This document shows positions 1 through 64,000 of a DNA stretch of 64,000 bases, piece by piece. The notes under the pieces are model-generated. The model saw nothing but the letters and a program-made list of their open reading frames with translations. It had not been told where the DNA came from and did no database searches. The stretch's first letter is position 1. Each line of letters starts with the position of its first letter. The DNA is from a virus, in IMG/VR virus record IMGVR_UViG_3300025732_000021, positions 1 to 64,000 of that record; one strand, 5' to 3'. The position numbers and the translations under genes were made by a program.

Positions 1-283
1 CTGTAGCGTCCCAAACGTAATCAATGAAACGCTGTGCCTGTTCAGGGCGTAGGATACCGCTTCCAGCCTCACCCGAAGGATTTACTGCATTTGGTCCTGT
101 TGTAAGACCTAGGTTAGCGTTTGGAATATTACCAAGGACACCACCATCAGTATAGTTACCAGGGATATTAGAACCTGCTTCAGAACCTGATGCAAATGCA
201 CCTTGTGCCTGATAAAGACCTGGGGTTGTGCCACCGAGTTCTCCAGATTCTCCTGGTTGATTTTTCTTTATTTCTTCCGACAT
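1..283 (-). CDS. major capsid protein, N-terminal part (cut by window edge)
   Basis: The gene starts at 283 behind a strong ribosome site (GGAGGTGA) and runs off the left edge, leaving about 94 residues. The N-terminus is Gly/Ala/Asn-rich and low in complexity. It is followed by LRPEQAQRFIDYVWDAT, the kind of segment found near the start of HK97-fold capsid proteins. The order portal, protease/scaffold, then this gene is the classic head-gene order, which is the main reason for the call. The fold itself lies outside the window. Confidence 0.7.
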   Translation of the reverse strand, partial: MSEEIKKNQPGESGELGGTTPGLYQAQGAFASGSEAGSNIPGNYTDGGVLGNIPNANLGLTTGPNAVNPSGEAGSGILRPEQAQRFIDYVWDAT

Positions 284-306
284 ATTGTCACCTCCAAGTA
301 TTTTAC

Positions 307-1644
307 TTATCTAAATAAGTCGGCTGTTTTGAGGAAACGTCCGCCCCATAAGGATTTTTCAACCATTTCTGGTTGTTCCTGAACGATCTCGCCTAGATCG
401 CCAGACTTTCGGAATGCTGTCTCTGCTTCTACTGCGTCAACACGCTTTCCAAAATTATTAAAACGGTCATTAATTGCAGCAATATCTTTGGCAACTGCAT
501 CTAATGAACTCTTCACTGCATCTGTATCAACTTTGTTTGACTTAAGTACTTCTACTTCTGTCTGTAAAGACTTTACAGTTTCAACTAAATCGCTAAAGGC
601 TGATGTAATTGTATTCTTTAGTTCTGCTATTGATTCAACAATAACATCATCTGATTTCTTTGCTTTCTTCTCTTCTTCCATCTCAGCATTAGGACCTTCC
701 TTAGAATCTTCTTCTTCGGTTTCCTTATCTGGATGTGCAGCCTTTTCTGCTTCAGCAACTTCAACTGTCTCAACGACAACTTCATCTGCTTTTTCAGTTT
801 CAACTACAGGAGTTTCGGCAATTGCCTCTGGAGCGACTTCTTCTGACTTAGCAATTTCTGTTACTTCTTCAGTAACCTTCTTTGTTTTTGCCATAGGATT
901 TTCCTCCTCTGAAATCTTAGCACCAATGCCTTTAGCACTATCTACTAAGAATTTTACTATATCCATTTTTTCGTTGTCTTCTTTTTCAACGAAACCTATA
1001 TTCTTCATCTCATTACCAGTAATTGGACTTTTTACTGTTTCTTGATCTGAAACCATTACTATTCCTGAATCTTCATCATAAAAAACATTTTCAAGTGCAA
1101 CATCTTGTCCCTTAACAATTTCAACACCATCAACTTTTTCTACATGCATAATATTTGCAAATTGATTTGCTGGTGAGTCTACTAACGATAGTTCAACAAG
1201 ATCATAATCTTTAATAATTCTAATTGTAGAATCTGACTTTTCGTCATAACCATCATCCCATTTATTCATTCTTCCACCAATTGAAAATCCTGTTAGTGTG
1301 CCGTCTAAAACTTTTTCCCATGTATCTTGTGCACCTTTAGAAACATATGCTGATACAAAAACTCCAGAATAAAACTTTTTAGATTCTGGATCAAAATATC
1401 TATCTTCTTTAAAATTAACCATTTTACCAACTGCTAATGGTTGATGCATTTCACGAATGTTTCCACGAAACTTTGAAAATGCTTTCATCGATGCTTCTGC
1501 TGTAACTATATCGCCTTGTTTATCAACATTATCAAGAGACGCAAAACCTGAGACAATGCGTCTTTCCTTATCAACCTTCGCAAATGGAAGGGAAAGTCTT
1601 ACTGAGTCGCCATCGGTATTCCAATGGGCTTTGGATATAGTCAT
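307..1644 (-). CDS. prohead (capsid maturation) protease with C-terminal scaffold-like region
   Basis: The first ~180 residues match the HK97/S78-type prohead protease: RIVSGFASLDNVDKQGDIV, then REMHQPLAVGK with the likely catalytic His, then LTGFSIGG and LVELSLVDSPAN. The rest is acidic, Glu/Lys/Val-rich and predicted coiled coil, as for a fused scaffold. The enzyme would cleave scaffold and capsid in the procapsid. I place the start at ATG 1644, where a TATAAT ends 10 nt upstream (TTAACA at -35). A TTG 33 nt further up is possible but lacks a ribosome site. Confidence 0.88.
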   Translation of the reverse strand: MTISKAHWNTDGDSVRLSLPFAKVDKERRIVSGFASLDNVDKQGDIVTAEASMKAFSKFRGNIREMHQPLAVGKMVNFKEDRYFDPESKKFYSGVFVSAYVSKGAQDTWEKVLDGTLTGFSIGGRMNKWDDGYDEKSDSTIRIIKDYDLVELSLVDSPANQFANIMHVEKVDGVEIVKGQDVALENVFYDEDSGIVMVSDQETVKSPITGNEMKNIGFVEKEDNEKMDIVKFLVDSAKGIGAKISEEENPMAKTKKVTEEVTEIAKSEEVAPEAIAETPVVETEKADEVVVETVEVAEAEKAAHPDKETEEEDSKEGPNAEMEEEKKAKKSDDVIVESIAELKNTITSAFSDLVETVKSLQTEVEVLKSNKVDTDAVKSSLDAVAKDIAAINDRFNNFGKRVDAVEAETAFRKSGDLGEIVQEQPEMVEKSLWGGRFLKTADLFR

Positions 1645-1710
1645 ACTAGAATATATTATAGAGCCTTTTTTACACAAATGTTAATAAATTGTGAATAAAC
1701 ATGTGTATAA

Positions 1711-3309
1711 CTATTGTGAAGATCTACCCTCACCCTTTGGGTTTCTACCACTTATAGTGGCAGGTCCATCGGATTGGTTATTAGTTCTTTCTCCATCCCT
1801 TGCCCTATCTGCTGGATTATTTTGCATATCTGGCTTTGGTTGGAAAGGCTCATCTCCTCCTTCCCTTTGTGGAAGTCCAAGTACTGTTCTTGCTTCATTT
1901 GGAAGCATAACCTGTGTCTTAACATATCTTTCTAATATTTGGGACTGTGCTATTTCATCTGTTAAGGTAAGTTCTTTAAACTTTAAAACTAAAACATCTG
2001 TTTTTTCTCTTATAATTTTATTTAATATTTTTTCTAGTTCTTTCTGTGCTGGTCTAGCAACCTGCTCCTTAAATGTTCTATCCTGAGACATTGCTGCTGC
2101 TATACCACCAGCATCTTCTCCACCTATTTTGGATAGGGGGACTTGATGTGCAATTAAAATATCATCACGATTTTGTTTTCTATACTTTTCAAAAGAACCT
2201 TCTTGAACACCATTTTCAATAGGTTCCATTTTAAACTCAACCTTATTAGTATCACTATCTCCAGGTAGTGGGATATAAAGAGTTCTATGGGATTGCCCCT
2301 TAAGATTAGTTTGTAAAAATCTAAACATCTTATCTTCAGCATCAGCAGAAAGTCTTGCACCCTTTAGTGTCACAACATAACGTGGAACAGCCTTATTGCT
2401 AAAGTAATCAATATTATATTGTGATGCTAATTGATCTCCATGAAGTGAGTTAATTGCTGACATAATGTCTGGAACTCCATAAAATGTATTTAATGGAGAG
2501 TATTGTTTAAAGTGAATAATTTCATTTGGTCTTGGATCCGATGTAATTGGATTAGGGTTAGTTGCTCCAAAATTTCTAAAATAAACAACCTTTTGACCAA
2601 TTATCTGAACATATCCGTCACGCAATCTTCTAGTACGCATTGTTGTTGCTGGTATATGTCCAATGTATCCAATTTCTCCACGTGTAGTTCTACCAACTTC
2701 TAGATATCCGTTTCCAATTGCCTGAACATCTGTATAAACTTTCATCATGGTAGTTGTAAAAGAATCATCATCATTTAATGATTCAATCCAATCGTGCATT
2801 TCAATCTTTGCTCGTTCAATTCTATTTCTTGCTCTTGCTACTTGTTCTTTATCTTTATTTGATTCAAGACGAAGCATTGTACTTGGAGAAACCTCAAAAT
2901 CGTATCCCAAGCCAACTATATTTTCAACCTTAGCATCGATAGCAGCATGGTTAGCAAAAGAAGTATCATAATAGTTAGCGAGTTCATATACATTCCATGG
3001 TGGTGTAATTACATCAAATAATCCATACGCATTTCTATATACTGTACCAGGGTTAATCTCTTTTGACTTTGCTCCATCAATACCGCTTTGTTCTGCTCTT
3101 GCGCTATCAATATATCCTTGCATATTTTCTGGTGCAAGTGACTTTTCTACTAAACGACCTGTTCTTCTTTTAAAGTTATTGTCTAATCCAGTATAGGTTT
3201 TTATTTCGTCCCAAGATTTATTAAATGGATCTTCAGTTTTGAACTGATCCAAAATATTAAATGCATTATCTATTCTTGCGCCTATAATAAATTCTTGATC
3301 ATCTGACAT
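1711..3309 (-). CDS. phage portal protein
   Basis: This 532-residue protein has the layout of the PBSX/HK97 portal family, which forms the dodecameric DNA gate at the capsid vertex. Visible features are an N-terminal region with NAYGLFDVITPPW, a central IGNGYLEVGR strand, the EIIHFKQYSPLNTFYGVPDIMSA-type portal core (about residues 255-280), and a helical stem. The C-terminus is Pro/Asn/Gly-rich. Its ATG overlaps the upstream stop by one base (TAATG), so translation is coupled. Confidence 0.93.
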   Translation of the reverse strand: MSDDQEFIIGARIDNAFNILDQFKTEDPFNKSWDEIKTYTGLDNNFKRRTGRLVEKSLAPENMQGYIDSARAEQSGIDGAKSKEINPGTVYRNAYGLFDVITPPWNVYELANYYDTSFANHAAIDAKVENIVGLGYDFEVSPSTMLRLESNKDKEQVARARNRIERAKIEMHDWIESLNDDDSFTTTMMKVYTDVQAIGNGYLEVGRTTRGEIGYIGHIPATTMRTRRLRDGYVQIIGQKVVYFRNFGATNPNPITSDPRPNEIIHFKQYSPLNTFYGVPDIMSAINSLHGDQLASQYNIDYFSNKAVPRYVVTLKGARLSADAEDKMFRFLQTNLKGQSHRTLYIPLPGDSDTNKVEFKMEPIENGVQEGSFEKYRKQNRDDILIAHQVPLSKIGGEDAGGIAAAMSQDRTFKEQVARPAQKELEKILNKIIREKTDVLVLKFKELTLTDEIAQSQILERYVKTQVMLPNEARTVLGLPQREGGDEPFQPKPDMQNNPADRARDGERTNNQSDGPATISGRNPKGEGRSSQ

Positions 3310-3713
3310 TAGTCTTGTGCTCCATACTTTTTAATAGTTTGTTGTGCATCATAAACTGAGCCTAAGTCATTAAGGTTTGGAATCCAACCCTCAAGCATTC
3401 TTTGTTTTTGCTCAGAATACTCTTCATCAGTTACTCTTGCAAGTCCAGGGAAAAAGTGTGGTTCACCTTCTGGCTCTCCGTAGTATGCTGCTGCTTTTTT
3501 TAATTCCGCAATCTTTGAAATATCACCTTTCATTGCAGGTATATTTAAAATATTTCCATTTCCATCAGTAAACCATTTGCCATTAGACTTCTTCCATACA
3601 TAGAGTCCCCAATTATAATTTTTTTCAATCATCGTAACCTTTGTATCGCCTATTTGACCAGGCATGCGTGGCTTGCCGTCTTTGCCAAAAGGTAGATGAT
3701 TTTTGTCTTTCAT
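3309..3713 (-). CDS. conserved hypothetical protein upstream of portal
   Basis: A 134-residue protein I do not recognise. It is rich in Lys, Gly and Trp, with no membrane segment or catalytic motif. It directly precedes and couples to portal (TAATG). The ATG at 3713 follows an extended -10 (TGG-TATACT) by 7 nt, so the message looks leaderless. A GTG two codons upstream is the alternative start. Confidence 0.7.
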   Translation of the reverse strand: MKDKNHLPFGKDGKPRMPGQIGDTKVTMIEKNYNWGLYVWKKSNGKWFTDGNGNILNIPAMKGDISKIAELKKAAAYYGEPEGEPHFFPGLARVTDEEYSEQKQRMLEGWIPNLNDLGSVYDAQQTIKKYGAQD

Positions 3714-3720
3714 AACCACA

Positions 3721-3729
3721 AGTATACCA
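3721..3729 (-). promoter_or_regulatory. extended -10 promoter, leaderless start of the head genes
   Basis: On the minus strand TGG-TATACT lies 7 nt before ATG 3713, so transcription should begin at or next to the start codon. No good -35 is seen; the extended TG may replace it. Confidence 0.5.
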
Positions 3730-3731
3730 TA

Positions 3732-6700
3732 TTAGACTGCATTTGATATCTGAGATTGCCAAGATATATCTTTAAATACTGCGTACTCATACTCCTGAAT
3801 ACTAAAAACTCTGTCATCCTCAACAATTATCTTATTAGTTCCTGTGTAAGATTTATATAGATCTACTGGATTTACTCCATAATAACTACTAGAAGATTGA
3901 ACTAAAACACCGTCCCACATATAAAAATCATTCCAATATTCCCAATCAAAAATACCATCAGATGAGAACCTTACCCTAGCCCAAGGCCTCTTTGTAACAG
4001 TCTTTACTTCCTGTAAATTTGTGGTTTCATAATATGATAATGCGTTAAAAGCAATTGGACCATTAATCATTATCGAACCATTATATGAATTAAAATTTAA
4101 AATATCAGAAAAACTAATTCCAAGTAATGCCCACTCATTAACATTTATTACTGGTTCTTTAACAATTTTTCCATTTAAATAAAATGCAATTGCATTATAT
4201 AATCCGCCAGTATTTGCATCTATTGCATAAATTTTTGCTCTTTTACCTGATGGATGGTCTGCAACCATGTAGAACTTTATTGTTTTATTTTTGGCATTTA
4301 TTTGCATGAATTGTGTGGGTGCATATGGGAAAAAATCATAATTAAATCTCATTAATGTTTGCATTGCCATAACTTCATATTTTTGAACTTTAGATGAGTT
4401 AATAGAGAGTGCGACGCCACGATTTACTAATGGATCATAGTCACCTCTTATTTCAATTCCAGAATCTTTAGTTAAATATAAATATGGAGAAGATCCTTTG
4501 TATATAGTAAACGGATTTTTACTTTTATAATTAAAATAATACCCGCTTGACTTGTATGGATAAACTAGAGTTCCAAATCTTGTGCCTACTCCATTTGCAC
4601 CGTTATAGTTAAATGCTTGAGATGCCAACTGTAAATTTTTTATTTTAAGTGGGCTATACTTGATTCCATCTATATTAATTTCAATATGTATAACAATTGC
4701 AAGATCTTTAAAATTTATTCCCTGCGGAGGATAAATAATCACATTGTCAACTACTTCATACCTAGTGTTAATCCAATCACTATCTGGTTCAATAACTCCG
4801 TTTTTTGGAACATCTTTTGTTTTAGCAAAAAAAGACTTCTTTTCATTGGCACCATCTTCTAAAAATTCAAAAGTTATATATGTTTTCAATATTTCATTAG
4901 ATGTATCATAGGTATATGTTTTGATAGATTTTTGTCTTAAATCTTCATAATCTAAATATCCAGTAAATAAAAAGTTATCTAGAGATGTGTATGCTCGTTG
5001 CTCAGGAAATGCATATTGAGATGTAAGTTCAGAATATGGCCAACCATTTTCATCAATTTGTTCTGTCTCTTTAAATTTAATAGATGCTGGATAATTAATA
5101 TTAAACTGAATAAAGTCTAAACCTAACTTTTGGTTGCCATATTCATCTAAAACATTTTGTGCAAAATATGATAATGGGACGTAATCGGTCCATGAACCAG
5201 AAATGCTTGCATCTAAATAAAATTTATCAAAATACTTAATTGGGGATATTCCAACACTTGGTATATGATCTAAAAGAATTCTAAGATCTGGTAATGATGG
5301 AGAGTAACTATAATTTTCTAATACTGGATCAAGAACGTCTAATTCATCTTCTTGTAAGTCTGTATTTGTTGCACCTATATAGTTGCCCCAAACAATTTGA
5401 TTTGCGGAACCTCCACTGTATGTAACAGAATTATCATATAAGTTAAATATATTTTCATAGTCTACTGGTACGCCTAAAATATTAAATAAGTTATTTATTT
5501 CAGAAATATTTTTTTCTGAACATAGACCTACCCTGTATATTTTTCCAGTGAATGTATTTTCAAACTCTTTTGTTCCTCCAACATACATTTTTAAAATTGC
5601 CTGATTTGTAAAGAATGCTGTTACATTTCCTCCAAAATAATTCTTAAACTTGTCTATTTCTAAACCAACTGCAAAAATTATGTTTTCTGTCTCTCCTATT
5701 TCGCCGTCATCTAGGTCTGTGGCAGAAAGTGCATTTATTCTATAGCATTCATAAATTGTTTTAATTACCCCATTATATTTTAATATATATTGTATTTTAT
5801 CATCTATACACTCTATTGAAAAATAATTTGAATTGTTATCCTCCAGTCTTATAAGTATTTGTTTATTAGCAAAACTTTCTTCTATTTCAAATAAACCATA
5901 TATTGCTTTTGTTGTTTGGTTATATAAAGAAAAATTATCAAAGTAAATATACGAATTAACTGAATCCCAAGAACTGTTCGGCTTTAAATTTAAATATAAC
6001 TTATTAGATAGTAGATTTTGATCTTCAAGTAAGTCTGCCTCTTTTTTAGTTGTATTATCTGTAAATATTTTTGGAATAGGCACTTCTGGTGTTGTCAACA
6101 TAGCATCTTGAACAATTAAATTATCAATTGACGCCTGTCCCCAAGAACCTAAATCTGGATAGTTATAATTTTTTGTATAATCGGCAAAAGAATAATCAAA
6201 TAGAACTGATTCCCCTCCATAAATAGAGTTTAAATTTTGTGGATATTGAACTCCTTGCCCAAAAACAAATCTTCTTTTAGCAACTATTGATGGAACAGAA
6301 TATGGGTATATTGCAACACAATCTATTTCTATTGGTTGTATTTTTTCATATGCATAAAATCCTATCCAATGCTGGTCTTTATTATCTTCTGAAAATTTAG
6401 ATGGTAATGATATTGTTTTTGAATCAATTGTCATTGATATTATTTCTTCTCCGTTTAACAAAACAGATGCTTGTGTGCTTGTATATCTAAGATGAATTAG
6501 CATTGGTCTTTCCCATTTACCTACATAATAAGACGCATAGTTATCATCTATTTTTAACATTATAAACGGCCCGTGCAAATATATTCCATCATCTGAGGAT
6601 ATTGGACCTATAATTCTTTTTTGTTCTGTAGATGCGTTATTTGTTCTAATCCAAAATTCTAATGTATACTCTTGATGTTTTCCTGAATCTGATAACATTC

Positions 6701-7523
6701 CTAAAGATGGAACAATTAAAGAAGGATTTCCATCATTATTATATAACTTAGTAATGCTTTGAGAACCAAAAACCATCGGTATACCAAAATTTTTTGCAAC
6801 CATTGCATTGTTGTTTGAAAAATAATATCCAGGATCTTGTATAAGTCCATATGAGTCTGCTGCAATTACTTGTGATGTTGGCAATGCTATATCTGAAGGA
6901 AGGGTTACTGTTGATATTCCTAAAGAATGTGAATGAAATTCTTCTGACCATTGACCAAAAGAAAGTCCGTTTGAATAAATTAAATAGTCTTCTAAAGAGT
7001 TTGTGGTAAAAACAAAATTAAATTTAATTACAACTTTAATGCTAGAGTTTTCAAAATCTGGATTAAATGTTTCTGATAAAAAGATCCATCTATCTCTTAT
7101 AGATATATCGTATGGTTTTAAAATATCTATATATTCAGAAAGAATGGTGTCATAGTATCTATACCCAATTTCAATACCAAGAACATAAGGGCTTTCTGTA
7201 TAAAAATATGACCCTATAGAAAATGTTTTTAATGTATTATTTAAGTCATTAATATCAATAATATCTGGGCTAACCAAAGTTACTGAAAATGTTTCTCCAG
7301 ATATTTGAGTTGGTGTTATTTTATTAACAACACTTTGTGGAAATGGTGTATCTAAAAACTGTTGAGTTATTTCAGATGAGCCATTTACTATATCCCAAGA
7401 AGAAAGATTTCTATTTTCTTCGCTTATTATAGAAACATAATCAGAAACATCATCTAAAGCCCAAAGTCTTTGTGGATGTTCTGCAAATATTTTTTCTGCA
7501 TATAAGTTTGATGGAATAGACAT
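3732..7523 (-). CDS. giant virion protein with LamG/concanavalin-like domain
   Basis: A 1263-residue, Asn/Tyr/Ser-rich beta protein. Around residues 285-415 it has a LamG-type jelly-roll signature: YTLEFWIRTNN, IHLRYTSTQASVLLNGEEI, DQHWIGFYAYE. Further stretches such as KNTIKFYMVADHPSG and ALLGISFSDILN suggest a second, similar sandwich near the C-terminus. Such domains usually bind glycans, so a tail-spike or adhesion role is likely. Position next to the head genes and the lack of a tape-measure pattern are odd. A TGA-TAAAAT box lies 9 nt before the ATG. Confidence 0.72.
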   Translation of the reverse strand: MSIPSNLYAEKIFAEHPQRLWALDDVSDYVSIISEENRNLSSWDIVNGSSEITQQFLDTPFPQSVVNKITPTQISGETFSVTLVSPDIIDINDLNNTLKTFSIGSYFYTESPYVLGIEIGYRYYDTILSEYIDILKPYDISIRDRWIFLSETFNPDFENSSIKVVIKFNFVFTTNSLEDYLIYSNGLSFGQWSEEFHSHSLGISTVTLPSDIALPTSQVIAADSYGLIQDPGYYFSNNNAMVAKNFGIPMVFGSQSITKLYNNDGNPSLIVPSLGMLSDSGKHQEYTLEFWIRTNNASTEQKRIIGPISSDDGIYLHGPFIMLKIDDNYASYYVGKWERPMLIHLRYTSTQASVLLNGEEIISMTIDSKTISLPSKFSEDNKDQHWIGFYAYEKIQPIEIDCVAIYPYSVPSIVAKRRFVFGQGVQYPQNLNSIYGGESVLFDYSFADYTKNYNYPDLGSWGQASIDNLIVQDAMLTTPEVPIPKIFTDNTTKKEADLLEDQNLLSNKLYLNLKPNSSWDSVNSYIYFDNFSLYNQTTKAIYGLFEIEESFANKQILIRLEDNNSNYFSIECIDDKIQYILKYNGVIKTIYECYRINALSATDLDDGEIGETENIIFAVGLEIDKFKNYFGGNVTAFFTNQAILKMYVGGTKEFENTFTGKIYRVGLCSEKNISEINNLFNILGVPVDYENIFNLYDNSVTYSGGSANQIVWGNYIGATNTDLQEDELDVLDPVLENYSYSPSLPDLRILLDHIPSVGISPIKYFDKFYLDASISGSWTDYVPLSYFAQNVLDEYGNQKLGLDFIQFNINYPASIKFKETEQIDENGWPYSELTSQYAFPEQRAYTSLDNFLFTGYLDYEDLRQKSIKTYTYDTSNEILKTYITFEFLEDGANEKKSFFAKTKDVPKNGVIEPDSDWINTRYEVVDNVIIYPPQGINFKDLAIVIHIEINIDGIKYSPLKIKNLQLASQAFNYNGANGVGTRFGTLVYPYKSSGYYFNYKSKNPFTIYKGSSPYLYLTKDSGIEIRGDYDPLVNRGVALSINSSKVQKYEVMAMQTLMRFNYDFFPYAPTQFMQINAKNKTIKFYMVADHPSGKRAKIYAIDANTGGLYNAIAFYLNGKIVKEPVINVNEWALLGISFSDILNFNSYNGSIMINGPIAFNALSYYETTNLQEVKTVTKRPWARVRFSSDGIFDWEYWNDFYMWDGVLVQSSSSYYGVNPVDLYKSYTGTNKIIVEDDRVFSIQEYEYAVFKDISWQSQISNAV

Positions 7524-7538
7524 TATGGGTCTATTTTA

Positions 7539-8060
7539 TCACACGATACGTGTAAACCATCTTGGAGTAGTATATCTTGTTCCAAGGTCTATTACTTTAA
7601 CCCCATGAATATAATCTGGATTATCTGGGAAACAAAGTAAATCTCCTGGATTTGGCTTATATGATATGTTATATTTTGGGAAATATATATCTCCGCCAAC
7701 ATAATCATTATTTAAATATACAAGAGTTGCAATATCATTTGGCCTATTTGAGTCAAAATGTTCATGCATGCCTCTTCCTGCTGTAAACTTTGCTATATGA
7801 GTTTTTTCATCAATAAAATCTTGAAATGGACCTTCATAATTTTCTAAAACAAAATCATAAACTTTATGAGCATATTCTTGCATTAAATGAAGAACTTCTT
7901 TATCTCTTGATGCTATCTCATTATATGTATGAACGGTAAATTCTTGTTCACCATTTCCATACTCTAAAAAGTCATCAGAATATTTTTTAGCATATTCAGA
8001 TATTTTTAATGCAACATCTACTGGCATAAAGCCTTCAACATATTTTATCTTATCTATCAT
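7539..8060 (-). CDS. 2OG-Fe(II) oxygenase, prolyl-4-hydroxylase type
   Basis: 173 residues with the full jelly-roll iron-binding set: H101-x-D103 (in MHEHFDSN), distal H152 (DYIHGV) and Arg near 162-167 for 2-oxoglutarate. The intervening LVYLNNDYVGGDIYFP strand is typical of prolyl-4-hydroxylase-like enzymes. These use O2 and 2-oxoglutarate to hydroxylate a protein or small molecule. Its ATG overlaps the stop of nrdJ (TAATG), so the two are co-translated. The substrate is unknown. Confidence 0.88.
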   Translation of the reverse strand: MIDKIKYVEGFMPVDVALKISEYAKKYSDDFLEYGNGEQEFTVHTYNEIASRDKEVLHLMQEYAHKVYDFVLENYEGPFQDFIDEKTHIAKFTAGRGMHEHFDSNRPNDIATLVYLNNDYVGGDIYFPKYNISYKPNPGDLLCFPDNPDYIHGVKVIDLGTRYTTPRWFTRIV

Positions 8061-10090
8061 TAGTTTACCTTTATCTCACAAGCATCGGTTGTACAATACA
8101 TTTCTCCCTGTGCCTCCAAATTTTCAGCCCCATCATAAATGGCAGACCAATCAATTTTTTTAATTTGGCCAATATAACCATTATACTCTTCTTCGGTTAT
8201 TTGAGTATATGGTTGCTGTGGATAAGTATGATTTCCCATCGGTAGGAATGAGACAGCCTTTAGTTGTCCCTCGTACATGTGTAGAGCAGGCGCTACATGC
8301 TTTGCTTCAGTTTCTTTATCAAATGAAAGCGTTACAGAGACGCCATTATCAGACCAATATTTCTGAGCAGTAGCAGCAAGCGCAATCTTTTCAAATAATG
8401 TAACATCTTTTTCAGATCTTGGATGTCCAGAGTGAACTGGGAAATATACGACAGTTGTATTCGCAGATACAAGGTCAGCCTCCATCTTATATCCAGCAGC
8501 CTTGAACAAATGAATCATTGGGTCGGTATTCCCAAAACGAATTGCTCTCAAGAAATAATCTCCGCCTGGTGCCCAGTGAACTCCTGGAGTTGCGCCAGAA
8601 AGAATTGATACAGACCCTGATGGCTTAACAGTTGTGACCCTAATGGATTCACGAACACATAGCCATTCAGAATAAGAATGATCATATTTGCGAATAGTCT
8701 TGTATCCTTCGTCCATCCATTCACGCACAACAGGTAAGCCAAATTTGTCTGAGAATGATGCAATACCTGTAAGAGAGGTTCCAATACGACGATTACGCTG
8801 CATAATTCCATTTGTCTGTTGCCAATGTGTAGGTATCAGCGTTACCGTCTTGCCATATAGGTAAGCAAACTTGAGTGTCCGTAGGAAGTCCTCCTTAGAC
8901 TCATGACGATTTAGATGTACCTCTACAAGTGTACAAAGTTCGTATGATTCTAATGGCTGCTCCGCACACGGATTGAAGCCCATAACACGATAGTCTTTGC
9001 CATCCTTAGGATCTGCCAGACGACCATAGTTACGTGCCACATCAAGCCAGATAAATCCTGGTTCTCCGTTATTAACGATTAGGTCTACATAGTCTTCGTA
9101 TTTTGTACCTACCGTCGCAGCAATGGAGTTATTAGACATCCATGCCCAACCTGGATTTTCTGGATCAAATGAATTACGCTCTGGAAAAACCTCAGCGTTC
9201 TTCAAATTCATAAAATCTTTATCCTCTGATCCACCCAAAGCCAAGGTAGCAGATCGTCTAACATTTCCTGATACCACACAGGTACCAATGAGATTTACGA
9301 TATCAACTATTGCTCTTGAATCTAGGGTTTCTCCTGCTCTACCGCCGATTACAGACCTGATTTGCTTATGTAGTTGTATAAGTGGTGCAGGTCCACTTGC
9401 TGTACCGCCAAAACCTTTAATAGGGGCACCTAAAGGTCTAATAAGGTCATAGTTAAACTCTTGAATATACATATTAGGTTTTAAATATGAATTAATTAGT
9501 AATCTAACAGACTCTACCCAGCCTTCACGAGTATCTGGTATTTCATATACTTGTGGTGGTTCTGTAGGATCATAAATTGGTAAATTTTTCTCCCCGCCCA
9601 AAGTATCAAACCCTACACCTACACCCATCATGAGAGCATCCATTACCCATCCAAATAACTGGCCTGGATCATTGCGATCTATATCTTTTGTTGAAACCAT
9701 AGCGCAGTTCTGTAAGGCAGCAGAATTTTTCTTTTCCATAGTAAGAGCAGTGCCAAAAGACCAAAGCCCTCTTCCTGGTGGAGTCCATTTTAATTCAAAT
9801 AGACGCTGATAGGCTTCCTTAGCAGATGCCTGTGCCTTATAGTCATTCCAAGGCAATCTATTTTCTTTAGCATGATTCTTTTGTGCTGAATACATGCCCT
9901 CGATTACTCTACGACAAACCTCGTACCATCTTTCTTTGGTGCCATCATCCTTCATGCGAGAGTAGGTACGAATAAATGTAATCTCTCCTAATGAGTTACC
10001 ACCAGCATCACTAAAACCAAATGGTGGTTCTTTTGATTTATACTCATTTATAAACTCTTCAGACAAACGAAAACTAAAAAAATCAGACAC
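8060..10090 (-). CDS. nrdJ: adenosylcobalamin-dependent (class II) ribonucleoside-triphosphate reductase
   Basis: This 676-residue monomeric reductase makes dNTPs from NTPs using adenosylcobalamin, so it works with or without oxygen. C129 (LQNCAMV), C375 (NPCAEQ) and C386 (ELCTLVEV) correspond to the active-site cysteines of the Lactobacillus leichmannii type, with the same 11-residue spacing. The C-terminal C-x4-C (CTTDAC, C666/C671) is the thiol-shuttle pair. Start GTG 10090 has AAAGGAG 7 nt upstream. The host or medium must supply B12. Confidence 0.95.
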   Translation of the reverse strand: MSDFFSFRLSEEFINEYKSKEPPFGFSDAGGNSLGEITFIRTYSRMKDDGTKERWYEVCRRVIEGMYSAQKNHAKENRLPWNDYKAQASAKEAYQRLFELKWTPPGRGLWSFGTALTMEKKNSAALQNCAMVSTKDIDRNDPGQLFGWVMDALMMGVGVGFDTLGGEKNLPIYDPTEPPQVYEIPDTREGWVESVRLLINSYLKPNMYIQEFNYDLIRPLGAPIKGFGGTASGPAPLIQLHKQIRSVIGGRAGETLDSRAIVDIVNLIGTCVVSGNVRRSATLALGGSEDKDFMNLKNAEVFPERNSFDPENPGWAWMSNNSIAATVGTKYEDYVDLIVNNGEPGFIWLDVARNYGRLADPKDGKDYRVMGFNPCAEQPLESYELCTLVEVHLNRHESKEDFLRTLKFAYLYGKTVTLIPTHWQQTNGIMQRNRRIGTSLTGIASFSDKFGLPVVREWMDEGYKTIRKYDHSYSEWLCVRESIRVTTVKPSGSVSILSGATPGVHWAPGGDYFLRAIRFGNTDPMIHLFKAAGYKMEADLVSANTTVVYFPVHSGHPRSEKDVTLFEKIALAATAQKYWSDNGVSVTLSFDKETEAKHVAPALHMYEGQLKAVSFLPMGNHTYPQQPYTQITEEEYNGYIGQIKKIDWSAIYDGAENLEAQGEMYCTTDACEIKVN

Positions 10091-10179
10091 TGATTTGCTC
10101 CTTTGAAAACTGTTATTGATTAAGTATACCAGAGTTTTTTCTTTTTACAAACTCTAATGCTATTATTGAGAGTTACTGT

Positions 10180-10308
10180 TTACTTAAAACTCATTTTAGA
10201 GTGAACTTTTGGCGAACATCTTAAACATATATCTAATTTAGCATCAGTAACTGGACACTTAGAAGTTTTAATATTATGACCTTTTATAAAACAAATTATT
10301 TTTTTCAT
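10180..10308 (-). CDS. small Cys-rich protein (42 aa), zinc-knuckle-like
   Basis: Reads MKKIICFIKGHNIKTSKCPV and continues with a CLRC pair. The GH...C...CxxC layout resembles small phage zinc-binding proteins of the DUF1660 kind, but it is too short to be sure. The start codon overlaps the upstream stop (ATGA), which supports real translation. Confidence 0.6.
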   Translation of the reverse strand: MKKIICFIKGHNIKTSKCPVTDAKLDICLRCSPKVHSKMSFK

Positions 10309-10946
10309 AGTTGTATCCATAAATCAGTAACAACATGAGAATTTTTTGGAGCAATATCATATGCTATTGTAATTCTTGGTTTATCTTCATACCAATCATC
10401 TCTTCCATGAGGATGTCCAGTTTCAGATACGATTGCTCTATTATTTTTATTATGATTTTCAAAAAGATCAGTGCCATTGATTTTATAATATGTTATCGAT
10501 GGTTCTGCATTTACACAGTAATATCCATGAAATATTGGAGCACCTAAACCTTCTGCATGATCATGAAAAAATATATCATTATTTAAAGGACTTACTCCAG
10601 TACCGCCTTGAGTTTTATAATCAAGATTATACCAACCATGTATCATAAATTCTGATTCATTAAAATTAATTCCGTAGTACTCGCAGGCTTCTTCAGTTAT
10701 ATTTTTTAAATTGTTTTTTAAATTTTTAATATTTGAATTATCAAAATTAAAAACATTATAAAATTTTCCTAACTGTGTAGTTGGTCCATTAGTTTTATCG
10801 TATTGATTAATGATATCTTCTGGAATTGTTGCAATTTTTTGAGAAAGCAATTCAGATTGCATAAAATCCAAATAACTGAATAAACTTTCTAAATCATTAT
10901 CTAATGTTTTTTCAAAAAATTTATGTGGAGGTTTCATTGCTATCAT
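10305..10946 (-). CDS. 2OG-Fe(II) oxygenase-like protein (paralogue of next upstream gene)
   Basis: 213 residues, similar along its length to the 219-residue product just upstream: PHKFFEKTLDNDL, EEACEYYGINF, then FHDHAEGLGAPIFHGYYCV, a GHPH motif and PRITIAYDI. The pattern resembles the putative 2OG-Fe(II) oxygenase family PF13759 (HxH, distal H, R). The usual HxD is replaced by HDH, so metal binding needs checking. ATGA overlaps with both neighbours show a coupled cassette. Confidence 0.65.
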   Translation of the reverse strand: MIAMKPPHKFFEKTLDNDLESLFSYLDFMQSELLSQKIATIPEDIINQYDKTNGPTTQLGKFYNVFNFDNSNIKNLKNNLKNITEEACEYYGINFNESEFMIHGWYNLDYKTQGGTGVSPLNNDIFFHDHAEGLGAPIFHGYYCVNAEPSITYYKINGTDLFENHNKNNRAIVSETGHPHGRDDWYEDKPRITIAYDIAPKNSHVVTDLWIQL

Positions 10947-11602
10947 ATTAAAGGAATCCAGTGTTGCTCTGCTGCATTTGCTTTAACTAGATATTCCAAC
11001 GGAATTATGTCATATGCAATAGTTATTCTTGGACCTTCCCAATCCCAGTCTGCCATAGCATGTTGATGACCCATCTCTGAAACTATTAACTTATTGTCAA
11101 TATTATTATGATCAACAACTTCTCCATATACATGATAATGTGTAATTGATGGTTCAGCCTTTACACTATAATAACCGTGAAAATTTGGAGCACCAGGTTG
11201 ACCGTGATCATGCCAGTCTAATTTACCCTTGCCTTTATGAGTAATATTAAACCATCCTTGAACCATAAAATTTTGCTCATCAAAGTTTATATCATAATAT
11301 TCACATGCTTCTTGAGTTGCACTTTTAACTGCTTTAAATACATTATAAATTTCTTTATTATGAAATTGAAAAACGTTATATTCTCTCCATTTAACTGTAG
11401 ATGTACTTCCAGATTTGGTCCAATATTCGTGACCTGCAGAACCTAAAGGCGTAACACCATCAATTTCTGCTTTTTCTATTTTTTCATATCTATCTGATAA
11501 AAAATTAACTAGACTATTTAAATCGTTGTTTAAATGACGTTCAAAAAATTTATGTGGTTTTGTACCAAATTTAGGAGTTGGCATCATACCTTGATTTTGC
11601 AT
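10943..11602 (-). CDS. 2OG-Fe(II) oxygenase-like protein
   Basis: 219 residues. Shares with its downstream paralogue the core GWFN, DWHDHGQPGAPNFHGYYSV, GHQH and PRITIAYDI, consistent with a PF13759-like jelly roll with WHDH, GHQH and the Arg as ligand residues. Tandem duplication followed by divergence is clear. A ribosome site GAGAGG precedes ATG 11602, and a TGG-TATACT promoter lies just upstream. Confidence 0.68.
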   Translation of the reverse strand: MQNQGMMPTPKFGTKPHKFFERHLNNDLNSLVNFLSDRYEKIEKAEIDGVTPLGSAGHEYWTKSGSTSTVKWREYNVFQFHNKEIYNVFKAVKSATQEACEYYDINFDEQNFMVQGWFNITHKGKGKLDWHDHGQPGAPNFHGYYSVKAEPSITHYHVYGEVVDHNNIDNKLIVSEMGHQHAMADWDWEGPRITIAYDIIPLEYLVKANAAEQHWIPLI

Positions 11603-11617
11603 TATTTTACCTCTCTA

Positions 11618-11638
11618 CTGTATTACTACAGTATACCA
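11618..11638 (-). promoter_or_regulatory. promoter with inverted repeat at transcription start
   Basis: Minus-strand TGG-TATACT (-10 at 11630-11635) runs into the inverted repeat CTGTA-TTAC-TACAG (11618-11631), placed where RNA synthesis would begin. It could be an operator or an mRNA 5' hairpin for the oxygenase pair and nrdJ. Confidence 0.45.
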
Positions 11639-11642
11639 TGTT

Positions 11643-12839
11643 TTAACCCCAAGGAGCGAAGTTAAATGCTGGCGAGAATCCGAAAACGCCAAATGGCGAG
11701 AATCCGAACACACCGAATGGTGAAAATCCAAATACTCCGAATGGTGAAAATCCAAATACTGAGAATGGCGAGAATCCGAATACTGAGAATGGTGAAAATC
11801 CGAACACACCAAATGGTGAAAATCCGAATACTGAGAATGGTGTGAATGAAAATACACCAAATGGCGAGAATCCAAATACTGAGAACGGTGTAAACTGAAA
11901 CGTAGTTACTGATGGAGATGCAGAAGAATAATTTCCCCATCCATTAGCATTGTATGCTCTAACCTGATAAGTTTGAGAAGTTGCACCTTCCTGGTTAACG
12001 CTTACTGATGTAGATGCAGTTTCTCCAGATTTGCTATCTGAAGATGTCCACCCATAATTACTTATAGCCTTACCACCATTTGCAGGAGCAACCCAAGATA
12101 CTGTATCTGTTGTTGTTCCAGCAACGTTAACTCCAGCAGAAGGTGTTGGAGAAGAAACGCTTGGGGCAGCAGGAGTATCTGGAACTGTTGTTATTGTAAC
12201 TGAGCCAGATGCTGAAGATGCCAGAGATGTACCATTGGCATTAGTTGCAGTTACAGTAAAAGTAGGAGTTGCTCCAGCAGCAAATCCACCAACTGTTATT
12301 GGAGAAGTTGCTCCTTGCACTGAAGTACCAGAACTTGGTATTGCTGTATATGTGCTTAAAGCCTTTCCACCAGTTGCTCCACCAGTAAATTGAACTGATG
12401 CAGCACCATTATTCCATGCTCTTCCAGTTCCAACATCTGTCGCAGAAACTCCAGATGGGGCCTGTGGAACAGTTGTTGCAGTTACAGAAGATGAAACTAC
12501 TGGCTGAGAAGATCCTGATGCATTATTTGCTACAACAGAAAATGTATAAGATACTCCAGATGCTAATCCCTGAAATGTATAAGATGTATTACTTGTTGTA
12601 ACTGTATAAGTTGAAGGAGAAGAAGTAATGGTATAAGATAATGCTGAAGCAGATCCTGCTGGTTGTGTCCAAGATAAGGATACAGCACCACCAGTGTTGG
12701 CTGCAGAGGCTTCAGATGTAGTATTTGCTGTTGCTAGATATGGACGGTTTGTTCCAACATCAGAAGCGCTTAATGATGCTACATCGTTTGGCCAGGTTAT
12801 TGCACCTGATATCTTGCCGAGTCTCTTATTTGTTGCCAT
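11643..12839 (-). CDS. tail/adhesion protein: fibronectin III domains plus Phe-rich repeat tail
   Basis: 398 residues. Residues ~25-315 hold three fibronectin-III-like modules (VSLSWTQPAGSASALSYTI..., VSYTFSVVANNASG, TVSWVAPANGGKAISNYGW). The last ~85 residues are octapeptide repeats (FGFSPFGV, FGFSPFSV) ending in FNFAPWG. The same repeat type and exact terminal heptapeptide occur in the 341-residue protein at 19.9 kb. Fn3 domains are common on phage tails and bind carbohydrate or surface proteins. Ribosome site AAAGGAG precedes the ATG. Confidence 0.8.
   Translation of the reverse strand: MATNKRLGKISGAITWPNDVASLSASDVGTNRPYLATANTTSEASAANTGGAVSLSWTQPAGSASALSYTITSSPSTYTVTTSNTSYTFQGLASGVSYTFSVVANNASGSSQPVVSSSVTATTVPQAPSGVSATDVGTGRAWNNGAASVQFTGGATGGKALSTYTAIPSSGTSVQGATSPITVGGFAAGATPTFTVTATNANGTSLASSASGSVTITTVPDTPAAPSVSSPTPSAGVNVAGTTTDTVSWVAPANGGKAISNYGWTSSDSKSGETASTSVSVNQEGATSQTYQVRAYNANGWGNYSSASPSVTTFQFTPFSVFGFSPFGVFSFTPFSVFGFSPFGVFGFSPFSVFGFSPFSVFGFSPFGVFGFSPFGVFGFSPFGVFGFSPAFNFAPWG
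11646..11898. repeat. 24-bp tandem repeat coding Phe-rich octapeptides
   Basis: About ten imperfect 24-bp units, each F-G-F-S-P-F-(G/S)-V on the minus strand. Differences are mostly at third positions or Gly/Ser swaps, so the peptide is being kept while the DNA drifts. Confidence 0.85.
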
Positions 12840-12867
12840 TATTCTTCTCCTTTATTATTAATATTTA

Positions 12868-15108
12868 TTAGGCAGTTGCAAGGTCTCCAATTAAGACCCA
12901 TGTATTTGCTGCTCTCTTAAATAATGTTGCTGCAGACCATTGTGCACGTAGATATGCTCCAGGTGTTGAATTTACAGTAACACCAGATGCTCCTACGACA
13001 CGTACTCCGCCTGTATTAGTTCTTAAAATATCAATTGATGTTCCTACTGGGAAGTTTAATGTAGCATCAGTTGGTACTGTAATATCTACTGCAGTTCCTC
13101 CAGTATGAGAAACCTCAATCATATTATCTCTTTCAGTAAGAGCACCTAATGTATAGGCTGCTGATTTCTGAAGAATAGTTGTTCTAGATGGTACGCCTTC
13201 CTTTGTCTGTGTACCATCTGTAAATGCTACTCCAGATGCTGCAACTGTTACAGTTCCTGTAAATGTTGGAGAAGCGGTAGGAGCCTTTGCATCTAATTGT
13301 GTTTGAATTGCTGAAGTAACTCCATCAAGATATCCAATTTCTGTATCTGAAACTCCAGATACTCTATATTGAACAGTTGATGAGTCTACAGAAAGTGTAC
13401 CTGGTGTACTTTCTGTCAAACCAGTTCCAGCAGTTACAGCCTTTGCTGCATTGAATGCTGAATATGTAATATTTGTTGTACCGATAGTAATTGCTGATGT
13501 ATTAGAGCAAACATATCCATAACCTGCGTTTACTGTACCCTCAAGAACTAGGGAGAAATCTCCTCCTGCTAACTCTCCTGAAGGTGTATTATCAGCATCT
13601 GTTGCTCTTGTCCAAGGACCTGAAGCAACTACATAAATACCATTTGTCTTTTGATCTGTTTGATCCTTAACAAGTACACGATCACCAGCAACTACTGATA
13701 CTCCATCAATTGTTTGAGTTCCACTAAGTGTAATGTTTCCTGTTGTAGCAACACGAACTGGCTGATGGAAATTAATTCCTGCAGTTACATTATCTACATA
13801 TGCCTTTGTTGCTGCATGTGCATCTTGTGTTGGTGCACCTGAAAGTGTAAGTGCTCCTGTCATTGTTCCGCCAGAAAGTGATAACTTAGCATCTAATGCT
13901 GTTTGTGTAGCAGTAGAAACTGGCTTATTGGCATCTGATATATTATCTACGTTACCAAGGCCAACCATTGACTTAGATACACCAGAAACTGTTCCAGTAA
14001 ATGTTGGTGAAGCAATTGGAGCATAAGTTGATGCTGCTGTTGAAGAATTCAACTTATCATTTAATTGTCCCTGTACTGAAGATGTTACTCCATCTACATA
14101 ACCTATTTCTGTGGCAGATACTGTTGAAGATATTGCTAACTTTGTCCAATCAATTGCTGCAGATGCATTAATATCTGCATTTACAATTGCGCCGTCTGCA
14201 ATCTTTGCAGATGTAACTGCTCCATCAACAATTTTTGCTTCTGATACAGTGTTATCCGTTGGAGTTCTTGTATCAGATAATCTTGAATCGTTTGTGTATA
14301 CAAGATTTGATGTATTAGAAATACCATGTACATCTGTTGTGTCTGAATTATGTGTTGATACAGCAGTGTCTGCATGTGTTTCTGCTGCAGACTGTGCAGT
14401 AGATACATCAGAAGTTGTTGCTAAAACTGATGTGTCTGCAATACCATGTACGTCTAATGTATCATCATTGTGATTTCCAATTTGAGTTCCTATAGCAGTA
14501 TTTCTATCTGTTACTTCAGTTGAAATTGCATCATCAATTGCTGCATCTCTGTTTGTTACTTCAAGATCGATTGCATCATTGATTGCTTGGTTTCTATTAG
14601 TTACTTCAAGATCGACTGCATCATTAATTGCTTGATTTCTATTTGATACTTCGGTTGTAATTGCATCAGAGATTGCATCATTTCTGTCTCCAACTTCAGT
14701 TGTTATTGCTGAATTAATTGCATCATTTCTATTTATTACTTCTGTATCAATAGCATCTGATAAATCATTAACATAAACTAGGTTTGCTGTATCAGAAATA
14801 CCATGAACGCTAGTTGTTTCATTGTTGTGATCCTCTATATACTGTGTTAGTTCAGCATCTAATGCTACTCCCTGTGGAATTAATGCAATATCAATCATTC
14901 CATTTGCATTAAGGGTTACAATTCCACCTACTCCATCAAGACCGTCTAAATTTTTAAAATAGGAGAGAGCAGACCATGCCGAAGACCCGTTTCCAATTTT
15001 GAACTGGTTGGTATCGGTTTCAAATCCGATTTCTCCTGCTGCTAAAGTTGGATTCGCTGCAGTCCATTGTGCTGCGGTTCCTCTGCGCTGTTGCATTCTT
15101 GTTGCCAT
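12868..15108 (-). CDS. tail fibre / receptor-binding protein with Mtd-like N-terminus
   Basis: 746 residues. The start, RRGTAAQWTAANPTLAAGEI then GFETDTNQFKIG, matches the N-terminal domain of major tropism determinant-type proteins. Residues ~100-260 are trimeric coiled-coil repeats of the EVTNRNQAINDAI kind. Later segments (AKAYVDNVTAGINF, VDGVTSSVQGQLNDKL) are typical of phage fibres. The C-terminus (TVNSTPGAYLRAQWSAATLF...WVLIGDLATA) is shared with the 210-residue protein at 20.9 kb. Ribosome site AAGGAGAG. Confidence 0.85.
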   Translation of the reverse strand: MATRMQQRRGTAAQWTAANPTLAAGEIGFETDTNQFKIGNGSSAWSALSYFKNLDGLDGVGGIVTLNANGMIDIALIPQGVALDAELTQYIEDHNNETTSVHGISDTANLVYVNDLSDAIDTEVINRNDAINSAITTEVGDRNDAISDAITTEVSNRNQAINDAVDLEVTNRNQAINDAIDLEVTNRDAAIDDAISTEVTDRNTAIGTQIGNHNDDTLDVHGIADTSVLATTSDVSTAQSAAETHADTAVSTHNSDTTDVHGISNTSNLVYTNDSRLSDTRTPTDNTVSEAKIVDGAVTSAKIADGAIVNADINASAAIDWTKLAISSTVSATEIGYVDGVTSSVQGQLNDKLNSSTAASTYAPIASPTFTGTVSGVSKSMVGLGNVDNISDANKPVSTATQTALDAKLSLSGGTMTGALTLSGAPTQDAHAATKAYVDNVTAGINFHQPVRVATTGNITLSGTQTIDGVSVVAGDRVLVKDQTDQKTNGIYVVASGPWTRATDADNTPSGELAGGDFSLVLEGTVNAGYGYVCSNTSAITIGTTNITYSAFNAAKAVTAGTGLTESTPGTLSVDSSTVQYRVSGVSDTEIGYLDGVTSAIQTQLDAKAPTASPTFTGTVTVAASGVAFTDGTQTKEGVPSRTTILQKSAAYTLGALTERDNMIEVSHTGGTAVDITVPTDATLNFPVGTSIDILRTNTGGVRVVGASGVTVNSTPGAYLRAQWSAATLFKRAANTWVLIGDLATA

Positions 15109-15171
15109 ATTTTTATTCTCTCCTTATGGTATTTCTACCAGTTTATTTCTGTGCTAATTATAACATCAATT

Positions 15172-15627
15172 TTAATTGAAGTTATCTACTGCACTTCCTC
15201 CATCAAATACGATTGTCCATTCTGTTGTAGATGGTCCACCCGCATCTAAACCTGCACCTTGTGGGCTATTAAAACTTGCACCGTCATAAAATTGAGATAC
15301 GATAAAACCAGTTCCATCAATTGCTGTATCGTGAATATGCTGTGGAAGATTTTGTGTATCATCAATAGTTGCCTGTGTATACCACACGCCATTATAATAA
15401 AAGTTAACCCTATTTGTAAGGGTATCTAACCATTGAGTTCCATTATTTGGTGATGAGGGAGCGGTAGACCCTACGGCCATAGACCCAGTTAGTGAGTCTA
15501 CATATTCTTTGGTGGCTGCATGATTATTTTCTGTAGGATTTGCTACAACTACAGCACCTCCAAAGGTACCGCCGTTATTTACGACAAGCCCATTCTTGAC
15601 TTTAAAATCTTTGTCTACTGTTGCCAA
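15172..15627 (-). CDS. short tail protein sharing N-terminus with the large fibre
   Basis: 151 residues. Its first residues, MATVDKDFKVKNGLVV, match those of the 621-residue fibre upstream, suggesting a common docking segment. It then has ATKEYVDSLTGSMAVGSTAP, NNGTQWLDTLTNRVNFYYNG, a pattern seen in fibre and baseplate proteins. Start is TTG 15627 with GGGAG upstream. Confidence 0.65.
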   Translation of the reverse strand: MATVDKDFKVKNGLVVNNGGTFGGAVVVANPTENNHAATKEYVDSLTGSMAVGSTAPSSPNNGTQWLDTLTNRVNFYYNGVWYTQATIDDTQNLPQHIHDTAIDGTGFIVSQFYDGASFNSPQGAGLDAGGPSTTEWTIVFDGGSAVDNFN

Positions 15628-15657
15628 GATCTACCACTCCCTCTTTTTATTTATTTT

Positions 15658-17523
15658 TTATACTAAAAGTGTTCCAACAACAGAAACTGTTGAGTTATTG
15701 TTGTCAGTTGTTACACGAAGGCGTACATCTGAACCGTTTACATCTGCTGAAACAGATCCAAGTGAGCCATTTGTTCCTACCATCGCATACTCTGTAATTG
15801 CAATGTTGTTTGATGTATCAAGGGTAAGAATTACCTTTGAAACTTCAGTATGTGTACCCTGAGCAATCTTAACAAGGAATTCAGCAGACTTATAATCTGC
15901 TACAGCCCATGAGACTGCTGTGTTTGTGCTTGCAGTTCCAACAAGTGCAGATGCTGCAACCTGCTTTGCTACAGATGCAATTTCTACTGCAGGGAAGTTA
16001 GGTGTGACTGCCTCAAGAGCAGATACTGCACGAGCATCTGTAAAGTAAAGATTATTATCTCCCTCTACAAGATCATCTGTTGTTGAATCTGCAACACCGT
16101 TTTCTGCGGTAATTGTAAGATTATCTGATCCATCCTTTGTAATTATAATGTTTGTCTTAGTAGCATTTGCAAGAAGAGTTGCTGCTTCTGCCTTTGCACG
16201 GGCTGCAGTGTAATAAAGGTTTGTACCCTCTTCAATGTCAGATGTTGTAAGAGCATTAATTGCATTATTAATTGCATTATTACGGTCAGTTACTTCGTCA
16301 GCAACTAAGTCATCTGCGTAAGACTTTGCATTCTGCTCTGCAGTTAATGCTACACCATTAGCGTATCCTTCGTATGCGGATGTAATTGCAATTTCACGAG
16401 CATCTGTATGTGCAATTGCTGCATCTTCTGCATCTTGTGCAACACCTTCTGCATATAACTTTGTAGCAGTAACATTTGTATCAATTTCAAATGTTGAACC
16501 ATCAAGAGTTAAACCATTACCAGCAAGGTATGTACCTTGACCTGAGAACTGTGTCCAATCCTGACCTGAGAATGCTGTTAAGTAATGATCAGCCTGTACC
16601 CATGCTGTTGAAGCATAGTTATCTCCTTCCATTACGAATACTGCTGCGCCAACTAATTCAGAATAAGCATCTGCATCTGCTGGGCGAGAAAGTGTGTATG
16701 AACCACCAGTTATAGACATTTCGTAGATACCGTTTTCGGAATCTGTTGACTGTCCCTTCAAAAGAACACGGTATCCATCAGATACTGTGTGGTTATCAAT
16801 TGATAGTGGTGTAGAACCAGATAAAGCAATATTTGATGTTGCAAGAACATTTACTGCTTGCTTCCAGTTAAGACCAGAAGATAGTCCGTCTGCATATGCC
16901 TTAGCATTATTTTCTGCTGTTGTGGCTGCTGCATCAGCGTAACTGTTTGAACGAGTTACTTCTGCAGCAATCTCATCATCTGTATAATCTTTTGCGTTTT
17001 GTTCTGCTGCATTTGCTTTTGTTGTAGCATCTGATGCTGCGTCTGCAATTGCATCATTCTTAGCAAGAAGAATTGCTGCATCACGAGCAGCAACTTCGTC
17101 AGAGATTTCTCCGTCTGTGTATTGCTGTGCTGCAAGAATTGCGTCTGCTTCTGCATCTGCTGCGGAGCCAATTGTGTCCCACAAACCAGTGTTTGCAGTT
17201 ACTGCTCTTGCATCTGTAAAATATTTATTTGATGCACCTTCTGAAAGGTCATCTGTGTCATGGTTTGAAATATCTGATACTTGACCAGTTACATCACCAA
17301 CAAGGTCTGCTGTGATTTCTCCAGCAGCGAAGTTGCCTGAACCATCACGCTTTACAACTGCGTCTGGTGTATTTGTTGAGGTGGCTGTTCCACCAATAAG
17401 ACCAATAATATAATTTTGGTCATCTACTTTCTTTGTAAGAATATCTTGACCGTCGATGGTACCTGTTGTGCCTTCAACAATAAGACCATTCTTTACTTTA
17501 AAGTCTTTTGTTACTGTTGCCAT
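15658..17523 (-). CDS. long tail fibre, coiled-coil repeats
   Basis: 621 residues beginning MATVTKDFKVKNGLIVEG. It has several LxEGxNxYFTDARA/LYYTAARA motifs (for example near 95-110, 425-440 and 490-505), which are common in trimeric fibres of T4-like and cyanophages. Ala/Asp/Glu-rich heptads lie between them. The last ~85 residues resemble the 148-residue protein upstream (KYIVSIAK... against AEFLVKIAQ...), so a beta domain is shared. Ribosome site AAGGAGA. Confidence 0.8.
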   Translation of the reverse strand: MATVTKDFKVKNGLIVEGTTGTIDGQDILTKKVDDQNYIIGLIGGTATSTNTPDAVVKRDGSGNFAAGEITADLVGDVTGQVSDISNHDTDDLSEGASNKYFTDARAVTANTGLWDTIGSAADAEADAILAAQQYTDGEISDEVAARDAAILLAKNDAIADAASDATTKANAAEQNAKDYTDDEIAAEVTRSNSYADAAATTAENNAKAYADGLSSGLNWKQAVNVLATSNIALSGSTPLSIDNHTVSDGYRVLLKGQSTDSENGIYEMSITGGSYTLSRPADADAYSELVGAAVFVMEGDNYASTAWVQADHYLTAFSGQDWTQFSGQGTYLAGNGLTLDGSTFEIDTNVTATKLYAEGVAQDAEDAAIAHTDAREIAITSAYEGYANGVALTAEQNAKSYADDLVADEVTDRNNAINNAINALTTSDIEEGTNLYYTAARAKAEAATLLANATKTNIIITKDGSDNLTITAENGVADSTTDDLVEGDNNLYFTDARAVSALEAVTPNFPAVEIASVAKQVAASALVGTASTNTAVSWAVADYKSAEFLVKIAQGTHTEVSKVILTLDTSNNIAITEYAMVGTNGSLGSVSADVNGSDVRLRVTTDNNNSTVSVVGTLLV

Positions 17524-17538
17524 TTTTTATCTCCTTAT

Positions 17539-17985
17539 TTATGCCTTAAGTCCAATTCGTGCATAACGAACTGTGACTGGCTTAATTGTTGGGTCTGGAG
17601 TAACAGTTAACGAAACTGTGCTTCCTACCCTAGAGACGCTAATGGTGCCAATATTCCCATCATTGTCTATCGTGCCATACTCAGAAACGTTTACATTTGT
17701 ACCGTCTACCAAGATGGTCAACTCTGTTGCATAAAACTTATTGTCTCCTGCTGTTGTTTTAGCAATAGAAACAATATATTTAACCATTCGCCACTCTGTG
17801 GCATCAAAATTATCAATCACTGTGGCATTCTCAATACCAGTAATTGTATTTTCATTATTACCCATTGTCCCAAGATCTGTGGAACGTGCTGAGGTTGAGT
17901 CAATTAAATCTTCATAATCCTGTTGTGTAGGACGATCACCAGTTTGAAATTTGGTTTTTAGTGTTGGAACTGAGATTTTTGCCAT
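17539..17985 (-). CDS. tail protein with domain shared with the long fibre
   Basis: 148 residues. The N-terminal ~45 residues (KFQTGDRPTQQDYEDLIDS) form an attachment helix common in tail proteins. The C-terminal beta domain is a paralogue of the 621-residue fibre's C-terminus. Both AAGGAG and a TATAAT six nt before the ATG are present, so leadered and leaderless initiation are both possible. Confidence 0.6.
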   Translation of the reverse strand: MAKISVPTLKTKFQTGDRPTQQDYEDLIDSTSARSTDLGTMGNNENTITGIENATVIDNFDATEWRMVKYIVSIAKTTAGDNKFYATELTILVDGTNVNVSEYGTIDNDGNIGTISVSRVGSTVSLTVTPDPTIKPVTVRYARIGLKA

Positions 17986-18014
17986 GTGCCTATTATAACT
18001 CCTTTTTTATATTT

Positions 18015-18236
18015 TTAAAGAATCCAGTTACTAAAACCAATTACCTGTAATGGAATTGGAGGGGGATTAGAAGCACTGTATCCTTCAATTTGTATAGACT
18101 TAAATCTTACTCTAAATGGTAAGTCACTTTTTATTGTTACTGTAGGAGAAATTAAACTTATTTGTTTTACAGAATAATCTATTGGTTTTATATACTTTGT
18201 TTTATGTTGTAGGTTTGATAGTGTTGCTGTTGCCAT
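18015..18236 (-). CDS. small virion-module protein, unknown
   Basis: 73 residues, beta-rich (SVKQISLISPTVTIKSDLP). I do not recognise it. Coupled to the upstream gene by TAATG. Confidence 0.55.
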   Translation of the reverse strand: MATATLSNLQHKTKYIKPIDYSVKQISLISPTVTIKSDLPFRVRFKSIQIEGYSASNPPPIPLQVIGFSNWIL

Positions 18237-18640
18237 TAATCAGTTACATCTTCAAGAATCTTCATACTACCCTGAGCGACTGTCCAGACTCTTGTAGCAT
18301 CTGATAACTGAATATCAAAGATGTCTCCAGTTTGTAAAATAAAAGATTCTGAAGAAGTTAGCCAAACAGTAAACTCTCCAATTAAATCATCTGCATCTGC
18401 TGCTGGATTTAATTCCATAATTAATGTTGCATCATCTGTAATAATGCCTAAGTCAGCAGAATTATTTGGTCTTTTAATTTTCATATTAATATTCCAATCT
18501 GGAATTATTAAAGGCTGTCCAGCATCATCAACAACGTAAACTTTAAAACCAGAGGTATCTCCACGAACTACAGTCCAAATAACTGTTGGTGGTTTTTCAC
18601 CTATATCATATGAAGAAGCGGATCCACGATATGTTGCCAT
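18236..18640 (-). CDS. tail beta-sandwich protein (VVRGDT family)
   Basis: 134 residues. WTVVRGDTSGFKVYVVDDAG at 23-42 is the family's start. The same layout appears in the 132-residue product at 25.3 kb (WRVVRGDTATLKIEF) and more weakly at 23.2 kb (YYKGDTYEFRIYP). Such proteins resemble N-terminal domains of baseplate proteins. A TGA-TATAAT box lies six nt before the ATG, suggesting a leaderless message. Confidence 0.65.
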   Translation of the reverse strand: MATYRGSASSYDIGEKPPTVIWTVVRGDTSGFKVYVVDDAGQPLIIPDWNINMKIKRPNNSADLGIITDDATLIMELNPAADADDLIGEFTVWLTSSESFILQTGDIFDIQLSDATRVWTVAQGSMKILEDVTD

Positions 18641-18657
18641 GTGTTGATTATATCATA

Positions 18658-19209
18658 TTAGGCTAATCCAGCCTTCAATGCTCCCCAAGTTCCATTTCCT
18701 TTTGATGAAATAACTATTACTCCATTATTTACAGATCTAATTGCAACAACTCCTATTGCGCCACCAACTGCTTCTGTTGTTAATGATCCATTTGAGTCTA
18801 CATATAAAATATCTCCAGGGTTATAAGAACTTGTATTTAGTCCATAATATGAAAGAACACCAGAAGTTACAACTTCTCCAACTCCACCATTTGCATTAAT
18901 TGTTCCATTTGTTAATCCTAATAATGGATAATTATCTGAAAAATTAGATGTAAATGGTTTTATTATTGTTCTACCATCGTATTGTCCAATTAAATTAGAA
19001 CCATCTAGATATGTAGCAGCATATACTGGTGTTGCTCCAGAAATATTTTCTGTTGTTTTATTAATAACTTTTATTCTAACATTTGATGCATCTAATGATT
19101 CTAGTGCAGTTTCTACAGAATCCGCTAATTTTTTAATATCATTGTGTACATTTACAGAGTCTGTTGCCTCTGGAAATTTTAATCCATACGTTTCTGTTAT
19201 ATCTGCCAT
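18658..19209 (-). CDS. virion-associated protein, unknown
   Basis: 183 residues. The first part has a helix (NVHNDIKKLADSVETALESL) typical of phage tail proteins, followed by a Gly/Asn-rich beta region (NPGDILYVDSNGSLT, GAIGVVAIRSVNNG). TATAAT lies 7 nt before the ATG. Confidence 0.6.
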   Translation of the reverse strand: MADITETYGLKFPEATDSVNVHNDIKKLADSVETALESLDASNVRIKVINKTTENISGATPVYAATYLDGSNLIGQYDGRTIIKPFTSNFSDNYPLLGLTNGTINANGGVGEVVTSGVLSYYGLNTSSYNPGDILYVDSNGSLTTEAVGGAIGVVAIRSVNNGVIVISSKGNGTWGALKAGLA

Positions 19210-19229
19210 AAAGTTAATTATATCATTAT

Positions 19230-19259
19230 TTGACTATTTGATGTAAACTATGTTATACT
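19230..19259 (+). promoter_or_regulatory. sigma70-type promoter of the lysozyme gene
   Basis: TTGACT, 18 nt, TATACT on the plus strand. It overlaps the promoter of the leftward gene starting at 19209 only loosely, making a divergent pair. Confidence 0.65.
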
Positions 19260-19270
19260 AAGAAATGTCA

Positions 19271-19293
19271 AGCACCCCTAAAAAGGTGTTTTT
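19271..19293 (+). promoter_or_regulatory. 5' leader hairpin before the lysozyme gene
   Basis: AGCACC-(8 nt loop)-GGTGTT followed by Ts begins about 12 nt after the promoter. It looks like a weak intrinsic terminator, so it may attenuate transcription of the lysis gene. The ribosome site AAGGAGG follows. Confidence 0.45.
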
Positions 19294-19312
19294 CGTTTCT
19301 AAGGAGGAAACT

Positions 19313-19873
19313 ATGATTAACTTTATGTATAATAACAAAAGAATCATTGGTACACTCAGCATCATGGCTATGTTTACCATATGGTCAAACATTGCTAATG
19401 CTTCTGAAAACCGATTAAACGATAGTAATATCGTGCTGGGAGAAACAATAGAGGCCACGGAAGTGGCCGAAAGTGTTTCTGAGGCTAAAGAAGATCAGTT
19501 AGAAAAATATAAAAGTGCTATAAATCTATCTGACAAAGATCTTAAAAATCTACTATCTTTAGTAGGATTTGAAGGTCAAAATCTTAAGGAGGCGTGGGCA
19601 ATTGCCAAGAAAGAATCTGGCGGTAGACCATTAGCCCTTAACAACAGTAAAAGAACTGGTGATAGTTCTTATGGCTTATTTCAAATAAATATGATTGGTG
19701 ACCTTGGTCCTGACCGTAGAGATAAGTTTAACTTAGAATCAAATGTTGAGTTATTTAATCCAGTATTAAATGCTGAAGTTGCATTCTATATGTCAAAAGG
19801 TGGAAAAGATTGGAGTTCCTGGAAAGGATTAACTCCAAGAACATTAGAACTTATGAAAAAGTTCCCAAATTAA
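19313..19873 (+). CDS. secreted lysozyme / lytic transglycosylase-like protein
   Basis: 186 residues from ATG 19313, chosen for its AAGGAGG. A signal-like N-terminus (KRIIGTLSIMAMFTIWSNIANA) precedes an acidic linker. The C-terminal ~100 residues carry the SLT/lysozyme-fold pattern: AWAIAKKESGGRPLALN with the likely catalytic Glu, SSYGLFQINM, and FNPVLNAEVAFYMSKGGKDW. It would cleave peptidoglycan, either for lysis after export or as an entry or secreted factor. It is the only plus-strand gene within the leftward virion module. Confidence 0.85.
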   Translation: MINFMYNNKRIIGTLSIMAMFTIWSNIANASENRLNDSNIVLGETIEATEVAESVSEAKEDQLEKYKSAINLSDKDLKNLLSLVGFEGQNLKEAWAIAKKESGGRPLALNNSKRTGDSSYGLFQINMIGDLGPDRRDKFNLESNVELFNPVLNAEVAFYMSKGGKDWSSWKGLTPRTLELMKKFPN

Positions 19874-19882
19874 ATAATTGTG

Positions 19883-19908
19883 CCTTGGGGGTATTTTTAT
19901 CCCCAAGG
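19883..19908. terminator. bidirectional terminator
   Basis: CCTTGGGG and CCCCAAGG form a perfect 8-bp stem around GTATTTTTAT, between convergent genes. On the minus strand it overlaps the last codons and stop of the 341-residue protein. Confidence 0.75.
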
Positions 19909-20922
19909 TGCAAAATTAAATGTTGCTTCAGGTGTAAATGAGAATGTTGCTTCAGGCGTAAATGAGAACACCGAAAATGCTGGCGTAAATGAAAATACTG
20001 AGAATGCTGGCGTAAATGAAAATACTGAGAACGGTGGCATAAAGTTAAATGCTGGTGTAAATGAGAACACCGAGAATGCTGGTGTAAATGAGAACACCGA
20101 GAATGCTGGTGTAAACGAGAATACCGAGAATGCTGGTGTAAACGAGAACACCGAGAACGGTGGCATAAAGTTAAATGCTGGTGTAAATGAGAACACCGAG
20201 AATGCTGGTGTAAACGAGAACACCGAGAACGGTGGCATAAAGTTAAATGCTGGTGTAAATGAGAACACCGAGAATGCTGGTGTAAACGAGAACACCGAGA
20301 ATGCAGGTGTGAATGAGAATACTGAAAACGGTGGCATAAAGTTAAACGTTGGAGTACCACAGGATTCTACGTTTACATCTTGCATTGTTTCTGTATCTGT
20401 TTCAGTTCCAGCAGTACATACTCCATTTACAAGAGTATAGACAGTTCTAGTTCTAGTTCTGGTATAAGTTCTATATTGTCTTTTATATCCATCTGCTTCA
20501 CATTCTCCCCATGGACCCCATTCACCTATACTCCATTGAGACCACTCACTCCATGGGCCTGGATCTGGGCATGCTCCAGGAGAAAATGAAAAAACACCAA
20601 ATGGTGAAAAACCAAAGACACCAAATGGTGAAAAACCAAAAACGCCGAATGGTGAAAAACCAAATACACCAAATGTTGAAAATGAAAATGTATGAACTTT
20701 ATAATTTACAACACTTTCATAATCTAATAAAGTACTTGGAGCAACATCTTGTGACTTGACCTTACCAGTTAATGCTTCGTTGTCTTGAACTTCTTCTGTT
20801 TCTATTCCATAATTAAATCCAGCATTCTGTAGAGATTGTCTTGCATCTAATCTTGGAAGTCCAACTATATTTGGGACTACTCCCATTCCCTTTTTAAAGA
20901 AGGCCCAAATAGAATTAAGCAT
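19897..20922 (-). CDS. PASTA / thrombospondin-like / Phe-repeat tail protein
   Basis: 341 residues. Residues ~14-78 form a PASTA domain (VVPNIVGLPRLDARQSLQNA to VVNYKV), a module known to bind peptidoglycan stems. Next come octapeptides (FGFSPFGV), then a Trp/Cys module (CPDPGPWSEWSQWSIGEWG, with C-x-ADGYKRQYRT) like a thrombospondin type 1 repeat. After it are ~14 nonapeptides (FSVFSFTPA) with FNFMPP interruptions, ending in FNFAPWG. The whole suggests a wall-facing adhesin. I know of no family with this domain order. Confidence 0.78.
   Translation of the reverse strand: MLNSIWAFFKKGMGVVPNIVGLPRLDARQSLQNAGFNYGIETEEVQDNEALTGKVKSQDVAPSTLLDYESVVNYKVHTFSFSTFGVFGFSPFGVFGFSPFGVFGFSPFGVFSFSPGACPDPGPWSEWSQWSIGEWGPWGECEADGYKRQYRTYTRTRTRTVYTLVNGVCTAGTETDTETMQDVNVESCGTPTFNFMPPFSVFSFTPAFSVFSFTPAFSVFSFTPAFNFMPPFSVFSFTPAFSVFSFTPAFNFMPPFSVFSFTPAFSVFSFTPAFSVFSFTPAFSVFSFTPAFNFMPPFSVFSFTPAFSVFSFTPAFSVFSFTPEATFSFTPEATFNFAPWG
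19920..20345. repeat. 27-bp tandem repeat array coding Phe-rich nonapeptides
   Basis: About fifteen units of 27 bp, many nearly identical, with a higher-order pattern of blocks separated by FNFMPP. Strong DNA identity points to recent expansion and likely length variation between relatives. Confidence 0.88.
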
Positions 20923-20930
20923 TTTGGAAC

Positions 20931-21563
20931 CTACGCTTTCAAATCGCCAATAAGAACCCAGGTATTCGTATCATATTTGATAAGGGTTGCGCCAGAATAC
21001 CTTGCAGCAATTTTTTTATTAGAATTTTTACTATTGATTATTACTCCAACTGATGCTCCAACAAAAGAAACCTCTCCTGCACCAACTCTTACTATATCTA
21101 GTCTTTGTCCTATTTCAAACGGTACAGAAGCATTAAGTGGTATTGTAATAGTTGTATCAGATCCAGAATTTATTGTTAATGTCTTTCCAGCATCTCCAAG
21201 CACTAAAGTATGATTTGATGTTTTTTCAGCAAAAACTAATGTGTCTAATAATCCTATCCATTTTATTCCGTTATAGTATTGAATTTGACTTATTTCTGTG
21301 CCACCATCAGTTTGTTCAACAAAACATACAGTTCCTTCTGTTGGAGATGTTATTGCTGCATCTCTTGCAGAAGGATTTTGAAATATATTAACTCCGCCTT
21401 TTGCCTTAATAACATCATTAACAGTTACCTTATCACCAAAAATATGTGCTTGTGTCCATGTATAAGGAACGTTTGTATTTGCAACACCTGCAATTGCATA
21501 CCACATATCTGAAGCAGAATCATACATATATGCAACTTTACTATTTGAACTTATATTTGCCAT
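20931..21563 (-). CDS. tail protein with fibre-type C-terminal domain
   Basis: 210 residues. N-terminal DSASDMWYAIAGVANTNVPY then a linker with QIQYYNGIKWIGLLD. The C-terminal ~70 residues (LVLGDAGKTLTINSGSDTTI ... NTWVLIGDLKA) are homologous to the end of the 746-residue fibre. Ribosome site GGAGGAG. Confidence 0.7.
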   Translation of the reverse strand: MANISSNSKVAYMYDSASDMWYAIAGVANTNVPYTWTQAHIFGDKVTVNDVIKAKGGVNIFQNPSARDAAITSPTEGTVCFVEQTDGGTEISQIQYYNGIKWIGLLDTLVFAEKTSNHTLVLGDAGKTLTINSGSDTTITIPLNASVPFEIGQRLDIVRVGAGEVSFVGASVGVIINSKNSNKKIAARYSGATLIKYDTNTWVLIGDLKA

Positions 21564-21564
21564 A

Positions 21565-22614
21565 TTAGATCTCCTCCACTATAAATGTGTCAGATGTTTC
21601 TCCAAATCTTTGTGTAATAACGTTAGGAGAATATCCATTTGGTGTAATATTTATAAGTCTATATGTAATGACATCTCCAGTTGTTGCTCCATGAGTATCT
21701 AGCCATTCAAAATGTAAACTTGTAAATTCTTTTGATACTAAACCTATATTAATTGTAGAATATGCTCCAGTATTAATCTTTCTTTGCAATCCAATAAATG
21801 CTTCTGTATTTGTATCAGTTGTTGGCCTACATATTCCAGTAAAGTTAATTTTTGTTTTTGTAGAAGATGCACTTTTTGTTATTGCTAATTCAAGATCATC
21901 ATTATCAATTGTTTGTAATATTTCATCTTCTGCAACTCCATTAACAGCAATTCCAGTTAAACTAGTTTGTGAATAATCCCCAAAATAAATTGATGCTATA
22001 TTTTTATTATTTTCATAATCAGGATCTATCCAAGAAACTCCAAGAGGTGCGCTGGAGTCTGCAGTTAAAATTTTACCATTATCTCCAATAGGGAGTATTT
22101 GAGTTACACCCTCAGATGCACCAACAATTAAATCACCTTTTGCTTCTGTGTAGGTTCCAACTTTTACAAAATTATTATCATCATAAACATATACATCTTT
22201 ATTTTCTGAATTTTTATCGATCCAAACAATTCCATCTATTAAGTTTGTTGTTGGTTCATCATTTTGATATAAAGCAATTCCATATGTGCTTTGTACTGCT
22301 GCACCAGTTGAATCTGAAGCCATTGCAATAAAGCCGTCTGTTGGATTAGACAAAGATTGTATTGCTGAAACTGTTAAATAATCAGATCCTATGCCTAACT
22401 CTTCTTGATCTTCTATTCTATTTTTTAGATCTTGAAGGTGTCTTGCTATACCATTATTTGTTGCTAGTGCTGCTTTTTGTGATGACTCAGATGCATCTGT
22501 ATTAAAATTATAATCTCCATATAAAAATAGTTTTAATGCTGCCTGAATGTCAGCCTTGTCGTCATAGCCTGGCTGCTTAACATTCCATATACCGCCGATA
22601 TTTTCTTCTGCCAC
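21565..22614 (-). CDS. upper tail-fibre / baseplate protein, unknown
   Basis: 349 residues. It has a helical N-terminus (KADIQAALKLFLYGDYNFN), SEGVTQILPIGDNGKILTAD (a fibre-type motif) and a C-terminal beta domain ending in ITQRFGETSDTFIVEEI. Start is GTG 22614 with GGGGGTGA upstream. Structural by context. Confidence 0.65.
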   Translation of the reverse strand: MAEENIGGIWNVKQPGYDDKADIQAALKLFLYGDYNFNTDASESSQKAALATNNGIARHLQDLKNRIEDQEELGIGSDYLTVSAIQSLSNPTDGFIAMASDSTGAAVQSTYGIALYQNDEPTTNLIDGIVWIDKNSENKDVYVYDDNNFVKVGTYTEAKGDLIVGASEGVTQILPIGDNGKILTADSSAPLGVSWIDPDYENNKNIASIYFGDYSQTSLTGIAVNGVAEDEILQTIDNDDLELAITKSASSTKTKINFTGICRPTTDTNTEAFIGLQRKINTGAYSTINIGLVSKEFTSLHFEWLDTHGATTGDVITYRLINITPNGYSPNVITQRFGETSDTFIVEEI

Positions 22615-22631
22615 CTAAATCACCCCCATGA

Positions 22632-23222
22632 TTATACCACCGAAATGTGAATATGTGCTGTTCTAGTTTCTGTAATATTAGACCAAGATGTTCCGTTGAA
22701 TTCGGCTGCATAAAATGTAATTTTTAAATGGTCTTTTTCGTCAATTTGAACTATTTCTGTTTTTATTGAACTTGCTATTGGATATCCTGCGGGGGTAGCC
22801 AAAATTGCCTGAACACTAAAATTAGAAGAGTTTGTATTTCCAGTATATGATGGGTCTACAATAGAAGATATTGGGATTGTGCAATAATTATTTGTAGCAA
22901 ATGGTATTTCTTCAATTCCACTGTAAGTATTAGGAATTAATTTATTTAAAGGTTCCCATTGAGCCTCTGACGATCCTAGTCCATAAGAATATTGATAAAT
23001 CATTAAATATTCAGAATCATCTTTTTTTAAATTTATATATAAATCGAAAACATTTGGTGTCTGTCCAATATCAATAGAATCTGGTTTTCCATTTCCTACA
23101 AATATTAAACTACCACGATCACCCTTATTGCCAAAGCCTAATTCAACTTTTACAGTTTCTGGTCCACCTATTACAAGAAGGTCGTCATTTGTTAGTTTAA
23201 CATCATAGTTAAATATTGCCAT
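22632..23222 (-). CDS. tail-associated protein, unknown
   Basis: 196 residues. FGNKGDRGSLIFVGNGKPD followed by DLYINLKKDDSEYLMIYQY is a pattern I associate with baseplate-adjacent proteins next to collagen-like products. TAATG overlap couples it to the gene upstream. Confidence 0.6.
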   Translation of the reverse strand: MAIFNYDVKLTNDDLLVIGGPETVKVELGFGNKGDRGSLIFVGNGKPDSIDIGQTPNVFDLYINLKKDDSEYLMIYQYSYGLGSSEAQWEPLNKLIPNTYSGIEEIPFATNNYCTIPISSIVDPSYTGNTNSSNFSVQAILATPAGYPIASSIKTEIVQIDEKDHLKITFYAAEFNGTSWSNITETRTAHIHISVV

Positions 23223-23656
23223 TACGGAGTTACCTGGCCTGTTACCTCTATTGTTCCAGTTAAAAGAGTGTGTACTTGTGGATAATTTGGAACACCGTCT
23301 GGCAAATCTGGGGTAGTGCTTTTTGCAATTTGAACGTCGTAAACATATGTTTTATCTGGATCTAAATATTGAGAATCCTCTGGTCTAATCGCACAATGAA
23401 CATATGTTGAGTCAGTTGAAATATATGCTAAACATTTATGCCAATTGCTAGATTCTCTAGTTTCTGCAAAAACAAACATTACATTATCATAGTCAACCTC
23501 TGGAGTACTAGGATTATTATCATCATCATATGTACCTCCACCGCCTGTGTATGCGTTCATCAAAAAAGAAGTATCGTTAGAATTTTTAGGGTAAATACGA
23601 AATTCGTAAGTATCACCCTTATAGTAATTTATATTATATGTTCCTGGAAATGCCAT
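23222..23656 (-). CDS. tail beta-sandwich protein (KGDT family)
   Basis: 144 residues. NINYYKGDTYEFRIYPKNSN and VYDVQIAKSTTPD resemble the VVRGDT proteins at 18.2 and 25.3 kb, so it is probably a diverged paralogue. Ribosome site GGAGGAA. Confidence 0.6.
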   Translation of the reverse strand: MAFPGTYNINYYKGDTYEFRIYPKNSNDTSFLMNAYTGGGGTYDDDNNPSTPEVDYDNVMFVFAETRESSNWHKCLAYISTDSTYVHCAIRPEDSQYLDPDKTYVYDVQIAKSTTPDLPDGVPNYPQVHTLLTGTIEVTGQVTP

Positions 23657-23672
23657 AGTTCCTCCGTGTAAA

Positions 23673-24392
23673 TTATATCACAGACACATATATTGAATTC
23701 ATTAAAACTGATGAGTCGTAGTCAGTTCTAATTTGAGGTACTGCCCCAGAATTCCACATAGAGTTGTCTTCAATAAAAAAATGTTGAGTAACATACATAT
23801 TATAGACATATTGGTATTTTAATGACGCAACAAACTGTGAAATTTCAGTAGTAGATTTAGGAAAAAATGTTCTAATCCAAACCTCTGTATTATTGCTATA
23901 AGTTGTAAGTTCAAAGTTATATGTAACAAATACTTGAGATCCTATCTTTAAACCGTGAAAATTTAGCATTCTTTGTTCTGCATTCCAAAGACTTGTGCAT
24001 TCTTCTGGTAAATATTTTTCATTTGTATTACTACCTTTTGAGTCTACCCAAACGCTTACCCAGCCATCATCTCCTTGATTGACTCCAAGCCTAATATCTT
24101 TTCTATTTTGATTAAAATATGCACCCCATCCAGCCTGTTGTCCAGAAGAAGACAAAGAACTCTTTCCGTCTTTTCCAGATGGTCCTTTTTCGCCTTTAGG
24201 ACCCTGAATGCCGTCTTTTCCAGGAACACCCTGAGGTCCAGGTACACCTTGTGGCCCTTGAGGCCCCATTGGACCAGGAACAGGAACATAGTTAATTAAA
24301 ATATCAGAATTAGTGTTTTGAGTTTCTACAACCTGTGCAGCATAACTTGATTTTTTATTTCCTGGAAAGTCCATTGATTTTGATACGGGCAT
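23673..24392 (-). CDS. collagen-like tail protein
   Basis: 239 residues. Thirteen Gly-X-Y triplets (residues ~38-76) form a collagen-like rod, common in phage tail fibres and shafts. The C-terminal ~150 residues are a beta-rich domain (GWGAYFNQNRKDIRLGVNQG) that would sit at the rod tip. Confidence 0.78.
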   Translation of the reverse strand: MPVSKSMDFPGNKKSSYAAQVVETQNTNSDILINYVPVPGPMGPQGPQGVPGPQGVPGKDGIQGPKGEKGPSGKDGKSSLSSSGQQAGWGAYFNQNRKDIRLGVNQGDDGWVSVWVDSKGSNTNEKYLPEECTSLWNAEQRMLNFHGLKIGSQVFVTYNFELTTYSNNTEVWIRTFFPKSTTEISQFVASLKYQYVYNMYVTQHFFIEDNSMWNSGAVPQIRTDYDSSVLMNSIYVSVI

Positions 24393-24412
24393 GGACTTAT
24401 TATCCCATAATA

Positions 24413-24931
24413 TTAGCCAACTTGATTGACTGTAATAATTGCTGAAGGAATTGCAGGCCCACCCATTGTTCCAGTATTATGTGTCAATTGAATATGATGA
24501 TTATCTGTTGCCCAATAAAGTTGAACATAATCGTTAGCATTCAATTTTTGAAATAAATTCCACGCAGCAACAACATATGGGCTGTTTGTATTTACTGCAA
24601 TACGAGTATTTGAATCTGGAATTGCTGTGCCATTTTTTACAAACCATACCTCTACAGTTGTTCCTTGTCCGCCACCGCCAGTATTATGAAATTGAAATGA
24701 GAAAGCAAAGTTATAAACTCCAGCATGGGATGCTTTCATTTTGCTATTATCTATAATAGTAAAACCATTTGTTGAATCTGAGTCTAATTGCCTAATTAAA
24801 ACTGGAATGCCAGTAGATTCTTGTGCCTGAGTAACAGTTTGAGTTTGGACATCATAAAATGAGCCGTAGTAAGGATTTAACTGTGATAATCCACTATCAT
24901 CAAAAATGGCAGGGTGTGTAAAACGTGCCAT
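24413..24931 (-). CDS. C1q/TNF-like virion protein
   Basis: 172 residues. KASHAGVYNFAFSFQFHNTG then TTVEVWFVKNGTAIPDSNTR and NDYVQLYWATDNHHIQL make the jelly-roll pattern of C1q-like phage head or tail decoration domains. It ends with IPSAIITVNQVG. Role by context is receptor or glycan contact. Confidence 0.65.
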   Translation of the reverse strand: MARFTHPAIFDDSGLSQLNPYYGSFYDVQTQTVTQAQESTGIPVLIRQLDSDSTNGFTIIDNSKMKASHAGVYNFAFSFQFHNTGGGGQGTTVEVWFVKNGTAIPDSNTRIAVNTNSPYVVAAWNLFQKLNANDYVQLYWATDNHHIQLTHNTGTMGGPAIPSAIITVNQVG

Positions 24932-25209
24932 TATGACCCTACTTCTAGTCTTGCTTTTAGAACAGCAAGAGATAATCCATTGGAAGATGCTATTGCATAA
25001 ATTGCATCATTACCATTTAGTTCAATTGAAAAAGAGTGTTTTGGCATAACTCTAAAACCATAATTAGAAGATGTCACACCTTCTCCACCAATATAAATAT
25101 AACCAGACTCATTTACATTTTGTAATGTAATGTCCATACCAGAATGCTTACCATTTGGTGTAAGTTTTGTTGCAGTTACATTTGAAAGTGTAAGTAATGA
25201 ATGATCCAT
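24931..25209 (-). CDS. small virion protein, unknown
   Basis: 92 residues, beta-rich: VTATKLTPNGKHSGMDITLQ, FRVMPKHSFSIELNG, ending LKARLEVGS. Probably a decoration or tail component. AGGAGA precedes its ATG, and its stop overlaps the next gene's start (TAATG). Confidence 0.6.
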   Translation of the reverse strand: MDHSLLTLSNVTATKLTPNGKHSGMDITLQNVNESGYIYIGGEGVTSSNYGFRVMPKHSFSIELNGNDAIYAIASSNGLSLAVLKARLEVGS

Positions 25210-25217
25210 ATTATCTC

Positions 25218-25301
25218 CTATTTAACCTTATATATTTTTCCATTAATTTTAATTATTGATGGAATGTTTTCTTTTTTGTCTGTAATTTTTACCACTGGCA
25301 T
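25218..25301 (-). CDS. 27-residue peptide gene
   Basis: Reads MPVVKITDKKENIPSIIKIN and seven more residues. The ribosome site GGAGGA is excellent and the start overlaps the upstream stop (TAATG), so it is likely translated. No function can be assigned. Confidence 0.6.
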   Translation of the reverse strand: MPVVKITDKKENIPSIIKINGKIYKVK

Positions 25302-25699
25302 TATAGTGTTCCTCCAGGGGTAATGTCTCCTATAACATAAATAGTTCCTATTACTGGAGTCCAGATAATATCGTTATCTTCATCTGGTATTTTTATTTGT
25401 AAATCAAATGGCAACTCTGCAACTGTAGATAGATACTTTGTTCCCCAATTTTCAGTTACTGAGGGAAGAGCAGTAACTGTAACATAACCATCCGATGCGC
25501 TACAATCTAATGCGTCTAATACATCTCCAGATTGATCGTATGCTGTTGCTTTATATGTCCATCCCTCAGTATTGTAGTATGTTGATTCATCATTTTCAAA
25601 AAATTCTATTTTTAATGTTGCGGTATCACCACGAACAACTCTCCACTGTAAAGATGCTGGATCAGCACCAAAAATTTCTGGAGAACAAGAATTTGCCAT
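25301..25699 (-). CDS. first gene of the leftward tail operon (VVRGDT family)
   Basis: 132 residues from ATG 25699. WRVVRGDTATLKIEFFENDE is the family mark; IIWTPVIGTIYVIGDI ends the sandwich. A paralogue lies at 18.2 kb. A TGG-TATAAT box lies 9 nt before this ATG, so I reject the longer reading frame that would begin inside the upstream inverted repeat. Confidence 0.68.
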   Translation of the reverse strand: MANSCSPEIFGADPASLQWRVVRGDTATLKIEFFENDESTYYNTEGWTYKATAYDQSGDVLDALDCSASDGYVTVTALPSVTENWGTKYLSTVAELPFDLQIKIPDEDNDIIWTPVIGTIYVIGDITPGGTL

Positions 25700-25708
25700 G
25701 ATAAACAG

Positions 25709-25738
25709 ATTATACCATGAAATATGGACTTGTCCCAA
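25709..25738 (-). promoter_or_regulatory. main leftward promoter of the virion module
   Basis: Minus-strand TTGGGA (25733-25738), 18 nt, TATAAT (25709-25714) with TGG in front. The -35 lies within the left arm of the inverted repeat next to it. Confidence 0.65.
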
Positions 25739-25773
25739 GGTCGGTGGGTATGAGAGACAGACCAAGGGACAAG
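25729..25773. repeat. interrupted inverted repeat at the divergent control region
   Basis: CTTGTCCC-AA-GGTC (25729-25742) pairs with GACC-AA-GGGACAAG (25760-25773) across a 17-nt loop. It overlaps the leftward -35, so an operator is likely; an RNA structure is the alternative. Confidence 0.6.
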
Positions 25774-25825
25774 CAATTAAAAGTATATCATAAGGGATAA
25801 AATGGACATTTAGTATTTACAATGT

Positions 25826-25854
25826 TTGCTTAAGAAAATTGTTTATGGTATAGT
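25826..25854 (+). promoter_or_regulatory. rightward promoter into a noncoding leader
   Basis: TTGCTT, 17 nt, TATAGT with TGG before the -10. The transcript would begin about 145 nt before the next gene and carry the two G-rich repeats. No gene is seen between 25700 and 26004. Confidence 0.6.
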
Positions 25855-25869
25855 GTTTATAGGGTTTGT

Positions 25870-25963
25870 GGGGACTTTGCACTAGAGATAAAACTCACTT
25901 CAACTATAGATATAAACATAAAAAATCTATGGGGGGAGGGGGGGACTTTCCCTCAGAGATAAA
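25870..25963. repeat. G-rich 23-bp direct repeat
   Basis: Two copies (25870-25892 and 25941-25963) with the form GGGGACTTT-N5-AGAGATAAA, 19 of 23 bases alike, 71 bp apart. The second follows a GGGGGGAGGG run that could form a quadruplex. Confidence 0.7.
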
Positions 25964-26004
25964 TTACTATATATATAATATATAAACAATGTTATAATCA
26001 ATAT

Positions 26005-26631
26005 ATGATTAAAATTTATAAAAATCTAATGACTGAAGAAGATAGACTTTCTGTTTTAGAAGCAGTAAAGCAGTTTCCAGATGCATTGTGGACTCAAAGC
26101 GTTTGTACAGATGAACCAGTTAGACAATTAAGAGAATGGCTTCCTCATACAGTACATAGAAAAATTTATTCTGTTCATAAAAAAGCAATGCCAATGATAA
26201 ATAAAGATTTTAAACTTGCAGAAAGAAATGTAGTATTAAGAGAACCAGATTACGGTGGTTTAGAAAATACAACTTTTTTAACAGTAGACAGAAGAGATCC
26301 AGGTATGAGCCTTGGACCACATCCAGACATCCCAACTGGAACTTATCAACCACACCCAGGAGCATTAGAAGGTGGAAGAAGTCCTATTACTATTTCTGGA
26401 ATTTTTTATTGGAATGACGATATAGATGGTGGAGAATTACATTTTCATAATGATGATGTTCCAATAGAATATCCAGAACTTTCTGATATAAAAGATCCAT
26501 ATATATATAAACCAGTTGCTGGAGACTTTGTTGTATTTGAATCAAAATATATACATGAAATATTTGAAGTAAGATCTGGAAGCAGATACTCTACTCAATA
26601 TTTCTTTGATAATTTAAATTGGCAAAAATAA
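26005..26631 (+). CDS. 2OG-Fe(II) oxygenase
   Basis: 208 residues. H106-x-D108 (GPHPDIP), distal H184 (KYIHEIFE) and R194 (SGSRYSTQYFF) give a complete iron and 2-oxoglutarate site; GIFYWNDDIDGGELHFH is the middle strand. TGT-TATAAT ends six nt before the ATG, so a leaderless transcript is likely in addition to the longer one from 25826. Confidence 0.85.
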   Translation: MIKIYKNLMTEEDRLSVLEAVKQFPDALWTQSVCTDEPVRQLREWLPHTVHRKIYSVHKKAMPMINKDFKLAERNVVLREPDYGGLENTTFLTVDRRDPGMSLGPHPDIPTGTYQPHPGALEGGRSPITISGIFYWNDDIDGGELHFHNDDVPIEYPELSDIKDPYIYKPVAGDFVVFESKYIHEIFEVRSGSRYSTQYFFDNLNWQK

Positions 26632-26856
26632 TTAATTCTTATTTTTAATAACTATGTCGTAAATTATATTTACTTTTTCTTCAAGCCTATTTACTTGATC
26701 CTTTAGGCTTGATCCGCTATTAGGTTTAAATTCTGCCTTTATTTCATCAAAGTAATGTTTTGTAAGCCACTTGATTGAAACGCCAACACCTGCTAGAATA
26801 GTAGACATGCCTATTATTATTTCAATCACTAATGCTGTACCCTCAGTAGTAAACAT
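26632..26856 (-). CDS. small membrane protein with coiled coil
   Basis: 74 residues. One membrane helix (about 8-30: ALVIEIIIGMSTILAGVGV) then a coiled coil (DQVNRLEEKVNIIYDIVIK). Topology fits a holin or spanin-like lysis accessory, but nothing specific shows it. The last codon abuts the convergent oxygenase gene. Confidence 0.6.
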   Translation of the reverse strand: MFTTEGTALVIEIIIGMSTILAGVGVSIKWLTKHYFDEIKAEFKPNSGSSLKDQVNRLEEKVNIIYDIVIKNKN

Positions 26857-26888
26857 AACAGGGTTAATTATAACAGGAGTTTTTTAAA

Positions 26889-27809
26889 ATGATAAACTCT
26901 AGAGAGCCAATAAAGTTTTTTGATAAAGTTAAGGATTTTTTTTCTGATAAAAAACTTATAGGATTTTATCCAGGTTTTGACAAAACAAGTCAAACACAAA
27001 TTCTTAAGTTTCCGTGTACGGTTAAAGAATTTTGCTACGATTGTAGTTGTCACGGACATCAAGATAATAAAAAAGATGATATAGAGTATTCTTTTAATAG
27101 TGATGGTTTTAGATCAAAAGAGTTTAAAGACATAGATACTACTAATAGTTTTATATATGCTGGATGTTCAAATACCATGGGTACCGCATTGCCTAATGAT
27201 TTAATTTGGCCACAATTTTTAAATGACAAGTTAAATGGAAAAGATATAATAAATTTAGGATTAAATGGTGGGTCTGTAACATCTATAATAACAAATATTT
27301 ATAGATATATAAAGATATATGGAAAACCACTCGGTATTTTTGTTGTGTTTCCAAATTTAGGAAGAATTGACGTATTTTTAGATGAGGATCCAGAAAGAAT
27401 ATTTTCTACTTTACACTTTAACGATGGAGAATTTTTAAAGGTTGTTCCAAAAGATATTGCACATGAAAACGCAAGACCAAAAAGTTCTGCTGTTGACATG
27501 CTTTCTTTATTTTATATGTTTAACACTCAAATAAAAATACTAGAAGACTATTTAGATGCAATAGGAGTTCCATTTTTTTGGACAACATGGAATAATACAA
27601 TAACAGATATAGTAGAAAAACATAATTTTAATTATAAGGGATATATGGACTTTGCTAAGTCTACGGATTTTGAATTAATTAATAAATATAAAGATCATCA
27701 TTACTTTAAGTATGGTAGAGATAACAAACACTTTGGTATAGAAATACAAATTGCAATAGCACAATCATTTTTTGAAGAATGGAGAAAACTTGAAAAAAGA
27801 AATTCTTAA
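26889..27809 (+). CDS. SGNH-hydrolase-like protein (copy 1)
   Basis: 306 residues. Nucleophile block YAGCSNTMG (S94), a NLGLNGGS block (Gly/Asn oxyanion site) and a C-terminal DNKHFG (Asp-x-x-His) match the GDSL/SGNH order. The segment NSDGFRSKEFK just before block I is kept in the other three copies of this phage. SGNH enzymes remove or move acyl groups on glycans or lipids. AGGAG precedes the ATG. Confidence 0.75.
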   Translation: MINSREPIKFFDKVKDFFSDKKLIGFYPGFDKTSQTQILKFPCTVKEFCYDCSCHGHQDNKKDDIEYSFNSDGFRSKEFKDIDTTNSFIYAGCSNTMGTALPNDLIWPQFLNDKLNGKDIINLGLNGGSVTSIITNIYRYIKIYGKPLGIFVVFPNLGRIDVFLDEDPERIFSTLHFNDGEFLKVVPKDIAHENARPKSSAVDMLSLFYMFNTQIKILEDYLDAIGVPFFWTTWNNTITDIVEKHNFNYKGYMDFAKSTDFELINKYKDHHYFKYGRDNKHFGIEIQIAIAQSFFEEWRKLEKRNS

Positions 27810-28557
27810 TACTATCGAAGGTTTTGACAAGATAATAATTTCTCCAGATATGGATGGTTTTATCTCGGCGAAATTACTAAATCGCTTTAACGGTTCGGTA
27901 GTAGTAGGTACATATGATAAAAATATTCTTTGCCTTTCAGACGGCGTGGATCCAAAAGATTGCCTGTTTGTAGACTGTGACATAAATAACTTTGATTATG
28001 TGTCTATAGGCAATCATATGCGTATGGCAAATGATAGAATGTCGGAAAAATCTTTTAATCCAAATATACATTTTGAAATTACAAAGTACAGCGACAAATT
28101 TCCATTCGCAACCGCTTATTTAATTGCGTTCGCAACAGGAATTGAAACATCGGCGACAGAGATGATACGCATGGCCTACGCTGACTCTACCCTACGCAAT
28201 ATGGAGTCTTACAGCGAAAACATGCGAGTATGGTCTGAAAGGATGAATTGTCCTGCAGTAGAATATGTTATACATAATACAGATGTAGCAAAACAAATAG
28301 ATGATGGAATTCGGACGGTATATACAAAACAGTCATTTACAAACCGAGCATACGGTAAACCAAGATATATACAGGAGTTGTCCGATAATCTCATCAAGGA
28401 AAATGTTTCACATGAAACAATTGTGGATGGATATAAATATAAGACCGATAAGGTAGGTGCTGTAACCGTGAAGAAATATATGGCTGATATTTTCTCATAT
28501 GCTGAAGTGTTTGGTGGTGAGTATTCTGTTACGTATTATGATAGAATGGAATGGTGA
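27790..28557 (+). CDS. unknown protein with DHH-phosphoesterase-like start
   Basis: 255 residues from TTG 27790 (GGAG upstream; TTG 27772 is an alternative). IIISPDMDGFISAKLL, then CLFVDCDI and SIGNHM, recall motifs of DHH phosphoesterases such as RecJ, but the match is partial. The base composition is less AT-biased than its left neighbour. It overlaps the SGNH gene before it and the zinc protein after it. Confidence 0.5.
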   Translation: MKKEILNTIEGFDKIIISPDMDGFISAKLLNRFNGSVVVGTYDKNILCLSDGVDPKDCLFVDCDINNFDYVSIGNHMRMANDRMSEKSFNPNIHFEITKYSDKFPFATAYLIAFATGIETSATEMIRMAYADSTLRNMESYSENMRVWSERMNCPAVEYVIHNTDVAKQIDDGIRTVYTKQSFTNRAYGKPRYIQELSDNLIKENVSHETIVDGYKYKTDKVGAVTVKKYMADIFSYAEVFGGEYSVTYYDRMEW

Positions 28558-28754
28558 GTGATGATGTTAAGCCTTGGGATTTATTAAATCCTAATCAGCC
28601 AAGAAGTGATGAAGAGATCGTTAAATCCCGTCTCGAAATATGCATGTCTTGCGAACATCTAAACAAACGTTTGGTAAAATGTAATAAGTGTGGTTGTTTT
28701 ATGAAACTTAAGACAACACTAAAACAAGCAAAATGTCCAATAGGAAAGTGGTGA
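28551..28754 (+). CDS. small zinc-ribbon protein
   Basis: 67 residues. CMSCEHLNKRLVKCNKCGCF then MKLKTTL and CPIGKW: four or more cysteines in a ribbon of the type widespread in T4-like and other phages. Function unknown. Overlaps the preceding gene by 7 nt. Confidence 0.75.
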   Translation: MVSDDVKPWDLLNPNQPRSDEEIVKSRLEICMSCEHLNKRLVKCNKCGCFMKLKTTLKQAKCPIGKW

Positions 28755-28758
28755 TTAA

Positions 28759-28947
28759 ATGTTGAGAGAAGAAGGCGTTACTCTTATGACACAAACCGTC
28801 AATGAGTACAATCGTAGAATGGCTGCTAATGCAGGTGTTCCGCTTGATCAAGTGGAATCTGTTATTTCACAACAGCAAGAACAACTTAACGCTGTTAATG
28901 GGATGCTATTTGATACCTTGAAGGAAAACGGATATATTCGTGACTAA
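28759..28947 (+). CDS. small helical protein, unknown
   Basis: 62 residues, Gln/Glu-rich and probably coiled coil (DQVESVISQQQEQLNAVNGM). It overlaps the next gene's GTG start. Confidence 0.6.
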   Translation: MLREEGVTLMTQTVNEYNRRMAANAGVPLDQVESVISQQQEQLNAVNGMLFDTLKENGYIRD

Positions 28948-29539
28948 TAAAACCTTATTTTCTGACTTTGAGCCTATTGTAATTAACAATGTGTTCACTG
29001 AAGAAGAAATTAAGGAAATCTATGAATCCCGCTCACAAAGCGAGAATTTTATAGTAGATGGCAGTTGTGGATATATAACAAATACAAAACCTTTTAGCGA
29101 ACATATTAGAAATAAAATCGTAGAGATAGTTCAGAAAAATGTTCCTATAAAAGTTAAAGAGTGGGGAAACCATATGCCTAGGTATACGCTAGAATCAAAT
29201 AGCAAGCCTAGGCTTCATCCTCATTATGATGTTGGATTAGACCAAGCATCATTTACATTGAGTATACAGTTAGATCATACTCTACCCTGGACAGTTTACG
29301 TAGGACATCAGGGTTATGATATTACAAGAAATAGCGCTGTGTTATTTTCTGGATCTCATCAAATACATTGGAGACCAGATATAGAGTTTTCTAAAGATGA
29401 CTACTATGACATTATTGTTGCACAGGTTGTTGAAGATACAGAAAACCCACTTGTTCTAGATGATACTCATAGAGAGTATATGTCAGACCAAGTGGGATTT
29501 TTTGTTTCGAAGTATTTTACTTCACAATCGGGAAATTAG
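28940..29539 (+). CDS. 2OG-Fe(II) oxygenase, HWR subfamily
   Basis: 199 residues. H95-x-D97 (LHPHYDVG) and distal H143 in QIHWRPD. R145 directly after the His-Trp replaces the usual Arg placed ~10 residues on. Three more genes here share this layout (29.8, 42.0, 47.7 kb). Opens with the shared ...FEPIVINNVFTEEEI. Start GTG 28940. Confidence 0.78.
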   Translation: MTNKTLFSDFEPIVINNVFTEEEIKEIYESRSQSENFIVDGSCGYITNTKPFSEHIRNKIVEIVQKNVPIKVKEWGNHMPRYTLESNSKPRLHPHYDVGLDQASFTLSIQLDHTLPWTVYVGHQGYDITRNSAVLFSGSHQIHWRPDIEFSKDDYYDIIVAQVVEDTENPLVLDDTHREYMSDQVGFFVSKYFTSQSGN

Positions 29540-29789
29540 CCTTTTCTAAAGCATCCTTTAATGGTGGATCTAATTCATCATACTTCTTATGTATTGAAGA
29601 ACCATCATTTGAATTAATATGAACTATTTCTGTTTGCTGCAAATTATTTGTATCATTTAAATCAGCAAATGTCTTAATAACAAGAATATAATCGCAAAAA
29701 TCCTTAAAAATAAAGTCTCTTGCCTGTCTATCGCCTTGCTGTGTTACGTACCAGTCTGTTTCTACAGAACTCATTTTTTCTAGTGCCAT
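29517..29789 (-). CDS. hypothetical protein
   Basis: 90 residues, no recognised motif; has IFKDFCDYILVIKTFADLND. GGAGG ahead of the ATG supports it. Its 3' end overlaps the convergent oxygenase gene by 23 bp. Confidence 0.6.
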   Translation of the reverse strand: MALEKMSSVETDWYVTQQGDRQARDFIFKDFCDYILVIKTFADLNDTNNLQQTEIVHINSNDGSSIHKKYDELDPPLKDALEKANFPIVK

Positions 29790-29843
29790 ATAGGCCTCCT
29801 AACGTCCTTATTAGTATATCATAATCAATGCTATAATCTAAAT

Positions 29844-30527
29844 ATGAAAATAGAAGCCATCAAGCCACATATCGAAGAAAACTTTTTTACTCCAGAAGAA
29901 TATGCGTCTATATACAAGAGCATACAAGATACTATGGATCTTGGCATTAAAGAGGCTAACGATCCTTGGTTACATTTCCGTAAAAATACTAATAATGGCT
30001 TTTTAGTTATATTCTTTAGTGAACGTAGAAATGGTCCACTACCTGGATTGTCTAAAGAAGTTGAAGACAAGATTCGTAAAAAGTTTGAAGAAAAGACAGG
30101 TGGTCCTGTTGATCATATAGGTATTCTTTGGGCTAGATATTCTCCTCTTAGTGGAGAAATTCCTTCTTTGTACCCGCACCAAGATAGATCTGAAACACAT
30201 ACAGCATATATGTTTACAATTGAATTAGATAAAACACTTGATTGGGACTTTTATGTTGAAGACGATAAATTTGAAATGAAAAAGAATCAAGCAATCTGGT
30301 TCTCTGGAACAAATCAAGCACACTGGAGACCAGATAGATATTTTGGTGATGAAGATTATTATGACATCTTATTATGTCAAACACATCATGGAGAAGATGA
30401 TAATCCTTTAGAAGAAGAACACTATTTAGATGGTGACGATCATGCTACTGAGGTTGCCCATAAATATGCTCATCTTCTACCTGAAACACTGAAGAAGGCT
30501 TCACGCCTCCAAGGTCCTTGTCAATAA
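29844..30527 (+). CDS. 2OG-Fe(II) oxygenase, HWR subfamily
   Basis: 227 residues. H112-x-D114 (LYPHQDRSE), H160 and R162 (QAHWRPD), 48 residues apart as in the others of the group. Acidic tail with DDNPLEEEHYLDGDD. TGC-TATAAT lies six nt before the ATG: leaderless. Confidence 0.8.
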   Translation: MKIEAIKPHIEENFFTPEEYASIYKSIQDTMDLGIKEANDPWLHFRKNTNNGFLVIFFSERRNGPLPGLSKEVEDKIRKKFEEKTGGPVDHIGILWARYSPLSGEIPSLYPHQDRSETHTAYMFTIELDKTLDWDFYVEDDKFEMKKNQAIWFSGTNQAHWRPDRYFGDEDYYDILLCQTHHGEDDNPLEEEHYLDGDDHATEVAHKYAHLLPETLKKASRLQGPCQ

Positions 30528-30612
30528 GATGATCTTTTTCTGATTTACAAGTACAACCATCACAACAAAATTCTGAAAAAATTTTTAATGTCCAACTATT
30601 ATTTTCTGTCAT
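30445..30612 (-). CDS. small Cys-rich protein (55 aa)
   Basis: Starts MTENNSWTLKIFSEFCCDGC, with a CCDGCTC cluster. ATGA overlap with the 51-residue gene upstream supports it. The 3' half lies antisense to the end of the oxygenase gene, so the true end is less certain. Confidence 0.5.
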   Translation of the reverse strand: MTENNSWTLKIFSEFCCDGCTCKSEKDHLIDKDLGGVKPSSVFQVEDEHIYGQPQ

Positions 30613-30764
30613 ATTGATGTCCATCCTTGTGACTCTGCTTTACCTGATGCTATCCAATCTCTATGCAACTCATGTTGATATGACCAATTAGTTTTGTGTG
30701 TGTCCCCGCCACAAAGTTCACAAATTTCTGAATTCATTTCTTTATATACATGATCGCAATACAT
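30609..30764 (-). CDS. small zinc-finger protein (51 aa), leaderless
   Basis: MYCDHVYKEMNSEICELCGG then DTHKTNW: a C-x2-H...C-x2-C...H layout like HNH-associated or zinc-finger phage proteins. TGC-TATAAT ends 7 nt before the ATG. No endonuclease core is visible. Confidence 0.62.
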   Translation of the reverse strand: MYCDHVYKEMNSEICELCGGDTHKTNWSYQHELHRDWIASGKAESQGWTSI

Positions 30765-30842
30765 AGATTCTATTATAGCAAAAATCTGAATTTTTTGTTA
30801 TTGTGTATGATACATAAAACAAAAATAAACGATCAAAAAAAT

Positions 30843-30867
30843 AGTGAGCACTTTTTAGGTGCACACT
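30843..30867 (-). terminator. intrinsic terminator
   Basis: AGTG-x-GCAC / GTGC-x-CACT hairpin followed on the minus strand by a run of seven Ts, 5 nt after the stop of the 61-residue gene. Plus-strand Ts follow too. Confidence 0.65.
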
Positions 30868-30871
30868 TTTC

Positions 30872-31057
30872 TTAGTTTATTTTTTGTCCAAACAACCAAC
30901 CACTGTGAATTCCGATGAGTGGGGCGTCAATATTTACAGCAATCCCCTGTGGCAGTGAACTTGAGAATGTTGAAATAAAAGTTTCAACTGTTTCTTTGTT
31001 AGGTAGATTTATAGTCTTAGTTTCTCCGTTAGTTGTTGTTAGTCTTACTGGTATCAT
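30872..31057 (-). CDS. hypothetical protein (61 aa)
   Basis: MIPVRLTTTNGETKTINLPN, beta-rich with a ubiquitin-like look, ending HSGWLFGQKIN. AAGGAGA precedes the ATG. Last gene of a short leftward operon of tiny genes. Confidence 0.65.
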   Translation of the reverse strand: MIPVRLTTTNGETKTINLPNKETVETFISTFSSSLPQGIAVNIDAPLIGIHSGWLFGQKIN

Positions 31058-31172
31058 TTTTATTTTCTCCTTTGTTTATTGTATCATAATGTGAGCGGTC
31101 ATAGTTAGCAATTGTGCCACCATTTTCTAAGTGGGCTTTTCTGCGTAGTTGTTCTGCTGAGTAGTTAGCCAT
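31029..31172 (-). CDS. hypothetical protein (47 aa)
   Basis: MANYSAEQLRRKAHLENGGT then IANYDRSHYDTIN. It overlaps both neighbours (29 bp with the 61-residue gene) and lacks its own ribosome site, so it may depend on coupling. Confidence 0.5.
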   Translation of the reverse strand: MANYSAEQLRRKAHLENGGTIANYDRSHYDTINKGENKNDTSKTNNN

Positions 31173-31281
31173 TGGCTACACACTCGCAAGGTTCTACATC
31201 ATAATCGGTATCGTTACCCCAAAAGATAACTCCGTGTCCATAGCATTCATCGCATTCAATTCTAGTTAGTGCGTTTATCAT
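31165..31281 (-). CDS. small zinc-ribbon protein (38 aa)
   Basis: MINALTRIECDECYGHGVIF and a CEC near the end: C-x2-C-x-G-x-G ... C-x-C. This resembles the plus-strand gene at 34039 (CNLCNGKGVDYFG). GAAAGGAT precedes the start. Confidence 0.62.
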   Translation of the reverse strand: MINALTRIECDECYGHGVIFWGNDTDYDVEPCECVANG

Positions 31282-31331
31282 TTATTTATCCTTTCTAATA
31301 ATGTAATTCTATCAGGTAGCACTGACAAGGT

Positions 31332-31508
31332 TTAGCCTTGCCAATGTGGAGAGTAATCTCCGTCACCCACCTCTGTGGTGAGTATTGTATAGCCATTTGA
31401 TACTAGGCTATCTAATAGGTTATTTATTTGATACTCGCTAACCATAAGGCGATTTGATACAGAAACAAGGGTGTCTCCCTTTTCTGCTGTGTAACTAAGT
31501 GTTTTCAT
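31332..31508 (-). CDS. hypothetical protein (58 aa)
   Basis: MKTLSYTAEKGDTLVSVSNR then VSEYQINNLLDSLVSNGYTI. Ribosome site GAAAGGAT. Not recognised. Confidence 0.62.
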   Translation of the reverse strand: MKTLSYTAEKGDTLVSVSNRLMVSEYQINNLLDSLVSNGYTILTTEVGDGDYSPHWQG

Positions 31509-31586
31509 TTAGTTATCCTTTCTATTTAGTAATCTTATCCTATACCCTGCCACTGACAAATTGGGGTGTCTGTGGGGTGTGTCCCC

Positions 31587-31602
31587 TGTGATTTATATCA
31601 CT
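31587..31602. promoter_or_regulatory. Crp/GlxR-like palindrome
   Basis: TGTGATTTATATCACT: matches TGTGA-N6-TCACA except the last base. It overlaps the end of the 29-residue gene. Confidence 0.4.
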
Positions 31603-31687
31603 CGTGGATACACTCACTCTCAATCTCATGTCCAAACTCTGAGACGAGTTCCTCGTAAATTTCATCCATATAATCTAAAAAGTCCAT
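31598..31687 (-). CDS. acidic micro-protein (29 aa)
   Basis: MDFLDYMDEIYEELVSEFGH and nine more residues. AGAAAGG upstream and a TTGACT-17-TAGACT promoter just ahead support it. Confidence 0.5.
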   Translation of the reverse strand: MDFLDYMDEIYEELVSEFGHEIESECIHE

Positions 31688-31724
31688 AATTTAGACCTAA
31701 CCTTTCTTAATTTCTAATACTGGA

Positions 31725-31753
31725 AGTCTAACATAAAAATATCAAAAAGTCAA
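31725..31753 (-). promoter_or_regulatory. sigma70-type promoter, leftward small-gene operon
   Basis: Minus strand TTGACT (31748-31753), 17 nt, TAGACT (31725-31730) with TG before the -10. Region 31690-31967 has no gene; it holds this promoter, Crp-like palindromes and two copies of an 18-mer. Confidence 0.7.
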
Positions 31754-31774
31754 GTCCTATTGCGGCGTGTCGTG

Positions 31775-31790
31775 TGTGATTTACACCACA
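31775..31790. promoter_or_regulatory. Crp/GlxR-like palindrome
   Basis: TGTGATTTACACCACA, one mismatch to TGTGANNTANNTCACA; 22 bp upstream of the leftward -35. Confidence 0.5.
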
Positions 31791-31819
31791 TGGCTGCGAC
31801 ACTCCCGAGTGCGTCGGCC

Positions 31820-31903
31820 AAATGTCCGTTTTGTACCTTTTATGTGTGTGGTTTAAGTCACATGTGAGGTACATCACAAAGTCCTAAATGTCCGTTTTGT
31901 ACC
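31820..31903. repeat. direct repeat AAATGTCCGTTTTGTACC
   Basis: Identical 18-mers at 31820-31837 and 31886-31903 flank the tandem palindromes. Shorter versions occur at 32614 and 37326, again upstream of promoters. Confidence 0.75.
31847..31878. promoter_or_regulatory. two abutting Crp/GlxR-like palindromes
   Basis: TGTGGTTTAAGTCACA directly followed by TGTGAGGTACATCACA. The second is a perfect TGTGANNTANNTCACA. They lie between divergent small-gene operons. Confidence 0.6.
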
Positions 31904-31967
31904 CCCAAAAATGTCAGACCCCCCTGCTAGAATACTTGTATTAGATAAAAGAAAGGTAGGTCAAAAA

Positions 31968-32165
31968 ATGACTACACTAAATAGAAATGAAATAGTAGAT
32001 TTGCTAATTGAAAAAGGTATCTGCGTGACAGATAACATCTGCGTATTCTGTTCACTACAAATGGACGGGTGGGATAGCATCTGTCGTAGATGTAGAGAAT
32101 ACAAAGGTGTAATGAACATAGTAAAAGCCATAGAACACTATGACTTAGAAATTATTGGATACTAA
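31968..32165 (+). CDS. small zinc-ribbon protein (65 aa)
   Basis: MTTLNRNEIVDLLIEKGICV then CVFCSLQMDGWDSICRRC: two CxxC pairs. Start 31968 chosen for GAAAGGTAGG; an upstream in-frame ATG lies in the promoter (TGC-TAGAAT). Confidence 0.7.
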   Translation: MTTLNRNEIVDLLIEKGICVTDNICVFCSLQMDGWDSICRRCREYKGVMNIVKAIEHYDLEIIGY

Positions 32166-32182
32166 AGAAAGGTAAATAAATA

Positions 32183-32392
32183 ATGTCTATTGAAATTTTT
32201 GAAATGAATAAAAGCGGTGCTGGTTGGGTATCGCTAGAAAATGCTTCTGCTGATACTAAATTAGATTTAGAATTAGCAATACTAACAAAAGCAGAAATGA
32301 AAATGCTCTGCTTCAAATGCCATGTTGAAATCCCTCGTGGTAATGTTTGCGTAAATCATAAAAATGTAAAAGGAGCAATTTACTTTGAATAA
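32183..32392 (+). CDS. small zinc-binding protein (69 aa)
   Basis: CFKCHVEIPRGNVCVNH in the C-terminal half forms C-x2-C...C-x2-H. GAAAGG precedes the start. Function unknown. Confidence 0.66.
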   Translation: MSIEIFEMNKSGAGWVSLENASADTKLDLELAILTKAEMKMLCFKCHVEIPRGNVCVNHKNVKGAIYFE

Positions 32393-32411
32393 AATGAAAG
32401 GAGTAACTAAA

Positions 32412-32534
32412 ATGGTTACAGAAAAAGTAAAACGAATTCAAGAATTGCGTCGTAGCAATGCTGCAACAGCAATTCCTTCAAAGAAAAAATATTCACGAAA
32501 AGTAAAACACAAAAATAAATTTACTGATTTGTGA
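32412..32534 (+). CDS. small basic protein (40 aa)
   Basis: MVTEKVKRIQELRRSNAATA then Lys-rich to the end. GAAAGGAG is well placed. Charge suggests nucleic-acid contact, nothing more. Confidence 0.6.
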   Translation: MVTEKVKRIQELRRSNAATAIPSKKKYSRKVKHKNKFTDL

Positions 32535-32585
32535 TCACAAAAATTTGCCGACCCCCGCGTTCGGGCGTGTCGCATTTACGGGGTT

Positions 32586-32601
32586 TGTGATTTTTCTCAC
32601 A
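32586..32601. promoter_or_regulatory. Crp/GlxR-like palindrome
   Basis: TGTGATTTTTCTCACA, perfect arms, 42 bp upstream of the next -35. Confidence 0.5.
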
Positions 32602-32642
32602 AAAATAATTTCAAAAATGTCCGATTTATCCGCATTTTGGAT

Positions 32643-32671
32643 TTGATTTTGTCAGATAAAAATGCTAAACT
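32643..32671 (+). promoter_or_regulatory. sigma70-type promoter
   Basis: TTGATT, 17 nt ending TGC, TAAACT; then AGAAGG ribosome site and the gene at 32703. Confidence 0.7.
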
Positions 32672-32702
32672 TACAGAGTAAGAAAATGAAAGAAGGTAAA
32701 AA

Positions 32703-32903
32703 ATGAGTGCTAATTTATACTCAATTCCAAGCCTATTAGTAGGCAAAACTTATCGTTCCAATTCCCTTGTTGGAGAAATTGTATCAGCAGAAAAACACCC
32801 TGCTTGCGTATGGTATGAAAACGCTGAGGCGTATCTTGTTGAAGTTAGAAATCAAAATGGCGGTTATGCTTACCGCACACTAGCAGTTAGGAATGATGAA
32901 TAA
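32703..32903 (+). CDS. hypothetical protein, YSI-LLVG family (66 aa)
   Basis: LYSIPSLLVGKTYRSNSLVG with later VWYENAEAYLVEV...LAVR. A paralogue at 33790 shares the whole layout, so this is a duplicated family. Confidence 0.65.
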   Translation: MSANLYSIPSLLVGKTYRSNSLVGEIVSAEKHPACVWYENAEAYLVEVRNQNGGYAYRTLAVRNDE

Positions 32904-33016
32904 TGAAATTAGATGAATTCAAGGCTCTCATTGAAACACAGCGAAAAGCGCAAAAATTGACAAACCTAGAAAAAATTGCTAAAATAGTAAAAACGAAAGA
33001 AAAGGAAAATAACTAA
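32903..33016 (+). CDS. small Lys-rich helical protein (37 aa)
   Basis: MKLDEFKALIETQRKAQKLT then EKIAKIVKTKEKE. Its stop overlaps the next start (TAATG). Confidence 0.55.
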   Translation: MKLDEFKALIETQRKAQKLTNLEKIAKIVKTKEKENN

Positions 33017-33270
33017 TGACTAACGCAACCTATACAGACTACCCATTCACCTCTAATGGTGTAAATTTTATCTCTCGCATTGCTGACCATTCGCCATTCT
33101 TAGGCGCTATCAAAAACCTGCCTGCGGATGTATTTATTCAGATGAACATTCAAGCAGTAACAGAAATGCTTGGTGACGCTTCACTATTTACTCGTGATGA
33201 ATTACTTGCTGAACTCGATAGAGTAAATGAGGGAGCCACTCACTCATGGATTTTGTTAGGAGATGAATAG
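33016..33270 (+). CDS. hypothetical protein (84 aa)
   Basis: MTNATYTDYPFTSNGVNFIS, later FTRDELLAELDRVNEG. GAAAAGGAA upstream. Not recognised. Confidence 0.6.
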   Translation: MTNATYTDYPFTSNGVNFISRIADHSPFLGAIKNLPADVFIQMNIQAVTEMLGDASLFTRDELLAELDRVNEGATHSWILLGDE

Positions 33271-33271
33271 A

Positions 33272-33463
33272 ATGACGCTAACTAAAACACATTTCAAGGC
33301 TATCGCTTCAATCCTCGCAGATGTAAAAGATGAAATTCATCCGCAAGTCTATGAGGATTTGGTAGAAGGCTTTTCAACTTATTTCGGAACTAAAAACGAA
33401 TTATTTGATAAGGCAAAATTCGAAACTGCTTGCGGTGTTGATGAGTTAGGAATTATTTCATGA
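33272..33463 (+). CDS. hypothetical protein (63 aa)
   Basis: MTLTKTHFKAIASILADVKD, EIHPQVYEDLVEGFSTYFGT. Start 33272 fits AGGAG; the ATG 9 nt earlier is too close to it. Confidence 0.62.
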   Translation: MTLTKTHFKAIASILADVKDEIHPQVYEDLVEGFSTYFGTKNELFDKAKFETACGVDELGIIS

Positions 33464-33546
33464 CAAGATTTCTAACTACACTTGTTCAAATTTCGTTATG
33501 GCTTTCAATTTATTTTATAATTAAAATTGCCAAAAAAGAAATTTAA
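33460..33546 (+). CDS. single-pass membrane peptide (28 aa)
   Basis: MTRFLTTLVQISLWLSIYFI then IKIAKKEI: one hydrophobic helix with a basic end. ATGA overlap with the preceding gene. Confidence 0.5.
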   Translation: MTRFLTTLVQISLWLSIYFIIKIAKKEI

Positions 33547-33622
33547 ATTTAAAACATGCGAAATCTGCGGTAGAATTTTTGTCGCAGATCTAAAATGTTT
33601 TGTATGCGCTGCTAAACAATAG
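33527..33622 (+). CDS. zinc-ribbon peptide (31 aa), TTG start
   Basis: MPKKKFKFKTCEICGRIFVA then CFVCAAKQ: two CxxC pairs after a basic stretch. The start is nested in the previous gene, with only a TTG available. Confidence 0.42.
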   Translation: MPKKKFKFKTCEICGRIFVADLKCFVCAAKQ

Positions 33623-33650
33623 TTGAACTTTCAACAAAAATGTCGGCCCC

Positions 33651-33670
33651 TTATCCACAGGTTATCCACA
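33651..33670 (+). promoter_or_regulatory. tandem DnaA boxes
   Basis: Two perfect TTATCCACA boxes (33651-33659, 33662-33670), 11 bp apart, in noncoding DNA. Known role of such boxes: DnaA binding at origins or DnaA-regulated promoters. Confidence 0.65.
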
Positions 33671-33681
33671 GGCTGTTAAGA

Positions 33682-33697
33682 TGTGATTAAAAACACA
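33682..33697. promoter_or_regulatory. Crp/GlxR-like palindrome
   Basis: TGTGATTAAAAACACA, one mismatch, 12 bp after the DnaA boxes and 33 bp before the next -35. Confidence 0.42.
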
Positions 33698-33730
33698 CCC
33701 AAAATTTTTCTTAAATTACGGCGTGTCGAT

Positions 33731-33759
33731 TTGATTTTATAAAATAAAAATGATAGGCT
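33731..33759 (+). promoter_or_regulatory. sigma70-type promoter
   Basis: TTGATT, 17 nt, TAGGCT with TGA before it, upstream of the gene at 33790. Confidence 0.6.
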
Positions 33760-33789
33760 AGAAGCCTGAAAATAAAGAAAGGAAATTCA

Positions 33790-33990
33790 ATGAGAAGTTA
33801 TTCAATTGAAGATTTACTTGTAGGTCAGTATTATAGACCTACCTCTTATGCCCGTAAATTTCAGGGCGGAGAAATAAACTTTGCTGAAAAGCGAGATGAT
33901 GTATGGGTAGGTACTGATTATCAGGCTTATTCAATTAGGTTCAATGGCTCTAAATGGGCTACTATTGCGGTTCGTGTGTCTGACTTGTAA
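33790..33990 (+). CDS. hypothetical protein, YSI-LLVG family (66 aa)
   Basis: MRSYSIEDLLVGQYYRPTSY ... GEINFAEKRDDVW ... TIAVR: paralogue of the gene at 32703. AGAAAGGAA upstream. Confidence 0.65.
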   Translation: MRSYSIEDLLVGQYYRPTSYARKFQGGEINFAEKRDDVWVGTDYQAYSIRFNGSKWATIAVRVSDL

Positions 33991-34013
33991 TTGTCAGACC
34001 ACTATGGTAAGAT
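33985..34013 (+). promoter_or_regulatory. sigma70-type promoter
   Basis: TTGTAA, 17 nt, TAAGAT with TGG; the -35 uses the stop codon of the previous gene. Confidence 0.6.
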
Positions 34014-34038
34014 TTTTATATAAAGAAAGGAAATAAAA

Positions 34039-34251
34039 ATGGATAAATTGGAATACGCACTACGCACAATTCAGAATTGTAATTTGTGTAATGGAAAAGG
34101 TGTTGATTACTTCGGTAATGGAGATGCCTATGATTTTGAGGATTGTATTTGTAATCCTTATGGGCTAATCTTAGATGAAGATGGCTCAGTTATTTTTGAC
34201 AATGGCTTACTAAGTGAGCCTGAACTATTTGCTACTATGGAGGCTAACTAA
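34039..34251 (+). CDS. DnaJ-type zinc-ribbon protein (70 aa)
   Basis: CNLCNGKGVDYFGNGDAYDF then EDCICNP: a CxxCxGxG half-knuckle like DnaJ zinc centres. Similar to the minus-strand gene at 31165. Confidence 0.65.
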   Translation: MDKLEYALRTIQNCNLCNGKGVDYFGNGDAYDFEDCICNPYGLILDEDGSVIFDNGLLSEPELFATMEAN

Positions 34252-34252
34252 A

Positions 34253-34534
34253 ATGGGAAGTAATTTTGCTAATGATTTATCAGACATGGATAATTTAGAC
34301 ATTGAACAACAGATAGGAATTCACTTATCTGCTAATCACTACCCGCCCGTTCCTAAGTCTATGGTTCAGCCTTGTGTTGAGGCTATTGACATGGTTAATG
34401 ATTTAGGACTATGGGACGCTTACATTACCCTGCCAGAAGGCATATCGTGGCAAGGTAAGAATTTTGCCCCTGCTTCTGCTATTATTGAAGCACACCACCT
34501 AGATGCGTGGATTATTGAAAGAGAGGAATACTAA
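34253..34534 (+). CDS. hypothetical protein (93 aa)
   Basis: MGSNFANDLSDMDNLDIEQQ, acidic, later LWDAYITLPEGISWQGKNF. Start 34253 has GGAGG 9 nt upstream. Confidence 0.62.
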   Translation: MGSNFANDLSDMDNLDIEQQIGIHLSANHYPPVPKSMVQPCVEAIDMVNDLGLWDAYITLPEGISWQGKNFAPASAIIEAHHLDAWIIEREEY

Positions 34535-34535
34535 A

Positions 34536-34745
34536 ATGGAATACACTTATGCGCTTACTACTTCGTATGACGGAGAATTGGTAAATACTATGCGAGTATC
34601 AGATATGCTAACTGCTGTTGATGCGTGGGAAAAATGCGTGGACTTTGGAGATGCTAAAGAATACGCAACCTATAATCTATCTGACCCAACAGGTAAAATG
34701 TATACAAAAACTTTTTATCGTAACGGAGAGGTTGTTATTCGATAA
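34536..34745 (+). CDS. hypothetical protein (69 aa)
   Basis: MEYTYALTTSYDGELVNTMR, VDAWEKCVDFGDAKEYATYN. GAGAGGAA upstream of the chosen ATG. Confidence 0.62.
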   Translation: MEYTYALTTSYDGELVNTMRVSDMLTAVDAWEKCVDFGDAKEYATYNLSDPTGKMYTKTFYRNGEVVIR

Positions 34746-34973
34746 ATGTCTGATACAATGATGAACATGGAACTTGTCTTTGCTGATTATCTTCTGCCAA
34801 ACCAATTGGCGGAAGGTGATCTAATAAAGGTCGATGAACAATATCTAACAGTAAAAGAAATATCAGAAACTAAAGAAGGTTTCAATTTAGTTTTACTTGA
34901 TGACTTTGATGATGAGGTTGAGACCTTTGTTGGTGATGATGATAAACTTGAGTGGTATGTTTTTATAGAATAA
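34746..34973 (+). CDS. hypothetical protein (75 aa), SH3-like
   Basis: LLPNQLAEGDLIKVDEQYLT, VKEISETKEGFNLVLLDDFD: a short beta-barrel pattern of the kind in phage small proteins. Acidic. Confidence 0.6.
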   Translation: MSDTMMNMELVFADYLLPNQLAEGDLIKVDEQYLTVKEISETKEGFNLVLLDDFDDEVETFVGDDDKLEWYVFIE

Positions 34974-34984
34974 ACATTCACATA

Positions 34985-35044
34985 ATGAAAATGCAATATA
35001 TATTTTTAGCATGGATGATATTGTTCTTTTTTCTTATTCAATAA
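34985..35044 (+). CDS. possible 19-residue membrane peptide
   Basis: MKMQYIFLAWMILFFFLIQ, entirely hydrophobic; no ribosome site, so doubtful. Confidence 0.25.
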   Translation: MKMQYIFLAWMILFFFLIQ

Positions 35045-35097
35045 ATCCCCGCAAAAGTGCTCGGCCCGCAAAACATAGATTTGTCAAGTTACGACTT

Positions 35098-35113
35098 TGT
35101 GATTAAGGTCACA
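35098..35113. promoter_or_regulatory. Crp/GlxR-like palindrome
   Basis: TGTGATTAAGGTCACA, perfect arms, 31 bp upstream of the next -35. Confidence 0.52.
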
Positions 35114-35143
35114 TTAAAAAACCTCCCAAAATCCCCCCTTGAT

Positions 35144-35172
35144 TTGTATTTCTTGTATTTTTTTGCTAAACT
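35144..35172 (+). promoter_or_regulatory. sigma70-type promoter
   Basis: TTGTAT, 17 nt ending TGC, TAAACT, leading to the gene at 35205. Confidence 0.65.
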
Positions 35173-35204
35173 TATACTAAGACCCAAAACAGAAAGGAAA
35201 ACAA

Positions 35205-35372
35205 ATGACACTAGGCGGATACACTTATCAGGTAGGCGATTTATTCACTACTAGCAAGACAGGTGTTACAGGTCGTATTGAGAAGTTCGTTCCAATGCGC
35301 CACAATGTTACAAAGGTCATGCTTCGCTTGGCAAATAATCAAACTAGATTTGCTATGGTCAAAACCTACTAA
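35205..35372 (+). CDS. hypothetical protein, VGD-VTG family (55 aa)
   Basis: MTLGGYTYQVGDLFTTSKTG then VTGRIEKF. A near neighbour at 35471 has the same YxVGDxxTxxKxxVTG start, so they are a duplicated pair, probably small beta barrels. AGAAAGGAA upstream. Confidence 0.65.
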   Translation: MTLGGYTYQVGDLFTTSKTGVTGRIEKFVPMRHNVTKVMLRLANNQTRFAMVKTY

Positions 35373-35403
35373 TCTCAAAATGTGAGAAATGTCAGGTTTC
35401 GAC

Positions 35404-35432
35404 TTGACATTATCTCTCAAAAATGTCATAAT
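35404..35432 (+). promoter_or_regulatory. sigma70-type promoter
   Basis: TTGACA, 17 nt, CATAAT. Followed by AAAGGAGA and the gene at 35471. Confidence 0.7.
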
Positions 35433-35470
35433 AATACAAGTAATAACAACAACTAATAAAGGAGAAAGAA

Positions 35471-35638
35471 ATGGCAGTAAAGAACGCACAATACAAGGTT
35501 GGCGACACCTACACCTCACAGAAGTCAAAGGTGACAGGCGTTATCACAGAAATCAAGCCAAACACAGACGGAACTTCTGTTCGTGTCAAACTTGATGTCA
35601 ATGGCACACCTCGCTGGACTACTTGGACAGCAAAGTAA
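35471..35638 (+). CDS. hypothetical protein, VGD-VTG family (55 aa)
   Basis: MAVKNAQYKVGDTYTSQKSK then VTGVITEIKPN and PRWTTWTAK. Codons are richer in G/C than in neighbours, which may mean high expression. Paralogue of 35205. Confidence 0.68.
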   Translation: MAVKNAQYKVGDTYTSQKSKVTGVITEIKPNTDGTSVRVKLDVNGTPRWTTWTAK

Positions 35639-35658
35639 TTTAGCAAACGCTAACGCCA

Positions 35659-35686
35659 CCTGAGCAAGTGGAGGCTAAACTGCTCA
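35659..35686 (+). terminator. CCTGAGCA/TGCTC 3' hairpin, copy 1
   Basis: CC-TGAGCA ... TAAAC-TGCTCA, 6-bp stem, 21 nt after the stop. CAAGTG in the loop side can also pair with CACTTG, giving an alternative fold or pseudoknot. Confidence 0.6.
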
Positions 35687-35687
35687 C

Positions 35688-35716
35688 TTGATTTTCTATC
35701 GTAGAAATGCTATGAT
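35688..35716 (+). promoter_or_regulatory. sigma70-type promoter
   Basis: TTGATT, 17 nt ending TGC, TATGAT. It starts immediately after the hairpin, so its -35 shares bases with the hairpin's extension. Confidence 0.7.
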
Positions 35717-35755
35717 AGTGTAAGACCCAAAAACCCAAAAAGAAAGGAAACACCA

Positions 35756-36178
35756 ATGGCTAGAAATGGCAAAGCGATAAATGTAAAAATCGCTACAACT
35801 AAGGTTATCAAGGCACTAGAAAGCGCACTTGATAAACTAAATAAAGACTTCGCTTCACAAGAGGCGAACGAAGCAAAGCACGACAAGGCAGTAAAGGCTT
35901 GGAACAAGGAAGTCGCTAAATTAGCACTTGATAAAATTGCTAAGGCAGAGGACTTATCTGCTCATAAGAGATACAATAACGAAATCCAAGTATCTTTCTC
36001 TCTACCTGCTGGAACTATCACGCTACCTGATGAACCCAAGAAAGACTATGTGTCTATTCATGAGTGGCAGTATCGTGAGCAGAAAGAGGAAATTGAGAAC
36101 GCAATTCGTATTCTCAAGATGACAGATGAGGAAGTAGTTTCTACTTCTACTTACAACGCTATCGCAAGATACTTGTAA
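35756..36178 (+). CDS. helical protein, unknown (140 aa)
   Basis: Lys/Ala-rich helices (KVIKALESALDKLNKDFASQ) then a C-terminal EEIENAIRILKMTDEEVVST. Could be DNA-associated; no motif. AGAAAGGAA upstream. Confidence 0.62.
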   Translation: MARNGKAINVKIATTKVIKALESALDKLNKDFASQEANEAKHDKAVKAWNKEVAKLALDKIAKAEDLSAHKRYNNEIQVSFSLPAGTITLPDEPKKDYVSIHEWQYREQKEEIENAIRILKMTDEEVVSTSTYNAIARYL

Positions 36179-36187
36179 AATTACTTT

Positions 36188-36220
36188 CCTGAGCATGAAA
36201 TAAAACTGCTTAAAGTTTTT
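36188..36220 (+). terminator. CCTGAGCA/TGCTT 3' hairpin, copy 2
   Basis: CC-TGAGCA ... AAAAC-TGCTTA with a G-T pair, then TTTTT. Ten nt after the stop. Confidence 0.6.
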
Positions 36221-36288
36221 CTCTCCTGATAAGCACTACTAAACAATGAAGTGATCGCAGGGTCCTTGTAGTTATTCCTGGAGAGATT

Positions 36289-36351
36289 GTCATAGCAGGT
36301 TTTGAATGTGTAATCGCAATTGCCCCTGCTATGACCACCCCCCCTTTTTTT
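36289..36351 (+). terminator. strong hairpin with T run
   Basis: GTCATAGCAGG pairs with CCTGCTATGAC (11 bp) and is followed by C and T runs. Region 36181-36466 carries no gene; besides this it has copy 2 of the 3' hairpin, a Crp-like site and a promoter. Confidence 0.7.
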
Positions 36352-36363
36352 GGGGCCGATCCG

Positions 36364-36379
36364 TGTGATGTAAATCACA
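36364..36379. promoter_or_regulatory. Crp/GlxR-like palindrome (perfect)
   Basis: TGTGATGTAAATCACA fully matches TGTGANNTANNTCACA, 32 bp before the next -35. Confidence 0.6.
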
Positions 36380-36411
36380 GTCCATTATGTGAGATTATTT
36401 ACGACTTTGAT

Positions 36412-36440
36412 TTGTATTTCTGCCCTAAAAATGATATTAT
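36412..36440 (+). promoter_or_regulatory. sigma70-type promoter
   Basis: TTGTAT, 17 nt ending TGA, TATTAT. Confidence 0.62.
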
Positions 36441-36466
36441 TAGATTATAGAAAGAAAGGAAACAAA

Positions 36467-36742
36467 ATGATAGCAACAATGCTAGAACTACAAAACGCAA
36501 CACAAGAAGCGGTTCATGATGAAATCATAATGAGCATGGCTTCTGCTATTTATCATCACAAAGACGAAATGTCATCAGAGGAATTCGCTAGGGCTTTATT
36601 TGAGTATTCCGCAGCACTTTCAGCAATGACAACTACACTCGTGACCCATGTATTATTGACAGAATCAGAATTAGGTGTTATGCTTGATACTATTAGAGAA
36701 TTTGATGAACTAGGAAAGGATATCACAAATGGAGACAACTAA
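36467..36742 (+). CDS. hypothetical helical protein (91 aa)
   Basis: MIATMLELQNATQEAVHDEI, FARALFEYSAALSAMTTTLV. Start chosen for AAAGGAA; the longer frame crosses the promoter. Confidence 0.62.
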   Translation: MIATMLELQNATQEAVHDEIIMSMASAIYHHKDEMSSEEFARALFEYSAALSAMTTTLVTHVLLTESELGVMLDTIREFDELGKDITNGDN

Positions 36743-37187
36743 CGAAGTACTGGTACCTGAGCACTACAATGCAAATCAACTTGTAACTTATAAGAAGATT
36801 GAAAATGATGTAGTATCATTTCCTACTATCAAGGTTAATGACCTTGAATGGGAACTGGACCGTAAGCGCTTATTGCAAAAACAAATCGATGAACTTAATT
36901 ATACAATTAGTCGAATCACCGATAACATGACTGAGGAATCCTGGTATAACCCAAATACAGAGGCTGCAGAAATTTTAAATGATTTGTGTGAAATCCTTGG
37001 CCATAATCCAGTGAAGACAATTGATTTCACTGCAAACGTAACAATTAATGGTCAAATTGATATTCCAATGAATGAGGTCGAAGATTTTGATTTAGATTCA
37101 TTTATCTTTGATGTTGTTTCAATTGACACATATCACGGTAATGTTGAAATTCATGATTGGGACGTAAATTCTGTAGAAGAGTGTTAA
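36729..37187 (+). CDS. hypothetical protein (152 aa)
   Basis: Has a central coiled coil (RKRLLQKQIDELNYTISRIT) and a C-terminal acidic beta region (TANVTINGQIDIPMNEVEDF). Overlaps the previous gene by 14 bp. Resembles small conserved actinophage proteins; function unknown. Confidence 0.62.
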   Translation: METTNEVLVPEHYNANQLVTYKKIENDVVSFPTIKVNDLEWELDRKRLLQKQIDELNYTISRITDNMTEESWYNPNTEAAEILNDLCEILGHNPVKTIDFTANVTINGQIDIPMNEVEDFDLDSFIFDVVSIDTYHGNVEIHDWDVNSVEEC

Positions 37188-37191
37188 ATAT

Positions 37192-37257
37192 TTGCAGGGT
37201 TCATGAAAGGCCCTGCAATGTACGCAGCATCCCTCTTTCATCCTTTCTTTCAGGGAT
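37192..37257 (+). other. structured noncoding stretch: two hairpins
   Basis: TTGCAGGG/CCCTGCAA (37192-37218) then ATCCCT/AGGGAT (37229-37257). With the 3' hairpin just after, the 37188-37432 gap looks like a folded RNA followed by a promoter. Confidence 0.5.
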
Positions 37258-37267
37258 CTGCAAGGGA

Positions 37268-37293
37268 CCTGAGCATGTCCACGTAAACTGCTC
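37268..37293 (+). terminator. CCTGAGCA/TGCTC 3' hairpin, copy 3
   Basis: CC-TGAGCA ... TAAAC-TGCTC; flanking AAGGG/CCCTT lengthens the stem around a bulge. Confidence 0.58.
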
Positions 37294-37372
37294 CCTTCCA
37301 AAAAGTGGTCGGCCCGTTTTGTACTAAATGTCCGTTTTACGTAGTTACGAGCAAATCGCCCAAATTCAGGAC

Positions 37373-37401
37373 TTGATTTTGTCAGCCCATTGTGCTAAGA
37401 T
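37373..37401 (+). promoter_or_regulatory. sigma70-type promoter
   Basis: TTGATT, 17 nt ending TGC, TAAGAT, upstream of the DUF932 gene; AAATGTCCGTTTTAC lies 32 bp before it. Confidence 0.68.
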
Positions 37402-37432
37402 TAGAATAACTAAAAATAGAAAGGAAATAAAT

Positions 37433-38440
37433 ATGGCTCATGAATTAGAATCTGCTAATTCTTTCGCTTCATTCCGTGAACCTGCTTGGCATGGTTTAGG
37501 AACTGTTTTTCAGGAGGAAGTTACTACTGAAAAAATGTTAGAACTCGCTAACCTTGATGGTTGGAATGTTCGTCTTGAAGATGTAGAAATCCCATCTACT
37601 CTTACATCTGATAAATCTTATCAATATGTTGTGCGTGATAATCCATTCACAGCAAATCAAGTTGATGTTCTTGGTGTTGTAGGTGAGCGTTATGTCCCAC
37701 TACAAAATGAAGAACTATTCACATTCGGTGACGCAATTCTTGATGGCGGAGGTCGTTGGGAAACTGCTGGTTCATTGCGTAATGGTCGTGTTGTATTCGG
37801 TTCTCTCGCTCTTGAGCGTGAAACTGTTCTTGACCCAAATGGCGTAGCGGATAAAATCAAAACTTATCTTCTTGTCAATACATCACATGATGGCTCAATC
37901 GCTATTCAAGCAAGCGTAACACCTGTTCGTGTTGTATGCGCTAACACTCTCGCTGTTGCGTTAGGTCGCACTAAGAAAAAGAATGGTGTCAAGCAATCTT
38001 TCAAGATTCGCCACACACAATCTGCTGAGGGTAAGGTTCAACAGGCTCGTGAGGCTCTTGCTGTTGCTAATGCCTACATGGACGAATTTTCTATCATGGC
38101 TAAACTCATGATTGAAAAAGAAATCACAGCACAACAATTCAATGATATTGTTCTTGCTGCGTATCCTAAACCTGATGAAACTAAGAAAGGCGCACTTTCT
38201 AAGTGGACAAATAAAGTTGACCTAATCAATGATATTTACACAGGTGAATTCAATGGCATGATTGCTAATACAGCATGGGGTGCTTGGAACGCACTTACAG
38301 AACGAATCGATTGGTATCGTGGTGGTAAGCGTGGTCTTACTGAATCAATTCTAATGGGTTCAAGTGGTTTTGACCCTGCTATTACAGCAGAAAAAAATCG
38401 TTTGCTAAATGTTGTTCGCAACACTTTAGAATTAGTATAA
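37433..38440 (+). CDS. DUF932 / phage-plasmid-like protein
   Basis: 335 residues. AHELESANSFASFREPAWHG then LGTVFQEEVTTEKMLELA are the hallmark start of the DUF932 (TIGR03299) family found on phages and plasmids, function unknown. VNTSHDGSIAIQASVTPVRV and CANTL also fit. Start 37433 follows AGAAAGGAA. Codons are relatively G/C-rich, suggesting strong expression. Confidence 0.88.
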   Translation: MAHELESANSFASFREPAWHGLGTVFQEEVTTEKMLELANLDGWNVRLEDVEIPSTLTSDKSYQYVVRDNPFTANQVDVLGVVGERYVPLQNEELFTFGDAILDGGGRWETAGSLRNGRVVFGSLALERETVLDPNGVADKIKTYLLVNTSHDGSIAIQASVTPVRVVCANTLAVALGRTKKKNGVKQSFKIRHTQSAEGKVQQAREALAVANAYMDEFSIMAKLMIEKEITAQQFNDIVLAAYPKPDETKKGALSKWTNKVDLINDIYTGEFNGMIANTAWGAWNALTERIDWYRGGKRGLTESILMGSSGFDPAITAEKNRLLNVVRNTLELV

Positions 38441-38452
38441 ACTAATTCAACT

Positions 38453-38485
38453 CCTGAGCATGAGTATAAACTGCTCAATTTTTTA
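38453..38485 (+). terminator. CCTGAGCA/TGCTC 3' hairpin, copy 4
   Basis: CC-TGAGCA ... TAAAC-TGCTCA, then a T run, 13 nt after the stop: the most terminator-like of the five. Confidence 0.68.
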
Positions 38486-38549
38486 TTTGACAAAAGATCA
38501 AAAAAGTGGCCGACTAAAAATATCATCTAATGTTTTTATTACGTAGGAC

Positions 38550-38578
38550 TTGACTTTTCCCCCAAATTTTGGTATTCT
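38550..38578 (+). promoter_or_regulatory. sigma70-type promoter, leaderless
   Basis: TTGACT, 17 nt, TATTCT; the next ATG (38585) is six nt on. Confidence 0.68.
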
Positions 38579-38584
38579 AAATTT

Positions 38585-38746
38585 ATGACCCAAACTAAAA
38601 CACCACTATATGTGGACGAACTAATAATGAAAATCTATGAGGATAATTATTCTCATTTTGATTTTATAGAAAACATGAATGGTGGAGATTGTGATTGTAA
38701 TCTTCATTTTGCTATCAACCTTATCTACGAATATGTGAGGGATTAA
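38585..38746 (+). CDS. hypothetical protein (53 aa), leaderless
   Basis: MTQTKTPLYVDELIMKIYED, DFIENMNGGDCDCNLHF. Acidic; one Cys pair. Coupled to the next gene by TAATG. Confidence 0.6.
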   Translation: MTQTKTPLYVDELIMKIYEDNYSHFDFIENMNGGDCDCNLHFAINLIYEYVRD

Positions 38747-38907
38747 TGCTAGGATATACAGTTGAGCAGGTAGAGAATATGGCTACAGTTTTAAACTATT
38801 CTTTACATCATCATATTAAGGATACTAAGTTTGCAGAGGAAGACAAAGCAGTTCTTAGAGATCTAGAAGATTTATTACTAGGATTATTAGCAGAGGGACG
38901 TGTTTGA
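38746..38907 (+). CDS. hypothetical helical protein (53 aa)
   Basis: MLGYTVEQVENMATVLNYSL, EDKAVLRDLEDLLLGLLAEG. Coupled to the gene before it. Confidence 0.58.
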   Translation: MLGYTVEQVENMATVLNYSLHHHIKDTKFAEEDKAVLRDLEDLLLGLLAEGRV

Positions 38908-38932
38908 CATCCCCTTGATAATTTGCTAGAAT
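38904..38932 (+). promoter_or_regulatory. sigma70-type promoter
   Basis: TTGACA, 17 nt ending TGC, TAGAAT; -35 overlaps the previous stop codon. Confidence 0.72.
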
Positions 38933-38961
38933 AATACAAGACCTAATAGAAAGGACCCACA

Positions 38962-39648
38962 ATGCCAAATTGGTGTTATAACTATCTATCTGCGGAGGGA
39001 CCTGTAGATGAGATATCAAAACTAAAACAACAACTCAATAAACCATTCACTAAGGTTCACGACCAATGGAATCCTGAGACTGGGCAAATGGAATTGACAG
39101 AAACAACATATTCAAATCCTATATTTGCATTTCATAACATCTATAACCATATTCAAGACGGTGTATCTGAAGAAGAGTACATCAAACAACCTGACCACTC
39201 ATTACCATTAGCAGAAGCATTGAAGTTTGAGGGTAATCATTGGTACGACTGGAATGTACGCCATTGGGGAACTAAATGGGACGTTGCTGTTCATGATGAT
39301 AGAGAGTATTCAGATACTGAGATAACAGATGAAAGCGATAGTTCTATTGGTTATAAATTCAATACCGCTTGGTCTCCACCACATCCTATTATTCATACGT
39401 TGTCAGAGCAATATCCTAATATAAAGTTTACCTTATCTTATGAAGAAGAAACAGGTTGGGGTGGCGAGACTATAATTGTTGCTGGTATGGAAGAATCACA
39501 CGAATCATACGGTTGGAAATGTAGAGAATGTGACCATGCTGAGGAAGAAACACCATACTGTGAAGAATGTGATTTTGACACATGCCCTTCGTGTGGGTAT
39601 AATGAAGCAGACGAACCATGCGAGGAGCACAGAGAGGAACATCAATGA
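38962..39648 (+). CDS. Api92/DUF1281-like protein with zinc-finger tail
   Basis: 228 residues. MPNWCYNYLSAEGPVDEISK, WNVRHWGTKWDV and FNTAWSPPHPIIHTLSEQYP are the ferredoxin-like family marks shared by many phage and plasmid proteins of unknown role. The last ~45 residues add three CxxC pairs (CRECDHAEEETPYCEEC), an extra zinc module. AGAAAGGA upstream. Confidence 0.82.
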   Translation: MPNWCYNYLSAEGPVDEISKLKQQLNKPFTKVHDQWNPETGQMELTETTYSNPIFAFHNIYNHIQDGVSEEEYIKQPDHSLPLAEALKFEGNHWYDWNVRHWGTKWDVAVHDDREYSDTEITDESDSSIGYKFNTAWSPPHPIIHTLSEQYPNIKFTLSYEEETGWGGETIIVAGMEESHESYGWKCRECDHAEEETPYCEECDFDTCPSCGYNEADEPCEEHREEHQ

Positions 39649-39860
39649 TTGATTATATAAAAAACTATCTTCAATTACATATGCAGTCTTTGAATCAGGA
39701 CCTAGAAGTATTATCTAATAAAATGGATGAGTTAGACCCTGCCTCAAAAGACTTTGCTGAATTAGATATTGAATATAACTTTATAAGTGGACAAGCAACT
39801 GGTATTAGCCATATAATTGCTGTAATAATGGAAAAGGAGGAAGAAAATGGAACTAACTGA
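39645..39860 (+). CDS. hypothetical coiled-coil protein (71 aa)
   Basis: MIDYIKNYLQLHMQSLNQDL, EVLSNKMDELDPASKDFAEL. ATGA overlap with the gene before. Similar size and helical pattern to the next protein. Confidence 0.6.
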   Translation: MIDYIKNYLQLHMQSLNQDLEVLSNKMDELDPASKDFAELDIEYNFISGQATGISHIIAVIMEKEEENGTN

Positions 39861-40113
39861 TAATCTACAAAAGCAAGTAGACATTGGCAGCAGTGGCCTT
39901 GACATCATGCACGGTGAACTCAAATGGCTTATGAAAGAGGCTGAAGAGCAACTGGAATTAGCACAAGAAGCAGAGAACCAATCTGGGGAGGCTATGGATT
40001 CCATGGACCGCACATATTGGCAGGGACAGTTAGACGCTTTATCTCACGTATATTCTCTAACTTATCAATTATCATTCGCTATAGCAGAAAGGGAAGACAA
40101 TGGAAGAAACTAA
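39847..40113 (+). CDS. hypothetical helical protein (88 aa)
   Basis: ELKWLMKEAEEQLELAQEAE, TYWQGQLDALSHVYSLTYQL; AAGGAGGA upstream. The (W/S)GQ(L/A)xxxSHxx end resembles the previous protein, so they may be diverged paralogues. Confidence 0.6.
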   Translation: MELTDNLQKQVDIGSSGLDIMHGELKWLMKEAEEQLELAQEAENQSGEAMDSMDRTYWQGQLDALSHVYSLTYQLSFAIAEREDNGRN

Positions 40114-40258
40114 AACATATGAGGTAGAAATCATTCACGAGCCTTCTGGGATCTATATGAACTTTACTACAGAACTAGAAGGAGACCATATTGATGACGA
40201 GAACGCTTGGGAATTCGTAATGGATGAACTCTCAGTTATTTGTAATAGGATAGAATAA
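40100..40258 (+). CDS. small acidic protein (52 aa)
   Basis: MEETKTYEVEIIHEPSGIYM, ENAWEFVMDELSVICNRIE. Overlaps the previous gene by 14 bp. Confidence 0.58.
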   Translation: MEETKTYEVEIIHEPSGIYMNFTTELEGDHIDDENAWEFVMDELSVICNRIE

Positions 40259-40332
40259 TGTATGAGCAGTTGATATTAGACCTAGAATTTGATATCATGG
40301 AAGAAAACCCTACTACCGAAAGGACCCTATAA
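40258..40332 (+). CDS. micro-protein (24 aa)
   Basis: MYEQLILDLEFDIMEENPTT plus four residues; TAATG at both ends couples it to its neighbours. Confidence 0.5.
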   Translation: MYEQLILDLEFDIMEENPTTERTL

Positions 40333-40688
40333 TGGGAGCACGTTGTACATTCGTTTTTAAGCAATCAGAGGACCAGGCAGTTGCCTTATACAGCCATTGG
40401 GGCGAGTACTCCATGTATGAAGACCTGGCAGCAGCCTTGCAGCATGCAGCACCACGTCTTGGCGATGAGTCATACTACGTACGTATGGCTGTAAGTTATC
40501 TAATTAAGGATAGTATTATGGATGAGACTGGGTATGGAATTTATGCCTGCAATCCTAACGACCTTGGATTTATGGACCACCCCGTACTAATCGACTTAAT
40601 TAATAAGACTGTAACTGATGACACTGGGACACATTCTATACAAGATTTTATTAACTACCATAATCTTGTGACGACGGTCACATCATAA
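40332..40688 (+). CDS. hypothetical protein (118 aa)
   Basis: MGARCTFVFKQSEDQAVALY, SHWGEYSMYEDLAAALQHAA: conserved phage-type protein without assigned function. GAAAGGA upstream. A TGTGA-N6-TCACA lies in its last codons, probably by chance. Confidence 0.65.
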   Translation: MGARCTFVFKQSEDQAVALYSHWGEYSMYEDLAAALQHAAPRLGDESYYVRMAVSYLIKDSIMDETGYGIYACNPNDLGFMDHPVLIDLINKTVTDDTGTHSIQDFINYHNLVTTVTS

Positions 40689-40752
40689 AGAGGGTTGGGT
40701 CCCCTCTACGGGAGCGCATGTTTGTCGTGGGCTTGCGCTCCCCCTTTCTTTT
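40689..40752 (+). terminator. tandem-hairpin terminator
   Basis: AGAGGG/CCCTCT (40689-40707), then GGGAGCGCA/TGCGCTCCC (40710-40742) followed by TTTCTTTTT. The second hairpin's arm also serves as -35 (TTGCGC) of a TACAAT promoter for the next gene. Confidence 0.78.
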
Positions 40753-40776
40753 TGATACAATGATGATAGGAGAACT

Positions 40777-40992
40777 ATGATTAGACGACACAGACTAACT
40801 GACGAGGAAAAAGTTGCCATGCGACTTTCTGCCCTTGTTTCTGACCTGCGCCTTGACATCGAACAGGTTGGTGAGTATTTGGCAGTAATAGCACCAACAG
40901 TTTCCTACAACAGACTTATCACAATAGCCCAAAGCGCACAATACCACAAAGAGGAGAAATACAATGAGCAATACCAATACAGACTTTTCTGA
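40777..40992 (+). CDS. hypothetical protein (71 aa)
   Basis: MIRRHRLTDEEKVAMRLSAL, RLDIEQVGEYLAVIAPTVSY. AGGAG upstream. Overlaps the next gene by 29 bp. Confidence 0.6.
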   Translation: MIRRHRLTDEEKVAMRLSALVSDLRLDIEQVGEYLAVIAPTVSYNRLITIAQSAQYHKEEKYNEQYQYRLF

Positions 40993-41233
40993 TAAGTGTA
41001 ACATCTTGGGAGATTTATGGTGTAACTATAAAGGTGATGTTGACTTCTCTGACTTCATAGAGTACAATGACATTGGTTTGCCATTAGCATTTGCTATCTC
41101 ACAAGAAATTGTTCCTGCCACTGATATGGCAACTAACTATGTAAATGAAACATGGGATTTATTTTTAGAAAGCCTTGAAGTAAAAGATAAGGGTTTCAAA
41201 ACTTTAGATGAAATCCTGGGTCCACTTGCATAA
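40964..41233 (+). CDS. hypothetical acidic protein (89 aa)
   Basis: MSNTNTDFSDKCNILGDLWC, DIGLPLAFAISQEIVPATDM: resembles small actinophage proteins of unknown role. GAGGAG upstream. Confidence 0.62.
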   Translation: MSNTNTDFSDKCNILGDLWCNYKGDVDFSDFIEYNDIGLPLAFAISQEIVPATDMATNYVNETWDLFLESLEVKDKGFKTLDEILGPLA

Positions 41234-41269
41234 GCCCTGAAACGGGTCGGTCAGTATTTTCAGGTTATC

Positions 41270-41344
41270 AAACCATTACGATATCAAACCATTTTTCCCA
41301 GATTACGATCCAAACCATTTTATGGCCAAACCATAATAAATTGT
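41270..41344. repeat. AAACCAT / TTACGAT repeat cluster, left block
   Basis: Four AAACCAT heptamers (41270, 41286, 41312, 41338) and two TTACGAT (41276, 41303) in 75 bp. Two near copies of TTACGAT-NN-CAAACCATTTT follow each other. Confidence 0.75.
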
Positions 41345-41359
41345 GTTATGATAGTTTGT

Positions 41360-41578
41360 ATGGCCAGACACTTTTATAGAATGAAGTATCCAAACCAAGC
41401 AAAAGATCATGATAGGTCTTTATCTAATGCCTTTGTAGCCTTTACTCATATGATTGGTTTGTCTAAGTACTTTTCCTTTACCCCGCTCGATTTTGACAGG
41501 GATGCCTGGAGGACGGCCCATGAGGCGGGGAATAAAAAAGATTACGATCATACCACTAATACCCCTAATAGTCAATAA
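41360..41578 (+). CDS. hypothetical protein (72 aa), leaderless
   Basis: MARHFYRMKYPNQAKDHDRS, LSNAFVAFTHMIGLSKYFSF. TATGAT lies 7 nt before this ATG. It sits between two blocks of the heptamer, so may act on them, but no DNA-binding motif is clear. Confidence 0.58.
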   Translation: MARHFYRMKYPNQAKDHDRSLSNAFVAFTHMIGLSKYFSFTPLDFDRDAWRTAHEAGNKKDYDHTTNTPNSQ

Positions 41579-41579
41579 C

Positions 41580-41816
41580 AAACCATATTTTCTGGTTTTA
41601 AAACATTTTCAAACCTTTTAAATCTTATTTCGGATTATTTCGGATTTATTTTATTTTTTGGCAATTTTCATGCAAATTCCTTTACGAAGACACTTGACAA
41701 ACCATGGTTTTGCATGTATAATGCCAAACCTTTTATACATGGTTTGACAGATATGGGGCATATATGATATAAGGGTTTGGGGATATATGGTTTGATAGAT
41801 AGGATGGTTTGTCAGC
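41580..41816. repeat. AAACCAT / ATGGTTTG repeat cluster, right block
   Basis: Further copies in both orientations, including the palindrome AAACCATGGTTT (41699-41710) and ATGGTTTG at ~41739, 41789 and 41804, plus degenerate AAACCTTTT copies. Together with CTCCACT repeats (41845-41890) this makes 41579-41955 a 377-bp gene-free tract. Confidence 0.72.
41694..41722 (+). promoter_or_regulatory. promoter with operator palindrome in the spacer
   Basis: TTGACA, 17 nt, TATAAT. The spacer holds AAACCATGGTTT, so binding there would block RNA polymerase. No gene begins for 230 bp. Confidence 0.72.
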
Positions 41817-41955
41817 GCATTACGATCCCCGCCTTAAAAAGCGCTCCATCACCCATTACTCTCCACTATGCTCCACTTTACTCCACTTATAAAATAACAG
41901 TAAGATTTTTATAAGGCTAAATATCATGGTAAACTAACTATTCAGGGGTGGTTAG

Positions 41956-42453
41956 ATGCAAAATATAGTGTTTAAAGATGTTTTTACAGATGAAGAAATT
42001 GCATCCATAAAACAAACAATCAAGGATAACTCTCACCTTAAACTGGTGGGTAAAACAATTCATCAAATTGACAGAGGCAGAGATGACTTATATCTAAACT
42101 ATATTATTGATCCTAAAATCCTAGATAAGATACAAAACTATTTAAATACATTAGGGGATTACGAACTAGGTCCTGTTACTTGGATAGAATATAATAACAA
42201 AATAACAAACCCTAATCTTCCACCACATAAAGATCCAAAAAATGTTAAATTAACATTCGACTATCAACTAGAATCAAACGTAGATTGGCCAATAGTAATT
42301 GATGATATAGAGTATCAATTAAAAGATAATGAAGCCATAGCATTTGACTCAAGATCTCAGTGGCATTGGAGACCAGAGAAAATATTTAAGGATGGGGACT
42401 ATATGCAACTTATATTTTTCTATATCAATGATCCAGATGTGGTGCTTGAATAA
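41956..42453 (+). CDS. 2OG-Fe(II) oxygenase, HWR subfamily
   Basis: 165 residues, shortest of the group. H91-x-D93 (LPPHKDPK), H137 and R139 (SQWHWRPE), with DNEAIAFDSRS between. AGGGGTGG upstream. Coupled to the next gene by TAATG. Confidence 0.78.
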   Translation: MQNIVFKDVFTDEEIASIKQTIKDNSHLKLVGKTIHQIDRGRDDLYLNYIIDPKILDKIQNYLNTLGDYELGPVTWIEYNNKITNPNLPPHKDPKNVKLTFDYQLESNVDWPIVIDDIEYQLKDNEAIAFDSRSQWHWRPEKIFKDGDYMQLIFFYINDPDVVLE

Positions 42454-42611
42454 TGTTATCTGATGAATCCAAAATAGATATCATATCTGAGATTATTCAT
42501 GAGCACCTTAAGGGCAAACATAAGGATGCTCTATCTAAGAAATTGGCGGGGGATATTGTTGAGGCCTTATCTATAGACGAAGAACCGCCATCATGGTATA
42601 TTCATGGTTAG
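42453..42611 (+). CDS. hypothetical helical protein (52 aa)
   Basis: MLSDESKIDIISEIIHEHLK, DALSKKLAGDIVEALSIDEE. TAATG overlap. Confidence 0.55.
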   Translation: MLSDESKIDIISEIIHEHLKGKHKDALSKKLAGDIVEALSIDEEPPSWYIHG

Positions 42612-42625
42612 TGTATAATGGAAAT

Positions 42626-42748
42626 ATGATTGAAACATTGAAATGTTATTACTGTGATAACAAACCAGAGTTTACTCAACCAGATAAAGATACTGGCGTT
42701 ATCGTCGATGTATGTAAGAAACATTTCATTTATATGTATATGGGGTAA
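42626..42748 (+). CDS. small zinc-binding protein (40 aa), leaderless
   Basis: MIETLKCYYCDNKPEFTQPD then VCKKHF: C-x2-C ... C-x2-H. TATAAT ends six nt before the ATG. Confidence 0.6.
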   Translation: MIETLKCYYCDNKPEFTQPDKDTGVIVDVCKKHFIYMYMG

Positions 42749-42750
42749 TT

Positions 42751-42849
42751 ATGAACGATAAGAAAGCAAATGAAAGTATCAAGGCTCTAGGGTATATTAT
42801 CCTAGGTATGGTTGTCTTTACTGTACTATGGAGTGTGTTTATTGGGTAA
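42751..42849 (+). CDS. single-pass membrane peptide (32 aa)
   Basis: MNDKKANESIKALGYIILGM then a hydrophobic end. Two nt after the previous stop. Confidence 0.5.
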   Translation: MNDKKANESIKALGYIILGMVVFTVLWSVFIG

Positions 42850-43018
42850 TAGGCCTCATAGGGATTACGAAGAACTTCCCTATCCCGTCGAACTTTTGAT
42901 AAAAACAAAAGCACCTACCAAATGGCTCTTAATAGATAGAGAAACAGGACAAGTCTATCAAGGTAATCCTGCTGGTCATTGGGATAGGCTTGATCCAGTT
43001 ATAAAGGAGATAGAATGA
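42842..43018 (+). CDS. hypothetical protein (58 aa), TTG start
   Basis: GNRPHRDYEELPYPVELLIK, GQVYQGNPAGHWDRLDPVIK: beta-rich. TTG 42842 has GGAG 9 nt upstream; other non-ATG starts further up are possible. Confidence 0.5.
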   Translation: MGNRPHRDYEELPYPVELLIKTKAPTKWLLIDRETGQVYQGNPAGHWDRLDPVIKEIE

Positions 43019-43419
43019 AAGTAGTTTGTGTAACAAATAGCGATTTAGCATCCATGATTGGAGAACTATTACGACAGAGATTTGAAATCCCACATGTTCC
43101 AATGCAGTCTTTTGTGGTTTTAAATGTAGATTCTGATACCAAACCAGATTACGAACATGTCCTTATCGGTATTAATGATAAGAACGTATCAAACCTAGTA
43201 TTTGATGCCTTAAGCGATAGTTTAGACTTTAAACTAGACATAGATGTATTGAATAAGGATAACATGATTGATCATATTAAGATTATCTATGAATTCCTTG
43301 CGAAAAATGGTCTAGATGATGATAACTGGAAAAACAAAACAGGCCTAACCTCTCTGATTGATCACATATTAAACATTGAATCAGTTAATTGGAAATGTCC
43401 ATGTGGGCAGTGTAACTAG
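43015..43419 (+). CDS. hypothetical protein (134 aa)
   Basis: MKVVCVTNSDLASMIGELLR; later SVNWKCPCGQCN, a C-terminal CPCxxC knuckle. ATGA overlap with the gene before. Not recognised. Confidence 0.62.
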   Translation: MKVVCVTNSDLASMIGELLRQRFEIPHVPMQSFVVLNVDSDTKPDYEHVLIGINDKNVSNLVFDALSDSLDFKLDIDVLNKDNMIDHIKIIYEFLAKNGLDDDNWKNKTGLTSLIDHILNIESVNWKCPCGQCN

Positions 43420-43424
43420 ATACT

Positions 43425-43459
43425 AAACCTTATTGACCGTATAGGTCATAAATAGGTTT
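43425..43459. terminator. bidirectional hairpin between convergent genes
   Basis: AAACCT...GACC pairs with GGTC...AGGTTT around GTATA, with an AT internal part. T-rich on both sides. Confidence 0.6.
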
Positions 43460-43483
43460 GATATTTCTATTTACCGCCGAACT

Positions 43484-44362
43484 TTAAATCTTTAATTTTG
43501 AATTTATTAATTGAAGCATTTTGTCCGCTACTTCTTTATTCCATCCGCCACCTGGATGATTGTTATCTCCAGCCTTGCCCCAATACTTTATATCATGATT
43601 TCCATAATCTTTTGACAATGTTTGTGGCCACATAGTATCTAATTCAAAATACGAATCATATGATTTAGAAAAAAACTCAAAAGTATCTCTTGTTCCATTT
43701 TCCCAAAAAGTCCACAAAAATAAAACATTATTTGCTTTACATATTTGGTCAAGCATATGAATCATTGTTGTGTATATAACTAAATTATGATGAGGCAGAT
43801 AATTTTTTTTCCATGATTCTAATGTTTCTTTAATCCAACCACGTGCTGCAATAGTATATAAATTGGTTTCTATAAAACGTGACTGCTCTAAATCAAAATG
43901 AAAACCTCTGTGCATATCTGGAAAAGTAATTAATAAAACATCTGGATATCCGTATTTATTAAAAAATGTGCATACATTTTTTGTTATTAAGTGAATAGAG
44001 GCACTCATCAATGAAACATTATATTCTTCAACATCATATTTATCTCTTAAACTTTCTGCAACTACATTAGAATATCTAAATTCTTCTGGCATGTCTTGAC
44101 CAAAACCAAACGAACATCCTGATGATAGTATAGTTAATTTATTATTGCCTTTTTCAACTTTTTTAAAGTTATTTGTTCTAAAACCTTCTTTATTTATTTT
44201 ATATATTACATCGCTAACATTTTCACTCATAGTGTAATAATAATCATCTACCCATTTTCCTTTTCTTCTTAATAATGATCCGCCCATTCTTTCAGTACAA
44301 AATTGTGAAAAATCAAAAAATGAAATATTGTTTTCTATATCTTTGCTTATATTAAGTTTCAT
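43484..44362 (-). CDS. SGNH-hydrolase-like protein (copy 2)
   Basis: 292 residues. KEGFRTNNFKKVE before block I SSGCSFGFG (S84). The end has DNNHPGGGWNKEVADKMLQL with the His of the catalytic pair. Closest relative is copy 3 directly upstream (shared GQD-PEE and HPGGGW), a clear tandem duplication. ATGA coupling. Confidence 0.75.
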   Translation of the reverse strand: MKLNISKDIENNISFFDFSQFCTERMGGSLLRRKGKWVDDYYYTMSENVSDVIYKINKEGFRTNNFKKVEKGNNKLTILSSGCSFGFGQDMPEEFRYSNVVAESLRDKYDVEEYNVSLMSASIHLITKNVCTFFNKYGYPDVLLITFPDMHRGFHFDLEQSRFIETNLYTIAARGWIKETLESWKKNYLPHHNLVIYTTMIHMLDQICKANNVLFLWTFWENGTRDTFEFFSKSYDSYFELDTMWPQTLSKDYGNHDIKYWGKAGDNNHPGGGWNKEVADKMLQLINSKLKI

Positions 44363-45237
44363 ATGTTATCCTTTAAAATTTTTAAAACTCTTTCAGCAAA
44401 TAATTCATGCCATCCTCCGCCAGGATGTTTTCTATCTGCAGCCTTGTCCCAATATTGAACATCATTTTCTCTTAAATTTAATTCATCATTTATTAGGCAT
44501 TCCGATTTAAAAAATGATGGAAGTTCAACAGAAAATTTATCAAAAATATTTTGTGTCATTTTATCATAAGCAGAAAATAAAAATTTAGATCCAGAAACAT
44601 TACATAAATTTTGCAACAAATTTATATTTATAATACTTTGCAAAAATATATTTTCTGGCATCATTTGTTCCATTGAAAGTTTTCCTTCTTTAGTTCTAGG
44701 TGTTAAATCTATATAGCAATCTTCAACTGGATCGTAAGATATTGTTCTAAAAGTATCTGGAACTAACATTATTATTAAATCTGGCATTCCGTATATATTA
44801 ATAAAAGCAGATATATTTTTTATGCAAAGCATTATAGATGAACCCATAATACCTAAATTATAATAATCAATATTATATTTTTTAGATAATTCTTTTGCAA
44901 CTAATTCAGTCCAAAGCATTTCCTCAGGTAGGTCTTGTCCAAATGTAACTGAACATCCTGTAAAAAGTACTGTATATTTATTTTTATCTATATTTTTAAA
45001 ATTGTTAGATCTAAAGCCGTCTTTATTTAATTTATATTGTATTTTAAAATTTTTATGATTGGTATGAACATTTGTTGTATACAAATAATCGTCCTTCCAA
45101 AAACCTTCGCCTTTTCTTCCATCTTCTCTTGGTTTTGCATTTTCAAAAACCTTAAGCATTCTATTATTATAAATAATATTAGGGTTTAATGTTTTCCAGT
45201 TTTCAGGTCTTTCAAAAAACTTATCATCTTGTATCAT
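44359..45237 (-). CDS. SGNH-hydrolase-like protein (copy 3)
   Basis: 292 residues from ATG 45237. KDGFRSNNFKNID, LFTGCSVTFGQDLPEE and DRKHPGGGWHELFAERVLK are as in copy 2. TATAAT lies 7 nt before this ATG, so I reject the longer frame that starts in the promoter. Confidence 0.75.
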   Translation of the reverse strand: MIQDDKFFERPENWKTLNPNIIYNNRMLKVFENAKPREDGRKGEGFWKDDYLYTTNVHTNHKNFKIQYKLNKDGFRSNNFKNIDKNKYTVLFTGCSVTFGQDLPEEMLWTELVAKELSKKYNIDYYNLGIMGSSIMLCIKNISAFINIYGMPDLIIMLVPDTFRTISYDPVEDCYIDLTPRTKEGKLSMEQMMPENIFLQSIININLLQNLCNVSGSKFLFSAYDKMTQNIFDKFSVELPSFFKSECLINDELNLRENDVQYWDKAADRKHPGGGWHELFAERVLKILKDNI

Positions 45238-45251
45238 GTATACCATTATAC

Positions 45252-45280
45252 TTGACTTTTGAATTAGCATAAGATATAAT
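45252..45280 (+). promoter_or_regulatory. sigma70-type promoter, leaderless
   Basis: TTGACT, 17 nt, TATAAT, six nt before ATG 45287; its region overlaps the leftward promoter of SGNH copy 3. Confidence 0.75.
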
Positions 45281-45286
45281 GATTAT

Positions 45287-45391
45287 ATGAATGTTACTTA
45301 TTTACACCCCTTTTGGCTCATTGCTGCTATGATAGCAGGGTGGGTTGTTTGTTATATTCAAATGAAATATGGTAAAAATGACAGGGAATAG
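45287..45391 (+). CDS. single-pass membrane peptide (34 aa)
   Basis: MNVTYLHPFWLIAAMIAGWV then a basic end. Leaderless. Overlaps the next gene by 14 bp. Confidence 0.55.
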   Translation: MNVTYLHPFWLIAAMIAGWVVCYIQMKYGKNDRE

Positions 45392-45488
45392 AGTAGTCAT
45401 ATGCAGCACGTGTAAAAAAGAAATCGAATTGCGTTGGGGAATATTTGGTCACGATGCATTGTCTAGACACATGAAGGAGCATAAATGA
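45378..45488 (+). CDS. C2H2-like zinc-finger peptide (36 aa)
   Basis: ICSTCKKEIELRWGIFGHDA then LSRHMKEH: C-x2-C-x12-H-x5-H, close to a classical zinc finger. ATGA overlap with the next gene. Confidence 0.6.
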   Translation: MTGNRVVICSTCKKEIELRWGIFGHDALSRHMKEHK

Positions 45489-45652
45489 AATCATACAGAT
45501 TTGATGATTTAGATAATGAAGGATATGAAATTGAAATACCTTCTGATATTGTAAAAGACATAATAATAGATCATCTTAGAAAAACATATTATTGGCCAGT
45601 TGCCATACTTTCATTTATTATAGGTATTTTATTAGGAGTTTTAGTATCATGA
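45485..45652 (+). CDS. tail-anchored membrane protein (55 aa)
   Basis: MKSYRFDDLDNEGYEIEIPS then a C-terminal helix (WPVAILSFIIGILLGVLVS). ATGA overlaps both sides. Confidence 0.58.
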   Translation: MKSYRFDDLDNEGYEIEIPSDIVKDIIIDHLRKTYYWPVAILSFIIGILLGVLVS

Positions 45653-46011
45653 GTAATTTATTTGAAGACACCGTTAGAATTAATAAATCCCGTCCACCAT
45701 TAAGATGGGTTGCAGATTTATTTGGAGATGTAGCAGGCTGGGCAATACTTCGTATTTCATATTTAGATGAATCAAAAGATTTAGGAATGATGTATCAATT
45801 TTATTCTTTTGTTTGGCGAATGACATGGCCACTATATAATAAGTTTGGCACTGTATATAAATGGGATTTTGATATGAGCGGTGACGGGTGGAATGATTAT
45901 GATGAAGATGGAATACCTTATTGGGAGAAGCCAGACTTTATTGATGCATTTGTTTGGGACTTTGAAGATGAAGAAACAGGCGATGCTTTTAGAGTTTTAA
46001 ATAAAGAATAA
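45649..46011 (+). CDS. hypothetical protein (120 aa)
   Basis: MSNLFEDTVRINKSRPPLRW; Trp/Asp-rich (FDMSGDGWNDYDEDGIPYWE), an EF-hand-like acidic loop. Not recognised. Start by ATGA coupling. Confidence 0.6.
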   Translation: MSNLFEDTVRINKSRPPLRWVADLFGDVAGWAILRISYLDESKDLGMMYQFYSFVWRMTWPLYNKFGTVYKWDFDMSGDGWNDYDEDGIPYWEKPDFIDAFVWDFEDEETGDAFRVLNKE

Positions 46012-46018
46012 AACTCAT

Positions 46019-46092
46019 GGAGCAGTAGCCAAGTTGGTCAAGGCCCCGAACTCATAATTCGGTTATCGTAGGTTCAAGTCCTACCTGCTCTA
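46019..46092 (+). tRNA. tRNA, anticodon CAU (Met or Ile2)
   Basis: Cloverleaf: acceptor GGAGCAG/CTGCTCT, anticodon stem CCGAA/TTCGG with loop CTCATAA, T arm GTAGGTTCAAGTCCTAC. No encoded CCA. Elongator Met or lysidine-type Ile cannot be told apart by eye. Confidence 0.88.
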
Positions 46093-46096
46093 CTTT

Positions 46097-46170
46097 GGAA
46101 TATGGCTGGCTGGTGGTCAGAAGGTGTCTTATAAGCATCTTAGAGTTTGGTTCAATTCCAAAATATTCTA
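46097..46170 (+). tRNA. tRNA-Ile (UAU)
   Basis: Acceptor GGAATAT/ATATTCT, anticodon loop CTTATAA, T stem TTTGG/CCAAA. Reads AUA directly, a codon common in this AT-rich genome. The anticodon stem has two wobble pairs. Confidence 0.8.
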
Positions 46171-46171
46171 C

Positions 46172-46244
46172 GCCCTTGTAGCCCAGTGGCAGAGGCACAC
46201 GACTTAAAATCGTGCAAGCGTTGGTTCGAATCCAACCAAGGGCA
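46172..46244 (+). tRNA. tRNA-Leu (UAA), short variable loop
   Basis: Acceptor GCCCTTG/CAAGGGC, anticodon stem CACGA/TCGTG, loop CTTAAAA. Bacterial Leu tRNAs normally have a long variable arm; this one has about five nt, so charging identity is uncertain. Confidence 0.8.
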
Positions 46245-46248
46245 CTAA

Positions 46249-46320
46249 ACCTCTGTAACTCAGTGGAAGAGTAGCGGACTTCTAATCCGTTTGTCGATGG
46301 TTCGAATCCATTCAGGGGTG
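46249..46320 (+). tRNA. tRNA-Arg (UCU)
   Basis: Acceptor ACCTCTG/CAGGGGT, anticodon loop CTTCTAA, stem GCGGA/TCCGT. Reads AGA. Confidence 0.88.
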
Positions 46321-46334
46321 CTACAATTAAACAT

Positions 46335-46410
46335 TGGTCTGTAGTTCAGTTGGTAGAACACTCGACTGTTAATCGAGATGTCGCAGGATCGAGACCTGCC
46401 AGACCAGCCA
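46335..46410 (+). tRNA. tRNA-Asn (GUU)
   Basis: Acceptor TGGTCTG/CAGACCA, stem CTCGA/TCGAG, loop CTGTTAA; CCA is encoded. Confidence 0.92.
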
Positions 46411-46411
46411 A

Positions 46412-46488
46412 GGTCCGTTAGTTCAGTTGGTTAGAACGCTACCCTGTCACGGTAGAGGTCGTCGGTTCAAGTCCGATACGGATCGCCA
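46412..46488 (+). tRNA. tRNA-Asp (GUC)
   Basis: Acceptor GGTCCGT/ACGGATC, loop CTGTCAC in stem CTACC/GGTAG; CCA encoded. Confidence 0.92.
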
Positions 46489-46489
46489 A

Positions 46490-46562
46490 GTCTCCATGGT
46501 CTAGAGGCCTAGGACTCCACCCTTTCACGGTGGCAACACGGGTTCGAATCCCGTTGGAGATA
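46490..46562 (+). tRNA. tRNA-Glu (UUC)
   Basis: Acceptor GTCTCCA/TGGAGAT, stem CCACC/GGTGG, loop CTTTCAC. No CCA. Confidence 0.9.
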
Positions 46563-46563
46563 C

Positions 46564-46635
46564 GCCTCCTTAACTCAGGGGTAGAGTACTCGCCTTGTAA
46601 GCGAGTTGTCGTAGGTTCAAATCCTACAGGAGGCT
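46564..46635 (+). tRNA. tRNA-Thr (UGU)
   Basis: Acceptor GCCTCCT/AGGAGGC, stem CTCGC/GCGAG, loop CTTGTAA. No CCA. Confidence 0.9.
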
Positions 46636-46661
46636 CGTAATACTAAACAAAAGGAGAAAAT

Positions 46662-46883
46662 ATGAAACCAGGAATAATTGTAATGGTTATTAGTGATGAT
46701 CATAATGACAAAAAGGCTGCAGAAGTATTATCTGTGGATAATGATTTGTGTACAATAAAAATGTGTGATACTCAAGAAATTATAAAAATGAATCAATCAA
46801 ATTTAAAACGTAAAAAATTATGTGTATGTAATACTTCAAAAAATAAACCATTTTGTGATGGATCTCATTCATTAATGTTTTAG
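46662..46883 (+). CDS. CDGSH-type iron-sulfur protein
   Basis: 73 residues. The C-terminus, CVCNTSKNKPFCDGSH (C54, C56, C65, H69), is an exact CDGSH motif (C-x-C-x2-S/T-x3-P-x-C-D-G-S-H), which binds a redox-active 2Fe-2S cluster. The N-terminal half is a small beta domain with no clear match. AAAGGAG upstream. It may feed electrons to the redox enzymes of this phage; that is inference. Confidence 0.85.
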   Translation: MKPGIIVMVISDDHNDKKAAEVLSVDNDLCTIKMCDTQEIIKMNQSNLKRKKLCVCNTSKNKPFCDGSHSLMF

Positions 46884-47629
46884 TTATAGTTTTTACTTTC
46901 TATTACTATACAAATCTGATCACTCATAATTCTAGTATTAGTATTAAAATATTCTTTTAAATTATCCAATGTATTATGAATAACTTTTTCTGTATCCATA
47001 GTTAAGTTATAACAAAGAGATGCCCATCTGTTTTCCCCTAGTATTTCACATGCTTCTTCTAAAAACTCTGGTATTTCATTATGAAATTCTTGTCCTCTTT
47101 TTACATTTCTAAGCATTATAACCATTGGATAATTGTAGTCTTTTCTTTCTTTTAAGAATTGAATTCTTTCATTTTTTACAAATGGCAAAAAAGATTCAAA
47201 TATAAAATTATGCATAGTTCCAGTAACTGCTACTGCAGCCATAACAACAGAAGGTCCTGGTGTTGATGTCACATGTATTCCTTCAGCAATACATTTTTTA
47301 ACTATCCTTGCTCCTGGGTCTGCTACCCCTGGCATACCTTCATCTGAAATTAAGAATACATCTTCTCCATTTTTTAATAAATCAATTATTTTATTCATGT
47401 TATGAAGTTCGTATGCTTCTCCAGGTTCTCCGCCATCAGAATCATACTCAATGGATATAGTATTGACATTTGGTTTTTGCATTCCAAGTGCGGGCCAAAT
47501 TCTTTCAAATGCCTCTTCTCTTTCTATCACTATATTTTTTGCATTTTGAATATATTTAAATGCTCTTACTGACATATCTTCCCAATTGCCAATAGGCAAT
47601 CCAACTAAATATAATTTTCCAAACGACAT
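46880..47629 (-). CDS. RsmI-like SAM methyltransferase (copy 1)
   Basis: 249 residues of the tetrapyrrole-methylase fold. LYLVGLPIGNWEDMSVRAFK, VFLISDEGMPGVADPGARIV and TSTPGPSVVMAAVAVTGTMH align with motifs of RsmI, which 2'-O-methylates C1402 of 16S rRNA. The C-terminal DNA/RNA-contact part of cellular RsmI is shortened. Start 47629 has TATAAT six nt upstream; the ATG 15 nt earlier lies in the promoter. Confidence 0.85.
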   Translation of the reverse strand: MSFGKLYLVGLPIGNWEDMSVRAFKYIQNAKNIVIEREEAFERIWPALGMQKPNVNTISIEYDSDGGEPGEAYELHNMNKIIDLLKNGEDVFLISDEGMPGVADPGARIVKKCIAEGIHVTSTPGPSVVMAAVAVTGTMHNFIFESFLPFVKNERIQFLKERKDYNYPMVIMLRNVKRGQEFHNEIPEFLEEACEILGENRWASLCYNLTMDTEKVIHNTLDNLKEYFNTNTRIMSDQICIVIESKNYN

Positions 47630-47664
47630 ATATTCATTATACACTATGGTATAATTTTAATATT

Positions 47665-48327
47665 ATGAAAACTCCAGAAAAAGGTCCAGCATATAATCAA
47701 TACATTGAATTAAAAAACTCTCAAACTCCTATTTCTAATCAAGATTTTGAGCCAATAATTGTAGATAACATATTTTCAAAAGAAGATATAGATCATTTAT
47801 ATGAAATAATTAATAACACTCCAGAAGAAAAAACTCAAATACAAAAATGGGGCGGAATGAAAGCATGGCATATAGACTTAGGGCCAAGAATAAAAGATAA
47901 AATTAATGAGGCAGTCAAAAAATCTTTAGGCGACCATGTTCGCTTAGTAGAAGATCACTCATTTGCTAGATATAGTATGGAATATGGATGGATGACAAAG
48001 TTATTTCCACATACAGATATGAGAGATAAACAAAGAATTACTTTTGATATTCAGGTGCATGCTGATGAAGAATGGGGAGTAGTTGTTGAAGATGTAGAAT
48101 ACTTTTTACAAGATAATCAAGCATTAGTATTTGCTGGGACGCAACAGCCACATTGGCGTAGAGCAAAAGAATTAAAACCAGGAAGTCATCAAGACATGAT
48201 ATTTTGTCATTTAGAATATGTTGATGATGTACCTTATGATGACGGTCAAGATCAAATATTACATGAAAGAAATAAGTTCTTTTCTGAATATTACGATATG
48301 CATCCAGACCCAACAACTTTTTATTAA
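47665..48327 (+). CDS. 2OG-Fe(II) oxygenase, HWR subfamily
   Basis: 220 residues. H116-x-D118 (LFPHTDMRD), H163 and R165 (TQQPHWRRA). Opens with QDFEPIIVDNIFSKEDIDHL like the 28.9-kb copy. TGG-TATAAT lies 9 nt before the ATG. Lies between the two RsmI-like genes. Confidence 0.8.
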   Translation: MKTPEKGPAYNQYIELKNSQTPISNQDFEPIIVDNIFSKEDIDHLYEIINNTPEEKTQIQKWGGMKAWHIDLGPRIKDKINEAVKKSLGDHVRLVEDHSFARYSMEYGWMTKLFPHTDMRDKQRITFDIQVHADEEWGVVVEDVEYFLQDNQALVFAGTQQPHWRRAKELKPGSHQDMIFCHLEYVDDVPYDDGQDQILHERNKFFSEYYDMHPDPTTFY

Positions 48328-48328
48328 T

Positions 48329-48502
48329 ATGGACAATATAGAAGAGTCAATTAAAAATGTTCTTTTTCAAATTGGAAAAGATATAAAGGTACATAAATTA
48401 ATAGATGGTAACTTAATATTAGATATTGATTATGATAAATATACAAAAGAAATAGTAGATATTTGTAATAAACATATAGAAAGAAGAAAAGGTGTTTGGT
48501 AA
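48329..48502 (+). CDS. hypothetical protein (57 aa)
   Basis: MDNIEESIKNVLFQIGKDIK; a short alpha-beta protein, one nt after the oxygenase stop and overlapping the RsmI-like gene after it. Confidence 0.58.
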   Translation: MDNIEESIKNVLFQIGKDIKVHKLIDGNLILDIDYDKYTKEIVDICNKHIERRKGVW

Positions 48503-49253
48503 ATTACATCTAATTGGATCTCCAATTGGCAACATGTTGGATACATCTCAAAGGTTATTAAATGCATTTAATGACGCTAAATATATATGCGTTGAAGATA
48601 TAGATAGATTTAAAGAATATTGTTCTTTTAATAATTTTATATATAATGCAGAACTAATTGATATATGTTTTTCGTTAAACAATAACAGAGAAAACGAAGT
48701 AAAAGAAAGAATAATTTCAATTTTAAAAAATGGCGAGGATGTTTATATAATATCTGATGAAGGTATGCCTGGTCTTGCAGATCCTGGTACTATACTTGTT
48801 GATGAAGCAATTAAAAATGATATACAAATTATAACTACTCCAGGGCCATCTGTTGCTCTTGCTGCAGCATCATTATCCAATATATTAAATAACTTTTTAT
48901 TTGAAGGCTTTATGCACAGCGTAGATGAAGAAAGACATAAAAAGTTTGAATTTTTAAAAATGTCTCCTGTTCCTATGATTTTTTTATTACATAATTCAAA
49001 TCATAGACCAATTGATAAAGAAGATAAAATACACATGCTTCATAATTGTTTTGATCATGATATTTTTATTAATGAATGTATTACATTTTTTGGCGAAGAA
49101 AGAAAAGCAGTTTTTTGTATTGATTTAACTACAGATCATCAAAAAGTAATTCGTAGTACTTTAAAAAATATAAAACAATATATAGATCAAAATAAAATAT
49201 TTGGCAATTTATGCATTGTGGTAGATGGAATAAATAATAATTTATCTATTTAG
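48492..49253 (+). CDS. RsmI-like SAM methyltransferase (copy 2)
   Basis: 253 residues. LHLIGSPIGNMLDTSQRLLN, VYIISDEGMPGLADPGTILV, TTPGPSVALAAASLSNILNN and FLFEGFMHSVDEERHKKFEF follow the RsmI order. More diverged from copy 1 than expected for a recent duplicate. Start is GTG 48492. Both copies end with a similar IVVDG/IVIES strand. Confidence 0.83.
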   Translation: MFGKLHLIGSPIGNMLDTSQRLLNAFNDAKYICVEDIDRFKEYCSFNNFIYNAELIDICFSLNNNRENEVKERIISILKNGEDVYIISDEGMPGLADPGTILVDEAIKNDIQIITTPGPSVALAAASLSNILNNFLFEGFMHSVDEERHKKFEFLKMSPVPMIFLLHNSNHRPIDKEDKIHMLHNCFDHDIFINECITFFGEERKAVFCIDLTTDHQKVIRSTLKNIKQYIDQNKIFGNLCIVVDGINNNLSI

Positions 49254-49395
49254 TATCTTTTTTATATTCTCCATATTTACCAAGAATTGCTTTAATTGTA
49301 CCGTCTTTTCTTAAGCGTACAACATTACCATTCTTAATTTGTATGGGATTAAATCCATCGTGCCTTTTGTATGAACCAGATGATTTTTTAGACAT
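49246..49395 (-). CDS. small basic protein (49 aa)
   Basis: MSKKSSGSYKRHDGFNPIQI then VVRLRKDGTIKAILGKYGEY. Very basic; overlaps the end of the convergent RsmI-like gene by 8 bp. Confidence 0.58.
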   Translation of the reverse strand: MSKKSSGSYKRHDGFNPIQIKNGNVVRLRKDGTIKAILGKYGEYKKDTK

Positions 49396-49398
49396 ATA

Positions 49399-50142
49399 TC
49401 ACCAAATTTCTGTTATTCTTTCTGTTTTTGAAATTATTTTTCCAAAACCTTCAAACAAAGTTTTTTCTACTGGTACACAATTTGGAACCATTTTGCCGTT
49501 TTTTTCTTTCATTCCTCTTTGTACATATCCTTCCCAGCATGGATTTGCTTTATTTACATCCCCGCAGCAATCGCCCTTCATTTCATTGGCTTGACAAACT
49601 GGACATAAATCACAGCACACATTCATATCTTTACATGTAGGACATCCGCAACCATCATATGTACAGGGGTCATTAGACGATTGACCAACTACAGAAATAT
49701 CTTCTTTTATAACTTCAGTCTTGTCCATATTTTCATTTAATTCAAGTGATGGCATTATCATTATATCTTTTGCTTTTGCTCCAACAAAATACTCTGTCTC
49801 TTCAAGTTCGCCATCTTCCATTTCAAATAACTGAATTAAAATAGCAGGATCTTCTGAAGATGCTTCAATAGAATATTCAGATCCTGGCATTCCAAGCATA
49901 CCTTCTGTCATTACGTGAACTACACGACCAACATACATTTCTTCTTCATGTGGGGCCATAACCATATCGCCCTCTTTAACCATGGCCTTACCTATATTTC
50001 CTTCAGATCTATTGATTGCATAAATTTGTCCTGCTGCTTCTTTTTTTGTTTTATGGCAGCCCATGACTTCTCCAGTACTGGTTTTAACTGCAGGGTAACC
50101 AGAACATCCGTGAGATCCTTTAGCACCTACTTTATAAGGCAT
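49399..50142 (-). CDS. Cys-rich protein with phage structural-type termini
   Basis: 247 residues. The start (MPYKVGAKGSHGCSGYPAVK then GCHKTKKEAAGQIYAI) and end (NPCWEGYVQRGMKEKNGKMV then PNCVPVEK) are motifs I associate with actinophage capsid or protease-linked proteins. In the middle is a dense cysteine cluster (CGCPTCKDMNVCCDLCPVCQ), likely metal-binding. The role is unknown. Confidence 0.6.
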   Translation of the reverse strand: MPYKVGAKGSHGCSGYPAVKTSTGEVMGCHKTKKEAAGQIYAINRSEGNIGKAMVKEGDMVMAPHEEEMYVGRVVHVMTEGMLGMPGSEYSIEASSEDPAILIQLFEMEDGELEETEYFVGAKAKDIMIMPSLELNENMDKTEVIKEDISVVGQSSNDPCTYDGCGCPTCKDMNVCCDLCPVCQANEMKGDCCGDVNKANPCWEGYVQRGMKEKNGKMVPNCVPVEKTLFEGFGKIISKTERITEIW

Positions 50143-50165
50143 AAACCCATTATATCATCAAATAA

Positions 50166-50189
50166 GAGCAGTTTAACCACATGCTCAGG
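50166..50189 (-). terminator. CCTGAGCA/TGCTC 3' hairpin, copy 5
   Basis: Minus strand CC-TGAGCA ... TTAAAC-TGCTC, 53 nt after the Hsp20 stop, in sense orientation as the other four copies. Confidence 0.6.
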
Positions 50190-50241
50190 TGGTTTATCTA
50201 CCGATAGGCCTTGCGGATATGTCGGATTACCTTAGATAATG

Positions 50242-50661
50242 TTATTTGATTTTAATTGCTTTTGGTTTCTTTTCTTCTGGAATGTTTCTTTCCACAAAGA
50301 CGCTAAGAATACCGTCTGCCATTTCAGCACGATCAACCTCCATATACTCTCCAAGAGCAAAGGTGCGTGTGAACTTTCTGCTTGCAATACCCTTGTGAAG
50401 AACATTAGAATTTTCTTCTTCTGTTTTCTCACCCTTGACAATCAAACTTCCATTATCCACAGAAACCTCAACTTCATCCTTGCTAAAACCAGCAATGGCT
50501 AAAGATAGTTTATAAGTATCCTCATCAAGTTTTACCACGTCATACGGTGGATAGGACTGACGAGTTGCCTCACGATGGATATTTGAAAGACGGTCCAACT
50601 CTCTGTTGAAACCAATAAAAAATGGATCTTTAAATAGATCCAATGCAAATGAACTTACCAT
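50242..50661 (-). CDS. Hsp20 small heat-shock protein
   Basis: 139 residues. An alpha-crystallin domain (YDVVKLDEDTYKLSLAIAGF, DEVEVSVDNGSLIVKGEK, FTRTFALGEYMEVDRAEMAD, GILSVFVER) with the I-x-I-like tail IKIK. IbpA type: holds unfolding proteins for refolding. Such genes are frequent in cyanophages and other environmental phages. Strong site AAGGAGG. Confidence 0.95.
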   Translation of the reverse strand: MVSSFALDLFKDPFFIGFNRELDRLSNIHREATRQSYPPYDVVKLDEDTYKLSLAIAGFSKDEVEVSVDNGSLIVKGEKTEEENSNVLHKGIASRKFTRTFALGEYMEVDRAEMADGILSVFVERNIPEEKKPKAIKIK

Positions 50662-50725
50662 TTTTCCTCCTTATTAAGCGAGTTCAATTAAGTACCCCCC
50701 TTTGGGCTGGTACATATATATTATA

Positions 50726-51313
50726 TCACAAACTAACCTTGCCAGTAAAGTCTATATTAATAACACATCTTATATCATTCTTTATTGGACTAGAAGATGA
50801 GTGATATTGGAGTCCATTAAATAATATTGCCCTTCCAGCCTTTGGATTAATTTTTTTGTCAATTGTTAAATTTTTATTTTCCATGGGGTATTTTTCATTA
50901 AATAAAATTGTATCACCATCTGAATCATTTACATAATATAAAAAAACAAAATGTTCATGATCTGTATCAATATGAGGATAATGTATTTTATTATTTGTAC
51001 CATCTTTTAAAATAAGATTTGCTTTAATTCTAAACACATTGTCTACAACTATATTATGTTTATTTATAAACTTGTTAAAAATATATAAAAATGTGTCTGA
51101 AAACTGAGAATGTTTTTGTGAGTTATGATAGGCAAGGTGAACAAATTGTTGTGAATCTAAATAATCGTCATTATTTAAGATGACACCAGAACTATCTTTT
51201 TTATTAGTTGAACCATAAAAATACCATGGAAAGTTAGAATTAGGTATATCATACATCATTTTTTGTAAACTAATTATTTCTTCTTGATTTAAAAATGAAT
51301 CATCTATAATCAT
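50726..51313 (-). CDS. 2OG-Fe(II) oxygenase
   Basis: 195 residues from ATG 51313. H114-x-D116 (YPHIDTDHEH), distal His in LQYHSSSSP and Arg in DIRCVINIDF; the middle strand is VFLYYVNDSDGDTILF. TGG-TAGAAT lies 8 nt before this ATG. It is divergent from the methyltransferase gene across a shared ~40-bp promoter zone. Confidence 0.83.
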   Translation of the reverse strand: MIIDDSFLNQEEIISLQKMMYDIPNSNFPWYFYGSTNKKDSSGVILNNDDYLDSQQFVHLAYHNSQKHSQFSDTFLYIFNKFINKHNIVVDNVFRIKANLILKDGTNNKIHYPHIDTDHEHFVFLYYVNDSDGDTILFNEKYPMENKNLTIDKKINPKAGRAILFNGLQYHSSSSPIKNDIRCVINIDFTGKVSL

Positions 51314-51352
51314 AATAATTAATTCTACCATATGATGGTGTATAATTAAAAT

Positions 51353-52114
51353 ATGCCATTAACTGAAGAACAAAAACAACTTATATTAGAAAAAGAAAAA
51401 AATCATACAGCAAAACGGACCGTTCCACCTTTTGGATTTAATGAAATAAGAATGTTGCAGGAAGATGAAATTGAAGATCCTTATCAATTAAATCAAGAAC
51501 AATTAAACAACGCAAAGATTTTTATATCTAGAGAAGAATATACAAAGCATCTTAAAAAAGGATTAAATTATATGGAGGTTGGAGTTGCATGGGGATATTA
51601 TTCAGAAATAGTATGTCAAAATGCACAACCATCTTTAATCGATTTAGTATGTAGATATGACCAAGACATGAAGTGCTGGTCATGGAGAAGGTTTGGTGAA
51701 TGTCAATGTAGTCCAGTTAAACATACTTATGATTTTACTGCTGAAGAGTCAGAAAATTTTATAAAAAATAAATTTAAACAATATGGAAATGCAAATACAT
51801 ATAAGGGCGATGCAGAGGAAATACTTCCAAAATTTATTGAGGATGGAAAACTTTATGATTATATTTATATAGACATCCATAATGGTAGAAAAGCAACCAG
51901 AGAAGTACTATCTTGTGCATCAAAATTAATTCCTATTGGCGGTATTATTGGACTAAACGATTATACAATTTATGATGGAATAATAGATAATGTTTTTTAT
52001 GGTACATTTCAAACTGTAAATGAATTTTTATATTTTAATAAAAATTGGTCTGTGGATGCTTTAGCATTACATAAACTAGGCTTTTACGATATTTATTTAA
52101 GGAGGAATAGTTGA
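51353..52114 (+). CDS. SAM-dependent methyltransferase (class I)
   Basis: 253 residues. SAM site LNYMEVGVAWGYYSEIV (~73-88), YKGDAEEILPKF and YDYIYIDIHNG, then IPIGGIIGLNDY, as in the Methyltransf_24 family that often O-methylates sugars or small molecules. TATAAT is six nt before the ATG. The next gene, an SGNH hydrolase, overlaps it, suggesting linked function. Confidence 0.8.
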   Translation: MPLTEEQKQLILEKEKNHTAKRTVPPFGFNEIRMLQEDEIEDPYQLNQEQLNNAKIFISREEYTKHLKKGLNYMEVGVAWGYYSEIVCQNAQPSLIDLVCRYDQDMKCWSWRRFGECQCSPVKHTYDFTAEESENFIKNKFKQYGNANTYKGDAEEILPKFIEDGKLYDYIYIDIHNGRKATREVLSCASKLIPIGGIIGLNDYTIYDGIIDNVFYGTFQTVNEFLYFNKNWSVDALALHKLGFYDIYLRRNS

Positions 52115-52995
52115 GTCTTTCTAAAGAGTATACATTGCCTAAGCATATAAGGTATAACGCAATGGACAGCATATTCAATAATGATTTTGATTTATCTTGG
52201 CATAGGCAATCACAGTCATACCGTGAAACAATTACTAAATCAGAAATAAATACTGGAGTAATTGATGATGGTACAGTTGAATATTTATATAATAAAAACT
52301 TTTTTAGATGTAGCGAATTTACTAAAACTCCATCAAGACCACATATATTGTTTGCTGGATGTTCTCAAACAGAAGGTATTGGAGGAAACTTAAATACTGT
52401 ATGGCCAACAATGTTTTTAAATAAAAGCAATATTGCTGATAAAAGTCTTTATAATTTGGCTAGATCTGGTTGGGGATGGCAAATGATAATATACAATCTA
52501 CATGTTTACGTAGAAAGATATACAAAGCCAGATTATTTATTTATCCTTTTACCTAACATATCTAGAAGATTTGAATTTGATACATATAACAAGGGAGATT
52601 ATTGTTATATGCAACGATATCCAGAAAGCGATTTACCCAAAATTAATGATGTAGGTGATATATCAAAAAATGAATATTTTGTAGAATTAATTAATTTTTC
52701 TGTATTTTGGAAATTCTTTTTACATTACTGTAAAACTAATAACATTAATGTATTATGGTCTACATGGTTTTTTAATGATTTAGAAAATTTAAAAACATTG
52801 AATATGCTTGATGATTCTTATGTTCCTTTAGATTTAAAAGGCCAATCAGAATATGTTGCAGAAATGTATTTATCTGGATGGGAAAAAACAGAGTATGATT
52901 TGAAAAAAAGAGATGGGCATGCTGGAACATTAATTAATATGTATTATGCAGACAGATTTTTAGAAGTAGCAAAGGAGAAATGGAATGTTTTCTAA
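52111..52995 (+). CDS. SGNH-hydrolase-like protein (copy 4)
   Basis: 294 residues. NKNFFRCSEFTKTPSRPHIL leads into LFAGCSQTEGIGG (S85). LARSGWGWQ supplies the oxyanion block and RDGHAGTLINMYYADRFLEV the C-terminal Asp/His region (DGHAG). Start TTG 52111 has a perfect AAGGAGG. The most diverged of the four. Confidence 0.7.
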   Translation: MSLSKEYTLPKHIRYNAMDSIFNNDFDLSWHRQSQSYRETITKSEINTGVIDDGTVEYLYNKNFFRCSEFTKTPSRPHILFAGCSQTEGIGGNLNTVWPTMFLNKSNIADKSLYNLARSGWGWQMIIYNLHVYVERYTKPDYLFILLPNISRRFEFDTYNKGDYCYMQRYPESDLPKINDVGDISKNEYFVELINFSVFWKFFLHYCKTNNINVLWSTWFFNDLENLKTLNMLDDSYVPLDLKGQSEYVAEMYLSGWEKTEYDLKKRDGHAGTLINMYYADRFLEVAKEKWNVF

Positions 52996-53077
52996 ATTAT
53001 ATAGAAAAATAAAAAAGTGGTATTACGTTCGTAAATTAAAAAAACAACTTAAAGAGCCACCAAATTTTATTTACTAG
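52985..53077 (+). CDS. small basic peptide (30 aa)
   Basis: MFSKLYRKIKKWYYVRKLKK then QLKEPPNFIY. AAAGGAG upstream. Amphipathic and strongly positive. Confidence 0.5.
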   Translation: MFSKLYRKIKKWYYVRKLKKQLKEPPNFIY

Positions 53078-53642
53078 TTAAAAAACAACGAAGTGCATAT
53101 TTTTTACCATTAATTATTGAATTAGATCTATGACTATAAGGCCAGTTAGATGGAAAAATTATTAAACTATTTGCTGGCGGTTTTATTTTTATATTAAAGT
53201 GCTCAAATTCTAACTCTCCACCATCATAGTTATCGTTTAAATACGCCAATGCAGCGCCTATTCTAAAGTCTTCACCATTCAAGGTATCAGAATGAAATAT
53301 AATATTGTTATCTACTTCATATTTTAATAATGTTGCAACAGCCATATTAGAAGAATTATTTTGTGAAGAATCTGGGATCATAACATTTATATTATATAAA
53401 GATTGATATACTTCGGTTGTTTCTTTAATTGCTTTTTGAAATTCATCATATATTAATCTAGCATCTATATTGTCTGGATAATCACTTAATTGAATTGCAT
53501 ATGATTTTCTAACAATAGATCCATTTCTATTGTTTATTTTTAATTCAAAAAAATCTGATAAGTTTTTTTCAATAAAGTCTATATAGTTTTTACTAAATAC
53601 ATTTTCAAAAATAACTATTCCTGGTGCTAAAATTTTATACAT
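53067..53642 (-). CDS. 2OG-Fe(II) oxygenase, prolyl-4-hydroxylase type
   Basis: 191 residues. H117-x-D119 (IIFHSDTLN), H171 (PYSHRSN), R185 (KYALRCFL); LAYLNDNYDGGELEFEHFNI and the IKPPANSLIIFPS turn are typical. TATACT is six nt before the ATG. Shares the divergent promoter zone with the sulfotransferase at 53674. Confidence 0.88.
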   Translation of the reverse strand: MYKILAPGIVIFENVFSKNYIDFIEKNLSDFFELKINNRNGSIVRKSYAIQLSDYPDNIDARLIYDEFQKAIKETTEVYQSLYNINVMIPDSSQNNSSNMAVATLLKYEVDNNIIFHSDTLNGEDFRIGAALAYLNDNYDGGELEFEHFNIKIKPPANSLIIFPSNWPYSHRSNSIINGKKYALRCFLTSK

Positions 53643-53673
53643 AATTTAAGTATAGCATATGATACAATAAAGT

Positions 53674-54435
53674 GTGACTATTTTTCATAACCACATTCCA
53701 AGAACATCTGGTGGCGTGATTAATCACTATATTAGTCAAAATAAAAATATATCACAATATATTATTGAGCCAACAGATAAAATAGATCCGAAAAATTTTA
53801 AAGATAAACAATATATTGCTGGGCATATAGGACAACTTCCACAACAATATATAGATAATGTTATCTCTTTTTCTTTTGTAAGAAATCCTAAAGAACAATG
53901 GCTAAGTTGGTTTTGGCTTATGTATAGACAAGGTTTAACTGTAATTGATGGAAAAATAACAGAGTCTAGACTTGGCACACCCCAAGCGTATATGGAAAAG
54001 TTTTTATATGATGATTCTTTTTATCCTGGAACATCAAATATACAATCAAAATTTTTAATGGGATATGTTGACATTGATTTATGGAATAGGGTAGAAGAGC
54101 CTATAGATAAAACACAGTCCAATTGGTGTCTCAAAGAGTACAGTCTTGACAGGAAAGATATAGACGATGCTCTTGATAGATATATTGTTGAAACTGTTGA
54201 AAATAGAAATAATTTAATAGAATTTATTAATACCATTTTTGAAAAAAAATATAATATTGTAAGTGCAATTAGTGATTATGAGTGGTCTGGTCACAATACA
54301 CCAAAACCAAACTATCTTGAATTTGAAATCCCTAAGGCGTGGAGTGAAAGAATAAATGAATTAAACCCAGTAGATTATTACCTTTATGATAGGGTAAAAT
54401 CTAAACAGAAAAAATATGCTATAATGTCATTATGA
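53674..54435 (+). CDS. PAPS-dependent sulfotransferase-like protein (copy 1)
   Basis: 253 residues. HIPRTSGG (7-14) is the 5'-phosphosulfate loop and FSFVRNPKEQWLSWFW (67-82) the 3'-phosphate site. Both are of the Sulfotransfer_2 / carbohydrate sulfotransferase kind, which move sulfate from PAPS to sugars or lipids. GTG start 53674 with TGA-TACAAT five nt upstream: leaderless. Overlaps the next gene (ATGA). Confidence 0.83.
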   Translation: MTIFHNHIPRTSGGVINHYISQNKNISQYIIEPTDKIDPKNFKDKQYIAGHIGQLPQQYIDNVISFSFVRNPKEQWLSWFWLMYRQGLTVIDGKITESRLGTPQAYMEKFLYDDSFYPGTSNIQSKFLMGYVDIDLWNRVEEPIDKTQSNWCLKEYSLDRKDIDDALDRYIVETVENRNNLIEFINTIFEKKYNIVSAISDYEWSGHNTPKPNYLEFEIPKAWSERINELNPVDYYLYDRVKSKQKKYAIMSL

Positions 54436-54662
54436 GTAATTTTGAAATCGGACGTGCTGGTACGGGGACCTGCCGTGAAAGACAATACCCAGTATACAAA
54501 GATGGCGAAAACATTGGATGTTTTTTCCTTCCAAAAGACGCTGCAAATTTTGCTAAAGATGAGCATGGCGCAACAGAAATTACAGTTTTTGATGTTGATA
54601 GTGTAGAGTCAGACGCAAAGTTTGTTATAACATATCAAGATGGAAAATGGATTCTTAAGTGA
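54432..54662 (+). CDS. hypothetical protein, QYP-DGE-GCF family (76 aa)
   Basis: RERQYPVYKDGENIGCFFLP, KDAANFAKDEHGATEITVFD. The next gene encodes a paralogue with the same spacing. Function unknown. Confidence 0.62.
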   Translation: MSNFEIGRAGTGTCRERQYPVYKDGENIGCFFLPKDAANFAKDEHGATEITVFDVDSVESDAKFVITYQDGKWILK

Positions 54663-54910
54663 ATCAAGTTTTTAAAATAGAGAAGTCAGGAAGTTACGGT
54701 TGTCCTGATAACCAATACCCCCTTCTTGTTGATGAAGAGTGTGTTGGATGTTTTGAATATCCAAAAGAAGCAGCAGCAAAAGCAAGGGATCTTGGAGCAA
54801 ATTCTATAGATGCTTTTGATTATACAATGCCAGAAAGTGAAAGTTCAAGACATGCACTTGCTTTAAAACCAGACGGAACATGGTGCCATACTTTTTCAAA
54901 TATGGCTTAA
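54659..54910 (+). CDS. hypothetical protein, QYP-DGE-GCF family (83 aa)
   Basis: CPDNQYPLLVDEECVGCFEY, PKEAAAKARDLGANSIDAFD: tandem duplicate of the preceding gene. GTG start overlapping the stop (GTGA). Confidence 0.62.
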   Translation: MNQVFKIEKSGSYGCPDNQYPLLVDEECVGCFEYPKEAAAKARDLGANSIDAFDYTMPESESSRHALALKPDGTWCHTFSNMA

Positions 54911-54926
54911 TAGAAAGAGAAATTCA

Positions 54927-55625
54927 ATGTACGGAGATCCAAATAAATTACAAAACCAAATAGATAAAATAACAGAAAGTAGAAGCGGTGAACGTTTTTC
55001 TTTCACATCACCTATCCCTGGTCTTCATATTTATGATAATGTTTGGCCAAACTCTATGGATTTTATAAATGAAATAAGAACAGAGGAATATTGGAATAAC
55101 AATTCACATCGTGGTAGCAAACCTTGGATTCGTGAAGACTATTATAATGAATTAAATGGTAAAAAAGCAGAAACATGTTGGGTATGGAATGATCCAAGAT
55201 TTGCAGAACATTTTCAAGAAATTGTAGACTCTTATTTATGGCAGTGGGACTTGGCCCCATTAAGTAGAGAAGCCATGAGAATATCAAGATATGAGCCAGG
55301 TGAGTTTTTCTCTTTACATGCAGACGATTCGTATGGAACGCCAAGAACAGTATCCCTAGTTTATTATCCAAATGATGACTATGACGGAGGAGAATTAGAA
55401 TTTATTCATTTTGGTGTTAAAATTAAACCAAAGGCTGGACAACTATTTTTATTCCCGTCTGCGTATAGTTATATGCATAAAATACATGGCATTACTTCTG
55501 GTATAAGGTATACACTTGTTTCGTTTTTTGCAGAAATTTCAGAAAAAGAAAGACAAACTAGGATGTCTTCTATAGAATTTCCATATACTACTGATCTTCA
55601 ATATCAATTTTCAGATAATGCATAA
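54927..55625 (+). CDS. 2OG-Fe(II) oxygenase, prolyl-4-hydroxylase type
   Basis: 232 residues. H131-x-D133 (SLHADDSYG), H184 or H187 (YMHKIH), R194 (GIRYTLVSFF). LVYYPNDDYDGGELEFIHFG and KPKAGQLFLFPS match the 53.1-kb copy closely. Sits between the two sulfotransferases; stop and next start overlap (TAATG), so hydroxylation and sulfation may act on one target. Confidence 0.88.
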   Translation: MYGDPNKLQNQIDKITESRSGERFSFTSPIPGLHIYDNVWPNSMDFINEIRTEEYWNNNSHRGSKPWIREDYYNELNGKKAETCWVWNDPRFAEHFQEIVDSYLWQWDLAPLSREAMRISRYEPGEFFSLHADDSYGTPRTVSLVYYPNDDYDGGELEFIHFGVKIKPKAGQLFLFPSAYSYMHKIHGITSGIRYTLVSFFAEISEKERQTRMSSIEFPYTTDLQYQFSDNA

Positions 55626-56509
55626 TGACTTTAAAAAAAATAATTAACGACAAAGTTTATTCTGTACATGATGAAATAGAGTGTGAAAAAGGAATATTTC
55701 CAGCATGGATTGTTCAACCTGGATTTTTTTTAAAGGGTGGAGAATTAGTTTATAGAATTGAATGGGAAGATAACGTTCCAGAAAAGTCATTTTATTTTTT
55801 ACATATTCCAAAAACCTCTGGTATGTCTGTGAAAGAAGTATTGCTACATACCTATAAAGATCATAGAATCTATAGTAACTTTTTACAATATTTAGATGAT
55901 AAAGAAATGTTAAAATGTGATTTTATATCAGGTCATTTTGCGTTATATCCAATAGAATTATTTAAAAAACATGAAAAGAAATTATTTACATATACAATAC
56001 TTAGAAATCCAACAGACAGATATATAAGTAATTATTTATATAAAAATGAAAATCCTAGTTTAGAGAAGTTAGAAGAGCATATGTTTGATAATAGAAATGA
56101 TAATATGCAATATAAATATTTAACATGTACTCTCAATATGTCTGATTTAAAAAGATTTTATGATAAATTAGCATCAAAAGAAATTACTTTTGATCAATAT
56201 AAAGAATTTTCGTTATCATATAATGATTTAGTTCGGGTGTATAGCAACATTGATAGTGCTCTTTCAAATATAGATTATATTGAAACTATAGACAATCAAA
56301 ATGATTTATCAAATTTAAATAATTTTTTAGAAAAAAATATTAATATTTCTTTGTCAACAAAAATTAAAGGATATCAAAATACTGGAAGTGAAAAAAATAA
56401 TGAATTTAAAAAAACAATTCCAGATAGTTTTAAAAAATTAATAACAGAAAAACAAAATTTAGATTATGAATTATATGAAAAAGTAAAGATGGGCTACTAC
56501 AAAGAATAG
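55625..56509 (+). CDS. PAPS-dependent sulfotransferase-like protein (copy 2)
   Basis: 294 residues. A ~50-residue N-terminal extension of unknown role, then FLHIPKTSGMSVKEVLL (58-74, 5'-phosphosulfate loop) and TYTILRNPTDRYISNYL (122-138, 3'-phosphate site), as in Sulfotransfer_2. The C-terminal half is Asn/Lys-rich and variable, typical of the acceptor side. Confidence 0.85.
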   Translation: MTLKKIINDKVYSVHDEIECEKGIFPAWIVQPGFFLKGGELVYRIEWEDNVPEKSFYFLHIPKTSGMSVKEVLLHTYKDHRIYSNFLQYLDDKEMLKCDFISGHFALYPIELFKKHEKKLFTYTILRNPTDRYISNYLYKNENPSLEKLEEHMFDNRNDNMQYKYLTCTLNMSDLKRFYDKLASKEITFDQYKEFSLSYNDLVRVYSNIDSALSNIDYIETIDNQNDLSNLNNFLEKNINISLSTKIKGYQNTGSEKNNEFKKTIPDSFKKLITEKQNLDYELYEKVKMGYYKE

Positions 56510-56515
56510 CCCATC
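56488..56515. terminator. bidirectional terminator
   Basis: GATGGGCTA/TAGCCCATC, 9 bp, with T-rich ends both ways; it includes the sulfotransferase stop codon and separates convergent operons. Confidence 0.75.
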
Positions 56516-56522
56516 CCTTTTA

Positions 56523-56774
56523 TTACTTCTTTTTTGCAGGAGCCTTCTTAGGCTTTACATTCTTAAGAACATCTTCAACAATAGATACTGCTGGTAATCT
56601 ACCAAATGCAGGATCGTTTGGATTCAATGCACGTAATGCAACTGGTGCTACAGCAGATACAAGAGACCACAATAATGTCTGTGGATCTGTAACTCCAGCC
56701 ATATATAAAGCAATTGCACCAGCGAGTACTGAACGTCCATATGATGCAAGCATTGCCTTCATTTCTTTATTCAT
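56523..56774 (-). CDS. holin candidate
   Basis: 83 residues. Short amphipathic start, two hydrophobic segments (SVLAGAIALYMAGV, LLWSLVSAVAPVALRAL) with a DPQT turn, and a Lys-rich end (KPKKAPAKKK): class II holin layout common in actinophages. It would open the membrane at lysis. Far from the lysozyme gene (19 kb). Confidence 0.72.
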   Translation of the reverse strand: MNKEMKAMLASYGRSVLAGAIALYMAGVTDPQTLLWSLVSAVAPVALRALNPNDPAFGRLPAVSIVEDVLKNVKPKKAPAKKK

Positions 56775-56783
56775 TTATTCCTC

Positions 56784-56942
56784 CTAGGATATGAATCTAG
56801 TTATGGCATCGTAACCTAGCCATAATCCAATTATACCAGCAACTCCTGCAAAAACTGGAGGTGCTGGAACTGGAAGTTTAAATGCTGCAAAAATAACTCC
56901 GCAGCCAAAACCAGTTATTATAGATAATAGTATATCTTTCAT
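56784..56942 (-). CDS. XapX-like membrane protein (52 aa)
   Basis: FAAFKLPVPAPPVFAGVAGI then IGLWLGY: the PAPP core between two helices is that of the XapX domain (DUF1427). In bacteria its role is unclear. AAAGGAG upstream; ATGA overlap with the previous gene. Confidence 0.75.
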   Translation of the reverse strand: MKDILLSIITGFGCGVIFAAFKLPVPAPPVFAGVAGIIGLWLGYDAITRFIS

Positions 56943-57148
56943 GTTTCTCCTTTGATATTGTTTGGATGATCCATTGGTGTTGGAATGGTCATTAATGTAT
57001 CACACTCACTACACTCTCCATCTAAGAAATACATTCCAACTTCATAGTCAACTGGATCAAATATAACTTTAACCTTTATTATTTTTGATCCACACAAGGG
57101 ACAACAAGCAGAAGGAATGCCTCTTAAATCTAGTTTATTCTGTTTCAT
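56939..57148 (-). CDS. zinc-ribbon protein (69 aa)
   Basis: SACCPLCGSKIIKVKVIFDP then CSECDTLM: two CxxC knuckles. Overlaps the halogenase gene. Confidence 0.7.
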   Translation of the reverse strand: MKQNKLDLRGIPSACCPLCGSKIIKVKVIFDPVDYEVGMYFLDGECSECDTLMTIPTPMDHPNNIKGET

Positions 57149-58679
57149 AAAATTTTTCTTTTAGTATTTCAAAATGCGACTTAGAATTATCTACAATACT
57201 ATCCCAATTTTTCTTTGCCTCTAATCTCTTACTAAAATATTCATCCATTTTAGTTTTTATATCAGAGTTATTAAAGTGCGACATTTTTTCTAATAAACTA
57301 ATATATGTTTTGTGGAAAGGCCTTATGCCAAATCCAGTTTTAATTGTATCAACATTTTTATTTGCCCACTCAACTGATGATTTAAAATAGTTTTCTGGAT
57401 ATTTTTTTGAAGTTATATGCTTCCAATATGGCGTATCTTCTCTTTGAGATAATGCATAATGCATTCCAACAAAATCAAACATTCTTTCAATTCTAGTTTT
57501 TGTCTTATAGTTAAAATTATCTATATCGTATTGTGTTACATGCTCTCTTTCAAGAGCATCAACCAAAGTAAAACAATTTTGATGAGTTAGTAACAATCCA
57601 GTACTTTCTAATGGTTCTAAAAATCCTGCAGATAATCCAATAGCAACTACATTTTTAACCCAAAATCTGTCATAATACCCATTAGTAATTTTTATATTTT
57701 TAAAAGTTAAATTTTTAGATCTATTTGGATCATGAACTACCATTTTGTCTGAATCTAAATAATTTTTATATTCTTCTAATGCATCATCATCTGAAATAAA
57801 TTCATTACAGTATACGTACCCAGAGCCTATTCTATTCCATAAAGGAATATTCCAAATCCACCCATTATTTATAGCAGTACAATTTGTAAAAGTTTGTAAT
57901 TCTTTCTCTTTATCAGTATATGGAATATGTGCAGTCCATGCTCTATTATTTGGAAGGTATTCAGCAGTAGAAATAAATTTTTCTTTCATAAAATTACCCA
58001 AAAGGATACTTTTAAATCCAGAACAATCTATAAATAAGTCAGCATAAACTTTAGTGCCATTGTCTAAAAGTATAGATGTTATACCATTTTCATTTCCATC
58101 AATATCAGTAACTGTACCAAATATTCTATTTACACCCCTGGGGATAGCATAATATTCTGCAAGCCAGTTACCAAGTTTAGTAGCATCCATCTGCAATGCT
58201 AAATCCCTATGAGGCTGATATGGATTCATTGAGTCTATATGATCAATTACAAGTTTGTTTGTTTCCATGCTTTTAGCCTGCGGGAAAAAATATCTTACAT
58301 AATCTTGATCTTCTGTTTTTGGATAAAATGCTTTTTTATAATGCCAATCATCAAGTCCATAATGTGTTATTTCTGGGTCTAAATTGGGGTGTCCAAACGG
58401 ATAATAAAATGTTGGCGAATCTTTAGTTTTAAAGTTAGTAAAACCTATTGCCACTTTATAGGCAGCATTTGTATATTTCATAATGCTTGAATAGTCTAAA
58501 TCTAAAAAATTAAAAAATCCATTTATTTCAAATGTAGTACTTTCTCCTACACCAATAATTGGAATATCTGTGCTTTCAATTAAAGAAATATTTTTTTCTG
58601 GGTATGCTTTTATTAGTGCAGATGCAGTCATCCATCCAGCAGAACCCCCGCCAACTATTACTATTTTATTAATTTGCAT
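57135..58679 (-). CDS. flavin-dependent halogenase (tryptophan halogenase family)
   Basis: 514 residues. FAD site GGGSAGWMTA (10-19); K75 in NAAYKVAIGF fits the catalytic lysine that forms the haloamine; WIWNIP (274-279) is the WxWxIP signature that separates halogenases from monooxygenases; FLEPLEST (353-360) holds the likely Glu. The family uses FADH2, O2 and halide. A related cyanophage enzyme (VirX1) is known to halogenate small aromatics. No flavin reductase is seen here. Overlaps both neighbours. Confidence 0.9.
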   Translation of the reverse strand: MQINKIVIVGGGSAGWMTASALIKAYPEKNISLIESTDIPIIGVGESTTFEINGFFNFLDLDYSSIMKYTNAAYKVAIGFTNFKTKDSPTFYYPFGHPNLDPEITHYGLDDWHYKKAFYPKTEDQDYVRYFFPQAKSMETNKLVIDHIDSMNPYQPHRDLALQMDATKLGNWLAEYYAIPRGVNRIFGTVTDIDGNENGITSILLDNGTKVYADLFIDCSGFKSILLGNFMKEKFISTAEYLPNNRAWTAHIPYTDKEKELQTFTNCTAINNGWIWNIPLWNRIGSGYVYCNEFISDDDALEEYKNYLDSDKMVVHDPNRSKNLTFKNIKITNGYYDRFWVKNVVAIGLSAGFLEPLESTGLLLTHQNCFTLVDALEREHVTQYDIDNFNYKTKTRIERMFDFVGMHYALSQREDTPYWKHITSKKYPENYFKSSVEWANKNVDTIKTGFGIRPFHKTYISLLEKMSHFNNSDIKTKMDEYFSKRLEAKKNWDSIVDNSKSHFEILKEKFYETE

Positions 58680-59031
58680 CTGGCTTCATACTTTCTAAGT
58701 TATCAAAAGCCTTTTTAATTCTAAGAACAGATAAATCATTTGGAGACGATGACTCTTGATCTAAAATTTTAGCAAATGTAATTAATTCTTTTTGTAAATC
58801 TTCAATATACTTATACGCCATATCTCTTGTTTCAGTTAAAAATGCTATTAGATGTTCTTGTTCAATATTTTCTGAATTATTTTCTATTTTTTCTTTAATA
58901 CTGTTTATATCTATGGCAGATTGTGTTAACAAAAACATTAACTCTATATTTTTATTTTTTAATCTTATGTTTTCTATAACTGCGCCAACAATAACTATAA
59001 CAACTAAAATAAAAACTAATAAATCAAGCAT
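58669..59031 (-). CDS. membrane-anchored coiled-coil protein
   Basis: 120 residues. N-terminal helix (LLVFILVVIVIVGAVI) then coiled coil (IENNSENIEQEHLIAFLTET). Could be a lysis or envelope protein. Not recognised. Confidence 0.6.
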   Translation of the reverse strand: MLDLLVFILVVIVIVGAVIENIRLKNKNIELMFLLTQSAIDINSIKEKIENNSENIEQEHLIAFLTETRDMAYKYIEDLQKELITFAKILDQESSSPNDLSVLRIKKAFDNLESMKPDAN

Positions 59032-59521
59032 ATTTATCCTCGTGTGTTGGCCAATAATACTTACAAGGTTCTTTACGATTTGGACAGCAAGGTGAGTTAT
59101 TTATGCTATAAATAGCGTGTTGAAATTTTGCATAATAAAGAGGATCTTTTTTAAATAAATTTGCTTTGTGTGTGGTAATAACAAGCATTAATTTATTTTT
59201 ATCTATAAACCATTTAGGTTTATTTTTACCCCAAATTTTAGAAAATCTTGTTTTTAATAATTTCATATTTTCTTGATTTTTATCAACTTTTATATTTCTA
59301 GACTTTGCTTCTTTAATCATTGCATAAACGTATTCATTAAGCATCCATTCGCTGCCTTTCCACATAAGTACGGCAGGATGATTGCGCCAACCACCAGTAG
59401 GTGAGTTTCCAGAGAGCACATTTAGTATTTGGTAGCCTTCTAATATTTGCTTATTTAATCTTTTAGAATCAAGCATTTTTGCACAGATATTAAAATCTGA
59501 TGATGGTAGAAATGTTTGCAT
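59024..59521 (-). CDS. pyrimidine-dimer glycosylase-like protein (T4 endonuclease V family)
   Basis: 165 residues. MQTFLPSSDFNICAKMLDSK, RLNKQILEGYQIL and GWRNHPAVLMWKGSEWML are the conserved blocks of the PF03013/MSMEG_6728-like family; DenV of T4 removes UV pyrimidine dimers. The N-terminal Thr of DenV chemistry would be T3 here only after processing, so activity is uncertain. The Cys/His end (CCPNRKEPCKYYW) is additional. Confidence 0.72.
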   Translation of the reverse strand: MQTFLPSSDFNICAKMLDSKRLNKQILEGYQILNVLSGNSPTGGWRNHPAVLMWKGSEWMLNEYVYAMIKEAKSRNIKVDKNQENMKLLKTRFSKIWGKNKPKWFIDKNKLMLVITTHKANLFKKDPLYYAKFQHAIYSINNSPCCPNRKEPCKYYWPTHEDKYA

Positions 59522-59655
59522 TATAGATCTTCCTCGTCTTCTATATCTCCAAATATATCAAAGTCTTCAATTTTTGTCAACTGCCTAACCCAAAATGTTA
59601 ATATTGTTGATAAGGTTATTATTCCAATAATGCCAAAAATAAATTTATTTTTCAT
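59521..59655 (-). CDS. small membrane protein (44 aa)
   Basis: MKNKFIFGIIGIITLSTILT then an acidic tail (DIFGDIEDEEDL). TAATG overlap with the gene after it. Confidence 0.58.
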   Translation of the reverse strand: MKNKFIFGIIGIITLSTILTFWVRQLTKIEDFDIFGDIEDEEDL

Positions 59656-59888
59656 TTTCCGCCTTCTCTTACTAATAAGACAATGGCACCATTATCTTCT
59701 AATGCTTTTTTTACTCTTACCATATATTCTACAGCACGACGCTTGTCTTCGTCAAGTAACGACATAAAAGATTTTTCTGATGCTTTAACAGTAATAAAAT
59801 TATCATTATCTATAAGTTCTAAACTAAAACCTTTAGGACAAAAATGGTTTAATGACCTAAAAGCCCTACGCATTCCATCTGTATACAT
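59652..59888 (-). CDS. hypothetical protein (78 aa)
   Basis: SLLDEDKRRAVEYMVRVKKA, preceded by FITVKASEKS; alpha-beta. ATGA overlap with the next gene. Not recognised. Confidence 0.6.
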   Translation of the reverse strand: MYTDGMRRAFRSLNHFCPKGFSLELIDNDNFITVKASEKSFMSLLDEDKRRAVEYMVRVKKALEDNGAIVLLVREGGK

Positions 59889-60191
59889 TTATGACAAAAG
59901 GTCTTCTGATTGTTTTGGCGCTGTAATAATAATAGCCTTAGAACCTTCCCAACGAACTCTTCCCTTACATCCAACATTCCATTTTGTCTCACCGTTATGC
60001 TGATTCACAATATCATAAACATATCCATGAATTTCAAATCCACTTGCTAAATTTTCAACTCCATTAATAAAAATTCTCCATACCAAAGGATCTTCTGGTT
60101 GTGCCTTTGTATTAAACCTTACAGTAATTTCATCATATGGTCTAATCCAACGGTCTTTTACTATTTCCCAAATATATTTAATTTTATTCAT
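59889..60191 (-). CDS. hypothetical protein (100 aa)
   Basis: MNKIKYIWEIVKDRWIRPYD, WRIFINGVENLASGFEIHGY: beta-rich, probably a short regulatory or binding domain. Overlaps the APS-kinase fusion gene (ATGA). Confidence 0.6.
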   Translation of the reverse strand: MNKIKYIWEIVKDRWIRPYDEITVRFNTKAQPEDPLVWRIFINGVENLASGFEIHGYVYDIVNQHNGETKWNVGCKGRVRWEGSKAIIITAPKQSEDLLS

Positions 60192-60949
60192 ATTCCCATT
60201 TCCTTACGTTTTTGTGTCGCAGAAATAGCCTGTATTTCTGGAGCAAGTTCAATCTGTTCAATTTTATATCCTACATCACGACCATAAACTATGTTAGTAA
60301 TATTTGGCAAACGTAGCACCATTGCCCCATCCATAAACTCATCTTTTGAAATATATTCTTTAACTTGATCAAATTTAAGCGGATCTTTTGGACTTGTGTT
60401 ATATGTATTGCGTACCCCAAGAAGCACTTGTTTTGTTCTTTTCCCAGCCTCTTCATACAAAGCATGATGGCCTTCATGCCAAGGCTGATATCTACCAAGC
60501 ATTAATGTTGTAGGTGCTGACCAATCGTGTAAATTAAATTGATTAATGATTACCGATGCTTTTTCATTGGCATCCCATTCATGACTAATAAATGCCATAT
60601 CAAAGTTAGATGGCACTTCAAACATTTTATTAGTATCTTCAAATCTACCAGCCTCAATTGTTTCCATATAAACTAAAATATCTGGCTTACCAAATGCTGC
60701 ACGAGTTAATTCTGTAGGACAAACAAAATCAACTACTACTGGTGCAACCCCTTGTTTTGCAATAAGACGAGCCATCTCACCCATTCGTCTTGCCTGCTCA
60801 ATCCTATCTTCATGGCTAAAGCCAAGGTCAGAATTTACGGTAGCACGAACCTCATCCGCATTAAGATGAATAGCATTAATTCGTTCTTTTAATGCTTTTG
60901 CTAACTCTGTCTTACCAGAACCTGGTAATCCTATAATTTGTATAATCAT
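60188..60949 (-). CDS. APS kinase-like / nucleotidyltransferase fusion
   Basis: 253 residues in two domains. Residues 1-~140: P-loop GLPGSGKT (7-14) and LNADEVRATVNSDLGFSHED (29-48), then RRMGEMARLIAKQGV: the APS kinase pattern (makes PAPS from APS and ATP). Residues ~147-253: LMLGRYQPWHEGHHAL with HxGH-type HEGH (158-161) and ISATQKR (242-248), an adenylyl/cytidylyltransferase fold like NadM. Whether the second domain acts on sulfate, NMN or a polyol phosphate is open. Confidence 0.83.
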   Translation of the reverse strand: MIIQIIGLPGSGKTELAKALKERINAIHLNADEVRATVNSDLGFSHEDRIEQARRMGEMARLIAKQGVAPVVVDFVCPTELTRAAFGKPDILVYMETIEAGRFEDTNKMFEVPSNFDMAFISHEWDANEKASVIINQFNLHDWSAPTTLMLGRYQPWHEGHHALYEEAGKRTKQVLLGVRNTYNTSPKDPLKFDQVKEYISKDEFMDGAMVLRLPNITNIVYGRDVGYKIEQIELAPEIQAISATQKRKEMGI

Positions 60950-61152
60950 TCAAAATCCCTCTGACTTTCAAAAATTTTATTTATATCATCTTCAATTATA
61001 TCAAATGATCTATTATCATGATTTTTACATACAGGATGTATTGAGTAACCATCTGCAATTATTGTTATTGCAAAACCATCACAGTAATAACATTTAGACA
61101 TAATTTTTTTATTTTTTTGTCTTAAAAATTCTAAATATTCTTTATTGTTCAT
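60946..61152 (-). CDS. small zinc-binding protein (68 aa)
   Basis: SKCYYCDGFAITIIADGYSI then HPVCKNHDN: C-x2-C ... C-x2-H, like the 42.6-kb gene. ATGA coupling. Confidence 0.6.
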   Translation of the reverse strand: MNNKEYLEFLRQKNKKIMSKCYYCDGFAITIIADGYSIHPVCKNHDNRSFDIIEDDINKIFESQRDFE

Positions 61153-61154
61153 TT

Positions 61155-61595
61155 TTATACTCTTCCAATATGATCACTACAGATTCCAGCCATCTGCATA
61201 TTTAAAACATCTGCGGTTGGCATTTCTTGATGAACCAAAATACTTTTTGGTGTAACTGGCATACCAGGGTATGTCCATATATAATGATTAGTAGTTATTG
61301 TAAAATCATCTTCTTGGTGCCAAAACGCATTATAATATTTTGGCATTGATAAAACTAAATCTAAGGCTTCTAAATTTTTACAATGAATCCATAACTTTTT
61401 AATATAAGAATTTAAAAAATATATGTCGATCTCATATGTTGGTTTATCATGTCCTAAATACATTTTATTATTTACAAACCAAAAATCTATTTCAACATTG
61501 TATCCAGCATTTATAGCCTCAGCAATATAATCTGGGGAGTTTTCTCTTGATTCATTTTTACCATATAGATTACCCCTATGTGATATTTTAATCAT
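61155..61595 (-). CDS. GDPD/PI-PLC-like phosphodiesterase family protein
   Basis: 146 residues from ATG 61595 (overlaps the RuBisCO-like stop by 8 bp). ISHRGNLYGKNESRENSPDY has the catalytic-type HRG...EN; NVEIDFWFVNNKMYLGHD has E-x-D and GHD metal or base residues. It is shorter than true glycerophosphodiesterases (~240) but fits a compact family often found in glycan loci. Probably cleaves or moves a phosphodiester; the substrate is not known. Confidence 0.72.
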   Translation of the reverse strand: MIKISHRGNLYGKNESRENSPDYIAEAINAGYNVEIDFWFVNNKMYLGHDKPTYEIDIYFLNSYIKKLWIHCKNLEALDLVLSMPKYYNAFWHQEDDFTITTNHYIWTYPGMPVTPKSILVHQEMPTADVLNMQMAGICSDHIGRV

Positions 61596-62793
61596 TAACA
61601 ATTCCCCACTTTTCTATAGCAGAAATATATTCTGGACCATAGGACTTATCTATAGCCTGCCTCATGGCCATAGTGCCCCCTAAAGTGCCACCAGAATGCC
61701 CGTGGATGGCTCCTCCTACGTTTGCCATATAGTTTATACCAAACCTTCTGCTTATAGCCTCTACAAGGCCAGGATGCATTCCGCAACTTAGCGCTGGCAC
61801 AACATTATTATCATTTAATAAATCTATAGATCTTTTTAAATTATCTTCGTCATCACTTAAATACCCACCCCACATACCAGTATGTATCGTATCTACTCCC
61901 ATTAATGCTGCTAACTTACAAATAACATACCAATCAATTCTAAAATTATGACTAGGATTTGTTAATATCTTATCCCCGCTTTTTTGAAAATGCATATATA
62001 TTGGAAGATCCATTTTTCGTATAGAGTTATATGCTCCAAATCCGCTCCAGAAGTTTACATGTACACCATTACCACCATTTTCATATACTGTTTTTACTCT
62101 ATTTAAAATAGCATGTGGATCAGCATTAATACAATGAGCAAAAACTACCTTTCTTCCAGAATCTGCGATAATGTTAGCAATGTGCTCAACTCTTTCTTCT
62201 AGCCTACAAAATGTTGGGTTAGATAATATTTCATCTTCTTTAATAAAATCAACGCCACCATCAATTAACTCTTTAACTATATATCCTAGTTGTTTAACTG
62301 ATATTCCAGTTTTAGGTTTTACAATACCGCCTAACAATGGCTTATTTTTTTGTCCAGTTAACTCTCTTATTCCAGACATACCAAACTTAGGGCCAAGAAA
62401 ACTCTTTTTTACACTTTCTGGAAATTCAACATCTACCACTCTACATACTTTAAATACATCAATGTCTAATTGTCCACCCATAATCTGACATAAGAAATGC
62501 GAAATACCATCGTTATCCCAATCTGAATTTATTTTTGGAAAACCAATTTTAACAAAACCATTTAGTGCTAATTTTAATTTTTCTTCATCATCATAAATAA
62601 CACATGATGACATTTCAAATATATCATCAGTTTCCCAACTATTTCTTTGTTTTGGATTACCAACACTTTGTCCAATAGCAAGCGCCCATGCAGCATCATT
62701 TAATCTACCATGTGAAGGATTGACTTCTATATAATATGTTACAACTATACATCTTTGTTTTTCAGAGTCGTCTAAGTCTCTATAAAACTTCAT
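61588..62793 (-). CDS. RuBisCO-like protein (RuBisCO large-subunit superfamily)
   Basis: 401 residues, near the length of form IV proteins. LLGGIVKPKTGIS gives K159/K161 (K175/K177 of spinach). GGVDFIKEDEILSNP gives K185, D187, E188 (the carbamate Lys and Mg ligands K201, D203, E204). H268 (IYMH) and H304 (DTIHTG) fit H294 and H327; SCG at 336-338 and GGAIHGHSGG fit the phosphate loops. But R295 is F269 and the loop-6 Lys K334 is Y311, so carboxylation is unlikely. Expected chemistry: Mg-enolate enolisation, isomerisation or decarboxylation of a sugar-acid phosphate. Overlaps both neighbours. Confidence 0.9.
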   Translation of the reverse strand: MKFYRDLDDSEKQRCIVVTYYIEVNPSHGRLNDAAWALAIGQSVGNPKQRNSWETDDIFEMSSCVIYDDEEKLKLALNGFVKIGFPKINSDWDNDGISHFLCQIMGGQLDIDVFKVCRVVDVEFPESVKKSFLGPKFGMSGIRELTGQKNKPLLGGIVKPKTGISVKQLGYIVKELIDGGVDFIKEDEILSNPTFCRLEERVEHIANIIADSGRKVVFAHCINADPHAILNRVKTVYENGGNGVHVNFWSGFGAYNSIRKMDLPIYMHFQKSGDKILTNPSHNFRIDWYVICKLAALMGVDTIHTGMWGGYLSDDEDNLKRSIDLLNDNNVVPALSCGMHPGLVEAISRRFGINYMANVGGAIHGHSGGTLGGTMAMRQAIDKSYGPEYISAIEKWGIVND

Positions 62794-63103
62794 ACTTATC
62801 TCCTATAATAGATGGAACTTTTACTACTAAAACTGAACAATCTTCTAAAAATATTGGATCTGCTATATCTCCTGGATTAAAAACAAAAACGTCTCCAGAT
62901 TTTAATTCTTTTCCTTGTATTATCATTCTACCAGATACAAGAACATTATATTCTGTTGCAACCTCATGGTAATGTTTTGGCCACATTTCTCCAGCCTTAT
63001 GAGTTAACAAACCAACCTCAAATTTATCTGTTTTTAATAAAGACGGATCAAAGTTTCCTATAATCCATCCTCTGGTAAAGTCTTCTATTCTTCTAATTTC
63101 CAT
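62780..63103 (-). CDS. cupin-domain protein
   Basis: 107 residues. HKAGEMWPKHYHEVATEYNV (metal-type H-x-H with E) and SGRMIIQGKELKSGDVFVFN then PGDI are the two cupin motifs. Small cupins beside sugar nucleotidyltransferases act as isomerases or sugar-binding proteins. Overlaps the RuBisCO-like gene (14 bp) and the nucleotidyltransferase (19 bp). Confidence 0.85.
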   Translation of the reverse strand: MEIRRIEDFTRGWIIGNFDPSLLKTDKFEVGLLTHKAGEMWPKHYHEVATEYNVLVSGRMIIQGKELKSGDVFVFNPGDIADPIFLEDCSVLVVKVPSIIGDKYEVL

Positions 63104-63813
63104 AGTTTCTCCATATATAGTTCTAAATCAGAAGGTACTCCAACAGCATTATGTTGAAAAGAAGGTATGTGATAAATTCCAATTTTTTTACCATCTTTAA
63201 TCATTGAATTATAAGTAGGTCCTACATAAAATTCTCCATTATATCTTTCGTTATTTAATATCATTTTGCTTGCACTATCAACAAAATCTTTTCCATGTTT
63301 CCAATAATGTATTCCATTTAATGATATATCACTTATAATTTCTTTTTCTTTTATTTCTAAAACTAATCCATTTTTATTTATTTTAGCATAACTATTTTTA
63401 TCTGTATTTGCGGTATAAGTTACAATCATTCCATCATATTTTGAATTACGTGCTACCTGTAAAAATAAATCAGAATCCCACCACATTATTTGATCAGAGT
63501 TAGCAATTATGAGTTCTTCATCATTATTGATAAAATCTTTTGCCATCAAGCATGTTTCTGCTGGTCCATTTGTTAATTTATCAATCTTAATAATATTACA
63601 TGTTGGCTCAATGTTTTTTAATGTTGAATATAATTCATCAAAAAATATGTTATCTCTAACTACAAAATTATACTTTCCTTTTATAGATAAAGAATTTATG
63701 GCATGCTGTATCATAGAAATTCCATTTATTTTTATTAATGGCTTAGTTGTTTTATATATGTCTACTGGAAACCTACTACCAAGTCCAGCAATTGGAATAA
63801 GTATATTAGTCAT
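63085..63813 (-). CDS. sugar-phosphate nucleotidyltransferase
   Basis: 242 residues. ILIPIAGLGSRFPVDIYKTT then KPLIKING: the GxGSRF...KPLI signature of NTP-dependent sugar-phosphate nucleotidylyltransferases. IIANSDQIMWWDSD gives the metal Asp, and NGEFYVGPTYNSMI fits the late motif. It would activate a sugar or polyol phosphate as an NDP derivative, giving the set its likely direction. First clear gene of the four-gene set. Confidence 0.88.
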   Translation of the reverse strand: MTNILIPIAGLGSRFPVDIYKTTKPLIKINGISMIQHAINSLSIKGKYNFVVRDNIFFDELYSTLKNIEPTCNIIKIDKLTNGPAETCLMAKDFINNDEELIIANSDQIMWWDSDLFLQVARNSKYDGMIVTYTANTDKNSYAKINKNGLVLEIKEKEIISDISLNGIHYWKHGKDFVDSASKMILNNERYNGEFYVGPTYNSMIKDGKKIGIYHIPSFQHNAVGVPSDLELYMEKLWKLEE

Positions 63814-64000
63814 ATATTTTTATAAACCTTTCAAGTTCTTTTTCTATTTTATCATATTTTCTAGTGACATTTGGTACTGATACATATATTTTTTCAGAAA
63901 ATAAAGAAGATATTAGATAAAAATGAAAATGAAATTCTATATTCTGTTTAAGTAATTGTGTTGTACTTAACTCTATAATGGTTGTATTTTTTCTCATAAA
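63806..64000 (-). CDS. unknown protein at window edge, possibly partial
   Basis: 63 residues from an ATG at 63997, only 3 nt from the edge, so the true start may lie outside. NIEFHFHFYLISSLFSEKIY then a helical end. It overlaps the nucleotidyltransferase start by 8 bp, so is in the same operon. Not recognised. Confidence 0.45.
   Translation of the reverse strand, partial: FMRKNTTIIELSTTQLLKQNIEFHFHFYLISSLFSEKIYVSVPNVTRKYDKIEKELERFIKIYD

What the first reader, a model, noticed from the sequence alone, without database searches (positions are those of the whole stretch)
53067..56509. Interleaved oxygenases and sulfotransferases: a possible hydroxylate-then-sulfate cassette
Two close 2OG oxygenases (53067, 54927) alternate with two PAPS-type sulfotransferases (53674, 55625), with start-stop overlaps between the last two genes. 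Hydroxylation could create the OH that is then sulfated. The same phage has an APS-kinase-like fusion that could supply PAPS.
Basis: inference. Interest (0 to 1): 0.8.

Follow-up and report, generated by a model that had tools for sequence, protein, structure and literature searches.

The report
Phage hydroxylase and sulfotransferase gene cassette
A bacterial virus carries two genuine-looking sulfate-adding enzymes packed beside two oxygen-adding enzymes, and a related virus lineage pairs the same kind of sulfate-adding enzyme with a quite different oxygen-adding enzyme, hinting at a viral "add an OH, then sulfate it" decoration toolkit whose target is unknown.

Summary
The genes are real and correctly placed. 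2OG1 (53067-53642) and 2OG2 (54927-55625) pass the 2OG-Fe(II) oxygenase cut-off. ST2 (55625-56509) passes Pfam Sulfotransfer_2. ST1 (53674-54435) is its diverged paralogue; its predicted structure best matches heparan-sulfate 2-O-sulfotransferase.

The block has the same order in all six distinct haplotypes found and is under purifying selection. Wider comparison splits it. 2OG2 is older: 21 other phage records carry it without this sulfotransferase family. 2OG1, ST1, the two small genes and ST2 are confined to this clade.

The best support for oxygenase-sulfotransferase coupling lies outside the window. In 15 of 15 contigs with a particular phage cytochrome P450, a relative of ST2 sits directly upstream, overlapping by 7 bases. 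This resembles the mycobacterial CYP128/Stf3 hydroxylate-then-sulfate operon.

The PAPS-supply idea is weak: the "APS-kinase fusion" is a partial kinase joined to an NMN-adenylyltransferase-like domain, and its distribution does not follow the sulfotransferases. The genome is rich in 2OG genes, so adjacency alone is modest evidence (chance 2-3%). Sequential hydroxylation and sulfation is plausible but unproven.

The parts
51353..52114 (+). Methyltransferase-like gene (MT24); flanking backbone gene
   Evidence: PF13578 weak, 21.2 bits, below its cut-off of 26.3; neighbour in all cassette loci and upstream of 2OG2 in several outgroups
52111..52995 (+). SGNH-hydrolase-like gene (SGNHc; my own reading of the sequence); flanking backbone gene
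   Evidence: No Pfam match; paralogue of 43484 and 44359 by BLASTP
53067..53642 (-). 2OG1: 2OG-Fe(II) oxygenase, divergent from ST1
   Evidence: PF13640 43.1 bits; invariant H117xD119, H171, K181/R185; found only in the ST clade apart from remote 30% hits; PDB neighbours are prolyl 4-hydroxylases
53674..54435 (+). ST1: sulfotransferase, PAPS-type motifs HIPRTSGG and RxPxxxWxS
   Evidence: AF2 model mc5c92950be04 and Foldseek match to HS2ST 4ndz
54432..54662 (+). sm1: small protein, paralogue of sm2
   Evidence: shares a domain with the N-terminus of the 49399-50142 protein (hhalign 93.4%, score 37 versus shuffled maximum 14)
54659..54910 (+). sm2: small protein, paralogue of sm1
54927..55625 (+). 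2OG2: 2OG-Fe(II) oxygenase, the older, widely conserved member
   Evidence: PF13640 48.4 bits; invariant H131xD133, H184, R194; orthologues at 47-61% in about 20 further records
55625..56509 (+). ST2: sulfotransferase, motifs HIPKTSGMS and ILRxPxxRxxSN
   Evidence: PF03567 36.4 bits, cut-off 22; A2 and A6 alignments
56485..56518 (.). Stem-loop at the convergent end of ST2 and the 56523 gene; possible end of the operon
   Evidence: terminator-like pattern, 14 pairs; consensus match only
60188..60949 (-). Partial APS-kinase-like domain joined to an NMN-adenylyltransferase-like domain; not a PAPS synthetase
   Evidence: PF01583 58.5 bits over residues 2-85 only; TIGR00455 61 bits, cut-off 138.7; C-terminus NMNAT-like

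Best explanation
The locus is a decoration cassette built around an older phage hydroxylase. 2OG2 belongs to the ancestral gene order MT24-SGNH-2OG2-56523. In this clade a block 2OG1/ST1/sm1/sm2 arrived upstream of it and ST2 arrived directly downstream. ST1 and ST2 transfer sulfate, most likely from host PAPS, to hydroxyl groups. The likeliest working is that each ST is matched to a neighbouring oxygenase (ST2 with 2OG2, ST1 with 2OG1), the oxygenase installing the hydroxyl on a shared acceptor that is then sulfated. The acceptor is probably a surface glycan, lipid or virion protein. Shown: the genes, families, motif conservation, gene order and purifying selection. Inferred: the order of arrival, PAPS use, order of reaction, shared acceptor, host PAPS.
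For: Pfam matches for three of the four enzymes. ST1 by homology and fold. Invariant motif residues. Same order in six haplotypes. 2OG1 found only in the ST clade. dN/dS well below 1. Relatives of ST2 lie directly upstream of a P450 in 15 of 15 contigs, with a 7-base overlap, and the P450 keeps ExxR and the heme-Cys motif. So members of one ST family are paired with two unrelated oxygenase folds. Precedent: CYP128A1 hydroxylates menaquinone-9 and Stf3 of the same operon then sulfates it (PMC7404182).
Against: 2OG2 exists without this ST family in 21 records. 2OG genes are so common here that adjacency is 2-3% by chance. Other ST types in related phages mostly do not sit beside a 2OG gene. 2OG1 is on the other strand. 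No substrate is known.
Confidence: 0.45

Rival explanations
1. The four enzymes are independent tailoring genes that accumulated in an AT-rich accessory island. Neighbours share location and perhaps the general theme of surface or virion decoration, but each acts on its own substrate.
For: 2OG2 is ST-independent in 21 records. 14 of 167 ORFs are 2OG-like. Assorted ST-domain genes occur in 14 of 20 searched 2OG2-bearing records, mostly away from any 2OG gene. The island is 29-32% G+C against 33-39% in most of the rest of the window.
Against: 2OG1, ST1, sm1, sm2 and ST2 travel together. The ST-P450 pair is invariant in 15 of 15 contigs.
Confidence: 0.38
2. The enzymes modify phage proteins: the small proteins sm1 and sm2 encoded between them, or virion proteins such as the collagen-like one at 23673-24392.
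For: sm1 and sm2 share a domain with the N-terminus of the 49399-50142 protein, which PHROGs link weakly to a head maturation protease (E 0.009). The oxygenases are closest in PDB to prolyl and PKHD-type hydroxylases. A 39-residue Gly-X-Y stretch is present.
Against: The best structural match of ST1 (HS2ST) acts on carbohydrate. sm1 and sm2 were not seen beside the P450-linked ST.
Confidence: 0.12
3. The ST-like proteins use another 3'-phosphonucleotide donor, made by the kinase-nucleotidyltransferase fusion, instead of PAPS.
For: The fusion combines an APS-kinase-like domain with a nucleotidyltransferase-like domain, and no other PAPS pathway gene was found in the phage.
Against: The fusion occurs without these STs in 12 of 21 records and was not found in two ST-carrying contigs. 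It also occurs in Salvovirus phages.
Confidence: 0.04

Closest known systems
CYP128A1 / Stf3 operon of Mycobacterium (sulfomenaquinone)
   Same: An oxygenase gene beside a sulfotransferase gene; hydroxylation followed by sulfation reported (PMC7404182)
   Different: A P450, not a 2OG enzyme as in the window (the sister phage lineage does use a P450); no sequence kinship to Stf3 was tested; chromosomal, not phage
Sulfotransfer_2 family (HS2ST, carbohydrate sulfotransferases; PF03567)
   Same: ST2 passes the cut-off; ST1 resembles HS2ST in fold; PAPS motifs kept
   Different: ST1 is too diverged for Pfam; substrate unknown; phage-encoded
PHROG_3347 phage galactose-3-O-sulfotransferase family
   Same: Both STs match weakly (E 1.5e-5 and 1.6e-8)
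   Different: Low scores; no match in 50,697 named phage records by tblastn
Phage 2OG-Fe(II) oxygenases (PHROG_61)
   Same: 2OG1 and 2OG2 match strongly (E 2e-21 and 7e-28); relatives common in cyanophages
   Different: Paired here with sulfotransferases

Membership tests
2OG-FeII_Oxy_3 (PF13640) | Profile score over curated cut-off | tested here: met
   43.1 and 48.4 bits against 27
2OG-FeII_Oxy_3 (PF13640) | HxD...H facial triad plus basic 2OG-binding residue | tested here: met
   invariant in all six orthologues of each
Sulfotransfer_2 (PF03567) | Profile score over curated cut-off, ST2 | tested here: met
   36.4 bits against 22
Sulfotransfer_2 (PF03567) | Profile score over curated cut-off, ST1 | tested here: not met
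   no Pfam match; ST1 is filed only as a sulfotransferase-superfamily protein through ST2 homology and fold
PAPS-dependent sulfotransferase superfamily | 5'-PSB loop and 3'-PB Arg/Ser motifs conserved | tested here: met
   HIPRTSGG / HIPKTSG and RxP...S invariant
PAPS-dependent sulfotransferase superfamily | Sulfotransferase fold | tested here: met
   ST1 model best matches HS2ST, E 1.7e-4, TM 0.57; the nine matches with E below 0.001 are all sulfotransferases
PAPS-dependent sulfotransferase superfamily | Binds PAPS and transfers sulfate | not testable with these tools
   needs biochemistry
Adenylyl-sulfate kinase (fusion at 60188) | Equivalog score and full-length domain | tested here: not met
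   TIGR00455 61 bits against 138.7; only residues 2-85 align. PF01583 alone is over its cut-off
PAPS synthetase (APS kinase + ATP sulfurylase) | ATP sulfurylase domain | tested here: not met
   C-terminus is NMNAT-like; PF01747 absent from the record
Oxygenase-sulfotransferase operon of the CYP128/Stf3 kind | Adjacent, co-oriented oxygenase and sulfotransferase genes | tested here: met
   2OG2-ST2 overlap; P450-ST in 15 of 15 contigs of the sister lineage. 2OG1-ST1 are adjacent but divergent
Oxygenase-sulfotransferase operon of the CYP128/Stf3 kind | Sequential hydroxylation and sulfation of one acceptor | not testable with these tools
   no substrate known

The most novel reading that the evidence does not exclude
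Some actinophage-like viruses carry a modular two-step decoration system in which a sulfotransferase family is coupled to interchangeable oxygenases (2OG-Fe(II) in one lineage, cytochrome P450 in another) to hydroxylate and then sulfate a surface or virion molecule during infection.
Probability: 0.35. Interest if true: 0.75.

Novelty: new variant of a known kind. Interest (0 to 1): 0.58.

Why it matters
[quoted passage not shown] A conserved oxygenase-sulfotransferase pairing, seen with two unrelated oxygenase folds, gives a concrete and testable hypothesis: look for molecules that gain +16 and then +80 Da during infection. It also points to phage P450 operons as a route for modifying host lipids or glycans, which could bear on receptor masking or superinfection.

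Tried and rejected
PDB sequence searches with single ST sequences and ST profiles found no relatives; the fold search was needed. AF2 of the kinase fusion failed (pLDDT 32), so its fold was not judged. A genome-contig scan with the ST profile gave only four remote cellular hits, in Acidimicrobiales, Anaerolineae, Hydrogenimonas and another Actinomycetota, and no host. A search for a host through a surface-protein-like phage ORF in 397 genomes of that phylum gave nothing, so host PAPS capacity is untested. Rejected: the PAPS-synthetase reading of the fusion; a four-gene operon (2OG1 is antisense). I first read the outgroup phages as having no sulfotransferases, then found that 14 of 20 searched carry other ST families; the statement was narrowed to this ST family. 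No Rfam match lies in 50-58 kb. Promoter-like matches are no more than chance.

Full report
What is there. The window is 64 kb of a 121,867-base virus record. Its portal protein is 46% identical to those of Streptomyces phages, so it is an actinophage-like virus; the host was not identified. At the reported place lie, in order, 2OG1 (minus strand), ST1, sm1, sm2, 2OG2 and ST2. The five + strand genes overlap or lie within 17 bases of each other, and 2OG2/ST2 overlap as TAATG. 2OG1 is divergent from ST1 across 31 bases. A stem-loop closes the + strand run at 56485-56518.

Both oxygenases pass PF13640 and keep HxD...H and a basic residue in every orthologue. ST2 passes PF03567. ST1 has no Pfam match, but it is a paralogue of ST2 (hhalign 97.4%), keeps the two nucleotide-binding motifs, and its AF2 model (pLDDT 79, pTM 0.81) has heparan-sulfate 2-O-sulfotransferase as best PDB match. 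The motif names are from general knowledge of the superfamily; the invariance is from the alignments. All six genes are under purifying selection (dN/dS 0.02-0.43).

Conservation. The whole block, in the same order and orientation, is in every close relative found: six distinct haplotypes, the window included, with ST1 at 72-83% identity to the window's in the other five. These are near relatives, so this alone is a weak test. The wider test is more telling. 2OG1 is confined to this clade, apart from remote hits of about 30%. 2OG2 has orthologues at 47-61% in many further phages, usually next to the 56523 gene and in several beside MT24 and SGNHc. In 21 such records, including ones of 99-125 kb, no member of this ST family was found. 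So 2OG2 is old and ST-independent, and the STs are probably later arrivals around it.

An independent pairing. Distant relatives of ST2 (30% identity) sit directly upstream of a cytochrome P450 (PF00067 E 3e-70). Scanning with the P450 itself gave 15 contigs, all 15 with the ST upstream and overlapping by 7 bases. ST2 and the P450-linked STs group together to the exclusion of ST1 (support 100/100, unrooted). One sulfotransferase family is thus coupled to two unrelated oxygenase folds. The mycobacterial CYP128A1/Stf3 operon does hydroxylation then sulfation (PMC7404182).

Limits. The genome has 14 2OG-like genes in 167 ORFs. Pfam confirms several of them, while others have no match over a Pfam cut-off, so the number is an upper estimate. 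By chance two genes would both touch one in 2-3% of draws. Other ST families occur in 14 of 20 searched relatives and are mostly not beside a 2OG gene. Many records are fragments and some are near-duplicates, so the counts are not independent.

PAPS supply. The fusion at 60188-60949 resembles APS kinase over residues 2-85 only, far below the equivalog cut-off, and its C-terminus resembles NMN adenylyltransferase. No ATP sulfurylase or PAPS-reductase-family gene was found. The fusion is in 12 of 21 records without this ST family and was not found in two ST-carrying contigs (at the matching place in L010/L011 the gene is missing). It is also in Salvovirus phages of Xanthomonas and Clavibacter. 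It does not look like a dedicated PAPS source; the host is the likelier one (inference).

The small genes. sm1 and sm2 share a short domain with the N-terminus of the 49399-50142 protein (hhalign score 37, shuffled maximum 14), a protein that PHROGs link weakly to a head maturation protease. This leaves open that the cassette works on virion-associated proteins.

Verdict. Real enzymes, a real clade-conserved cassette, a partly wrong description (strand, missing genes, PAPS supply) and an interesting but unproven coupling hypothesis, strengthened by the P450 lineage.

Noticed in passing
window 61588-62793 (-): RuBisCO-like protein in a phage: PF00016 132 bits, TIGR03326 form III 198 bits (below the equivalog cut-off of 497), with a KxDE motif (IKEDE). 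Neighbours are a cupin (62780), an NTP-transferase (63085) and a GDPD-like ORF (61155; my reading, no Pfam match); conserved in relatives L010 and L012.
   Followed up: partly
L022-L029 and L113-L127: Phage cytochrome P450 (about 475 aa, complete heme motif) in an operon with a sulfotransferase in 15 of 15 contigs; some also carry a second sulfotransferase next to a methyltransferase and a 2OG gene.
   Followed up: partly
window 57135-58679 (-): Tryptophan halogenase-type gene (PF04820, 346 bits), conserved next to the cassette in all relatives.
   Followed up: no
whole record G000: Up to 14 2OG-Fe(II) oxygenase-like genes in one phage genome; not all are confirmed by Pfam.
   Followed up: partly
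window 46880-47644 (-), 48492-49253 (+); L001:5718-6437 (-): Two or three paralogous ORFs that look like tetrapyrrole (RsmI-type) methylases; by eye, and BLASTP between the first two only.
   Followed up: no
L001:4261-4956 (-): Apparently degenerate relative of the kinase-nucleotidyltransferase fusion: the HxGH-like site is altered. By eye only.
   Followed up: no
window 23673-24392 (-): 39-residue collagen-like Gly-X-Y stretch in an ORF; a possible prolyl-hydroxylase substrate.
   Followed up: no
L042:5235-5942 (-), L046:5233-5940 (-), L058:5234-5941 (-): ORF divergent from 2OG2 with a sulfotransferase-like PPRCGTH start, but no Pfam match (L042 tested); possibly another unrecognised sulfotransferase type beside 2OG2.
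   Followed up: partly
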